Of a stretch of 43,684 nucleotides of DNA, positions 1 to 43,684 are shown in pieces. The notes beneath the pieces were generated by a model that was not told the DNA's origin, did not search any database, and saw nothing but the letters and a program-made list of their open reading frames with translations. Within the stretch, counting starts at the first letter, position 1; each line of letters begins with the position of its first letter. The stretch comes from Campylobacteraceae bacterium. GTDB taxonomy: Bacteria > Campylobacterota > Campylobacteria > Campylobacterales > Sulfurovaceae. Both the position numbers and the translations under genes were made by a program. The DNA lies in the NCBI GenBank assembly GCA_027036015.1, contig JALVTH010000024.1:1-43684 (forward strand), in the 5' to 3' direction.

Positions 1-36
1 TACTTAAATATTAAACTCTAAAATATCTCAATTTTG

Positions 37-49
37 TTACATTTTGTAA
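37..49. promoter_or_regulatory. Small perfect palindrome upstream of the DUF4325 gene
   Basis: TTACA-TTT-TGTAA is a perfect dyad about 87 bases before the ATG at 136. It lies inside a direct repeat of ATTTTGT. A -10-like TATAAT follows at 111-116. The shape suits an operator for a dimeric regulator, but AT-rich DNA gives such dyads by chance. Confidence 0.25.
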
Positions 50-135
50 TATAAATTTTTATATAATTTGCTTTTTTGAAATATAAATAGTGGCAAGGCT
101 AATATTAAATTATAATATAGAAGAAGGAGTTTTGC

Positions 136-444
136 ATGGCATTAGTTATAAATGTAAAAAACGAAGCAAATGGTTTAGAGTGTATTGGCTCAAGAGGAAC
201 AGGTGAAAAAATAAGAAATAAAATTAAAAATGAAATTGATACAGGTGGTAAAGTTACTTTAGATTTTGGAGGAATTGAAATTATAACTCAATCATTTGCT
301 GATGAAATGATAGGAATTTTAGTTCGAGCTTTTGGAGTTGATTATATTCGTAAAAAACTACTTTTAGTTAATGCAAATGAAGATATTAAAAGAACATTAA
401 ATTTTGTTATTTCATATTCTAAAAAGAAAAATATAGCTGCTTAA
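136..444 (+). CDS. STAS-like domain protein (DUF4325 family)
   Basis: This 102-residue cytoplasmic protein has the pattern of the DUF4325 STAS-like family. A beta segment VTLDFGGIEIITQSFADEMI (about residues 39-58) is followed by a segment on nucleic-acid-like VNANEDIKRTL. In this family the STAS-like fold resembles anti-sigma-factor antagonists and usually sits beside a GHKL ATPase. Here the ATPase gene is convergent: the stop codon TAA at 442-444 directly abuts the opposite stop at 445-447. The start is ATG with a strong AAGAAGGAG ribosome site at about 121-129. The role is inferred: a regulatory partner of the neighbouring ATPase. No signal peptide or membrane segment is visible. Confidence 0.75.
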   Translation: MALVINVKNEANGLECIGSRGTGEKIRNKIKNEIDTGGKVTLDFGGIEIITQSFADEMIGILVRAFGVDYIRKKLLLVNANEDIKRTLNFVISYSKKKNIAA

Positions 445-1275
445 TTAAAAAAATTCTTCATCTATATCACTATCTTGCCATAAAAAGTTTCGTTTAAAAT
501 CTTCCATTGAAAAATTTATTTTATCTTCATAAAACTCAAAAGCAACCACAACTCCTTTCCAAGGATTTGCCAGTTTCACAACTTTAATGTTTCCGTTTGA
601 ATATCTTATTAATGTATCGTTAGAAATTATGACAAATACTCCTCCAGTCTCTTCTAAAATTGTTTTCATTGCAAATAGACCATAGCCTGCATTTCTTTCT
701 TGTCCATAAAGCCTTGGATAACTTGCTGTTATTCCTCTTTCTAAAGCTTTTAAAATAGCCTCCTCTTCAGAATTTACATTGTATTTTAATTTTATATTTT
801 TTAGAAAACCTATTCCTCTATCAGAAATAGAAAATTGTATTTTTTTACTATTTGGATAATATTGAGCCATTGCAAATCCACCTATTTGCGAATTAGAATG
901 ATCTGCAACATTATTCATTAATTCACTAAACAAATAATGTAAATAGTGTTTTAAATCTTTTAAATCTTCGTTAGTTAAAAACGAAAAATTTTTTAACATA
1001 ATAGTAGTTAAATGAGCTGCAATTTCATCTATATCATTTCTTGTTAAAATTTGTTCTATAGGCGTATAAGTTTTGTTATCTTGATAAACAGTATTAAGCA
1101 TATTATTAATATAGCTATTATTAGTTGTAAAATTGTTATTTGTATCTTTAAGATATGCACTCATCATCGTTACAAAAATTGGATCTACCCACTCAATATT
1201 ATTTACTGAAAATAATCTTTGGTTATTTTTAAAAAAATTTATAAAATTTTCAATATTATTAAGTGTTATACGCAA
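445..1275 (-). CDS. GHKL (histidine-kinase-like) ATPase, anti-sigma-factor type
   Basis: The protein has 276 residues. The Bergerat ATP-binding fold is read from its three boxes: N box ELMNNVADHS (about residue 115-125), G1 box SDRGIGF (about 150) and G2 box NAGYGL (about 195). The N-terminal part (IEWVDPIFVTMMSAYL) is STAS-like in pattern. There is no His-phosphoacceptor domain and no membrane segment, so it resembles RsbW-type or DUF4325-linked ATPases rather than a sensor kinase. The start is TTG, chosen because AGGAG lies seven bases upstream. It follows the PP2C/kinase gene on the same strand after 54 bp; that gap has an extended -10 (TGCTACAAT on the minus strand), so it may have its own promoter. 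Its target is unknown. Confidence 0.75.
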   Translation of the reverse strand: MRITLNNIENFINFFKNNQRLFSVNNIEWVDPIFVTMMSAYLKDTNNNFTTNNSYINNMLNTVYQDNKTYTPIEQILTRNDIDEIAAHLTTIMLKNFSFLTNEDLKDLKHYLHYLFSELMNNVADHSNSQIGGFAMAQYYPNSKKIQFSISDRGIGFLKNIKLKYNVNSEEEAILKALERGITASYPRLYGQERNAGYGLFAMKTILEETGGVFVIISNDTLIRYSNGNIKVVKLANPWKGVVVAFEFYEDKINFSMEDFKRNFLWQDSDIDEEFF

Positions 1276-1329
1276 TTTTCACTCCTCATTTATTACTCAT
1301 AAACTAATTGTAGCATATATTGAAAAAAT

Positions 1330-2961
1330 CTATTTTGCAAGCAAAAAAGCCAATAAAATGATATTTATCATAAAACTTACTACAAATCCAATCTTATAAG
1401 CTTTCAAAGGTTCTCGCTCAACTAAAGGACGACTCAAATCAATAAAGAGTTTTACTTTGCTTGGATGCTCCAATTCATAAAGCATTTCACTATAGTTTTG
1501 GTAACGCTTTTTAGGCTCAATCTCAATTGCTCGCATTATAATAGAGCTAAGCCACAAAGGGATTTTACTATTTATTTGATGTGGCATTTTTGCTTTAGAA
1601 AATTTTGGAGTAGAAAATGGTTCTATCTCGCCATATGGAAGCCTTTTAGTAAGTGCTTCATAAAGAGTAACTCCAATTGCAAAAATCTCTGTGCTTTCAC
1701 TAATTGCACTTTGGCTAAATCGCTCAGGTGCTAAATAGCTTGGTGTTCCAACTCGCGTAGCAGTTGAATAAATTGGAGTCATTGAACCAAAATCAATGAG
1801 TTTAAATATAAGTTTTTCTCTCCTTTTTGTTACAATGATATTTTCTGGCTTGATATCAGCATGAACCAAATCAAATTTAAGTAAATATTGCGAAGCTTTA
1901 AGCAGTGTCTTTGCTAAATTGATTGCATCATCAATATGAAGTGGATGCTTTTTAATATACTCTTTTACATTAACCCCTTCAATAAACTCTTGCACATAAT
2001 ATCTATAACTTCTTTTTTTAGGAATTACCGTTTTGGCAAAAAAACCAGCTTTTAGCCGCTTAGCATTCCACGCTTCATTTATAAAATTATCTAAATGCCA
2101 CTCACTCTCAATTGCTTCAACAACAGGAAATTTTAAAACATACTTTTTGCCTTTTTTATGTGCTTCCCAGGTGCGTTCATTTTGAATAAGGGGGCGAATA
2201 AGTTTATATCCATCAATTACTTGATCTCTTTTTAACTTCTTGGGTATTGGTAAATTAAGCTCTTTAAGCAGTGCTGTTTCATCTTTTTGCAAAATATCAA
2301 TGACAATTGCTGTTGTATCATCTGGCAAATCATCATTGCATGCTTTACTTGCATTCTTAACTAAAGCGCTTGCACCAAGAAAAAGAGTTTTTTTTAATTT
2401 ATTTTCACTTAAAACATTATAAAGCCCGTCACTACAAATTAAGATTTTATCATTTCTTTCAAGATTATTTTCAAAATAGTAAGGCTCTACCTCTTTTTCC
2501 AAACCAAGCGCTTTGGTTAAAACATTGTTTAAACCCTCTTCATTATGATCAAGGCTAAGTTGTGTTAATACTCCATCTCTTAATAAATAAACCCTGCTAT
2601 CACCAACATTTGCGCCATAAAGCCTATTGCCTTTAATCACAACCATTGCAAGTGTGCTTAATAGCTCTACATTTTCATAATTTGCAATTGATTCTTGATA
2701 TAAAATAGTATTGATTGAAGCAATAAACTTTTTAATCGATTTTTCTATACTCCAGCTAAGGGGTCTGTTTTTAAAATTTTGCATTATATGTTTTACGGCT
2801 CTTTTTGCGGCATTTGCCCCTTCTTTGGCACTTCCAACTCCATCACATACAACAGCAACTAATACATCATCAAAAAGCTTGACATCATAAAAATCTTCAC
2901 CTACAAGCTCTTTGCCTTTTGCTAACGAAAAAGCACTAAATCTAAGATTTTTTTTCGTCAC
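1330..2961 (-). CDS. Bifunctional PP2C protein phosphatase / Ser-Thr protein kinase
   Basis: The protein has 543 residues. The N-terminal PPM/PP2C domain (about 1-240) carries metal-binding motifs VVCDGVGSA, GANVGDSRVY, ILICSDGLYNVL and DLPDDTTA. The C-terminal eukaryotic-type kinase domain (about 255-505) has KKYVLKFP (ATP-anchoring Lys), HADIKPEN (catalytic loop near residue 367), LIDFGS (DFG, near 390) and GTPSYLAPE. A final hydrophobic segment (about 522-542) is a likely membrane anchor. The kinase is non-RD (HAD instead of HRD) and its glycine loop is degenerate. It starts at GTG 11 bp after nirA, so it is co-transcribed with nitrate assimilation genes. Similar fusions sit in nitrate assimilation loci of other Proteobacteria, so a control role in nitrate uptake or reduction is likely; substrates are unknown. 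Confidence 0.85.
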   Translation of the reverse strand: MTKKNLRFSAFSLAKGKELVGEDFYDVKLFDDVLVAVVCDGVGSAKEGANAAKRAVKHIMQNFKNRPLSWSIEKSIKKFIASINTILYQESIANYENVELLSTLAMVVIKGNRLYGANVGDSRVYLLRDGVLTQLSLDHNEEGLNNVLTKALGLEKEVEPYYFENNLERNDKILICSDGLYNVLSENKLKKTLFLGASALVKNASKACNDDLPDDTTAIVIDILQKDETALLKELNLPIPKKLKRDQVIDGYKLIRPLIQNERTWEAHKKGKKYVLKFPVVEAIESEWHLDNFINEAWNAKRLKAGFFAKTVIPKKRSYRYYVQEFIEGVNVKEYIKKHPLHIDDAINLAKTLLKASQYLLKFDLVHADIKPENIIVTKRREKLIFKLIDFGSMTPIYSTATRVGTPSYLAPERFSQSAISESTEIFAIGVTLYEALTKRLPYGEIEPFSTPKFSKAKMPHQINSKIPLWLSSIIMRAIEIEPKKRYQNYSEMLYELEHPSKVKLFIDLSRPLVEREPLKAYKIGFVVSFMINIILLAFLLAK

Positions 2962-2972
2962 ACCACCCCTTT

Positions 2973-4877
2973 TTATTCAAAAATAAATTTTTCAATCTCA
3001 GAAAAAACCTTTGGACGCTTTGCTTCGTTATTTTCTAAAGCTTTTTCTAAAAAAAGAGCAATATTTTTTGGCACTTTTGGATTGAACTTTTCAATTGGAA
3101 GAACCTTAACATTTTTAACCTCACTTGCAAATGGACGCTCATTGCTTAACTTAAAATAAAGCAGCTTTGCAAGCTCAAAAATCTCTTTTTCTTCTTCTTG
3201 CTTTGTTGATTTTGTATTAAGCTCAAATCCAACTTGCGCATTTTCAAAACCATTTTGGCGCAAAAAGGCATTCAGTCTCATTATAAATCCAATAAAAGCC
3301 AAAGAGTATTCACTCATTATTCTATCTAAAAAGCTCTCTAAATGCTCTTTTGGCTTTGATTTTTCTTTAAATTCAAGCATCAAACTTTTAATATACTCTG
3401 GCACTATTTCCAAAGGCACAGCTTGCAAAAGCTTTTTCCCCTCAACTCCTTCTTTATCAACCAACTTTCCACCAATACTAATATGAACTCCAGGAACACT
3501 TTTTCCATTTAATTTTGCTTTGCATCCTTCAAATCCAATATCTCCAAGCCCATGAATTCCACACCCTTTAACACAAGCACTCCAATAAAATCGAACCCTT
3601 TTATCAGGAGGCAGAGGCACTTCTTTTTCTAAAAATGAAGCTAAATTAATTGCATCATTTTTATTCTCAATCACGCCAAATGGGCAATGCTGTGTTCCAG
3701 CACACGCTATTAAGTTATTAAAATAAGGACTTGAGATGTTTTTATATTTTTTAAAAAAATCCTCTTTTAAAAGAGCCTCAGTATCTTTCACACCCAAAAT
3801 ATAAATAGATTGTTCCATACTAAATCTTAACTCTCCATTGCCATAGGCTTCACTGAGTCTTGCTGCTTCAATGAGTGCACTTCCACTAAAAATTCCAGAA
3901 GGAACTACTGCATGCACAGCATATGTGCCATCTTTTAGGGCAATTTTTCCATTTTGTGGCTCATTACAATGAAGCTTTGTAAGTGTCTCACCCGCTTCTT
4001 CAAAATCAATCCCGCTTAACTCACAAATTGCTTTTTTTATAACTTCTATGCCAACTTCTTCAATCAAAAACCAAAGTCTATTTTTATTTCGATTATCTCT
4101 AAAACCAAATTCTTTAAAAAGCTTTATAACTGCTTCAAATGCCGCTAAAACCTCATTTGGACGAACAAAAATATTAGCATTTTTTGCAATTTTGCCAACT
4201 TTTCCACCAAGATAGATATTATAACCATACTCCCCATCTTTTTGTGCCAATACAAAGCATAAATCATGCACAAAAGCATTGCATCGATTTACAATATTTC
4301 CAGTAATTACAGTATTAAACTTTCTTGGAACTTGCGCTACCCACTCTTTTTTTTGCAAAAAAATCTCTTGCATTTTTAAGATATAATGATGTGATGGCAA
4401 TATATTATCATACGCTAATGCATCAAAAGGATCACCCATAATTCCTCTAATATTATCAACTCCTGTTTGGTAAGAGTTTATCCCAACTTCATTCAGTTGC
4501 TCTAAAATGCCTGGTAAATCTTCTATTTTTAAATGCCTCAACTCACACTGCATTCTTGTAGTTAAATCGATATAATCTTGCCCAAAATCTTTGGCACTCT
4601 TGCCAATTACTCTTGCTTGCTTTGCATTTAAGTGCCCTGCTGGAATTCTTAGCTTTAACATAAAACGCTTTGGCGTTTTAGGCCTATCATAAATGCCAAA
4701 GCATTTTAAAAAAAAGCTCTTATCCTCATTTGGTATTGCATCATAGCCAAGCTTTGCATACTCTTTGAGCTTCTCCCAAGCTCTAAAAGCATCGACTTCT
4801 TGTTTTAATTTTTCAATTTTATTAAGTTTTTTGCTTCTTTTTTCTTTAGCTTTTTGCAAAATCTCTAATGCTCTCAT
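2973..4877 (-). CDS. nirA: Ferredoxin-type nitrite reductase (NirA family)
   Basis: This 634-residue protein belongs to the siroheme/4Fe-4S nitrite-sulfite reductase family. It would reduce nitrite to ammonium with six electrons in the cytoplasm. The cluster/siroheme cysteines are visible as CAGTQHC (C-x5-C, near residue 392) and CVKGC (C-x3-C, near 435). The N-terminal half contains the ferredoxin-like half-domain (LRIPAGHLNAKQARVIG) and the family segment VDNIRGIMGDP. The ATG overlaps the end of narB by four bases (ATGA), typical of translational coupling. The gene context (nitrate reductase, NarK transporter) favours nitrite over sulfite as substrate. The product is slightly longer than typical NirA, with a charged N-terminal extension of about 40 residues and extra C-terminal sequence. 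Confidence 0.88.
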   Translation of the reverse strand: MRALEILQKAKEKRSKKLNKIEKLKQEVDAFRAWEKLKEYAKLGYDAIPNEDKSFFLKCFGIYDRPKTPKRFMLKLRIPAGHLNAKQARVIGKSAKDFGQDYIDLTTRMQCELRHLKIEDLPGILEQLNEVGINSYQTGVDNIRGIMGDPFDALAYDNILPSHHYILKMQEIFLQKKEWVAQVPRKFNTVITGNIVNRCNAFVHDLCFVLAQKDGEYGYNIYLGGKVGKIAKNANIFVRPNEVLAAFEAVIKLFKEFGFRDNRNKNRLWFLIEEVGIEVIKKAICELSGIDFEEAGETLTKLHCNEPQNGKIALKDGTYAVHAVVPSGIFSGSALIEAARLSEAYGNGELRFSMEQSIYILGVKDTEALLKEDFFKKYKNISSPYFNNLIACAGTQHCPFGVIENKNDAINLASFLEKEVPLPPDKRVRFYWSACVKGCGIHGLGDIGFEGCKAKLNGKSVPGVHISIGGKLVDKEGVEGKKLLQAVPLEIVPEYIKSLMLEFKEKSKPKEHLESFLDRIMSEYSLAFIGFIMRLNAFLRQNGFENAQVGFELNTKSTKQEEEKEIFELAKLLYFKLSNERPFASEVKNVKVLPIEKFNPKVPKNIALFLEKALENNEAKRPKVFSEIEKFIFE

Positions 4878-7186
4878 ACTCTATCCTCTAAAGCTTCTTT
4901 TTTGTTTGTTGCAACTTCACTTTTCATTGCTTCATGTGCAAGCTCTGCAATAGCTTGTTTTTCTTCTAACTTCAAGCCTGTTGGCACTTTTGTGCTAAAT
5001 AAATTGATGGCGCATTGCTTATAGTTTGGCTCAAATGATTTCTCATCAAATGCATCAATTGTGAGCGCATTTACTAACTGCTTACTATAATGAAATGGCA
5101 CAAAAACCTCACCCTCTCTTACCATTTGAGTTACCTTTACAATAATATCTCTAACCTCACCTCTTTTGCTTTTTATAGTAATTCTATCGCCACTTTGAAC
5201 TTGCAATTTTTTTGCATCTTTTGGATTTAACTCAATCCAAGCTTCCGGTGCTAAATTTTCTAAAAGGGCAATATTTTTCGTTTTTGTTCTGGTATGAAAA
5301 TGCTCAACAGTGCGCCCGGTATTTAAAATAAATGGAAAATCTTTGCTTTTTTCTTCTGGTAGTTCCTTCCAAAAAAGTGGAAGCAGTCTTGCTTTGCCAT
5401 CATTTGTTGGAAAATCAAAATCTTTGCCATACAATCTTTTACACCCTTTTGGATATTTTTCATTGCAAGGCCACTGGATCCCGCCAAGCTCTTCAATAAG
5501 CTCATAACTCATTCCACTATAATCGCAAAGCCTTCCTTTACTTACTTTTTTAATCTCTTCAAAGACATCTTTTGGTGTTTGTAAATGCTTAAAAAGCTTC
5601 TCATGTACCCCATCAAAATATTTGCTAAATTCAAGCACAATATCTAAATCGCTTTTAGACTCTCCAAAAGGAGTGAGTGCTTTTTTGGCAATATTGCATC
5701 GTCTTTCACTATTTGTATATGTTCCTTCTTTTTCACTCCAAGTAGCCGCGGCAAAAACAACATCTGCAATTTGAGCTGTTTCACTCATAAAGGCATCTTG
5801 CACTACTAAAATATCAAGCTTTTTTAATGCGGCTCTTAGGCGCTTTTGATTTGGAAAACTCACAAGCGGATTGGTAGCTACTACCCAAAGCGCTTTAATT
5901 TCTCCTTTTTCAATTGCTTCAATAATTTGTGGGTAAGAATAGCCTCTTTCTTTTGGAATTAAATCAACATCAACACCAATAATTTTGGCAAACTCAGCTC
6001 TATCTTTATCGCTTTTGTAATCCCTATATCCAGGAATTGAACTTGTAAAGCCAAACTCCCTTGTTCCCATAGCATTGCACTGACCCGTAATACTAAAAGG
6101 CGCCGCTCCTTCTTTTCCAATATTGCCTGTAATTAAAGCCAAATTATTAATTGCACTTACTGTATCTGTTCCAATAGCGCTTTGGTTAACCCCCATAGTC
6201 CACGCAATGAGTGCTCTATTTGCCTTTGCATACACCTTTGCAAGTTCATAAAGCATCTTTACTTCAATTCCAGTAATTTGCGCTACTTCTTGAGGCGGAT
6301 AATTTGTTAAAATATGCTTTTTAAACTCTTTAAAACCTGTTGTTCTTTGTTTAATAAAGGCTTCATCTTCCCAGCCTTGCTCTAAAATAATGTAACAAAG
6401 CCCATTTATTAACGCTAAATCTGTTCTTGGCTTAATTGGCACGAAAATATCAGCCATATTGGCTGTTTTGCTATGTCTTGGATCAACAACAATAATAGTT
6501 GGTTTTTTACCCGTTACTTTTTTATTTTTGGCAATATGAAGTTTTAATATTGGATGATTATCAGCAATATTTGCACCAATTAGCATTATTACATCTGCTT
6601 TGCTAAAATCTTCATAGCTACCTGGTGGTCCATCGCTTCCAAAACTTTGCTTATAACCCATTACTGCACTTGCCATACAAAGCGTTGTATTGCCATCGTA
6701 ATTATTGGTTTGAAGTCCAAGTTGCATAAATTTACCCAGTGCATAAAACTCTTCTGTTAAAAGTTGTCCGGTTGAGATACATGCAACTGCCCTTTTGCCA
6801 TATTTTTCTTGAATTGCTTGAAACTTTTTAGCTGTATAGCTAAATGCTTCATCCCAGCTAACTGGCTTTAGCACTCCATCTTTTCTAATAAGTGGTGCTT
6901 TAATTCTATTTTTTGCATGCACCATCAAATGTTCACTCAGCCCTTTTGGACAAAGTGTGCCTTTATTAACAAAATGAGCAGGATCTCCTTTGGTCAAAAC
7001 AGGCTCATTATTTTTTACTCCAATATAGAGCCCACACCCAACACCACAATAGCCACAAGTGCTTTTCACCCAAAAGTGAGGCTTTTTTTCTTTAGCTATA
7101 ATGCCAAATTTTTCATCTTTTGTTAAACTGTATTTTTCTTCTTTGATATCATCGTGTAATAATTTATTCAAAAACTTTTTAAACAT
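4874..7186 (-). CDS. narB: Assimilatory-type nitrate reductase, Mo-bis-MGD catalytic subunit
   Basis: This 770-residue protein of the molybdopterin oxidoreductase family reduces nitrate to nitrite. The N-terminal 4Fe-4S motif is CGYCGVGC...GTLCPKG (from about residue 43 to 79). The probable Mo-ligand cysteine is in TTLCMASA (about residue 170). The C-terminal molydopterin dinucleotide-binding domain includes ILNTGRTVEHFHTRTKT. There is no twin-arginine signal, so it should stay in the cytoplasm, as in NarB/NasA. The first 40 residues are an extension before the cluster domain. Its ATG directly follows the TAA of the iron-sulfur/membrane gene, with GGAG inside the end of that gene. The electron donor is probably that neighbour rather than ferredoxin or an NADH subunit, none of which is encoded here. 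It could also be called nasA. Confidence 0.9.
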   Translation of the reverse strand: MFKKFLNKLLHDDIKEEKYSLTKDEKFGIIAKEKKPHFWVKSTCGYCGVGCGLYIGVKNNEPVLTKGDPAHFVNKGTLCPKGLSEHLMVHAKNRIKAPLIRKDGVLKPVSWDEAFSYTAKKFQAIQEKYGKRAVACISTGQLLTEEFYALGKFMQLGLQTNNYDGNTTLCMASAVMGYKQSFGSDGPPGSYEDFSKADVIMLIGANIADNHPILKLHIAKNKKVTGKKPTIIVVDPRHSKTANMADIFVPIKPRTDLALINGLCYIILEQGWEDEAFIKQRTTGFKEFKKHILTNYPPQEVAQITGIEVKMLYELAKVYAKANRALIAWTMGVNQSAIGTDTVSAINNLALITGNIGKEGAAPFSITGQCNAMGTREFGFTSSIPGYRDYKSDKDRAEFAKIIGVDVDLIPKERGYSYPQIIEAIEKGEIKALWVVATNPLVSFPNQKRLRAALKKLDILVVQDAFMSETAQIADVVFAAATWSEKEGTYTNSERRCNIAKKALTPFGESKSDLDIVLEFSKYFDGVHEKLFKHLQTPKDVFEEIKKVSKGRLCDYSGMSYELIEELGGIQWPCNEKYPKGCKRLYGKDFDFPTNDGKARLLPLFWKELPEEKSKDFPFILNTGRTVEHFHTRTKTKNIALLENLAPEAWIELNPKDAKKLQVQSGDRITIKSKRGEVRDIIVKVTQMVREGEVFVPFHYSKQLVNALTIDAFDEKSFEPNYKQCAINLFSTKVPTGLKLEEKQAIAELAHEAMKSEVATNKKEALEDRV

Positions 7187-8797
7187 TTATGCTCCTTTAT
7201 AATCTCTCCCTCTTTGGTTACCTACAAAAAAGCCTCCAGCAAGACCAAGCGGCACCACACTTACATAAAAAAGGTATCTTCCAAGCAACTCGCTAAAGAG
7301 TGCTCCAAAAAAGCTTACAATCAGCAAAAAGCTTGCAATTGCACTATTGCCATTTGCCAAAAAGAGTGTGCTAAAAAGCGGCATTGCAACGCCAAAGATA
7401 ATCAAAGAGTAAAAGCGCACCTTTAAATGCGTTGCAAAGTTATTCTCAAGCAAATGCTTAGTTCGGCTTAATTGATAATAATTTTTCTCATTTTCATTTA
7501 AATATTTATAAAAACTTTTTTCTTCAAAAATCACAAGCACTTGAAAAGCAGCTATTAAAAGCGTAAATGCAAGCACTACCATTGCACTATTTAGCGCTCC
7601 TTGCATCGATAAAATCGTTGCTACTAACATAAAACCTAAATAAAATGTTGCAAAAAAGCGCTTATTGGTTGAATCTCTATCCCAGCTTGGACGTGCGCCA
7701 ATGCGATAAATCATTGCTTGCGAATAGATTCCTAAAATTCCGCTACCAAGACCAATTAAATAAAAAATAAATTTTAAAAACGAGCTTTTTTCAATATATC
7801 CAAACCAAAGCCCTATACCGCTTAATGCATAAATACCAAGCAAAAGTGCTTCTTTAGAGAGCCATGAATTTTTCCAATTTTTTATAGCAGTGTATGCTAA
7901 TTTTGGACGCCCAAGATGCAAAGCTGATAGCGGCAAACCAATTAAAGCCAAAAGCACAACAAAAAAAACTACAGAGCTATTAACTCCTGCTAATTTCGAA
8001 AATCCAAAGAGCTTAATTAATGCCCCTAAAAATAAAGCCACAAAGCCTCCAACACTTGCTTGAGTTAAAACTGTCATAAATACAAGCGGAAACTCAGGAT
8101 GCGCTGGTTTTATAATATGGCTATCTGCTGGCTTAACCTTGCTTAAATCAACATCTTTTGGCAAGGTATAGCGCGTGGTTGGCTTGGTAATTTCAACATC
8201 TGGAAGATGCGGCGCAACACCTTCTTTTTTCAAATCATTTTTAATCCACTCATCTTTATTGACCACTTCAATCTCAATTGCACCTGCTGGACATGCTTGC
8301 ACACAAGCTGGCGCCTCACCATTTTCTAACTTATCAACACACATATGGCACTTTGTAACTATGCCTCTATCTTTATTAAAAACAGGCACTTCATAAGGAC
8401 AATTCCAAGTGCAATATTGGCACCCTATACAAGTTTTGTCTTCATGAAATACAATTCCATTTTCAAGCTTTATATAAGAGCTTGTTGGGCAACCATTCAA
8501 ACAGGCTGGATCAACACAATGGTTGCAACTCATCGAATTAAATAAAAGCATCATATTTGGATACTCACCAACTTCCATCTCCCCAACACGGCGCCACTTT
8601 ACATCGGCACTGTTGTTATTTTGCTCATTACAAGCCACCTCACAACATCTGCACCCAACACACGCTGTTGCATCAAAATGAAATCGATATTGCTGCCCCT
8701 CTTTTAGTGGCGGTATATCTATATTATAATTGCCACACTGCATGCCAGTATCGGCTTTATAATTTATAAAAGATTCAACGGCACTTATTTCGCTCAA
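7187..8797 (-). CDS. Fused DmsB-like ferredoxin and DmsC-like membrane anchor
   Basis: The protein has 536 residues. Residues about 1-185 form a DmsB/NrfC-type polyferredoxin with four cysteine groups: CVGCRCCEVAC, CNHCVDPACLNGC, CIGCQYCTWNC and CHMCV...CVQAC. Residues about 235-535 form a DmsC-type anchor with around eight membrane helices (for example VFFVVLLALIGLPLSALHLG). In the DMSO reductase family, B carries electrons and C oxidises menaquinol; here both are one chain. Its neighbour is the catalytic nitrate reductase, so it most likely passes quinol electrons to NarB. No signal peptide is seen, so the clusters face the cytoplasm. The TTG start is chosen from AAAGGA six bases upstream. 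It is the first gene of the minus-strand operon. Confidence 0.85.
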   Translation of the reverse strand: MSEISAVESFINYKADTGMQCGNYNIDIPPLKEGQQYRFHFDATACVGCRCCEVACNEQNNNSADVKWRRVGEMEVGEYPNMMLLFNSMSCNHCVDPACLNGCPTSSYIKLENGIVFHEDKTCIGCQYCTWNCPYEVPVFNKDRGIVTKCHMCVDKLENGEAPACVQACPAGAIEIEVVNKDEWIKNDLKKEGVAPHLPDVEITKPTTRYTLPKDVDLSKVKPADSHIIKPAHPEFPLVFMTVLTQASVGGFVALFLGALIKLFGFSKLAGVNSSVVFFVVLLALIGLPLSALHLGRPKLAYTAIKNWKNSWLSKEALLLGIYALSGIGLWFGYIEKSSFLKFIFYLIGLGSGILGIYSQAMIYRIGARPSWDRDSTNKRFFATFYLGFMLVATILSMQGALNSAMVVLAFTLLIAAFQVLVIFEEKSFYKYLNENEKNYYQLSRTKHLLENNFATHLKVRFYSLIIFGVAMPLFSTLFLANGNSAIASFLLIVSFFGALFSELLGRYLFYVSVVPLGLAGGFFVGNQRGRDYKGA

Positions 8798-8946
8798 TTT
8801 CTATCCTTTATACAATATTTTCACTATTATACTCAAAATTGTATAATTTTATTTATCTTATTTTGTATATTTTTTATACAATTTATATGTTTAATAATTT
8901 TCGCTTATTTGATACAATTTTTTGAAAATTTTATAAAGGAGTTTTT
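8798..8946. promoter_or_regulatory. Divergent promoter region of the nitrate operon and narK with repeated TATACAA boxes
   Basis: The 7-mer TATACAA occurs on either strand at 8809-8815, 8839-8845, 8863-8869 and 8875-8881. The last two form the perfect dyad TTGTATA-N5-TATACAA. I read a leftward -10 (TATAAT) at 8831-8826 and a rightward extended -10 (TGA-TACAAT) at 8910-8918. The dyad centre (8872) is exactly midway between the two -10 hexamers, which fits one regulator serving both promoters. The regulator is not identified; no regulator gene for nitrate lies nearby. The -10 assignments were made by eye. Confidence 0.55.
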
Positions 8947-10227
8947 GTGGCATCTCTTAATGAGCTTAAAAAACATGGGCACTTTCCAACGCTCATTGCT
9001 GCATTTTTATATTTTGATTTTAGTTTTATGGTTTGGACAATGCTGGGTCCTTTAGCTACTGAAATTAGTGAGTCTTTAGCAAAACATGGCTTTTTTTTAG
9101 ATCCTAACCAAAAGGCAACTTTGCTTGCTATTCCCATTTTAGGTGGTGCAATTTTACGAATTTTACTTGGCTTTTTGGTTGATAATATTGGAGCTAAAAA
9201 AACTGCTATTATTGCACAACTCATTGTTATAGCATCACTTTTTTATACCTATTTTAAAGGTGAAAATATCAGCTATTATGAGCTTTTAGCAGTTGCATTT
9301 GGACTTGGCTTTGCGGGTGCAAGCTTTGCAGTAGCCCTGCCTCAAGCTGGTCAATGGTATCCACCAAAATTACAAGGCTTAGTGCTTGGACTTGCTGGAG
9401 CTGGAAATATTGGAGTAGTATTAGATTTTTTATTTGCTCCAAAAATTGCTGAACTTTGGGGCTGGCCAGCTGTATTTTTGGTTGGAGGAATTCTTTCTAC
9501 TCTTATTTTAATAACTTATATTGTGATGGCAAAAGATGCGCCCGCTGAGATTTATACACCAAGAAAGAAAAAAGTAAGCGATTATATTAAGTTACTTGGT
9601 GATAAAGATACATGGTGGTTTAGTCTTTTTTATGCTGTAAGTTTTGGAGGATTTGTTGGCTTTGCAAACTATATGAAAGTTTATTTAATGAATGTTTACC
9701 AAAGTGATATGGCTCAAATAGGACTGCAACTTTTAAATGAAGGTAATGTTAAAGTAGTTGCTGGATATTTTGGAGCTCTTTGTATTTTCGCTGGTGCTTT
9801 GCTTCGTCCAGTTGGTGGTGCAATTGCTGATAGACTTGGCGGAGTAAAATCGCTTTATATCTTTTTTGGAGTTGTAGCAGTAATGGCATTTGTCAATGCC
9901 TTTTTGGTACACAATTTTTATATAGCAATTGCAGTGCTTTTTATTATTATGTCTTTTCTTGGTATGGCAAATGGAGCAGTTTTTCAATTAGTGCCTCAGC
10001 GCTTTGCTAAAGATATGGGAATAATGACTGGAATTATTGGATGTGCCGGAGGACTTGGCGGAACAGCACTAATTAAAACACTTGGATGGTCAAAAGCAGT
10101 ATTTAATGGATATTCTGTTGGATTTGTTATTTTTGGTATTATTGTTTTATTAGCAATTATTGGCATTAGTCTTGTAAAAAAGCGCTGGAGAACCACTTGG
10201 GGGCTTACTGCTGGAGGCAGAATCTAA
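8947..10227 (+). CDS. narK: NarK/NasA-type nitrate/nitrite transporter (MFS)
   Basis: This 426-residue membrane protein has about 12 hydrophobic segments and belongs to the nitrate/nitrite porter group of the major facilitator superfamily. Family features include LLGFLVDNIGAKKTAI after helix 2, glycine-rich LGLAGAGNIGVV in helix 5, RPVGGAIADRLGG in the second half and GIIGCAGGLGG near helix 11, the last being the nitrate-signature type of segment. The start is GTG with AAAGGAG five bases upstream. It is divergent from the nitrate reduction operon and shares its control region. In this assimilatory setting it should import nitrate into the cytoplasm. It ends in a palindromic hairpin overlapping its stop codon. 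The symbol nasA is equally possible. Confidence 0.9.
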   Translation: MASLNELKKHGHFPTLIAAFLYFDFSFMVWTMLGPLATEISESLAKHGFFLDPNQKATLLAIPILGGAILRILLGFLVDNIGAKKTAIIAQLIVIASLFYTYFKGENISYYELLAVAFGLGFAGASFAVALPQAGQWYPPKLQGLVLGLAGAGNIGVVLDFLFAPKIAELWGWPAVFLVGGILSTLILITYIVMAKDAPAEIYTPRKKKVSDYIKLLGDKDTWWFSLFYAVSFGGFVGFANYMKVYLMNVYQSDMAQIGLQLLNEGNVKVVAGYFGALCIFAGALLRPVGGAIADRLGGVKSLYIFFGVVAVMAFVNAFLVHNFYIAIAVLFIIMSFLGMANGAVFQLVPQRFAKDMGIMTGIIGCAGGLGGTALIKTLGWSKAVFNGYSVGFVIFGIIVLLAIIGISLVKKRWRTTWGLTAGGRI

Positions 10228-10243
10228 AGGGCATATGCCCTTT
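10226..10243. terminator. Palindromic hairpin between narK and the toxin gene
   Basis: AAAGGGC-ATAT-GCCCTTT is a perfect 7-bp stem with a 4-base loop. It overlaps the narK stop and the convergent toxin stop, so it could terminate both directions, though the T tract after it is short. A near-identical hairpin is at 10835-10855. Confidence 0.5.
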
Positions 10244-10532
10244 ATAAATGTTTATATGCTCCTTCTCGTGAACTAACACTTAAAACTAAAATAACCAATC
10301 TATTGTCTTCTTTTTTATAAATTACCCTATATCTTCGTAATTTTAATCTATATAATATCTCTTTTTGTCCTTGTAATTTTTTTATTTTTCCACTTTTAAT
10401 AAGTTCTAATTCATAATTTAAAGAAAAGTTTTGCACAAAAGTTAAAAGAGAGTTTTTTATAAATATTTGATCTGTCTTTGAAATTTTTTTAAAATCTTTC
10501 TTTACACTTGCTTTAAATTCTAAACTATACAA
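10242..10532 (-). CDS. RelE/ParE-family toxin
   Basis: This small basic protein of 96 residues has the RelE/ParE pattern. It begins YSLEFKASVKKDFKKISK, has a central IKKLQGQKEILYRLKLRRYRVIYKK strand-rich segment (written here only as a landmark, about residues 49-74), and ends with LVILVLSVSSREGAYKHL. This family contains mRNA-cleaving or gyrase-targeting toxins; which one applies is not clear from the sequence. The TTG start follows the antitoxin stop by three bases, with AGGAA about ten bases upstream, so the pair is one operon. The hairpin at its 3' end overlaps the stop codon. Confidence is high for the family, low for the target. Confidence 0.8.
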   Translation of the reverse strand: MYSLEFKASVKKDFKKISKTDQIFIKNSLLTFVQNFSLNYELELIKSGKIKKLQGQKEILYRLKLRRYRVIYKKEDNRLVILVLSVSSREGAYKHL

Positions 10533-10535
10533 AAT

Positions 10536-10751
10536 TTATATTCCTAACTCTTTAAAAAACTCATTTGCTGGAATATTTTTATCTTTTAATCGACTCTGCG
10601 CTACTTTTAAATCATACATATCCAAATACATCTCCAATGCCTCTTTTACAATAGCAGTCTTTTTTTTTCCTAATTCTTTAGACAAAAAATCTAACTCTTC
10701 TAATAAAGGTAAAGGCAAAGTAAAAGTTACAGGTTTAACACTTTTATACAT
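10536..10751 (-). CDS. Ribbon-helix-helix antitoxin
   Basis: This 71-residue protein has an N-terminal ribbon-helix-helix DNA-binding segment: KPVTFTLPLPLLEELDFLSK (about residues 6-25) followed by ELGKKKTAIVKEALEMYL. The C-terminal tail (LKDKNIPANEFFKELGI) would bind and neutralise the toxin. The ATG has a good AAAGGAG site. It precedes the toxin gene, as usual for RelBE/ParDE-like pairs, and probably represses its own promoter together with the toxin: repeats with a 12-bp period overlap the promoter just upstream. Confidence 0.82.
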   Translation of the reverse strand: MYKSVKPVTFTLPLPLLEELDFLSKELGKKKTAIVKEALEMYLDMYDLKVAQSRLKDKNIPANEFFKELGI

Positions 10752-10763
10752 TCAAACTCCTTT

Positions 10764-10803
10764 TTATATTGTTAATTATATTGCTTTTTATATTATTTGT
10801 CAA
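10764..10803 (-). promoter_or_regulatory. Consensus promoter of the toxin-antitoxin operon with 12-bp periodic operator repeats
   Basis: On the minus strand there is TTGACA (10803-10798), a 17-base spacer and TATAAT (10780-10775), a perfect sigma-70 consensus. On the plus strand the 8-mer TTATATTG occurs at 10764-10771 and 10776-10783, and TTATATTA at 10788-10795, all exactly 12 bp apart. They cover the -10 and spacer. Regularly spaced half-sites are typical operators for ribbon-helix-helix antitoxins. Confidence 0.7.
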
Positions 10804-10831
10804 GCTTAAAATATCGAAGTTTAAAAAAGAA

Positions 10832-10857
10832 AAATAAAGGGCAAATGCCCTTTATTT
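10832..10857 (-). terminator. Rho-independent terminator of the 10852-12384 lipoprotein gene
   Basis: An 11-bp perfect stem (AAATAAAGGGC / GCCCTTTATTT) with loop AAAT overlaps the lipoprotein stop codon. On the minus strand it is followed by a T-rich run (TTCTTTTTT), giving a convincing terminator. Its core matches the hairpin at 10226-10243. Confidence 0.75.
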
Positions 10858-12384
10858 AAGAGGAAGTGAAGTTCCAACTACAATTGTAATTCCATCTGTT
10901 CTTTCTTGAGTTCCAATAAAATATCCACTATCTCCAAGAACGATAAAGTTATCAGAAGTTTTCATTAAACCAAAGTTTTGTTGCTCTAATTCAATTGTTA
11001 CATCATCTCCACAATCATTTTGAATAAGTGCTTCATTATGAATTGAAGCTTGTAATTTGTTATTGTTCAATGCTGTATGAATTGTACTATAACAAACACT
11101 CATATTCAAATCTTCATTCATATTCAAATCTTCATTCAGATTATAAACTAATGCATAATAGTCTTTATTAGCTAAACTTGACAAATTGGTAGTTTTTGCT
11201 TCAAGTCCTATACCAAAGTTCCCTTTATCATCATTAAACAAAAATGCACCTTTATTTCCACTTGCTTTAATAAAAGCATATCCTACACTTTTATTTTGTC
11301 CATTTATATTTGCATATACATCAATTTTTTTACCATTAACCCTCCAAGTTCCATTATTTTCAGGCAAAGTTAAGTTTCCATCTTTTTTTAAACTATAAGT
11401 TTTCCACGTTCCTTCTAACGCATTATTTGAGGTAGCATTAACATCAATTACTTTTATAGCATCGGGAACACTATTTGATCTAAATTCAATATAAATAAAT
11501 CGCTTATTAATTATTTTTGATGTATCTACTACTCCAATTTCTGGAATATTTAAAGCAAAAGCTGGATAAAGTTTATTATTACTTCCTTCAATTGCAGTTG
11601 CCATAATATTTTTTCCAATTAAATAATAAGAGTTATTACCATCTTTAAATAAAACATTATTTTTTATATTTGAGAGTTGCTCACTTCCACTTTCACTATT
11701 TCCATCATTATCATAATAATGATATGAAAGCTTAAGAGTATTTTTACTTACATTAACATCTACTAATGCATTACCTATAACTCCTTTATAGCTATAAACA
11801 TCACTTACCATCTCTGGAGCATTATTTGCATAGTTAAATGCATCTTGATCCGTTACATCTGTTTGATTTGTTTCATTTATACTTAAGGTAATATTTTCCT
11901 CGTTGTTTTGTAATTTTTCTTTAATAGCTTCAACTAAAGTATCGCTATTTGCTCCTTGCACTACTACACTTTCAACCCCGCTTACATCACAGCTTGTTGC
12001 ATTCATTTCACATCCTGCAATTTCATGCAGCGTAGCTCCAATATAGCTTGCAACTTTAGCATCACCTTCAGCTAAAACTTTAGGTGTAACTTTAAAATCA
12101 CTCTTGCTTGCAGTATATGAAGCAATTGTAGTATCACCAATGCTAAAAGTTAAATGCACAGGTGGCGTTACACCTTCAAGAGTAAACTTTCCATTCTCAT
12201 CAGTAATTGCGCAATGCCCATTATCATCACAAACCTTAACTCCTTTTAGATAACTTGCTTCAAATACACCGCTAAGTTTTTTATTAGCTTGGGTAGAATG
12301 TGAGCTTCCACCTCCACCGCCACAACTATTTAACACCATTAAAAAAGAAACAGCTACAAAAGCCATTTTTGCAAAATTTTTCAT
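10852..12384 (-). CDS. Large exported lipoprotein, function unknown
   Basis: The protein has 510 residues. Residues 1-21 form a lipoprotein signal ending in LNSC, followed by GGGGGSS, so Cys21 should be lipidated. After a linker, residues about 37-80 (VCDDNGHCAITDENGKFTLEGV) look like a small beta-sandwich of the carboxypeptidase-regulatory type. The remainder is beta-rich with no recognised enzyme motif. Two six-residue copies of NEDLNM near the C-terminus come from an 18-bp tandem duplication. The ATG has GGAGGG just upstream. Its promoter shares a direct-repeat element with the alpha-2-macroglobulin operon, so it may belong to the same envelope regulon. Transcription ends at the hairpin overlapping the stop. 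Confidence 0.7.
   Translation of the reverse strand: MKNFAKMAFVAVSFLMVLNSCGGGGGSSHSTQANKKLSGVFEASYLKGVKVCDDNGHCAITDENGKFTLEGVTPPVHLTFSIGDTTIASYTASKSDFKVTPKVLAEGDAKVASYIGATLHEIAGCEMNATSCDVSGVESVVVQGANSDTLVEAIKEKLQNNEENITLSINETNQTDVTDQDAFNYANNAPEMVSDVYSYKGVIGNALVDVNVSKNTLKLSYHYYDNDGNSESGSEQLSNIKNNVLFKDGNNSYYLIGKNIMATAIEGSNNKLYPAFALNIPEIGVVDTSKIINKRFIYIEFRSNSVPDAIKVIDVNATSNNALEGTWKTYSLKKDGNLTLPENNGTWRVNGKKIDVYANINGQNKSVGYAFIKASGNKGAFLFNDDKGNFGIGLEAKTTNLSSLANKDYYALVYNLNEDLNMNEDLNMSVCYSTIHTALNNNKLQASIHNEALIQNDCGDDVTIELEQQNFGLMKTSDNFIVLGDSGYFIGTQERTDGITIVVGTSLPLK
11101..11136. repeat. Two perfect 18-bp tandem copies inside a lipoprotein gene
   Basis: The unit CATATTCAAATCTTCATT occurs twice in a row, in frame, adding one NEDLNM hexapeptide. 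It looks like a recent in-frame slippage or duplication. Confidence 0.85.
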
Positions 12385-12412
12385 CTAACCCTCCTTTATG
12401 GTTATATAAATA

Positions 12413-12445
12413 ATTATATCTTCTAATAGTGACGCGAGAGTGACA
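12413..12445 (-). promoter_or_regulatory. Direct-repeat-controlled promoter of the 12384 lipoprotein gene
   Basis: Plus strand AGTGACGCGAGAGTGAC (12428-12444) contains AGTGAC twice, 11 bp apart. On the minus strand this is GTCACT-N5-GTCACT, nine bases before TATAAT (12418-12413). The lower repeat begins 44 bases from the start codon. The promoter at 41123-41155 has the same repeat, the same nine-base spacing and the same 44-base distance. The 11-bp period and overlap with the -35 position suit an OmpR/PhoB-type response regulator. Confidence 0.65.
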
Positions 12446-12546
12446 CAAAGAAAAATTTATTCAATTTTTAAAAAGATTCTTTTATTAAAACTAAAGCTAT
12501 CTCTTCATACAATTTTAAATTAGCAATTTCAAGTTAAAGGCAAATA

Positions 12547-12948
12547 ATGGCAATTTATGCTTTGCAGTCACTTGCTGGCGGATTTTTAGATGAAGATTTA
12601 AAGCATTTCAATAAAGAATTTGATGAGTGGTGTGTGCAATTTGGCACCTTTGAAGAGGCAAAAAAAATACTTGAATCTTTAAAAATCAAAGATCAGCTTA
12701 AAATTGTTGAAATTACACCCCTTAGTTACCCAAAATATTTTTTTCCAGCGCTCAAAGGCACAACCACCTATGTAACAAGAGAATATAATGGTAAAATTGT
12801 ATGTGTTTTTGAACCCTATATGGGTTCAAGCTTTCGCATAGCAATATGTGATCCAAAGACTAAAGAAGTAAAAATTCTTTCAACAAAATATAAAAGTAGC
12901 TATAGCGCTGAGAGCGCTTTTAAAAATTTATCGTTTGATTTAAAGTAA
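12547..12948 (+). CDS. Conserved-looking protein of unknown function
   Basis: The protein has 133 residues and I do not recognise it. It lacks a signal peptide and membrane segments, so it should be cytoplasmic. It starts MAIYALQSLAGGFLDEDLKH, has a helical acidic segment (FGTFEEAKKILESLK) and a strand-rich second half with YVTREYNGKIVCVFEPYMG. The ATG follows an AAAGG site. It is divergent from the lipoprotein gene at 12384 and convergent with the acyltransferase fusion operon. A TACAAT at 12508-12513 may be its -10. Codon use looks like its neighbours, so it is probably a real gene; no role is proposed. Confidence 0.6.
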   Translation: MAIYALQSLAGGFLDEDLKHFNKEFDEWCVQFGTFEEAKKILESLKIKDQLKIVEITPLSYPKYFFPALKGTTTYVTREYNGKIVCVFEPYMGSSFRIAICDPKTKEVKILSTKYKSSYSAESAFKNLSFDLK

Positions 12949-12955
12949 ATTATTT

Positions 12956-13048
12956 TTATTCAGGTTTTATAATTTTTATTCTTTTTTCTTTTATGTGAAA
13001 AAAATTATTATAACAATTTTTAATTCTCTTTGCAATTTTATCATTCAT
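12956..13048 (-). CDS. Possible 30-residue basic small protein coupled to the acyltransferase fusion
   Basis: A short frame begins at an ATG that overlaps the TGA of the upstream fusion gene (ATGA at 13048-13045). It encodes a lysine-rich peptide starting MNDKIAKRIKNCYNNFF and ending in KPE. The overlap geometry is typical of translational coupling, but the frame is short and AT-rich DNA produces such frames by chance. No homologue is recognised. Confidence 0.2.
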   Translation of the reverse strand: MNDKIAKRIKNCYNNFFHIKEKRIKIIKPE

Positions 13049-16000
13049 TTTTCAATTCCACAAAGCTTTAGAGCCATTTTTTTAAGTCCTTTTAAATCAA
13101 TCTTTCCGCTTCCAAGTTTTGGCAACTCTTTTACTTTAAAAAAGTAACTTGGAATAAAAAGCGGATTGAGTTTGATTGATTTAATTTTGGCTTTTAACTC
13201 TTCAATATCCATAGCCCCTTCAAGCATTAAAACAAGTTTTTCACCCTTTTTGCTATCAGGAACTGCTGCAATTGCAAGGCGATCTTCTTGATTTAAGAGT
13301 TTGCTTAGTTCACTCTCAACAAGCCCAAGGCTTACCATCTCTCCTCCAATTTTGGCAAAACGGCTATATCTATCAACAATTGTCAAAAAGCCCTCTTCGT
13401 CCAAATAACCTTTATCACCCGTTACATACCATCGTTTTCCATCAAGCTTTACAATAACTTCTTTTGTTTTTTGAGAATTTTTCAAATAGCCTTTCATAAT
13501 TTGCGTTCCGCCAATTAAAATCATTCCAGCCTCACCTGTTGGAAGCTCTCTAAAAGTATCTGGATCAACAATTTTAAAACTGCTTCCTGGCACTGGCAAA
13601 CCAACGGTTCCTGGTTTATTGCCAACTTGAATTTTATAGTTATCATCAACCATCACAACATCTGGAATATTCACACTTGCAACTGGAGTTGTCTCTGTTG
13701 CGCCATATCCTTCATAAATTTCATGCCCAAAACGTGCTTTAAAATCTTCGCGAATTTTTGGTGCCAATTTCTCGGCTCCTGCAACAACAAGTTTTAAACT
13801 TTTAAACATTGCTGGATGAATCTTTTTGTTTCGTACATAAAGTCCATAAAATGTTGCAGTTCCAAAAAGATAGTTTGCTTCATATTTAGCACAAAGCTTA
13901 GCTATTCCAAGCCCATCTGTTGGGTCTGGATGGCATGCTAAGCTAATATCTTGCGTTAAAGGTGCTAATGTAGTAACAGTTAAGCCAAATGAGTGAAAAA
14001 GCGGCAACGTTCCAAGCACTACATCATCATCGCTTGGATTAACAAGTGTTGCAATTTGTTTGATATTGCCCATAATATTTTGATGGGTAAGTTCAATCCC
14101 TTTTGGTGTTCCTTCACTCCCGCTTGAAAATAAAATTGCAGCTACATCTTGAATGCTTCTTTTTGCAATATAAAGCCTTTTAATTGCCCATATTGGCAAC
14201 ACTTTTACTAAAAGAAGCTGTTTTATTGCTTCAGTTTTTGTAATTTTTGCTTTTATATCTTCAAGATAGATAAGCTTTTTACCCTCTAAAACATTACTTA
14301 AATCAAATCCTTTGTTTTTCAACTTGCTTAAAAATTGGCGCGAAGTAATAATGCTTTTTATCTCAGCTAAATTAATGGCATGAGTTAAACTTTTATCTCC
14401 ACTTGAGTAGTTTAAATTCACAATTGTTTTACCAAGAGATAAAACAGCCATATTTGCAATTGCCCCTCCAGCTGTGCTTGGAACAATAAGTCCAATATTT
14501 TGCTCACCTTCAAGCTCTTTTGCAAGCTTTTTAGCAAACAAAAACACAGCTGTAGCAAAGCGTATCTTACTAAGCTCAACTCCCATAGAATCTGCAACAG
14601 CCAATTTATTTGGATTTTGGGCTAAATTTTCAATCCAAGCCTCTGCAATTGTAGGAAGGCGCTTTGCATAGTTTTGCCACGACTCAATAGAAAGTTCAAA
14701 AACCGCTTTTTTTACCTCTTTTGCAGTTGAAATAATTGGCATAGGCTTGCCAAAAGTAACCGAAATATCTTTTTGACGGCTATTTTTAAGCTTTTTGGAA
14801 GCGTATGAAAAATTATCTTCCCAAAGTCCGCGCAAATAAAATGGAATAATAACATCTTTGCTTGGATCAACCTCTTTTGCAGCTACTTCAAAACCGCTTT
14901 TAAAGCTATCTAAATGTCCGTTTCTGCTAATATGCCCTTCTGGAAAAATGGCTACAATTTGACCATTATTTAAAGCATCGCTTACTGCTTTTAGGGCATC
15001 TTTACTTGCTCTTTTTGAAATTGGTATGGTTTTAGCAAACTTTAAAAATGGCTTTAAATACCATTTGTTGTAATATTCTCTATCAACCACAAAGCGAATT
15101 TGACGTGAGTAGGCAATTTGCAAAATTGCCCAATCTAAAAAAGAGATATGATTGCCAAGTAGCAAAATTCCTCTTTGTCCCTCTAAATTCTCTATGCCTT
15201 CAACACTAATTTTATAGCGCATCTTAACAATCATTCGAACAATATATCGAACAAGCGATTGCGGCATAGTAAATAAGGTATAAATTGCTCCACCAAGCGC
15301 AACAATTGTTAAAAGATAAAAAAAGCCTTTTGAGAGCATTCCAAAATAACCAAAAAGCGCAGATACAGCCAAAAAGAAAAACATAAAAAGATTTTGCATA
15401 AAGTTACTTCCAGCAAGCACTACTCCAAGTTTGCTCTTGGGTGTAAAAAATTGAATTAATGAATTTAGCGGCACCATAATAATTGCCGCAAAAAATCCAA
15501 AAGCAAATAAAAGCACTCCAAGCATAGAAAGTGAAGTAGTATGCACAATTCCAAATAGACTCAAACTAAGCCCAATTGCTCCAAGTGGTATTGTGCCAAT
15601 TTCAATAAATTCACGGCTCACTTTTGCCCAAAACAAAGAGCCAACAATCATTCCAACACCACTAAGTGTTAAAAGTCCTTGAGCAATCACAGTATTTGTA
15701 ATACCTAAAGTATCTTTTAAATATTGTCCAAAAACTGCTACCACAACTTGAGCAATACCCCAAAGAATACTAAGCCCAATGATTGATTCCCAAACAATTT
15801 TACTCTCATGAATATTTCTCAAATTCTTTTTTAAATAGCTAAAGTTAAAATAAAGCTTTATAAAAAAAGCTTTTTTACTATGTCCAGAGAGTGGTAAAAT
15901 CTTTTCAAGATAGCTTGCTAAGAAAAATTCAAGTGCACTTGCAGCAACTAATAAAAATCCAAGTGGAGCAATATGCTGCAAAATGAGAGAAGGCTTCATA

Positions 16001-16512
16001 TTATCTAAGCCATTTAAAAGCATTTCAAAAAAAATCGAATAAATTACTGCTCCAAGCAAAATGGCAACAACAGTTACAGCTTGTACCACGCCATTTGCTT
16101 CAGCCAAATGTGCACTTCCAAACATCTCTTTTATAAGACCATATTTTGCAGGTGAATAGATTGCACTTTGAGCCGCTAAAAGAAAAGTTAAAGCAAATGC
16201 AACCCAAAAAAGCCCCAAATAATAACTTAGTGTTATCAAAAGAGTAATTATAATTGCTCCAAAAGAAGCATATTTAATAATTTTTGTTTTAGGATATTTA
16301 TCACTTAAATAGCCTGAAGGTGAAAACAAAAAGATAAAAGGAAGCAAAATAAGTGCATTCACAAGTGCTGTTAAAACGATAAGCATCTCGCCGCTAAAAC
16401 TTTTAAAAACAGTATTTTGCAAAATAATCTTATGCCCCAAATCAGTCATTGCATTTAAAAATACAATTACAATATAGGGTAAAAAAGTTTTTTTCTTAAG
16501 AAGCTCTTTCAT
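13045..16512 (-). CDS. LplT-like transporter / PlsC acyltransferase / acyl-ACP synthetase fusion (Aas type)
   Basis: The protein has 1155 residues and three modules. Residues about 1-420 form an MFS permease with about 12 helices like LplT, which flips lysophospholipids across the inner membrane. Residues about 430-625 form a PlsC-type acyltransferase with GNHISFLDW (HX4D, near 455) and FPEGHIS (near 522). Residues about 640-1150 form an AMP-binding acyl-ACP synthetase with SSGSEGTPKG (near 799), GYGATETTP (near 934) and VTGDKGYLDEEGF. The combined job is uptake and re-acylation of lysophosphatidylethanolamine using free fatty acid, i.e. membrane lipid repair. In E. coli the functions are split over lplT and aas. 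The ATG has AAGGA upstream and the gene overlaps the MerR-like regulator gene by 17 bases, so both are one operon. Confidence 0.85.
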   Translation of the reverse strand: MKELLKKKTFLPYIVIVFLNAMTDLGHKIILQNTVFKSFSGEMLIVLTALVNALILLPFIFLFSPSGYLSDKYPKTKIIKYASFGAIIITLLITLSYYLGLFWVAFALTFLLAAQSAIYSPAKYGLIKEMFGSAHLAEANGVVQAVTVVAILLGAVIYSIFFEMLLNGLDNMKPSLILQHIAPLGFLLVAASALEFFLASYLEKILPLSGHSKKAFFIKLYFNFSYLKKNLRNIHESKIVWESIIGLSILWGIAQVVVAVFGQYLKDTLGITNTVIAQGLLTLSGVGMIVGSLFWAKVSREFIEIGTIPLGAIGLSLSLFGIVHTTSLSMLGVLLFAFGFFAAIIMVPLNSLIQFFTPKSKLGVVLAGSNFMQNLFMFFFLAVSALFGYFGMLSKGFFYLLTIVALGGAIYTLFTMPQSLVRYIVRMIVKMRYKISVEGIENLEGQRGILLLGNHISFLDWAILQIAYSRQIRFVVDREYYNKWYLKPFLKFAKTIPISKRASKDALKAVSDALNNGQIVAIFPEGHISRNGHLDSFKSGFEVAAKEVDPSKDVIIPFYLRGLWEDNFSYASKKLKNSRQKDISVTFGKPMPIISTAKEVKKAVFELSIESWQNYAKRLPTIAEAWIENLAQNPNKLAVADSMGVELSKIRFATAVFLFAKKLAKELEGEQNIGLIVPSTAGGAIANMAVLSLGKTIVNLNYSSGDKSLTHAINLAEIKSIITSRQFLSKLKNKGFDLSNVLEGKKLIYLEDIKAKITKTEAIKQLLLVKVLPIWAIKRLYIAKRSIQDVAAILFSSGSEGTPKGIELTHQNIMGNIKQIATLVNPSDDDVVLGTLPLFHSFGLTVTTLAPLTQDISLACHPDPTDGLGIAKLCAKYEANYLFGTATFYGLYVRNKKIHPAMFKSLKLVVAGAEKLAPKIREDFKARFGHEIYEGYGATETTPVASVNIPDVVMVDDNYKIQVGNKPGTVGLPVPGSSFKIVDPDTFRELPTGEAGMILIGGTQIMKGYLKNSQKTKEVIVKLDGKRWYVTGDKGYLDEEGFLTIVDRYSRFAKIGGEMVSLGLVESELSKLLNQEDRLAIAAVPDSKKGEKLVLMLEGAMDIEELKAKIKSIKLNPLFIPSYFFKVKELPKLGSGKIDLKGLKKMALKLCGIEK

Positions 16513-17158
16513 TTTCTTTTTCCTTTTTGTAAGCTAAAATACTTTGCATATTGTAAATATAAGGTTTTAACTCTAACATAATAGAAAAAAGCAATTGATA
16601 CTCTTTGATTGTATCATGAGATGGATTGTCAAAAATTTGTTGCCAAAAGTCAATCTCTTTAGCCGCAATCTTTCGAGCACTCTTTACATATTTATCAAGT
16701 AATTTATCAATTTGTAAATTGTTTGCTTCTTTTAAAAGCTTTACTATTTCAAGCTCTTTTTGCCCAAATTTTCCCTCTTTTGGATAGAGATACCCTTTTT
16801 TAATAAAGTATTCTAACTCTTGGTGTGTAATATTACACTCTTTTAAAAACTCCTCTTTGCTTAAAAGCTTTTTTTCAAAAACTGCAGCAAGTTCTAAAGC
16901 ATTGACAAGTTTTTCAAAAGAATAGCCCTTATTGAGCTTTGTCTCTTGAAAAATTGTTTTTATTTGCGAAATAGAAAAGTTAAACTTCTTTTGCAAAAAT
17001 TTAATAAATTTTATCAAATCAACAATGCTTTTTTCATAAAGATGCAAATTTGCTTTTGGTTTTTTAGGCTCTGGCAATAAGCCCTCTTTAATGTAATATA
17101 AAATTGTAGATTTTGACTCATTGCTTAATGAGCAAAGCTCTTTCATTTTGATATACAT
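16496..17158 (-). CDS. MerR-family transcriptional regulator
   Basis: The protein has 220 residues. The N-terminal winged-helix HTH is clear: MKELCSLSNESKSTILYYIK followed by EGLLPEPKK and the typical second helix region KSIVDLIKFIKFLQKKFNFS. The rest is helical, with no obvious metal-binding cysteines. An upstream ATG at 17173 exists but has no ribosome site; the ATG at 17158 has AAAGG at proper spacing, so I chose it. The gene overlaps and precedes the LplT-PlsC-Aas fusion, which suggests it controls membrane lipid turnover, perhaps sensing a lipid or acyl group. An imperfect 12-bp inverted repeat lies 70-95 bases upstream and is a candidate operator. The ligand is unknown. Confidence 0.75.
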   Translation of the reverse strand: MYIKMKELCSLSNESKSTILYYIKEGLLPEPKKPKANLHLYEKSIVDLIKFIKFLQKKFNFSISQIKTIFQETKLNKGYSFEKLVNALELAAVFEKKLLSKEEFLKECNITHQELEYFIKKGYLYPKEGKFGQKELEIVKLLKEANNLQIDKLLDKYVKSARKIAAKEIDFWQQIFDNPSHDTIKEYQLLFSIMLELKPYIYNMQSILAYKKEKENERAS

Positions 17159-17226
17159 TTTTCTACCTTTCATAAAATCACTACTTAAAACTCATTTTTC
17201 AATAACAACTATAACATATTATACAA

Positions 17227-17253
17227 AAAGTGTAAAGTAACGCTTAACACTTT
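17227..17253. promoter_or_regulatory. Candidate MerR-type operator (imperfect inverted repeat)
   Basis: Arms AAAGTGTAAAGT and GCTTAACACTTT (12 bp, two mismatches) flank AAC. The repeat lies between the MerR-like gene and the divergent phosphoribosyltransferase gene. On the minus strand TATAAT follows (17219-17214), so the dyad overlaps the region upstream of the -10 for the regulator's own operon. Long dyads near the -10 are usual for MerR proteins. Confidence 0.5.
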
Positions 17254-17343
17254 ATAAAAAAATTATTACTTTTGTTTCAATTTGCAACATAAGTAGCTTT
17301 GATTTTTTTATATATGTGCTATGCTAAAGCAAAGGAGGAATTT

Positions 17344-17964
17344 ATGTTTGCAAATAGAGAAGAAGCAGCAAAGCTTTTAGCTCAAAAATTACAAGAGTAT
17401 AAAAACTCAAATAGCATTGTAATTGCACTGCCAAGAGGTGGTGTACCTATTGGAGCTATCATTGCAAAAGAGTTAAAGATTCCTTTTGATATCTTTTTTG
17501 TCAAAAAAATCCCCTCACCCTACAATAGGGAAGCTGGTATTGGAGCAGTAAGTGAAAATGGCTACTATTTTGTCAACGAAGCAGTAAAAAACTCGCTGGG
17601 TATTGATAATCATTACATTCAAAATCAAATCAATGAAATTATGCAAAAAATTAAGGAAAAAAGGGCTCTTTATCAAAAAGCAAGAGTGCCAATTAAAAAT
17701 AAAGATGTCATCATTGTAGATGATGGCATTGCAACAGGTTCTTCCATGCTTTTAGCAGCGCGCGCTCTCAAAGAAGAAGGAGCCAAAAATGTTATAATTG
17801 CTGCTCCTGTAGCTCCTCTTGATGTTGTTATGCAGCTAAAACAAATTGCCAAGGAAGTTGTTGTACTTGAAATTCCGCAAAATTTTATGGCTGTTGGGGC
17901 ACATTATCTTGATTTTCACCAATTAAGTGACGAAGAGGTAATGCAAATTTTAGCTCAATTTTAA
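17344..17964 (+). CDS. Phosphoribosyltransferase-family protein
   Basis: The protein has 206 residues. The PRPP-binding motif is VIIVDDGIATGSSM (about residues 122-135), the hallmark of type I phosphoribosyltransferases, and SIVIALPRGGVPIGAIIAKE (about 23-42) is the usual preceding segment. The substrate base cannot be told from sequence; members of this group are often annotated only to family. I chose the ATG at 17344 because AAAGGAGG lies seven bases upstream; an in-frame ATG at 17299 has no such site. An extended -10 (TGCTATGCT) is at about 17316-17324. The gene is convergent with the NlpC/P60 gene and their stop codons overlap. Confidence 0.8.
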   Translation: MFANREEAAKLLAQKLQEYKNSNSIVIALPRGGVPIGAIIAKELKIPFDIFFVKKIPSPYNREAGIGAVSENGYYFVNEAVKNSLGIDNHYIQNQINEIMQKIKEKRALYQKARVPIKNKDVIIVDDGIATGSSMLLAARALKEEGAKNVIIAAPVAPLDVVMQLKQIAKEVVVLEIPQNFMAVGAHYLDFHQLSDEEVMQILAQF

Positions 17965-19286
17965 TAACAAAGCTTTAAGTTAATAATCTTTTGCAAGGTA
18001 TTTGCCATTTTGCTTTTTTGGCGCAAAAATGGTAATTCTTTTCCTGGCTCTAAGCTTGTAATAATAGTTTTAGCTAAAATATATTTGCTAAAATCTTTCA
18101 TTCGAACACCCCAGTAGGTATGCATGATAATTGGTTCATTTTTATAGCGTCCAATATAAATACCAATATGTCCTGGCACATATAAAAGGGAGCAAAATGG
18201 CTTTGCATAGCGTAAAATCATATCTTTTTTAGTTCTGCCTTTAAAAGGCTTGATATTAATAAGAGAAGCTGCATTTTTTAATTGATTTTTCGAGGTTCGA
18301 TAAAGAAATTGTCCAAAAACAGCAAAAAAATCTTGCGTTGTGGCTGAGCAATCTCTGCCATAACAAATTCCACCCCAGCCATATGGCTCACCTTTGAGCT
18401 GTTTTGCAACAAATGCAACATTTTTAGGAGTAAAAGGAAGAGGAAAAGAAGTTAAAATATTTTTGTTAACTTTATCAATTGCTTCTAAGATGGCATAACC
18501 TTTTTTATTTTTACTTGCATAAAAGTAGCGTCCATTTTTTTTTGGAAAAAGAGCACCAAGCTTTATAAACGTTACTCTTTTGCCATTGCTTAAAAGCAAA
18601 GAGTTATCTTTAATTACCACTCCAAATGAAGCCTTTTCAAATTTTTTTATAAAATTTATATCAACAAGGGCAATATCTTTTGTCAAAATCCAGCCAAAAG
18701 CTCCTGGAGCATGCACAAGCGCCCATTTTTTATCTAAAGAAAAGTGCGAAATAAAAAGCGGGGTATTAATTTCTATTGCACTATTTTGCAAATAATCAAA
18801 AGGAAAACCTTGAGTGCTTTTCCAAGGCTCTCTATATGCATGAAGCTTTGTTGGCAGGGAGCGTAAATTAGAGTGTCTAATGGTAATTGCTCTTAATTTA
18901 ACGCTATTTAAGGCTTGAAAATTTGCATTTTTAATAATTTTTTGCGCAAGGCGGGGGTTAAAAAGCTTTCTTGAATTTCTAAAAACTGGATGCTTAAATA
19001 AATTCACAGCCCAAGTAATATCGCTCCATGGCTCATTAAAACTTTTTTGATGCCAAGGAGCAAAAAAGTGAACTTTATACTCTTTTGCTAAAGCAAGCTG
19101 ATGTGAATAAGATACCTTTGGAATTTGCTTAGCATAAAAGCTTAGATTTTGAGCAATGGTATAAAAATCTTTAATTGTATGAAAAGGCAAAAAATTTAGC
19201 GCACTTTTTGGGCGATGCGAAGCAATTAAAATATTTTGTGAAACTAAAATATCAAATAGCAAAAGCAAAAGAGTTATCTTTTTCAC
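17961..19286 (-). CDS. SH3-domain NlpC/P60 (C40) cell-wall hydrolase
   Basis: The exported protein has about 441 residues. Its N-terminus (KKITLLLLLFDILVSQNILIA) is a signal peptide. A stabilising N-terminal domain (about 40-180) is followed by SH3-like segments (GAFGWILTKDIAL) and a C-terminal C40 peptidase. The catalytic Cys lies in YGRDCSATTQDF (near residue 313), His in VPGHIGIYIG (near 372) and the third polar residue in IMHTYWGV. It would cut peptide stems of peptidoglycan in the periplasm. I chose a GTG start at 19286, after AAAAGG, rather than the upstream TTG at 19310, which lacks a ribosome site and lies against a -10-like TACTAT. It follows ruvC on the same strand after about 70 bp. 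Confidence 0.82.
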   Translation of the reverse strand: MKKITLLLLLFDILVSQNILIASHRPKSALNFLPFHTIKDFYTIAQNLSFYAKQIPKVSYSHQLALAKEYKVHFFAPWHQKSFNEPWSDITWAVNLFKHPVFRNSRKLFNPRLAQKIIKNANFQALNSVKLRAITIRHSNLRSLPTKLHAYREPWKSTQGFPFDYLQNSAIEINTPLFISHFSLDKKWALVHAPGAFGWILTKDIALVDINFIKKFEKASFGVVIKDNSLLLSNGKRVTFIKLGALFPKKNGRYFYASKNKKGYAILEAIDKVNKNILTSFPLPFTPKNVAFVAKQLKGEPYGWGGICYGRDCSATTQDFFAVFGQFLYRTSKNQLKNAASLINIKPFKGRTKKDMILRYAKPFCSLLYVPGHIGIYIGRYKNEPIIMHTYWGVRMKDFSKYILAKTIITSLEPGKELPFLRQKSKMANTLQKIINLKLCY

Positions 19287-19357
19287 CACAAAGCCTTTTT
19301 TTTGGGGCAATAGTACTACTTTTTTAAGATAAAATCAAGCTAAAGCAAAAGAAGGAG

Positions 19358-19834
19358 TTACTTTCTAAGTCTTACTCTTTGCGCATGCGTTATTGCAACA
19401 GCCATAGCATCTGTAATATCAAGCGGCTTTATCTCTTTTTTAATATTTAAAATACGCTTTACCATAAAAGCAACTTGCTCTTTGCTCGCTTTTGCCTTGC
19501 CTGTGAGTGCTTTTTTAACTTGTAATGGGGTATATTCATAAAAATAACCTATTTCTTGAAGCATCTTTAAACTTAATGCTCCTCGAAACTGCGCTAACTT
19601 AATAACTGTTTTTGGATTGTATGCATAAAAAATATCTTCAATTGCAACCTCATCAATTGTATATTCATTGAAAATTAAATCAATTGCCTCCATCATATCG
19701 ACTAATTGCTCTTGCAAAGGTTTTGGTTTAATTTTTATAAGTCCTGCTTCTATTAAAGTGTTATTCACACCATTAAAATTAATGATACAATAGCCTAAAT
19801 TACGGCTTCCGGGGTCAATTCCTAAAATATTCAT
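19358..19834 (-). CDS. ruvC: Holliday junction resolvase RuvC
   Basis: This 158-residue protein matches RuvC along its length. It begins [18 protein letters not shown] with the first catalytic Asp (residue 7). The second acidic site is in [14 protein letters not shown] (about 64-77) and the last pair in [16 protein letters not shown] (about 137-152). It forms the dimeric nuclease that cuts four-way junctions with RuvAB. The gene is divergent from dnaA and shares the origin region; the first DnaA-box-like sequence overlaps its start. This ruvC-dnaA arrangement is common in Campylobacterota. Confidence 0.95.
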
Positions 19835-19942
19835 TCACACCTTTCTTCACTATGTGAAAAACTTACTTCACATCCTCTTTCAATCGCCATTTTAGCTAAG
19901 CTTGGCTAAAATTTTAAAAAAAGTTTTTCACATAGGCTAACA
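19831..19942. other. Candidate oriC1: DnaA-box cluster upstream of dnaA
   Basis: DnaA-box-like sequences of the Campylobacterota type are TCATTCACA (19831-19839), TTTCTTCAC (19842-19850), TGTGAAAA (19853-19860), ACTTCACA (19865-19872) and TTTTCACA (19925-19932). An A/T tract (19907-19924) lies between the last two. Together with the boxes downstream of dnaA this matches the bipartite origin layout described for Helicobacter pylori. Assignment is by motif only. Confidence 0.6.
19889..19912. repeat. 24-bp near-perfect palindrome in the ruvC-dnaA gap
   Basis: Arms ATTTTAGC (19889-19896) and GCTAAAAT (19905-19912) are perfect; the centre TAAGCTTG continues the dyad with one mismatched pair. The flanking genes are divergent, so a terminator is not expected here. 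It is more likely a protein-binding site or structure in the origin or dnaA promoter. Confidence 0.6.
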
Positions 19943-21262
19943 ATGGAAAATGGACAAAAGATTTTAGAAAAGCTAAAAGAAGAAATTTCTCAAAGTGAAT
20001 ATAATCGATATATTAAAAATTTAGAATTTGATGCTGCCTCTTCACGAAGTGATATTTTAATTTATAATGCACCAAATATTTTAAGTGCAAAGTGGATTCA
20101 AACCAAATATGCCAAAAAAATTGCCCATCTTTATGAAGTGCAAACAGGCATCAATGCAGAAGTAGTCATTAATATTAAAAATAAAAATCAAAAAAGAGCT
20201 TCTAAGCTTTTATCGCAAAAAAACAAAAGCAGTTCATCTACTATTTTAAATCCTACCTTTACTTTTGAGAGCTTTGTAACGGGTGAGTCAAACCGCTTAG
20301 CTTATAATGTTGCTAAAGCAGTTGCCCAAAAACCGGGTATTCAATACAATCCTCTTTTTATCTATGGAGGGGTAGGACTTGGAAAAACACACCTTATGCA
20401 AGCAATTGGAAACTATCGCTTAAATAAAGGTGATAAAGTTATTTATAATACCTTTGAGCAATTTATGAACCGCTACATTGCTCATATTCGCTCCAATACA
20501 ATGGATCGATTTAGAGAGTATTATCGAAACTGCGACATTTTATTAATTGATGATATTCAATTTATTAGCAATAAAGAGCAAACCCAAGATGAGTTTTTTC
20601 ACACCTTTAATGAATTACACTCTCTTAGCAAACAAATCGTCATTACTTCTGATAGACCACCAAAAAAGATTGCAGGGCTTGTTGATAGATTAAAAAGCCG
20701 TTTTGAATGGGGAATGCTTGTTAGCATTAATCCGCCTGAGCTTGAGACAAAAATTGCAATTATTAAGAAAAAAGCAGTTATGGATGGAATTTATCTTGAT
20801 GATGAGGTGGTAAACTTTTTAGCAAGCAAACTTGGAAGCAATATCAGAGAAATAGAAGGCACTATAATTAGGCTTAATGCCATGAGTAATCTCTTGCGAC
20901 AAAAAATTACACTCGATTTTGCAAAAAATGCTATTGAAGATTATATGCAAGAGAAAAAAGAGAGTATTACGATTGATTCAATCGTTGAGACAGTTGCCAG
21001 TGAGCTAAACGTTAAAATAAGTGATATCAAAAGCAAAAAACGCGCTAAAAAAATAGTAGAAGCTAGACGCATAGCAATCTATTTAGCACGAAACCTTACA
21101 CCAAATTCAATGCCGCAAATTGCAATCTATTTTGGTATGAAAGATCACTCAGCAATTTCCCATACAATGAAAAAAATAGAAGAAATTATTCAGAGTGATG
21201 AAAACTTTAAAGTGCTAATTGATGAAATTGCACATAAAATAGAAAGCAAAAAAATTAGCTAA
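19943..21262 (+). CDS. dnaA: Chromosomal replication initiator DnaA
   Basis: The protein has 439 residues. Domain I/II covers about residues 1-105, the AAA+ domain III about 106-325 with Walker A GGVGLGKTHL and Walker B ILLIDDIQF, and the DNA-binding domain IV ends the protein with IYFGMKDHSAISHTMKKIEE. It binds DnaA boxes, opens oriC and loads the helicase. The ATG lies ten bases after a TTTTCACA box. There is no strong Shine-Dalgarno sequence just before it (AGGC only), which hints at modest or controlled translation. DnaA boxes flank the gene on both sides, so autoregulation is likely. Confidence 0.97.
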   Translation: MENGQKILEKLKEEISQSEYNRYIKNLEFDAASSRSDILIYNAPNILSAKWIQTKYAKKIAHLYEVQTGINAEVVINIKNKNQKRASKLLSQKNKSSSSTILNPTFTFESFVTGESNRLAYNVAKAVAQKPGIQYNPLFIYGGVGLGKTHLMQAIGNYRLNKGDKVIYNTFEQFMNRYIAHIRSNTMDRFREYYRNCDILLIDDIQFISNKEQTQDEFFHTFNELHSLSKQIVITSDRPPKKIAGLVDRLKSRFEWGMLVSINPPELETKIAIIKKKAVMDGIYLDDEVVNFLASKLGSNIREIEGTIIRLNAMSNLLRQKITLDFAKNAIEDYMQEKKESITIDSIVETVASELNVKISDIKSKKRAKKIVEARRIAIYLARNLTPNSMPQIAIYFGMKDHSAISHTMKKIEEIIQSDENFKVLIDEIAHKIESKKIS

Positions 21263-21451
21263 AAATTTTTTTCGCCGCCACTTTTTATAAAAATTCCAAA
21301 AAAATAATGTATAATTTTATTTAAGTTTATGTGAAAAGTCAAAATCCTTTTAAGAGCGTTAAAAACACCAAAAAAAGAGAATTTCAAAAACTTTTCACAT
21401 ATTCATGCAACTAACTAACTATTACTAACTATATAAAAATAAGGGAAGCTT
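21263..21451. other. Candidate oriC2: dnaA-dnaN gap with inverted DnaA boxes and CTAACT repeats
   Basis: TGTGAAAA (21330-21337) and TTTTCACA (21392-21399) are inverted DnaA boxes about 60 bp apart. Just beyond the second box, 21411-21433 consists of CTAACT-type repeats running into ATATAAAAAT, a good candidate unwinding element. On the opposite strand these read as TAG/TTAG steps, reminiscent of DnaA-trio elements. This half also contains the dnaN promoter region. Confidence 0.55.
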
Positions 21452-22519
21452 ATGAAAATTGCAACACGAAAAGATATCATCGAATCAATTTTAATCAATG
21501 CTCAACCTTTTCTTGAAAGAAAAGATCCAACAAACATCACTTCTCACATTTTTCTTGAAGCAAAAGATGGTTTGGTAACGATTAAAGCAACCGACAACGA
21601 AATAGGTCTTAGAGTAAAAAGCGATCAATTTGAAATTATGCAAGAAGGAGCCTTTACAGCTAATGGAAAAAAACTTTTAGATATTGTAAGAAGTTTAAAA
21701 GCTGATACAATAACTTTTGAAACAAACAAAGATAGCCTTGTAATTACGCAAAATAGCGCGAAATTTAAACTACCTACCTTCGATTATAACGAATATCCAA
21801 GCTTCCCTACTATTGAAAATAAAAGCCAAATCTCACTTGATGCTCTAACACTTATTCAAAGTCTTAAAAAAATCATTCCAGCAATTGATACCAATAACCC
21901 AAAATATGAACTAAATGGTGCTCTAATTGACATTAAAGAAGATAAAACCTTTTTTGTTGGAACTGATACCAGACGCTTAGCCGTTGTAGAAGTTGACACT
22001 GCTACAAACGAAGAGCTTTCACTCATTATTCCTAAAAAAACGATTATTGAAATTCAAAAACTCTTTTTAGACTCAATAGATATTTTTTACGATGAAACAC
22101 ATTTAATCGTAAAAAACGATCAATTTTTTCTTTTTAGCCGCTTAATTAATGGAAGATTTCCAGATTATCAAAGAATTATTCCACAATCTCTGAAACATCA
22201 ATTAACTCTTAATAAAAAAAGCCTACTAGAGGCTATGAAAATGATTTCTATTATTTCACCAGAAATTAAAATTACCTTTGAAGAGGGCAAAATTACACTT
22301 CAATCACTCAATGACAACAACCAAGAAGCACAAATTGCAATTGAAGCGCCAATTTCAATGAATGAGCCTTTTACCTTTGCGGTTAATAGCAAATATCTTT
22401 TTGACTTTTTAGCTCAAATTGATACTGAAGATTTTATTATGGGGCTTAATGAACCAAATCTACCTTTTTTAGTAAAAAGTCAAAACTTCTTAACTGTTAT
22501 TATGCCTATTATTCTTTAA
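21452..22519 (+). CDS. dnaN: DNA polymerase III beta sliding clamp
   Basis: This 355-residue protein has the three-fold repeated clamp architecture. Recognisable pieces include FTANGKKLLDIVRSLK (domain 1), FVGTDTRRLAVVEV (domain 2, the typical GTDGHRL-like turn) and the C-terminal LPFLVKSQNFLTVIMPI. The dimer ring tethers polymerases to DNA. The ATG follows AAGGGAAG. It lies directly after dnaA in the standard order, but pyrG rather than gyrB follows it, 12 bp downstream. Confidence 0.96.
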   Translation: MKIATRKDIIESILINAQPFLERKDPTNITSHIFLEAKDGLVTIKATDNEIGLRVKSDQFEIMQEGAFTANGKKLLDIVRSLKADTITFETNKDSLVITQNSAKFKLPTFDYNEYPSFPTIENKSQISLDALTLIQSLKKIIPAIDTNNPKYELNGALIDIKEDKTFFVGTDTRRLAVVEVDTATNEELSLIIPKKTIIEIQKLFLDSIDIFYDETHLIVKNDQFFLFSRLINGRFPDYQRIIPQSLKHQLTLNKKSLLEAMKMISIISPEIKITFEEGKITLQSLNDNNQEAQIAIEAPISMNEPFTFAVNSKYLFDFLAQIDTEDFIMGLNEPNLPFLVKSQNFLTVIMPIIL

Positions 22520-25719
<3,200 letters not shown>

Positions 25720-25746
<27 letters not shown>

Positions 25747-26142
25747 AGCTCTATTTTTATATGCACTAATAAGTTTTTTCTCAAGGCCGCTAACTTGGGG
25801 GTCACACTCTAATAAAATATAGCTTCCATCTTCACAAGTTGAATAGTTGCAAGTATACGTTGCATCAGCACCATATAGCTTAAGGCTATTTTTGTTAATA
25901 GTAGCGGTGTATCGCTTTTCTTCTTTTGCCGTCGTAAAAGTATTATCGGTATAATAGGTTTCAGTCAAAGAGCTGGGACTAAATTGATACTTTATAAACT
26001 TTCCTTGTGTTGCATCTACTTCATACCAGGTATATTTTGGTAAAAGTTTATTGGCTTCTTCAGTAGAAAAATCTTTATTGTTTCCACATCCACTAAAGAG
26101 CAAAAGTGCTGCAATTGCAGTAAAAATACTTTTTTTAAACAT
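25720..26142 (-). CDS. Small lipoprotein, paralogue family member A
   Basis: The protein has 140 residues with signal MFKKSIFTAIAALLLFSGC, lipidated Cys19, then GNNKDFSTEE. The mature part shares a pattern with the lipoproteins at 26284-26721 and 32912-33361: WYEVDATQGKFIKYQFS, an L-T-x-Y-x-T/S-D strand, TYTCNYSTCEDG and a last cysteine before SG. Two or more disulfides are possible in the periplasm. I chose the ATG at 26142 because AAAGGAAG precedes it and the lipobox then falls in the right place. An extended -10 (TGCTACAAT) is about 40 bases upstream. The 3' end overlaps recJ by 27 bases. Function unknown. Confidence 0.7.
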
Positions 26143-26283
26143 TGAACTTCCTTTAGGTTTTCCAAAAAATGAAATTGAATTACTGCAATTGTAGCACAAA
26201 TAAGACAAAATAACATAAAAAAGACATAAAAAATAATTTTATATAGAAAATTTGGGTTAAATAGTAACAATTTTTATAAATAT

Positions 26284-26721
26284 TTATGGCATATTTGTAA
26301 TAGCCTTTTGTTTGGAATTCCAGCCACAAAGCATGATAGGATTCATTCCACTAACATTTGGCGTGCAATAAATTCCAATAAATTCATCATCATTGCAGCG
26401 AGATATTTCGCAACTATAAGTAATGCCATCTTTTAACATTTGAAAATGATCTCCATCACTAAAATCAATTGGATAAAAGTTTTCATCAATCTCTTTTGTA
26501 AAACTTTTATCGCTAAATCGATATTCTGTAAGTTGATTAGTTGTAAATTTATAAATTGCATATTTGTTTTGTGTTGAGTCAATATCATACCATTTTGCAT
26601 TGTTTTGTGTAACGATTTCTTTGCCACTTTTTATTGCAAATTTATCGGAGCTTGAATTAGTATTGCATCCTAAAAAAAGAATTATTGGTATAATTAGTAA
26701 AAAAATTTTAAGGTTTTTCAT
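26284..26721 (-). CDS. Small lipoprotein, paralogue family member B
   Basis: The protein has 145 residues. The lipoprotein signal MKNLKIFLLIIPIILFLGC places the lipidated Cys at residue 19. The mature part parallels its neighbour: KWYDIDSTQNKYAIYKF, TEYRFSDKSF, ITYSCEISRCNDDEF and a late cysteine before VSGMN. It ends CGWNSKQKAITNMP. The ATG follows AAAAGGATG. It is divergent from feoA; the gap between them holds two CCAT-N3-ATGG palindromes and the Fur box. No enzymatic motif is visible; I do not propose a function. Confidence 0.7.
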   Translation of the reverse strand: MKNLKIFLLIIPIILFLGCNTNSSSDKFAIKSGKEIVTQNNAKWYDIDSTQNKYAIYKFTTNQLTEYRFSDKSFTKEIDENFYPIDFSDGDHFQMLKDGITYSCEISRCNDDEFIGIYCTPNVSGMNPIMLCGWNSKQKAITNMP

Positions 26722-26742
26722 TTTTCATCCTTTTAAATATTA

Positions 26743-26804
26743 CCATATAATGGATATATTTAGAATATTAACATAATAAACTTAAAAATATGTCCATTTT
26801 ATGG
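26743..26804. promoter_or_regulatory. Pair of CCAT-N3-ATGG palindromes between a lipoprotein gene and feoA
   Basis: CCAT-ATA-ATGG is at 26743-26753 and CCAT-TTT-ATGG at 26794-26804, with starts 51 bp apart. The same spaced half-sites in one divergent control region suggest operators. The second could also be a weak hairpin. Confidence 0.35.
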
Positions 26805-26842
26805 AGCTTTTTAGAAAATTATGCTTTAAGCTCTTTTTAATT

Positions 26843-26861
26843 GATAATTGTTATCATTATT
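26843..26861. promoter_or_regulatory. Fur box upstream of feoAB
   Basis: GATAATTGTTATCATTATT matches the classical 19-bp Fur box (GATAATGATAATCATTATC) at 15 of 19 positions and contains the perfect dyad GATAA-TTG-TTATC. It ends 24 bases before the feoA start, a position suitable for iron-dependent repression. Confidence 0.8.
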
Positions 26862-26885
26862 AAAAATTTAAAAAGGGAGTGTGGG

Positions 26886-27128
26886 ATGACATTAGCTGAG
26901 GCAATGAAAGGACAAAAAATCATTGTAAAAAAGATTAATGCAAATGATGCCCTAAAACAAAGACTCTTTTCTTTTGGACTTGTAAGAGGCGCTGAAGTTG
27001 AAGTTGTTGATTGCTCTTTAGGAAAATCAGTTATTGAGCTAAAAGTTGGCAATACACTTTTTGCTCTAAGAAAAGAAGAAGCACAAAAAATAGAAGTTGA
27101 GCCAAAAAATGAAGTTATTGCAGTATAA
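26886..27128 (+). CDS. feoA: Ferrous iron transport protein FeoA
   Basis: This 80-residue SH3-like cytoplasmic protein supports FeoB. The sequence MTLAEAMKGQKIIVKKINAN followed by ALKQRLFSFGLVRGAEVEVV and a strand VIELKVGNTLFALRKEEA is typical of FeoA. I chose the ATG at 26886 because AAGGGAG lies upstream; a frame opening at 26841 would run through the Fur box and is unlikely. It is 14 bp before feoB and in the same operon. Confidence 0.92.
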   Translation: MTLAEAMKGQKIIVKKINANDALKQRLFSFGLVRGAEVEVVDCSLGKSVIELKVGNTLFALRKEEAQKIEVEPKNEVIAV

Positions 27129-27142
27129 AGGATAAAATAAAA

Positions 27143-29248
27143 ATGCAAAAAATTAAAATTGCTCTTGTTGGGCAACCAAATGTTGGTAAATCGATGCTTA
27201 TTAATGCACTTAGTGGCACTAACAAAGGAAAAGTTGGAAATTATAGTGGAGTAACCGTTGATACGCTAAAAATTTGTTTTACTTATAATTGTTATGAATT
27301 TGAAATTTATGATTTACCAGGCACTTATTCACTCAATGCCTACTCAAAAGAGGAGCAAGTAACAAAAGAGTTTTTGCAAAAAGAAGAGTATGATGTTATT
27401 GTTAATGTAGTTGATAGCACCAATATGCAGCGAAATTTGCTTTTGACTTTAGAGTTGCTTGAACTAAATAAAAAAATGCTTGTAACTCTTAATATGATAG
27501 ATGAAGCCAAAAAAGATGGCATTAGTATTGATCTTACTCAGCTTAAAAAGCTTTTAGGCGTTGAAGTTGTTGCAATTTCAGCTAAAGAAAAAGAAGGGCT
27601 TGAAGAGCTTTTAAAAAAAATTGTTGATGTTGTAAAAAATAAAAGGACTCTTTCTAAAATCATTTATAGTGATGCTATTGAAGAAGAGATAGATAAGATT
27701 GAACACTTTTTAAATGAAAAAAACTTTTCTTACAAAGATTTAACAAATCGTGAAGTTGCCATTGCACTTTTGTTTGAGAATGAAGAGGTTTATAAAGCAA
27801 TTCATGAAGACCCTATTATGATAGAGCTTTATCCAATTTTATCTGATGCACTTGAGCATATTTATACCCATCACGAAACAAAAGATATTAAAGAGATAAT
27901 TGCAAGTGAACATGCAGCCATTGCAAGCGGGATTGCAAAAGAGGTAGTAAACAGCAAAGCTATCTCAAAAAGCCTTACTTTAACACAAAAAATTGATAAA
28001 GTGCTTTTAAATAAATATTTAGGTATTCCTATTTTTCTTTTTTTTATGTGGCTGCTTTTTAAAGCAACATTTGAACTTGGCGCTTTGCCAATGGAATATA
28101 TTGATGAGTTTATTAGCTGGCTTGGTGATGTGATTGGCTCTTTTTTAAAAGATGAAGAGTTGCGAAGTTTAGTTGTTGATGGAATTTTAGGCGGTGTTGG
28201 AGCAGTATTGCTTTTTTTACCAAATATTGTGATTTTATATTTTGGAATTGCACTGCTTGAGACTACTGGATATATGAGTCGCGTTGCCTTTTTACTTGAT
28301 GGCTTTTTTCATAAATTTGGATTGCATGGCAAAAGTTTTATTCCTTTGGTAACAGGCTTTGGATGCTCTGTGCCAGCTTATATGGCAGCAAGAACGCTAA
28401 AAAGCCCAAAAGATAGACTTATAACCCTTTTTATTATAGGTTTTATGAGTTGTGGGGCAAGACTTCCTATTTATGTGCTCTTTACTGGAGCTTTTTTTAG
28501 TCAAGAAGTTGCAGGCAATGTGCTTTTTTTAATTTATATAACCGGTGCTCTTATTGGGCTTTTAATGGCTAAACTTTTGAGAGTTTTTGTATTTCGTGGT
28601 GAAGATGATCCATTTGTTATGGAGATGCCAAAATATCGATTGCCAAGTTTGAGATTGCTTTGGTATAGTATCTATTCGAATGCAAGTGAATATCTTAAGA
28701 AAGCTGGAACCTTTATTTTAGCAGCATCTATGCTTGTTTGGTTTGCATCAAATTATCCTAAAAATAAAGCTTTAGAGCAAAGTTTTGAGCAAAAAATTGC
28801 AAAAGCTTCAAAAGAGCAAAAAGAAAAGTTAGAAATAAAACTGAAAAAAGCGCTTTTAGAACAAAGCTATCTTGGAAAAATTGGAAAAGCAAGTGAGCCG
28901 TTTTTTGCTCCGCTTGGCTTTGATTGGAAATTAAGCGTAGCACTTGAGGCTGGATTATCAGCTAAAGAGGTGGTTGTCTCAACACTTGGGGTGCTTTATA
29001 GCATTGGTGAAGTAGATGAAACAAGTACTTCTTTAAAGGAGCGCTTAAAAAAACATCTAACTTTGCCAACAGCTCTTAGTTTTATTGCTTTTGTGATGCT
29101 TTATTTACCATGCTTTGCCGCTTCAAGCGTTTTTACAAGAGAAGCTGGAGGAGTGAAATATTTAGTTTATCTCTTTCTTTTTACAACAGCTGTTGCTTGG
29201 ATTTTTAGCTTTTTTATCTACCATCTTAGCTCTTTAGTGGTGGGTTAG
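27143..29248 (+). CDS. feoB: Ferrous iron transporter FeoB
   Basis: This 701-residue protein takes up Fe(II) across the inner membrane. The N-terminal G domain has G1 GQPNVGKS, the switch GNYSGVTVD, G3 DLPGTYSL and G4 NMID. A helical linker (about 165-270) leads to the membrane part, with Gate motifs including VTGFGCSVPAYMAARTL and FIIGFMSCGARLPIYVLF, and the later LYLPCFAASSVFTREAG. Length is usual. A charged insertion (KIAKASKEQKEKLEIKLKK, near residue 550) sits between helices. Control by Fur is likely through the box upstream of feoA. Its stop overlaps the convergent AAA/nuclease gene by four bases. Confidence 0.96.
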   Translation: MQKIKIALVGQPNVGKSMLINALSGTNKGKVGNYSGVTVDTLKICFTYNCYEFEIYDLPGTYSLNAYSKEEQVTKEFLQKEEYDVIVNVVDSTNMQRNLLLTLELLELNKKMLVTLNMIDEAKKDGISIDLTQLKKLLGVEVVAISAKEKEGLEELLKKIVDVVKNKRTLSKIIYSDAIEEEIDKIEHFLNEKNFSYKDLTNREVAIALLFENEEVYKAIHEDPIMIELYPILSDALEHIYTHHETKDIKEIIASEHAAIASGIAKEVVNSKAISKSLTLTQKIDKVLLNKYLGIPIFLFFMWLLFKATFELGALPMEYIDEFISWLGDVIGSFLKDEELRSLVVDGILGGVGAVLLFLPNIVILYFGIALLETTGYMSRVAFLLDGFFHKFGLHGKSFIPLVTGFGCSVPAYMAARTLKSPKDRLITLFIIGFMSCGARLPIYVLFTGAFFSQEVAGNVLFLIYITGALIGLLMAKLLRVFVFRGEDDPFVMEMPKYRLPSLRLLWYSIYSNASEYLKKAGTFILAASMLVWFASNYPKNKALEQSFEQKIAKASKEQKEKLEIKLKKALLEQSYLGKIGKASEPFFAPLGFDWKLSVALEAGLSAKEVVVSTLGVLYSIGEVDETSTSLKERLKKHLTLPTALSFIAFVMLYLPCFAASSVFTREAGGVKYLVYLFLFTTAVAWIFSFFIYHLSSLVVG

Positions 29249-30771
29249 TTTTCAACCCTCTCCCACTCAAAACTTTTGATATTTTTTGTTTTGGAATCAA
29301 AAGTAATTCCAACTAAATAAATCTTTTTATTTTTATTAAGATACTTTTTAAAATAGCCTTTTTCTTTTATCTGCTTGAGAGCTTCATTTGAATCAACTTT
29401 AAATTCAATAATATAAATCTTATCTTCAAGTAAAAGTGTTAAATCAATTCTTCCATAAGAGTTTACATCTTCTGCTATCAAATCAATACCCAAAGCATAA
29501 AAATAGCTAAAAAGAACACTTGCATAATATCCTTCATATTCACCAATTTCATTTTTTACATAATTGTTATAAGGTATAGAAGCAAAAAGTGCTTGAAGTG
29601 TCTCTTTTAAAGTATTTAAATTTGATTGAAGCAAAGCTTCATAGATTTTATCTTCAAAATCAAGCCTAAGCGTAGTTTGATTGGTTAAATAATCAATTAT
29701 TAAATTAGAAAGCGATACTTGAACCTCCAAATTTGGAATTTTCAGCTCATACTCATATCCCAAACGCTTCTCATATACATTTTTAATTGTTAAATAGCCT
29801 GTTTGAAAAAGGAGTGATTCAATTTTTAATTTTTCTATATCAAAACTCTCAATAACTCTTTCATCAACTCTAATATTAGCAATCTTTGGAAAATAATAAT
29901 TTCTTGATTTTAAAAGCTCAATGAGTGAGTAAGCCTGTCCGCTTTCCCACCAATAGTTTTTAAATCGTTTATATTTAAAAAGTTTCAATATATCAAAAGG
30001 ATTGTAGATTCTATCTTTTAGAAAGTAGTATCCATTATACCACTCTTTGATTTTCTCCAAATCATAATCTTTAGAATACTCAAAGAATTCATTTTTGATA
30101 TTTTCATGCGTATAACCGCAAATATTTCCAAAATCAGGATTTAAAGAGATATCTTCAAGATTGTTAAGCCCGCTAAAAATTGAAGCTTTGGAAAATTTTG
30201 AAATTCCTGTTAAAAAGACAAATCGCAAATATGCATCATTTGCTTTGAGCTCTGTATAGACTCTTCGCAAAATTTCTCTTGCACCTTTTGCAACTTCAAT
30301 ATTACTTATATGATCTAAAATTGGTTTATCATACTCATCAATTAATACAACCACTTTTTGATTATATTTTTTATAAACTTTTTGAATTAATTCGCGAAAC
30401 TGATTTGTATATTCGTCTTCTTCTAAGGTAATGCCTAAATTGAGTGCATTTTCTTTTAAAATTCTTTTAAAATCAATAATAATCTCATCTATTTTTGTTG
30501 TGCTTCGCCAATCAATTTTAACAACGGGATATTTTTGACTCCAATCATATTTGTCATAAATATAAAGCCCTTCAAAAAACTTCTTGTTTCCTTCAAAGAT
30601 ATTTTTTAGGGTATCTAAAAAAAGGCTTTTTCCAAAGCGTCTTGGACGGGAGAGAAAGACATATTCATAATTTTTTATTAAATCAAGCGCTTCTTTTGTT
30701 TTATCGATATAAAGATAGTCTCCTTCTCTAATTTTACTAAAAGTTTGAATTCCTATTGGCAAAGCTTTCAT
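29245..30771 (-). CDS. AAA-ATPase-like / PD-(D/E)XK nuclease-like protein (DUF1703 type)
   Basis: The protein has 508 residues. The N-terminal AAA-ATPase-like domain begins with the family signature LPIGIQTFSKIREGDYLYID. Its P-loop is SRPRRFGKSLFLDTL (near 40-54) and its Walker B is VVVLIDEYDKPI (near 142-153). The C-terminal PD-(D/E)XK-like domain has GRIDLTLLLEDKIYIIEFK (about 455-473), with the D...EXK spacing of that fold. Such proteins occur in many copies in bacteria and their role is not settled; they are often scattered by transfer. The ATG has no close strong ribosome site (AAAAGG about ten bases upstream). It stands alone, with no defence or mobile genes beside it. Confidence 0.8.
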   Translation of the reverse strand: MKALPIGIQTFSKIREGDYLYIDKTKEALDLIKNYEYVFLSRPRRFGKSLFLDTLKNIFEGNKKFFEGLYIYDKYDWSQKYPVVKIDWRSTTKIDEIIIDFKRILKENALNLGITLEEDEYTNQFRELIQKVYKKYNQKVVVLIDEYDKPILDHISNIEVAKGAREILRRVYTELKANDAYLRFVFLTGISKFSKASIFSGLNNLEDISLNPDFGNICGYTHENIKNEFFEYSKDYDLEKIKEWYNGYYFLKDRIYNPFDILKLFKYKRFKNYWWESGQAYSLIELLKSRNYYFPKIANIRVDERVIESFDIEKLKIESLLFQTGYLTIKNVYEKRLGYEYELKIPNLEVQVSLSNLIIDYLTNQTTLRLDFEDKIYEALLQSNLNTLKETLQALFASIPYNNYVKNEIGEYEGYYASVLFSYFYALGIDLIAEDVNSYGRIDLTLLLEDKIYIIEFKVDSNEALKQIKEKGYFKKYLNKNKKIYLVGITFDSKTKNIKSFEWERVEN

Positions 30772-30801
30772 TATGAGCCTTTTTGTTTTATTATAACATA
30801 T

Positions 30802-31662
30802 TTAAAGGTTTCTATATTTTTGATACTCTCTTGGAATGAGATAGTCTTTAGTTTTTATTAAACAATCATAAATGCCTTTTTCAAAGCCAATTTGCCAGAG
30901 TTTATCAAGCGCTTTGATTTGGAGTTCATTTAAACTCACAGATTCACTATTTGCATACATAGTAAGATACTTTTCTAAAAGCTTGCCATCAATTCGAACC
31001 AAATTATTTTCAATCAGTTTTTGGCTCAGCTCTTGCTTTTTATTGTTAGCAACTCTCACACCCTCAATTAAAATATCTTCAATTTCAATTGCACGATTGA
31101 GTGGAATTGAGCGACGAAGCGCCATTCCGCCAAGCGGCAAAGGTAACTCCTCTTTTGCAAGGTCAAGCCATAAATCCCAAACTTCAAGTTCTACTTCTAA
31201 ACTTTCATCAAAATCTAAAATTGATTCATGAATCAAAACCCCAGCATCAACTCTGCCTTCTATCACAGCCTTTTCAATCTCTAAAAAATTCATATAAAAA
31301 ACTTTAGCATTTGGATATTTAAGTCTAACAAGCATTGCATTTGTGGTATTTTTCCCTGATAGAGCTAATTTGAAATTTTTCTTTAGCTTTTTCCCCTTTT
31401 TTTTAATAAGCTTTGGGCCATACCCTTGCCCAAAACTAACAGCTGTGCGAAGCAAAGCATAATCATTTCGAATTTTTGGATATAAAGCAAAGCTTATGGC
31501 ACTAACATCATAGATATTTTCAAGTGCTTTTTGATTGAGTGTTTCAATATCTAAGGCTTCATTTAAAAAGATATAATCTTTAGTATCAACCCAGCCAAAT
31601 TTTATGGCATAATACATAAAAATATCATCGGCATCTGGTGAGTGGGCAATTGTAATTTTCAT
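30802..31662 (-). CDS. mqnD: MqnD-like menaquinone biosynthesis protein (futalosine pathway)
   Basis: This 286-residue protein has the periplasmic-binding-protein-like fold of the MqnA/MqnD family. Family segments are KITIAHSPDADDIFMYYAIK at the start, YDVSAISFALYP, LLRTAVSFGQGYGPKLI and LPLPLGGMALRR. In this pathway MqnD makes 1,4-dihydroxy-6-naphthoate from cyclic dehypoxanthinyl futalosine. Menaquinone is the quinone of Campylobacterota and would feed the nitrate reductase anchor encoded at 7187-8797. I chose the ATG at 31662 because AAGGA precedes it and the protein then begins at the conserved sequence. MqnA-like function cannot be fully excluded. Confidence 0.8.
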   Translation of the reverse strand: MKITIAHSPDADDIFMYYAIKFGWVDTKDYIFLNEALDIETLNQKALENIYDVSAISFALYPKIRNDYALLRTAVSFGQGYGPKLIKKKGKKLKKNFKLALSGKNTTNAMLVRLKYPNAKVFYMNFLEIEKAVIEGRVDAGVLIHESILDFDESLEVELEVWDLWLDLAKEELPLPLGGMALRRSIPLNRAIEIEDILIEGVRVANNKKQELSQKLIENNLVRIDGKLLEKYLTMYANSESVSLNELQIKALDKLWQIGFEKGIYDCLIKTKDYLIPREYQKYRNL

Positions 31663-31760
31663 TTTTTTCCTTGCAAAAAGAGCTTTATAAAATTTTGCCA
31701 TTTGTAGCTTAAATTTGATGAAATTTTGATACAATAAATAAAAACGAAAGAAGGATTAGA

Positions 31761-32801
31761 ATGGATCCAAATAAGAAAAAAGCGCTTGATTTGGCGATAA
31801 AACAAATTGATAAAGCCTTTGGAAAAGGCACATTAATGCGCCTTGGAGATAAAGAGATTGAGCCAATTGATGCAATTAGCACAGGTTCGCTTGGGCTTGA
31901 TATGGCGCTTGGAATTGGTGGAATTCCAAAAGGGCGCATTATTGAAATTTATGGACCTGAGAGTTCAGGAAAAACTACATTAGCGCTTCAAACCATTGCA
32001 TCAGCCCAAAAAGAGGGAGCAATTTGTGCTTTTATTGATGCAGAGCATGCACTTGATGTTTATTATGCCAAAAACTTAGGCGTAGATGTAGATAATTTGC
32101 TTGTTTCTCAGCCAGATTATGGTGAACAAGCGTTAGAGGTGCTTGAAACATTAGCAAGAAGCGGAGCAGTTGATTTAATTGTAGTTGACTCAGTTGCTGC
32201 ACTTACGCCAAAAGCCGAAGTAGAAGGAGATATGGGAGATGCGCATGTTGGACTTCAAGCACGCCTTATGAGCCAGGCATTAAGAAAGCTAACTGCAATT
32301 TTACATAAAATGAATACAACCGTTATTTTTATTAACCAAATTCGTATGAAAATTGGAACAATGGGCTATGGTAACCCAGAAACAACAACGGGTGGAAATG
32401 CATTAAAATTTTATGCTTCAGTTCGAATTGATGTGCGAAAAATTGCAACGCTTAAACAAGGTGACAGCCAAATTGGAAATAGAGTCAAAGCTAAAGTTGT
32501 TAAAAATAAAGTTGCACCTCCTTTTAGACAGGCTGAATTTGATATTATGTTTGGCGAAGGAATCAGCTTTGAAGGAGAGCTTATTGATTATGGGGTAAAA
32601 CTTGATATTATTGATAAAAGTGGCTCTTGGTTTAGTTATGGAGCTACTAAGCTTGGTCAAGGAAAGGAAAATGCTAAAAATACCCTCAAAGAAAATCCTG
32701 AGCTAAGAGAAGAGATTGAGCATAAAATTAAAGAGGCACTTGGTTTTGGCTCTAAGCTTGCAATGAGCGAAGAAGAGATTAAAGAATCTCAAAACTCCTA
32801 A
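31761..32801 (+). CDS. recA: Recombinase RecA
   Basis: This 346-residue protein is a standard-length RecA. Visible motifs are Walker [11 protein letters not shown] (about 68-77), the catalytic EHALD segment, Walker [13 protein letters not shown], the L1 loop [20 protein letters not shown] and the L2 region [20 protein letters not shown]. It drives strand exchange and repair. The ATG follows AAGGA. A -10 (TACAAT) preceded by T-rich DNA is at 31731-31736. No clear LexA box is seen, as expected for Campylobacterota. A short hairpin follows the gene. Confidence 0.97.
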
Positions 32802-32807
32802 AATGAT

Positions 32808-32836
32808 GCTCCTTTTATGGAGCTTTCCACTTTTTT
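32808..32836 (+). terminator. Probable terminator after recA
   Basis: GCTCC-TTTTAT-GGAGC (32808-32823) forms a 5-bp stem, followed by TTTCCAC and a run of six T. The stem is short, so it is a modest terminator. Confidence 0.5.
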
Positions 32837-32911
32837 AATCCCAAAAAATGACAATTTTATAATTTTTAATTTTTATAAGTTACAATTTTTTATTTTATGT
32901 AAGGAGAGTGA

Positions 32912-33361
32912 ATGAAAAAGAGTATTTTATTTTTTGCTTCATTTTTCTTGCTTGGATGTGGCGGTGGTGGTAATAATTTGGCAAATGTTGATATTTGGCC
33001 TCTAATTAAAAATAAAATCTATTATGAAGATAATTTATGTAATAAGCCGCAATTTAGAACTTACACTTTTAGTGATGAGAATCTAACAATAAAATCTTTT
33101 AATGATGCTGATTTTAGCGATTTAAATACAACGCAAGTTTATTTTATTAAAGAGTTTACAAGCGATGAAAATTTAAAAATTCAAAGAAAAGATGGTAAAA
33201 AATATCAATGCACTATCGGCTATGAAATTGATGATAAAAAGAGAGTTTCAATGTTGCAAGTCAATTGTTTTGATCCTTATAGTTCTGGTGAAAAAGATAT
33301 ATCTGCATACGCTTTTGATACAAAAGAAAAAGCCTTACAAAAAGAAAACCCTTGTAATTAG
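32912..33361 (+). CDS. Small lipoprotein, paralogue family member C
   Basis: The protein has 149 residues. The lipoprotein signal MKKSILFFASFFLLGC is followed by GGGGNN. The mature part keeps the order seen in the lipoproteins at 25720-26142 and 26284-26721: a strand FRTYTFSDENLTIKSF, then KKYQCTIGYE, a late cysteine in VNCFDPYSSG and AYAFDTKEKAL. It has one extra cysteine near the start (DNLCNKPQ) and the C-terminus (NPCN). The ATG follows AAGGAGAG. It is convergent with the small propeptide-like gene, 12 bp away. Function unknown. Confidence 0.68.
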   Translation: MKKSILFFASFFLLGCGGGGNNLANVDIWPLIKNKIYYEDNLCNKPQFRTYTFSDENLTIKSFNDADFSDLNTTQVYFIKEFTSDENLKIQRKDGKKYQCTIGYEIDDKKRVSMLQVNCFDPYSSGEKDISAYAFDTKEKALQKENPCN

Positions 33362-33373
33362 CTTTTATGCCTT

Positions 33374-33703
33374 TTAATAAGGTTTAAAGGGCTTTTTAGA
33401 GAGAAGTTCAACTTTTTTAACAAAGGGAAGTTTTTTAATATTTTTTATAGTATTTTGTAAATTCTTTTTAACCTCGAAAAGGCACATAGTAGGTAAAATA
33501 CAAGTTTTAAGCGATACTTCATTAAATTGTGTAATTTTGTTTAAAGTATTAATATCTTCTTTTTGCAAAATTACACTAATTGTGCCGCTGTTTGGAAAAA
33601 TTAGCTTTTTCTTTTTTTTCAAAAGTTTGGCTTGTTCTAACTCTTCAAGCTCCCCAGCATTTAATAAAGTGATTAAAAACAATACAAAAATTATTTTATT
33701 CAT
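33374..33703 (-). CDS. Small exported protein resembling a free-standing I9-type protease propeptide
   Basis: The protein has 109 residues. MNKIIFVLFLITLLNA is a signal peptide, likely cut before GELEE. The mature domain reads as strand (TISVILQKED), helix (INTLNKITQF), two strands (EVSLKTCILPTMCLFEVKK), helix (LQNTIKNIKKLP) and strand (FVKKVELLSKK). That order and the LPFVKKVEL ending resemble the inhibitor I9 propeptide of subtilisins, which normally is the N-terminus of the protease. Here it is a separate gene directly after an S8 protease: its ATG (33703) overlaps the protease stop by eight bases, with GGGGG upstream. I infer a chaperone or inhibitor of that protease in the periplasm. The fold assignment is by eye. 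The two cysteines could form a disulfide. Confidence 0.5.
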   Translation of the reverse strand: MNKIIFVLFLITLLNAGELEELEQAKLLKKKKKLIFPNSGTISVILQKEDINTLNKITQFNEVSLKTCILPTMCLFEVKKNLQNTIKNIKKLPFVKKVELLSKKPFKPY

Positions 33704-35852
33704 TTTTATGCCCCCAAATAATAAGATAGAGTGAATTAATTTGACCATAATCCCCTTGCAATTTGTCTGAGATTTCAACTTGCCAAATTCCTTTGGAGTG
33801 TTCACCTAAAAAAGCGTTAGAGCTAAACCGAAAGCCTCCTTTATAAGCATTGCTTTGCAAGTAGTTTGGTTTTATCAGATTGCTTTTTGTATGAGATGGC
33901 GAGATTAAATCAATATTAATATCTCCAGCATTTGGATGATTAATATCAACTACTAATCCTATCCACTCAATAAGTATATCTTGGTCAATTGTAATAAAAG
34001 CTTTAATTGTACCTCTATCTGGAATAAATTTATTAAGAAATTTTTTAGGGGTTTGAATTTTTACAAGAGGAGGAAGATTTGTAAAAGTTGGTTTTATGCA
34101 TTCTTTAACTACTCCCAAGCCATTGATAAGCCCAAAGCCATAATCGTTACTAAAATAAAGCCCCGCACCATTTTTAATCCATGAACTATTTTGCAAATCA
34201 ATCCTTTTTGCTGTATGAGCAATAAGCCATTTAACATCACGCCAAGAGAGATTTTTACATACACTTAAAATCAAAGCTATTTCAGCACTGACCATTGGTG
34301 CAGCAGCACTTGTTCCATTTGCTGCAAAGGTAAAGTCTTTGTTAATATCTTGTTCAATTGTAATTGGTCCTTTTTGAGTATGAAGCTCACTTTTGTACAT
34401 TGCTTTATGTGAAGCAAAGGTAGTAAAAATAGTTGGACCGCTGTAATAATGTTCTCCTCCAAAGGCACTAATAAAAATATCGCTTCCAGGATTTGAATAG
34501 CTTGCAACTTTAGCTTTATGATTTAAAGCAGCAACGGCTATGACAAAAGGATTGTTAAGCAAGTAAGATAAATTGGCATTACCATGACTTTTCCTATCAT
34601 TTCCCGCTGCAAAAACAAAAATATGATTTAAATTGATTGTTGCTTCTTTTATGAGCTCTTCATAAGAAGTTTCATTTAAAAACTTTGCCCCCCAGCTATT
34701 GTTGCTTACTCTAAAATTGCCTTTTTGTAGCCATACTTTTGCAAGAGAGTTTAAATCTTGCTTTTGCAAAAAGTTATTTCCAGCAATTTTTAAATTTGGT
34801 CCAATACCTCTAATTCCATAATTATTAAAGCCTTTTGCTCCAATAATTCCAGCTACACACGTGCCATGCCCCCAGTAAAAAAGATTTGCAGGATTGGTAG
34901 GAGGAACAGTTGCGGGTGAAGGATTGTTTGAATGGGTAATAACATTAAAAGAGTTATTTAAATCTATTGTTAAATCACTATGATTGCTATCAACTCCGCT
35001 ATCAACCACTTGCACAATTTGGTTTTTGCCTAATGTATAGTGATAAAGCCCTAAGACTCCTAAATCTATACCTTTAATAGTTTTTTCATTACTTGTTGTA
35101 CAAATATTTTGTGCTTTGTCATTTTTAATATACCATTGATAGCGAAAAAAATTATCACCCTCAAGTCCATCTAAAATGCCATTATTGTTGCTATCTTTAT
35201 TTAGCGGGTCATATCCTTTGGCAATTTCATAGTAATCGGGTAAAAAATCTTTGTCACTATCAGGATTTTTGGGATTTGTGTTGTAATGAAAAAGTTCTTC
35301 ATAGTCACTTAACTCATCAAAATCGCTATCTTTTCTTACAAAATTAAGCCCCATTTCAAGCTCTTCTTGGTTACTCAAACCATCTTTGTCAAAATCTTGT
35401 AACAGCCACTCATTCCATGTGAGTTTTCCTTGCAATATATCAAAAGCATTACTTTTTAAAAGCATTGCTTCTAAGTAAGGTTCATTTTGAAGCTTTTTAC
35501 TTAAATTTTTATCAATATTGCAAAAAAGCGTGCTTTTAATGCCTATAGCACTAATTCCTTTTAAAAGCTCTTGAGTGCGCTCTTTTGCACAAAGCTGCAC
35601 AACCTTTTTTTTGCGATAAAATCCTCCATGACTTTTTAAAATAATTTCTTTATAGGGCAAAAGAATACTTTTTTCAATAAAAAAGTTACCTTCATTATTT
35701 GTGTTTGTAGAATAGATTTTTTTCTTATTAGCAAAAAGCTCTATAGTCGCATTTTTTATGGCGGTGTGGATTTGGAGAAGCTCTTTTTTGTCTCCACCTC
35801 CACCACAACTTATAATAAAAAAGCTCAGTAAAAAAACAATAAGCTTTTTAAT
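33696..35852 (-). CDS. Subtilisin-like (S8) serine protease lipoprotein with calcium repeats and P-domain
   Basis: The protein has 718 residues if started at ATT 35852. IKKLIVFLLSFFIISC-GGGG is a lipoprotein signal with Cys16. Calcium-binding, thrombospondin-3-like repeats lie at about 150-235 (DFDKDG, DSDFDE, DSDKD, DSNNNG). The S8 domain has catalytic Asp284 (VVDSGVDS), His329 (WGHGTCVAG) and Ser515 (NGTSAAAPM). A C-terminal proprotein-convertase P-domain covers about 600-718. No ATG, GTG or TTG exists that would keep the signal; the first is TTG at 35660, inside the mature region. ATT has AGGAG exactly six bases upstream and overlaps the stop of the macroglobulin gene. No internal I9 propeptide is obvious; a propeptide-like protein is encoded next. 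Confidence 0.85.
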   Translation of the reverse strand: MKKLIVFLLSFFIISCGGGGDKKELLQIHTAIKNATIELFANKKKIYSTNTNNEGNFFIEKSILLPYKEIILKSHGGFYRKKKVVQLCAKERTQELLKGISAIGIKSTLFCNIDKNLSKKLQNEPYLEAMLLKSNAFDILQGKLTWNEWLLQDFDKDGLSNQEELEMGLNFVRKDSDFDELSDYEELFHYNTNPKNPDSDKDFLPDYYEIAKGYDPLNKDSNNNGILDGLEGDNFFRYQWYIKNDKAQNICTTSNEKTIKGIDLGVLGLYHYTLGKNQIVQVVDSGVDSNHSDLTIDLNNSFNVITHSNNPSPATVPPTNPANLFYWGHGTCVAGIIGAKGFNNYGIRGIGPNLKIAGNNFLQKQDLNSLAKVWLQKGNFRVSNNSWGAKFLNETSYEELIKEATINLNHIFVFAAGNDRKSHGNANLSYLLNNPFVIAVAALNHKAKVASYSNPGSDIFISAFGGEHYYSGPTIFTTFASHKAMYKSELHTQKGPITIEQDINKDFTFAANGTSAAAPMVSAEIALILSVCKNLSWRDVKWLIAHTAKRIDLQNSSWIKNGAGLYFSNDYGFGLINGLGVVKECIKPTFTNLPPLVKIQTPKKFLNKFIPDRGTIKAFITIDQDILIEWIGLVVDINHPNAGDINIDLISPSHTKSNLIKPNYLQSNAYKGGFRFSSNAFLGEHSKGIWQVEISDKLQGDYGQINSLYLIIWGHKNE

Positions 35853-38800
35853 TGCCCTCTCCTTTTAAAATAAAAGCTTGAGAAATAGCTTGAAAGTTGG
35901 CACTATCTAGCGGTGTGAACTCTTTTTGCATAATCTCTTGTGCATTTTTTGCCTCATTTGGTTTATACCAAGAAAACTCCATAAAAATTTTTCTTAGCCT
36001 TTTATCTTTAAAGCTATAGCCATATCGTGCAAAGAGTGCATTTTTTAAGATTCGAAGCTGCTTTTTAGAATATTTCTTTGCTAAGGCTTTGGCATCTAAT
36101 TTTTGGCTAAAGAGTTTGTTAAAATCACTAAGTACCAATCCACCAAGACGGCTCTTTTCTTCTTTTAAAAGTGTCAAAACATTTTGTTTTTCAATTGGAC
36201 TTAACGAAGCAAAGATTTTGGCAGAGTTGAGCGTATTTGGTTTATACCAGCTAAATTTTTTAAAGTATTGATCAAGGGCTGGATTGAGTTTTGAAAAATC
36301 GAGCCCATGCATTGCAAAAATAGCGTTTCTGAGATAAAAAAGTTGATAGATACTAAAAGATTTGAGATTGCTTACATTAAAGTGTTGCAATTTTAAAAAG
36401 TCAGCTTCGTTAAGGCTTTTTGGTTTTGATGCACTTGTAGTGTTTTGCTCATTTGATTGTGGTTTTTGGATGATTTGTGATTTATCTTTAATTACTACTG
36501 GTTGCAAAATTGCTTTACTTAAAGCATGAAATTGTGGTTTATACATTGCTTCAATTAACGTTGGAGCTACTTTAAAGCGTCCTTTGGTAACAGCTCTTGC
36601 AATATAGGCAACACTAAAGTTTTTATCGTTATATTCTAAAGCTGCAACAAATCGATCATCCATATAAGCAACGTGTTCTAATGGGCTTAAATCAGAAGAA
36701 ATCTCAAGCGAGCTTACTTCGTTTATGCCAGAGATGTTTGGATTTTCTATTTCAAAACCAGCTGGTAAAAGATCGATAATGATAGGATGCTCTATTGTAT
36801 CATCCAAAATTTGTCCATCAATGACCACTAAAACTTTGCTATTTTGAGCAACTTGGCTTAAATCAATCTCTTTGCCATAAAGTGTAAAGAAGTGTTTTTC
36901 AATGTGAAAGCCTCTATTTTCATACGTGCTAAGCCCTTTTGCATTTGGAATACCGGCATAATCAAAACTAAAATAGATTGGATTTTGTCCAAGATTTGTA
37001 ACTTTTGGCAACTCTTGCAATAAAGTATAACTTTTGTTAAAGCTTTTGAGTGTCTCTTCTTTAGAGTTAATTTTTATCGTAATGGTCTGACTTGGAGTAA
37101 AATCGATGGCTTCGCATGCTCGTAAAATTTCGCTCATCTCTTGCGTGCTTAAATACTCTTTTTTACTGAGTTCATTTGCTAACTCTTCGTAGAGTTCAAA
37201 AGCTTGATTTTTTAAATGAGATTTTATTAAAAGCGTAATTAAAGCTGCTTTGTTTCTTATAGAGCCTCCAAAATTGCTAAAGGTAGCAAAATCTCCGCTA
37301 AGGGCCTTTTCAAAAGCAATTTTAGCCTTTTCTTTTTTACCAATTAAAGCGTAACTTGCTCCAAGCAATCCAAGTGCATAAGCACTTTTTGGCGTATTGT
37401 AGTTTAGATAATAGTCTAAATCGCTAAGATATATTTTGCCATTTTTTGTTAGAACATAGAGGGCATATAAATTGGCTTCTTTTTCCTCTTCTTTTTGAGC
37501 AGTTCGATAAAAATGATCGTCTAACCATTTTAATCCCATATTAAAATAGTATTCGTTTACTCTAAAGCCAGCTTTTTTTGCTTCGGTTAAAAAGTCCATC
37601 ACATAGCTACTCACCCATAAATCGCTATCACTTTCACTCCAAAGTCCAAATGAGCCATCAATTTTTTGCAGTTTTGCTAAGCGTTTAATAGCATTTTGAA
37701 CAAGTTTTTTATAAAAGTTATCCTCTTTATGCAAGAAAGGAAATGCCCTACTTGTGGTTTGTTCAGCACAGCGGCAGCAATAGCTAATGAGTTCATCTGT
37801 AATTTGTTTGGTATTAATAAGTGCTTTTGCGCTAATACTTAGCCAAAATTTTTTAAAGTAAAGAAAGCTATCTTTGTTAATAAGTTTAGCAAAGTCGACA
37901 CTTTTGCCAGGTTTTATAAGCCCAACTTTATGGGTAAAAAGTGGAGGGTATGGATTGCGAATACCAAGGGCAAAGTGGCGATAGTTTTTTGTTTTTGCAT
38001 TCTCTATACTAATAAGAAATTTTGCGTTTGGATTTTCTTTAAGTGCCTTCATTGTTAGTGCTTTAAAAACTTTTGAACCATTATTTTCGATAATAAAGCT
38101 GTTTGGGCTAAATTCAAGTGCTTTGTTGCTTTGTATACTTACTTTATACTCTCCTTTTGGAACCTCTTTATCAAAATCAAAACTAACAAGCACATTTGCC
38201 TTATCTCCTACACTTAAAAAGCGTGGCAAAAAGCTCTCAATTGAGATTGGATCTTTAATAATACTTAAAGCTTTTGCACTACCTACGGCTTCTTTACCCC
38301 AAGCTACTGCCATAATTTGCACTTTTCCTTGAAATTCACCAACTTTTACGTGAATTGTCATCTCTTTTTTAAGCGGCAAAGCTTTACTCATAAAGCTTAA
38401 GACTTGGCGTTTATTGGTAACTGGCTTTTCTTTTGGAGCTTGCACTTCTTCGCCAGCTCCTATTGCAAATTCGCCATGTTCACCATAGCTTTTAATAAGC
38501 TCTCCATAAATATCTTGCAAGCTTACGCCAAGCATTTTTTGACCAAAAAAATAAGTTAGTGGATCTGGTGCTTTAAAGTTTGTTAAATTTAAAATTCCCT
38601 TATCTACCACCATAACTTGAATAAAAGCTTTTTTATTAAACGAAGAATGAACTTTTATGATTAAATCTTTTTTAGAGGCTGTTTTTTTAGGGGCATCAAT
38701 GTTTAAATTGATAATTTTTTCTTTGTCACGAATTAAAATTGGCGCTACACCAATTGCACGTGTTGCTCCTCTTTTTGCCTTTTGAGCGCGAAATTGTGTA

Positions 38801-41094
38801 GCCAAAATATAAGCGCTACTTCCCCATTTTGCTTGAATTGGAATGGAGATTGTTACATCTTTATTAGCTTTTGCATTAATCTCTTTTGAGTAATAAATTT
38901 TATTTGTAGCAACATTAATTAAGATTGGACCATTAAATTTTGCTTTGATATGAACTTTGATTTTTTCCCCTGGTGCATAGATTTTTTTATCAGTTTTTAC
39001 CTCTAATCTATCAGGGCTTACTTTACTTTTGCCTTCATCATATCCTACACTAAAACTATAGCTACTAATTATGCCATTTTTATCGTAAACTTCAAGTCGA
39101 TAGTTTCCCCAATCAAGCTTATTAAGCTCCAATAAAGTAGGTTTAGTTTGTGTTTGCAATTCTCCTTCTTTTATAATGCCAATATCATTATGGGTTTGGT
39201 TGTAATTCCACTCGCCACTTTCCTCATCAAAATACCAATCATACTCACTCTCTTCTTGAATGAGTCTATAAGAGAGGGTATTTTTGATTAATTTACCATC
39301 TTTTACATCGATAATGTAAAATTTTGCTTTTTCGTTTAAATCGATTGCATCATAATCAAAAAGTGGTTTTATTCCAATATAATGAGGTTTGTCATCATAA
39401 AATAGATGCAAGACTTTATCTACGCCTCTGCCGCCTGGATCATTGACGCTTACTTTTATAATAGCTTCAATTGGCAAGGTAGAACCAGTTATTTCGTTAA
39501 TTTTAAGAGGTATTTCGATGCTTCCATTACTATCGCCTACAAACTCTTCTTGGCTTAAATACTCACTTTGGTAAAAATCATCTATTTTACCAAAATAGTA
39601 TTTTTGAAATTTATTATAGGGGCTTTGTGTTGCTTGGAGGAAAATTTCATAACTTCCTTTAGCATTTTCCAAAGCCCCGCCACTTAAATATGAAGCTTTC
39701 AGGCGCAAGAGGGCAACTTGTTTTGGTTTGAGCACTTTTGTTTTACTTATAATTTTAACTTCAATTTTTGGAGGAATAAAGTCTTCTACTAAAAATTTTA
39801 ACGAAGCAATCTCTTCTTCGCCAGCATTAATGGCAATCTCCCAAGTTCCTCTATTTTTTACAGGAGAGAGCAAAAATTTGCCCTCGGCTTTGCCAAAATC
39901 ATCTGTAATTAAAGTTTTTGTTGCAATTTTATTGTAATTACTATCATAAAGCGTTGCGAGAAGTTTTAAATGAGAAACTGCTTTTTGGTCATTATTTCGA
40001 ACTAAAATAGTAAAACCAATGGTAGAGTTTGGTTTGAAGATTCCTCTATTAGTATAAATAAACGCGTCATATCTTTTTGGAAATTCTCGTCCACTAACTC
40101 CTCTATCGGTTAAATCAAGTTTAGGGCGCGAAAAAAGCAGAGCACTAAATTGATTTTTACTAAAAACGTAAAGAGCTTGGGGTTTCATTCCGCCACTTCC
40201 TTTTAAGAGGGCGGCTTTAAAAAAGGCGAATCCTTTTTTGTTGCTTTTAGCTGTTGCCAAAATTTCGTTATTTTTTGCAATAAGCTCAATTTTTGCATTG
40301 CTAAAAGGCGTTGCGTTTGAGAGATGTTTTAAATAAACGTGAAGTCCATCTTCTCCTTTAATAGTAAAAATTCCAATGTCGCTTACCATAAACCATTGGC
40401 TATTTTGCCCTTCATAATAGCCATCATCTTCGCTACTTAAAAGATAGACGCCAGGTTTGAGTTTTTTTAACTCTTGTGTAATTGGAATTGCAGTTACGAC
40501 CTTTTTATTTTTTTGCATGGAAATTAAAAGGGTTTTTTCCCAAATCAGTGCTCCATATTCATCTTTGATATCATTTTCTTCCCATCTATCAATTGCTCTT
40601 GCAAGTCCATAGGTATTGATGGCATAAATAAGGTTTCTATCGTTAATGCGATAGAGTTTGAGCTTGAGTTTATCAATATTAACCGATTCAAGAGGAATGC
40701 TTTTTTGCCCGCTTAAAGGTAAAATATAACCACTTTCTTTAAAGCGCCAAGATGGCTTTAAATCGCCGCTTTGGCGAAAAAAGTGATACTCTCTATCTAA
40801 ATAAAAGCGATCAAAAGGAACATTTTTATCAATGATAATATGATAATAAGTTGCTGGTTTGAGCCCCCTAATGCAAAAGTGGTTATAATGACTTTCAACT
40901 TCAAAAAAGCTTTTTGGTTTGATTGTAATAAATGGCTTAATTTTACTTTCGTCAACATAAATATCGTGATCAAAGTAGAGACAATACCCAGCTGAGGTTT
41001 TGGTGCTATAGGGAGTTATTTTAATGATTTTAAGAGGCTCTTTGGCATTTGCAAAGAGAGTAAATAAAATAAAAAACACTGTTAAAAGTCTCAT
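35848..41094 (-). CDS. Bacterial alpha-2-macroglobulin with thioester and two YARHG domains
   Basis: The protein has 1748 residues. The signal peptide is MRLLTVFFILFTLFANA, with no lipobox cysteine, so the protein is probably free in the periplasm or on the surface. MG domains follow, including the MG2 region (GIFKPNSTIGFTILVRN, near 350) and the A2M segment MAVAWGKEAVGSAKA. The thioester motif C-A-E-Q is at residues 1109-1112 (RCAEQTTSRAFPFL). The toroid domain follows. Unusually, the C-terminus has two YARHG-like domains: LRNAIFAMHGLDF (near 1600) and LKNALFARYGYSF (near 1700), each ending FSWYKPN. Macroglobulins trap attacking proteases. The usual partner PbpC is absent; an S8 protease follows, with overlapping stop and start. 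Confidence 0.88.
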   Translation of the reverse strand: MRLLTVFFILFTLFANAKEPLKIIKITPYSTKTSAGYCLYFDHDIYVDESKIKPFITIKPKSFFEVESHYNHFCIRGLKPATYYHIIIDKNVPFDRFYLDREYHFFRQSGDLKPSWRFKESGYILPLSGQKSIPLESVNIDKLKLKLYRINDRNLIYAINTYGLARAIDRWEENDIKDEYGALIWEKTLLISMQKNKKVVTAIPITQELKKLKPGVYLLSSEDDGYYEGQNSQWFMVSDIGIFTIKGEDGLHVYLKHLSNATPFSNAKIELIAKNNEILATAKSNKKGFAFFKAALLKGSGGMKPQALYVFSKNQFSALLFSRPKLDLTDRGVSGREFPKRYDAFIYTNRGIFKPNSTIGFTILVRNNDQKAVSHLKLLATLYDSNYNKIATKTLITDDFGKAEGKFLLSPVKNRGTWEIAINAGEEEIASLKFLVEDFIPPKIEVKIISKTKVLKPKQVALLRLKASYLSGGALENAKGSYEIFLQATQSPYNKFQKYYFGKIDDFYQSEYLSQEEFVGDSNGSIEIPLKINEITGSTLPIEAIIKVSVNDPGGRGVDKVLHLFYDDKPHYIGIKPLFDYDAIDLNEKAKFYIIDVKDGKLIKNTLSYRLIQEESEYDWYFDEESGEWNYNQTHNDIGIIKEGELQTQTKPTLLELNKLDWGNYRLEVYDKNGIISSYSFSVGYDEGKSKVSPDRLEVKTDKKIYAPGEKIKVHIKAKFNGPILINVATNKIYYSKEINAKANKDVTISIPIQAKWGSSAYILATQFRAQKAKRGATRAIGVAPILIRDKEKIINLNIDAPKKTASKKDLIIKVHSSFNKKAFIQVMVVDKGILNLTNFKAPDPLTYFFGQKMLGVSLQDIYGELIKSYGEHGEFAIGAGEEVQAPKEKPVTNKRQVLSFMSKALPLKKEMTIHVKVGEFQGKVQIMAVAWGKEAVGSAKALSIIKDPISIESFLPRFLSVGDKANVLVSFDFDKEVPKGEYKVSIQSNKALEFSPNSFIIENNGSKVFKALTMKALKENPNAKFLISIENAKTKNYRHFALGIRNPYPPLFTHKVGLIKPGKSVDFAKLINKDSFLYFKKFWLSISAKALINTKQITDELISYCCRCAEQTTSRAFPFLHKEDNFYKKLVQNAIKRLAKLQKIDGSFGLWSESDSDLWVSSYVMDFLTEAKKAGFRVNEYYFNMGLKWLDDHFYRTAQKEEEKEANLYALYVLTKNGKIYLSDLDYYLNYNTPKSAYALGLLGASYALIGKKEKAKIAFEKALSGDFATFSNFGGSIRNKAALITLLIKSHLKNQAFELYEELANELSKKEYLSTQEMSEILRACEAIDFTPSQTITIKINSKEETLKSFNKSYTLLQELPKVTNLGQNPIYFSFDYAGIPNAKGLSTYENRGFHIEKHFFTLYGKEIDLSQVAQNSKVLVVIDGQILDDTIEHPIIIDLLPAGFEIENPNISGINEVSSLEISSDLSPLEHVAYMDDRFVAALEYNDKNFSVAYIARAVTKGRFKVAPTLIEAMYKPQFHALSKAILQPVVIKDKSQIIQKPQSNEQNTTSASKPKSLNEADFLKLQHFNVSNLKSFSIYQLFYLRNAIFAMHGLDFSKLNPALDQYFKKFSWYKPNTLNSAKIFASLSPIEKQNVLTLLKEEKSRLGGLVLSDFNKLFSQKLDAKALAKKYSKKQLRILKNALFARYGYSFKDKRLRKIFMEFSWYKPNEAKNAQEIMQKEFTPLDSANFQAISQAFILKGEGN

Positions 41095-41122
41095 TTTTTA
41101 TCCTTTGGGAGGATTTTTTAAA

Positions 41123-41155
41123 AGTATAGCACAAAATAGTGACGTGGGAGTGATA
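41123..41155 (-). promoter_or_regulatory. Direct-repeat-controlled promoter of the macroglobulin-protease operon
   Basis: Plus strand AGTGACGTGGGAGTGAT (41138-41154) has AGTGAC and AGTGAT 11 bp apart. On the minus strand the repeat ends nine bases before TATACT (41128-41123) and 44 bases from the start codon. The 21-bp block 41135-41155 matches 12425-12445 at 18 positions. Confidence 0.65.
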
Positions 41156-41172
41156 TTGGTCGTAATAAAAAG

Positions 41173-42390
41173 TTAATATAAAAATCCAAAAAGCCATAAG
41201 GGAATTTTATTGCCAAAACCAATTTCAATATCATCTGCTGCAATAAAACTATGAGCAATATCTTTTATTTGATGAAATGATTTATTCTTACCTCCAATTT
41301 CAAAAATATATTGCTCGTTTACTAAAAAGTCTCCTTTTTTAGAAGTATATATAGTTTCAGGAAGAAAAGAAGAAGTTAACTCAAAACTATTTTTTATTTG
41401 ATTGACAAAAAAACTTTCTCTTAAATTACCAATGTTTGTTTCTTTTGTAATCGCATAAGATAAATTTGGATTATGCATATAAAGTTTTTGAGGTTTTGCT
41501 AAAATATTATATCCTTTTTCTTTACTTCTTATGCCAATGGTAATTTTTGCTTTTTCTAAAAGGTCTAAATATTCATATACTTTTGGTCTTGAAATAGAAG
41601 TAGCTTGAGCAATGTCAGTTATATTTGGGATAAACGGAACACTTATGGCAAGAAGATAAAGCAGTTTTTTTAGTTTTTTAATCTCTTTAATGGATATATT
41701 TTCAATATATGCTAAATCACTCTCTAAAATAGTATTAAGAATTTGAATTATTTTTTGATGATAACTTTCTTTGCCTTCTAAAAAAAAAGGATATGCTCCA
41801 TAATGTAAATATTCTTTAAAATAAGGTAAAGGTTTGATTTTTGTAATAATGGATTTGGCAATTTTTATATGATTTGTTAATATTTCTTCAAGAGAATATG
41901 CGTCAAAGTTATAACCTTTAAAGTTTAAAAACTCTCTTAATGAGAGATTTTCTAAATAATATACAATACATCTTCTCGATAAATCTGTATCTTGTTTTTG
42001 AATTTGAAGAATAGAAGAGCCAGAAAACATAACTTTTAATTCCAGTTGATCATAAATTTGCTTTAAATGCTTAGCCCAATTTTCGTATTTATGAATTTCG
42101 TCTAAAACTAAAATTTTTCCTTTATATTGTTCAAAAGTTTTAGCAAGTTCAAAAAGAGAAATTGAGGTTAAAGAGGGATTATCTAAACTTATATAAAGAG
42201 CTTGATTAGAATTAGCATAATTTTCTTTTAAATATTGAAGCAGTAAAGTTGTTTTGCCAACGCCACGCTGTCCTAATATAGAAATAAGTTTTTGAGAAAA
42301 GTCTATTTTGTCATAAAGATATCTTTTTGGAGTTAAAGTGATTTTTTTTAATAAATTTTGATACTCTTCAAAAATTTGTTGTAAATTCAT
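41173..42390 (-). CDS. AAA-family ATPase with DUF4143 domain
   Basis: The protein has 405 residues. The N-terminal ATPase (AAA_14 type) shows Walker A LGQRGVGKTTLL (near 39-50), Walker B ILVLDEIHKYENW (near 92-104) and the polar sensor MFSGSSIL. A winged-helix-like stretch (ITDIAQATSISRPKVYEYLD, near 260) and a C-terminal DUF4143 domain follow, the latter with LRESFFVNQIKNSF and a nuclease-like E-x-G-GK segment (IFEIGGKNKS). These proteins are common in bacteria and archaea and their role is unsettled. It stands alone between the macroglobulin promoter and the sugar transferase. The ATG is preceded by TTAGGTG, a modest ribosome site. Confidence 0.8.
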   Translation of the reverse strand: MNLQQIFEEYQNLLKKITLTPKRYLYDKIDFSQKLISILGQRGVGKTTLLLQYLKENYANSNQALYISLDNPSLTSISLFELAKTFEQYKGKILVLDEIHKYENWAKHLKQIYDQLELKVMFSGSSILQIQKQDTDLSRRCIVYYLENLSLREFLNFKGYNFDAYSLEEILTNHIKIAKSIITKIKPLPYFKEYLHYGAYPFFLEGKESYHQKIIQILNTILESDLAYIENISIKEIKKLKKLLYLLAISVPFIPNITDIAQATSISRPKVYEYLDLLEKAKITIGIRSKEKGYNILAKPQKLYMHNPNLSYAITKETNIGNLRESFFVNQIKNSFELTSSFLPETIYTSKKGDFLVNEQYIFEIGGKNKSFHQIKDIAHSFIAADDIEIGFGNKIPLWLFGFLY

Positions 42391-42471
42391 TTTTACACCT
42401 AAGTTTAAAAGTGTAAATATATGTTAACAAAAAAAATAAATAATGTCAATAAGGAATTACATTTTTAATGA

Positions 42472-43395
42472 TTATACCCCTTTTTTCCCAAGAACAACAA
42501 GAGCAGTTTTAATGATAGTTTTTAATTCAAGCCATAAAGACCAGTTTTTAATGTAGTATAAATCATACATTAATTTTTCTTTTGTATCGTTAAGATCTCT
42601 TCCATAGGGGTAATTAACTTGAGCCCATCCGGTAATTCCAGGTTTTACAATATGGCGAAGATTATAATATTCAATCTCTTTTTCATATTTTTGCACTAAT
42701 TCATCCCATTCAGCTCTTGGACCAATTAGATGCATATCACCTTTTAAAACATTAAAAATTTGAGGTAATTCATCAAGGCGATATTTGCGCATTATTTTAC
42801 CCCACGCAAAAATTCTTGGGTCTTCATTTTGAGTATAGTGATTAAAATATTTGCTTTCTTCATGCATAGAGCGAAATTTGTAACATTTAAAAGGTTTATT
42901 ATTTAAGCCAATGCGACTTTGGATAAAAAGTATTTTGCCAGGTGATTCTTTTTTAATCCGATAGATTGAATAAAGCATTATTGGAGAGCTAAAAATCAAA
43001 AGGGGAATAGAAATTGTATAATCAATGACTCTTTTTAGAAAATATTGAAATTTTGTATAAGGTTTTATTGCTTCAAGCAACTTGGCATTGCTACCAATTG
43101 GAGATAAAGCTAACTTTTTGCAATACTCTTCTAAAAAATGGCGCATTATCATAAATTTAACACCATTTTCTTTTGCTTTTATAAAAAGCAGTCGTAAATT
43201 ATTTGGCAAAGGCATATCACTATTTAAAACGATTAAATCAACTATGTTTTGTTTAAATAGCTTTGTAAAAAATGTTTGAAGCTCTTTAATATCAGAATCT
43301 TTGGAAAAAGAAATATATTCTATTGAATCATTTTGAAGTTTTTCTTCATCAAATTTAGTTAATTTATACTTCTCCCCAAAAACAATAATATGCAT
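42472..43395 (-). CDS. Initiating bacterial sugar transferase (WbaP/PglC superfamily)
   Basis: The protein has 307 residues. An N-terminal Rossmann-like part (about 1-110) precedes a hydrophobic membrane segment (IDYTISIPLLIFSSPIMLYS, near 122-141) and the catalytic sugar transferase domain with KCYKFRSMHEES, the conserved DPRIFAWGKIMRKYRLDELP (near 193-212) and IGPRAEW, then PGITGWAQVNY. It would transfer a sugar-1-phosphate to undecaprenyl phosphate to start a surface polysaccharide or glycoconjugate. The ATG has GGGGAGAGG upstream. A glycosyltransferase gene follows upstream on the same strand, so this is the edge of a polysaccharide locus. Confidence 0.88.
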   Translation of the reverse strand: MHIIVFGEKYKLTKFDEEKLQNDSIEYISFSKDSDIKELQTFFTKLFKQNIVDLIVLNSDMPLPNNLRLLFIKAKENGVKFMIMRHFLEEYCKKLALSPIGSNAKLLEAIKPYTKFQYFLKRVIDYTISIPLLIFSSPIMLYSIYRIKKESPGKILFIQSRIGLNNKPFKCYKFRSMHEESKYFNHYTQNEDPRIFAWGKIMRKYRLDELPQIFNVLKGDMHLIGPRAEWDELVQKYEKEIEYYNLRHIVKPGITGWAQVNYPYGRDLNDTKEKLMYDLYYIKNWSLWLELKTIIKTALVVLGKKGV

Positions 43396-43480
43396 ACCTC
43401 TCCCCGTTTAAGTTTTAAAGTTTCTAATTATAACAAATTTTTCCCTTCAGACTTAACTTTTTAAACAAAATTAGAAGAAG

Positions 43481-43684
43481 TTATGAAATATTGAAAAACT
43501 GTCCTATTTTGGAGAAATTTTTTCTTAGCAAGATATAAATACTTCCAATTTCATTTCTACGAAGAGCTTTTAAATCTTCTTTTGATTTTTGAATAATATT
43601 TTTTAAACTTTTATTGCTTGCTCCTCCAACTCTCATTTTGTATAAAATTTCTGGAATATATTTAAGATTAATATTATTTTTTAA
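43481..43684 (-). CDS. Glycosyltransferase family 2, C-terminal fragment (cut by window end)
   Basis: The reverse strand from the window edge reads 67 residues to a TAA at 43483-43481. It contains YKMRVGGASNKSLKNIIQKS, then KEDLKALRRNEIG and KNFSKIGQFF. This MRVGG-S-N-S-LKNI...ED-ALRRN-G pattern is the typical C-terminus of family 2 glycosyltransferases in polysaccharide loci. The gene continues beyond the window; it is not a pseudogene on this evidence. It lies 85 bp upstream of the sugar transferase on the same strand. Confidence 0.7.
   Translation of the reverse strand, partial: LKNNINLKYIPEILYKMRVGGASNKSLKNIIQKSKEDLKALRRNEIGSIYILLRKNFSKIGQFFNIS

Follow-up and report, generated by a model that had tools for sequence, protein, structure and literature searches.

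Background

A prodomain can be supplied to a subtilase in trans, as a separate protein. In Aeromonas sobria, the protease ASP is devoid of a propeptide and has in ORF2 an external chaperone that also inhibits it temporarily (PMC5638518); the C-terminal Gln-Pro-Lys of ORF2 is reported at the catalytic site of ASP (PMC5638518). POIA1 and the propeptide-like protein of Plasmodium SUB1 are likewise single prodomains acting in trans, but differ from the gene pair described here in that they are not encoded in an operon beside their protease.

The natural targets of the bacterial alpha-2-macroglobulins (A2Ms) are poorly known. These proteins have been proposed to block the proteases of hosts or of other bacteria (PMC5764988). 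YfhM/ECAM of E. coli and Sa-A2M of Salmonella, which occur with PbpC, carry bMG domains, a bait-region domain and a CxEQ thioester, whereas MagD, the type II A2M of the Mag operon of P. aeruginosa (PMC5764988), lacks the thioester and is encoded together with MagA, MagB, MagC, MagE and MagF, none of which is a protease.

The window analysed here is a stretch of 43,684 nucleotides from a Campylobacteraceae bacterium related to the sulfur bacterium Sulfurovum, in which an A2M gene is followed by genes for an S8 protease and a small secreted protein. The evidence set out below favours, as the likely explanation, an ASP/ORF2-type pair placed incidentally behind an A2M gene by rearrangement. In the literature searched, neither the three-gene combination nor ORF2-like pairs in Campylobacterota were found described. 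An earlier note on this DNA knew the combination from no described system, which holds for the three genes together and does not hold for the protease and the small gene, a pair of the described ASP/ORF2 type.

Methods

A total of 38 proteases were compared, comprising that of the window, its own paralogue, relatives from whole genomes and those from public contigs. Co-occurrence of A2M and protease was examined in a sample of 199 genomes.

Results and discussion

Organisation of the locus

Three consecutive minus-strand genes make up the locus, A2M first, followed by the protease and the small gene, with the following features:

41094-35848, minus strand: A2M open reading frame, ATG start, 1748 amino acids, stop TAA at 35850-35848
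35850..35852, minus strand: putative ATT start of the protease, one base in common with the A2M stop TAA (35850-35848)
33696..35852, minus strand: S8 protease open reading frame, 718 amino acids counted from the ATT start, stop at 33698-33696
33696..33703, minus strand: overlap of exactly 8 bases between the protease stop and the small-gene ATG
33703-33374, minus strand: small gene, 109 amino acids, ATG at 33703-33701

All three open reading frames are real, as the earlier note had maintained in describing three minus-strand genes with overlapping ends, and the eight-base overlap that it reported between the protease stop and the ATG of the small gene is found at 33703-33696; the end that it gave to the locus, 41155, precedes the A2M ATG (41094) by 61 bases. 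Its further claim that the A2M stop overlaps the protease start is correct, by one base, if ATT is the start, and incorrect for ATG, GTG or TTG starts. No terminator-like sites were found on the minus strand at the A2M/protease or the protease/small-gene junction. We infer that the three genes are co-transcribed, and they are probably co-expressed from one message.

Start codon of the protease

Open from 35864 to its stop at 33698-33696, the reading frame of the protease contains no in-frame ATG, GTG or TTG upstream of 35660. Use of the internal TTG at 35660 would delete the signal peptide, the residues ahead of this position spelling a clear lipoprotein signal (KKLIVFLLSFFIISCGGGG). The ATT at 35852-35850 is the only start of translation table 11 that retains this signal, and AAGGAG is present six bases upstream of it. 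Judged from this context, ATT is the probable start codon of the window protease.

It has to be considered whether an ATG-type start was lost to ATT, leaving the protease unmade or very scarce and the locus decaying. The absence of any ATG, GTG or TTG start that retains the signal would agree with such decay, as would the ATG that serves as start in most clade relatives, but the full 718-residue frame, the intact triad and P-domain, the small gene that is still kept and the strong AAGGAG ahead of the ATT all speak against it. Moreover, with the one-base overlap with TAA the start has to end in T, as a G at this base would destroy the A2M stop, and the overlap therefore looks fixed rather than a simple sequencing error. 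Decay of the locus is accordingly regarded as quite improbable.

The protease

S8 and P_proprotein domains were identified in the protease above the Pfam cut-off, with a catalytic triad of D284/H329/S515 and a C-terminal P-domain at residues 629-710. The signal ends in a lipobox (...FFIISC), and Asp-rich, TSP3-like repeats, for which the Pfam TSP3 match is weak, are situated near the N-terminus; the description of the enzyme in the earlier note as a calcium-dependent lipoprotein subtilisin thus agrees with an Asp-rich (calcium-type) lipoprotein subtilase having both lipobox and S8 domain. Neither I9 nor any other prodomain was found within the protease by Pfam, and comparison of the small-family profiles with the proteases gave signal-peptide noise only and no prodomain.

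The best PDB match, with the single sequence as well as with the profile, is ASP of Aeromonas sobria (3hjr; 3wqb is the ASP-ORF2 complex), and the alignment of the clade profile with ASP (E 2e-57) runs through the P-domain. ASP, furin and kexin are the closest solved relatives, and the acid at the S1 position of kexin and ASP is replaced by Ser in the window protease. The full-length model was weak (mean pLDDT 63, with low confidence at the N-terminus) and was not used. On its sequence features, the window protease is classified as a kexin-like lipoprotein of the S8 type that carries a P-domain and lacks a propeptide of its own. Elsewhere in the same genome (contig C49, L067 12282-14597) there is a second protease, which likewise has a small partner encoded downstream of it.

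The small partner protein

The small protein consists of a signal peptide followed by a predicted beta-alpha-beta-beta-alpha-beta prodomain fold at residues 40-101, with a conserved Cys pair (C68/C74) and a C-terminal tail ...KPFKPY. The core was modelled at a pLDDT of about 90 (residues 41-100). Foldseek alone gave no match to this model below E 0.001, and the structural evidence consists only in the enrichment of prodomains in a second structural comparison, where those of PC1/3 and subtilisin make up much of the head of the ranking (Z 8.2-8.7), POIA1 (1v5i) scores Z 7.4 and ORF2 (3wqb_B) Z 7.3, the alignment with ORF2 extending to the last residue. As folds of the ferredoxin-like type are widespread and unrelated examples reach similar scores, the fold alone is no proof of kinship.

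The window protein itself has no match to ORF2 or prodomain families at curated cut-offs, and profile searches of PDB sequences with the small family retrieved no ORF2 or prodomain chain, so that the homology is drawn from a stepwise route. The window-type family aligns with the small family of a second protease clade, clade B (hhalign 97.3%, E 1.8e-11), and the latter with a protein of genome G156 (hhalign 97.0%, E 9.6e-11), which in turn matches the Fervidolysin prodomain above the Pfam cut-off and ORF_2_N (PF18492) at E 2.8e-6 and 28.0 bits, 1.2 under the cut-off of 29.2. Members of the small families also match ORF_2_N weakly. The reading of the small gene product as a stand-alone propeptide-like protein is borne out by these profile steps and the predicted fold, which together suggest that it is probably a secreted ORF2-like external chaperone/inhibitor. 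The ORF2/Fervidolysin-prodomain-like protein of G156, itself secreted, is encoded (L164 5626-6144) away from the P-domain protease of that genome; partner and enzyme can therefore be unlinked.

Comparison with ASP and ORF2

The window pair and ASP/ORF2 have in common a kexin-like S8 protease with a P-domain and no propeptide, and a small secreted partner that is encoded immediately 3' and has a prodomain fold, predicted in the present case; clade B relatives of the partner also end in the same x-Pro-Lys/Arg tail. Unlike ASP, the window protease is a lipoprotein, and its N-terminus carries Asp-rich TSP3-like repeats; the partner is shorter than ORF2, has the conserved Cys pair and ends in Tyr/Phe. 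As the window tail ends in Tyr rather than Lys and the S1 acid of ASP has become Ser, the specificity must differ from that of ASP. The A2M gene upstream of the pair is a further difference, confined to the window.

By analogy with ASP/ORF2, the small protein would template the folding of the propeptide-less P-domain subtilase in trans in the periplasm, and its C-terminal tail (...KPY) would act as a temporary plug in the active site. The protease would subsequently act at the cell envelope, anchored by its lipid. Chaperone activity, inhibitor activity and the position of the tail in the active site are all suggested here by this analogy.

Distribution of the pair in Campylobacterota

The small gene is located directly downstream of the protease gene in 33 of the 38 cases, overlapping it or within about 25 bases, and the five proteases without it form one supported subclade. 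Protease and small gene thus travel together in Campylobacterota, and the pair is of a known kind that is now recognised in this phylum; the propeptide-in-trans route to a furin-like protease is thereby extended to a large group of its free-living members. In the subclade without an adjacent small partner (L121, L126, L128, L129 and L130), the next gene in L121, L126, L128 and L130 resembles, by eye, a SurA-type periplasmic isomerase.

Two groups are resolved in the protease tree, clade A with the window protease, Sulfurimonadaceae and members of the family, and clade B with the paralogue on contig C49, Sulfurovum and others. The small proteins of clade A have an invariant Cys pair and a C-terminal Tyr, Phe or Leu, whereas those of clade B are without the Cys pair and many end in x-Pro-Lys/Arg/Met; NQPK, NQPR or NKPR endings occur in several relatives. 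Where kexin and ASP have the S1 aspartate, Ser is found in clade A and Gln in most of clade B. Tail ending and S1 residue hence differ together between the clades, a covariation in the sequences that is only suggestive owing to the few independent changes. Clades B and A, with basic/Met and aromatic chaperone tails, respectively, provide a natural test for a match between tail and S1 pocket.

The usual first gene of the clade A operon encodes a PKD lipoprotein of about 1,530 amino acids and overlaps or abuts the protease gene, as observed at nine loci:

L066, 10712-15325: PKD lipoprotein, first gene of the clade A operon; homologues at L109, L110, L112-L116 and L133
L163, contig C51, 6065-10621: PKD lipoprotein of the window genome itself, no protease adjoining

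The macroglobulin and its neighbours

The domains bMG3, bMG5, bMG6, bMG10, MG2, A2M_BRD (the bait region, residues 697-837) and YARHG, the last forming the C-terminus, were identified in the A2M above Pfam cut-offs. The thioester motif CAEQ is situated at residue 1109 and aligns with the CAEQ of relatives; a signal peptide is present and a lipobox absent. The sequence thus identifies a type I macroglobulin with the bMG domains, bait-region domain and CxEQ thioester of YfhM/ECAM and Sa-A2M, from which it differs in lacking a lipobox, in its YARHG tail and in that the protease pair holds the downstream position, with PbpC elsewhere in the genome. The Mag operon resembles the locus in having its A2M in a multi-gene operon, but no partner genes common to the two were found.

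PbpC is encoded directly downstream of the A2M gene at 12 loci of relatives, in keeping with the pairing of thioester macroglobulins with PbpC that the earlier note had given as typical (see also PMC5764988). The PbpC gene of the window genome is located on contig C75, where a small regulator-like gene precedes it, and the nearer genus relatives G002, G005 and G006 are likewise without PbpC next to A2M; adjacency to PbpC is usual for this protein and not defining. The slot behind A2M is variable, since in the genus relative G005 (contig C149, L071 7741-7968) a lipoprotein that is a serine protease inhibitor of the Kazal type, with Kazal_1 above the Pfam cut-off, is encoded 10 bases after it. 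In the metagenome assembly of G002 (contig C300, L050 6188-6222), the A2M frame is broken near the YARHG region into two overlapping open reading frames, possibly by an assembly error.

Horizontal arrival of the A2M gene was considered and is not supported, the protein grouping loosely with the A2Ms of the genus and family in a poorly resolved placement. The possibility that the A2M and the large PKD lipoprotein are diverged forms of one another was rejected, as the two families do not match.

Rearrangement or functional system

Apart from that of the window, 12 genomes hold both A2M and protease, always on different contigs, and A2M is absent from the flanks of all 49 public loci of related proteases, although a link could be missed where, as in many relatives, the assembly is a fragmentary metagenome. 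The three-gene order, which the earlier note proposed to look for in other Campylobacterota, was encountered in the window genome only, and the separation of A2M from the pair in the 49 loci and 12 genomes weighs against its view of the three genes as a system. PbpC and the PKD lipoprotein are both retained in the window genome, each at another place; A2M and the protease pair are thus both away from their usual partners, and the sequences indicate that their join is a lineage-specific rearrangement, seemingly unique to this genome, and not a conserved system. Such a rearrangement would have put the pair directly behind the A2M gene, with translational coupling on the same message, while A2M would keep its ordinary job as a periplasmic protease trap. 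Trapping of the operon neighbour by A2M may occur but is not needed to explain the locus.

A functional module nevertheless deserves consideration, in which the co-made A2M traps the protease of its own operon when this is released early or leaks within the periplasm, the ORF2-like protein being the first, reversible brake. The tight overlaps and the two terminator-free junctions predict coupled synthesis, the CAEQ thioester and the bait-region domain are intact, and the Kazal inhibitor of G005 indicates that further genes of protease control can accompany A2M. On the other hand, the gene order is unique to the window genome among those sampled, genus relatives have A2M without this protease, and in the closest relatives of the protease the first gene is instead that of the PKD lipoprotein. 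The guarding role that the earlier note gave to the trap is thus possible, but the comparative evidence does not support it; such a module is considered unlikely, and action of A2M on the protease of its own operon is similarly doubtful. A narrower form, a lineage-specific module in which ATT coupling fixes the proportion of trap, enzyme and plug and any enzyme escaping the plug is disarmed by the trap, also appears rather unlikely. The single genome with A2M in front of the pair makes it possible to ask directly whether an endogenous protease can be restrained by a bacterial macroglobulin. An attack/defence module, with the surface protease attacking rivals or prey and A2M shielding the producer from rival proteases, would suit the lipoprotein signal of the protease, the periplasmic-type signal of A2M and the blocking of host or other bacterial proteases proposed for bacterial A2Ms (PMC5764988). 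It is nonetheless held to be very improbable: the locus is not flanked by genes for toxins, secretion or immunity-like functions, and the related proteases, found in free-living sulfur bacteria, are encoded next to rpsF-ssb-rpsR or PKD lipoproteins.
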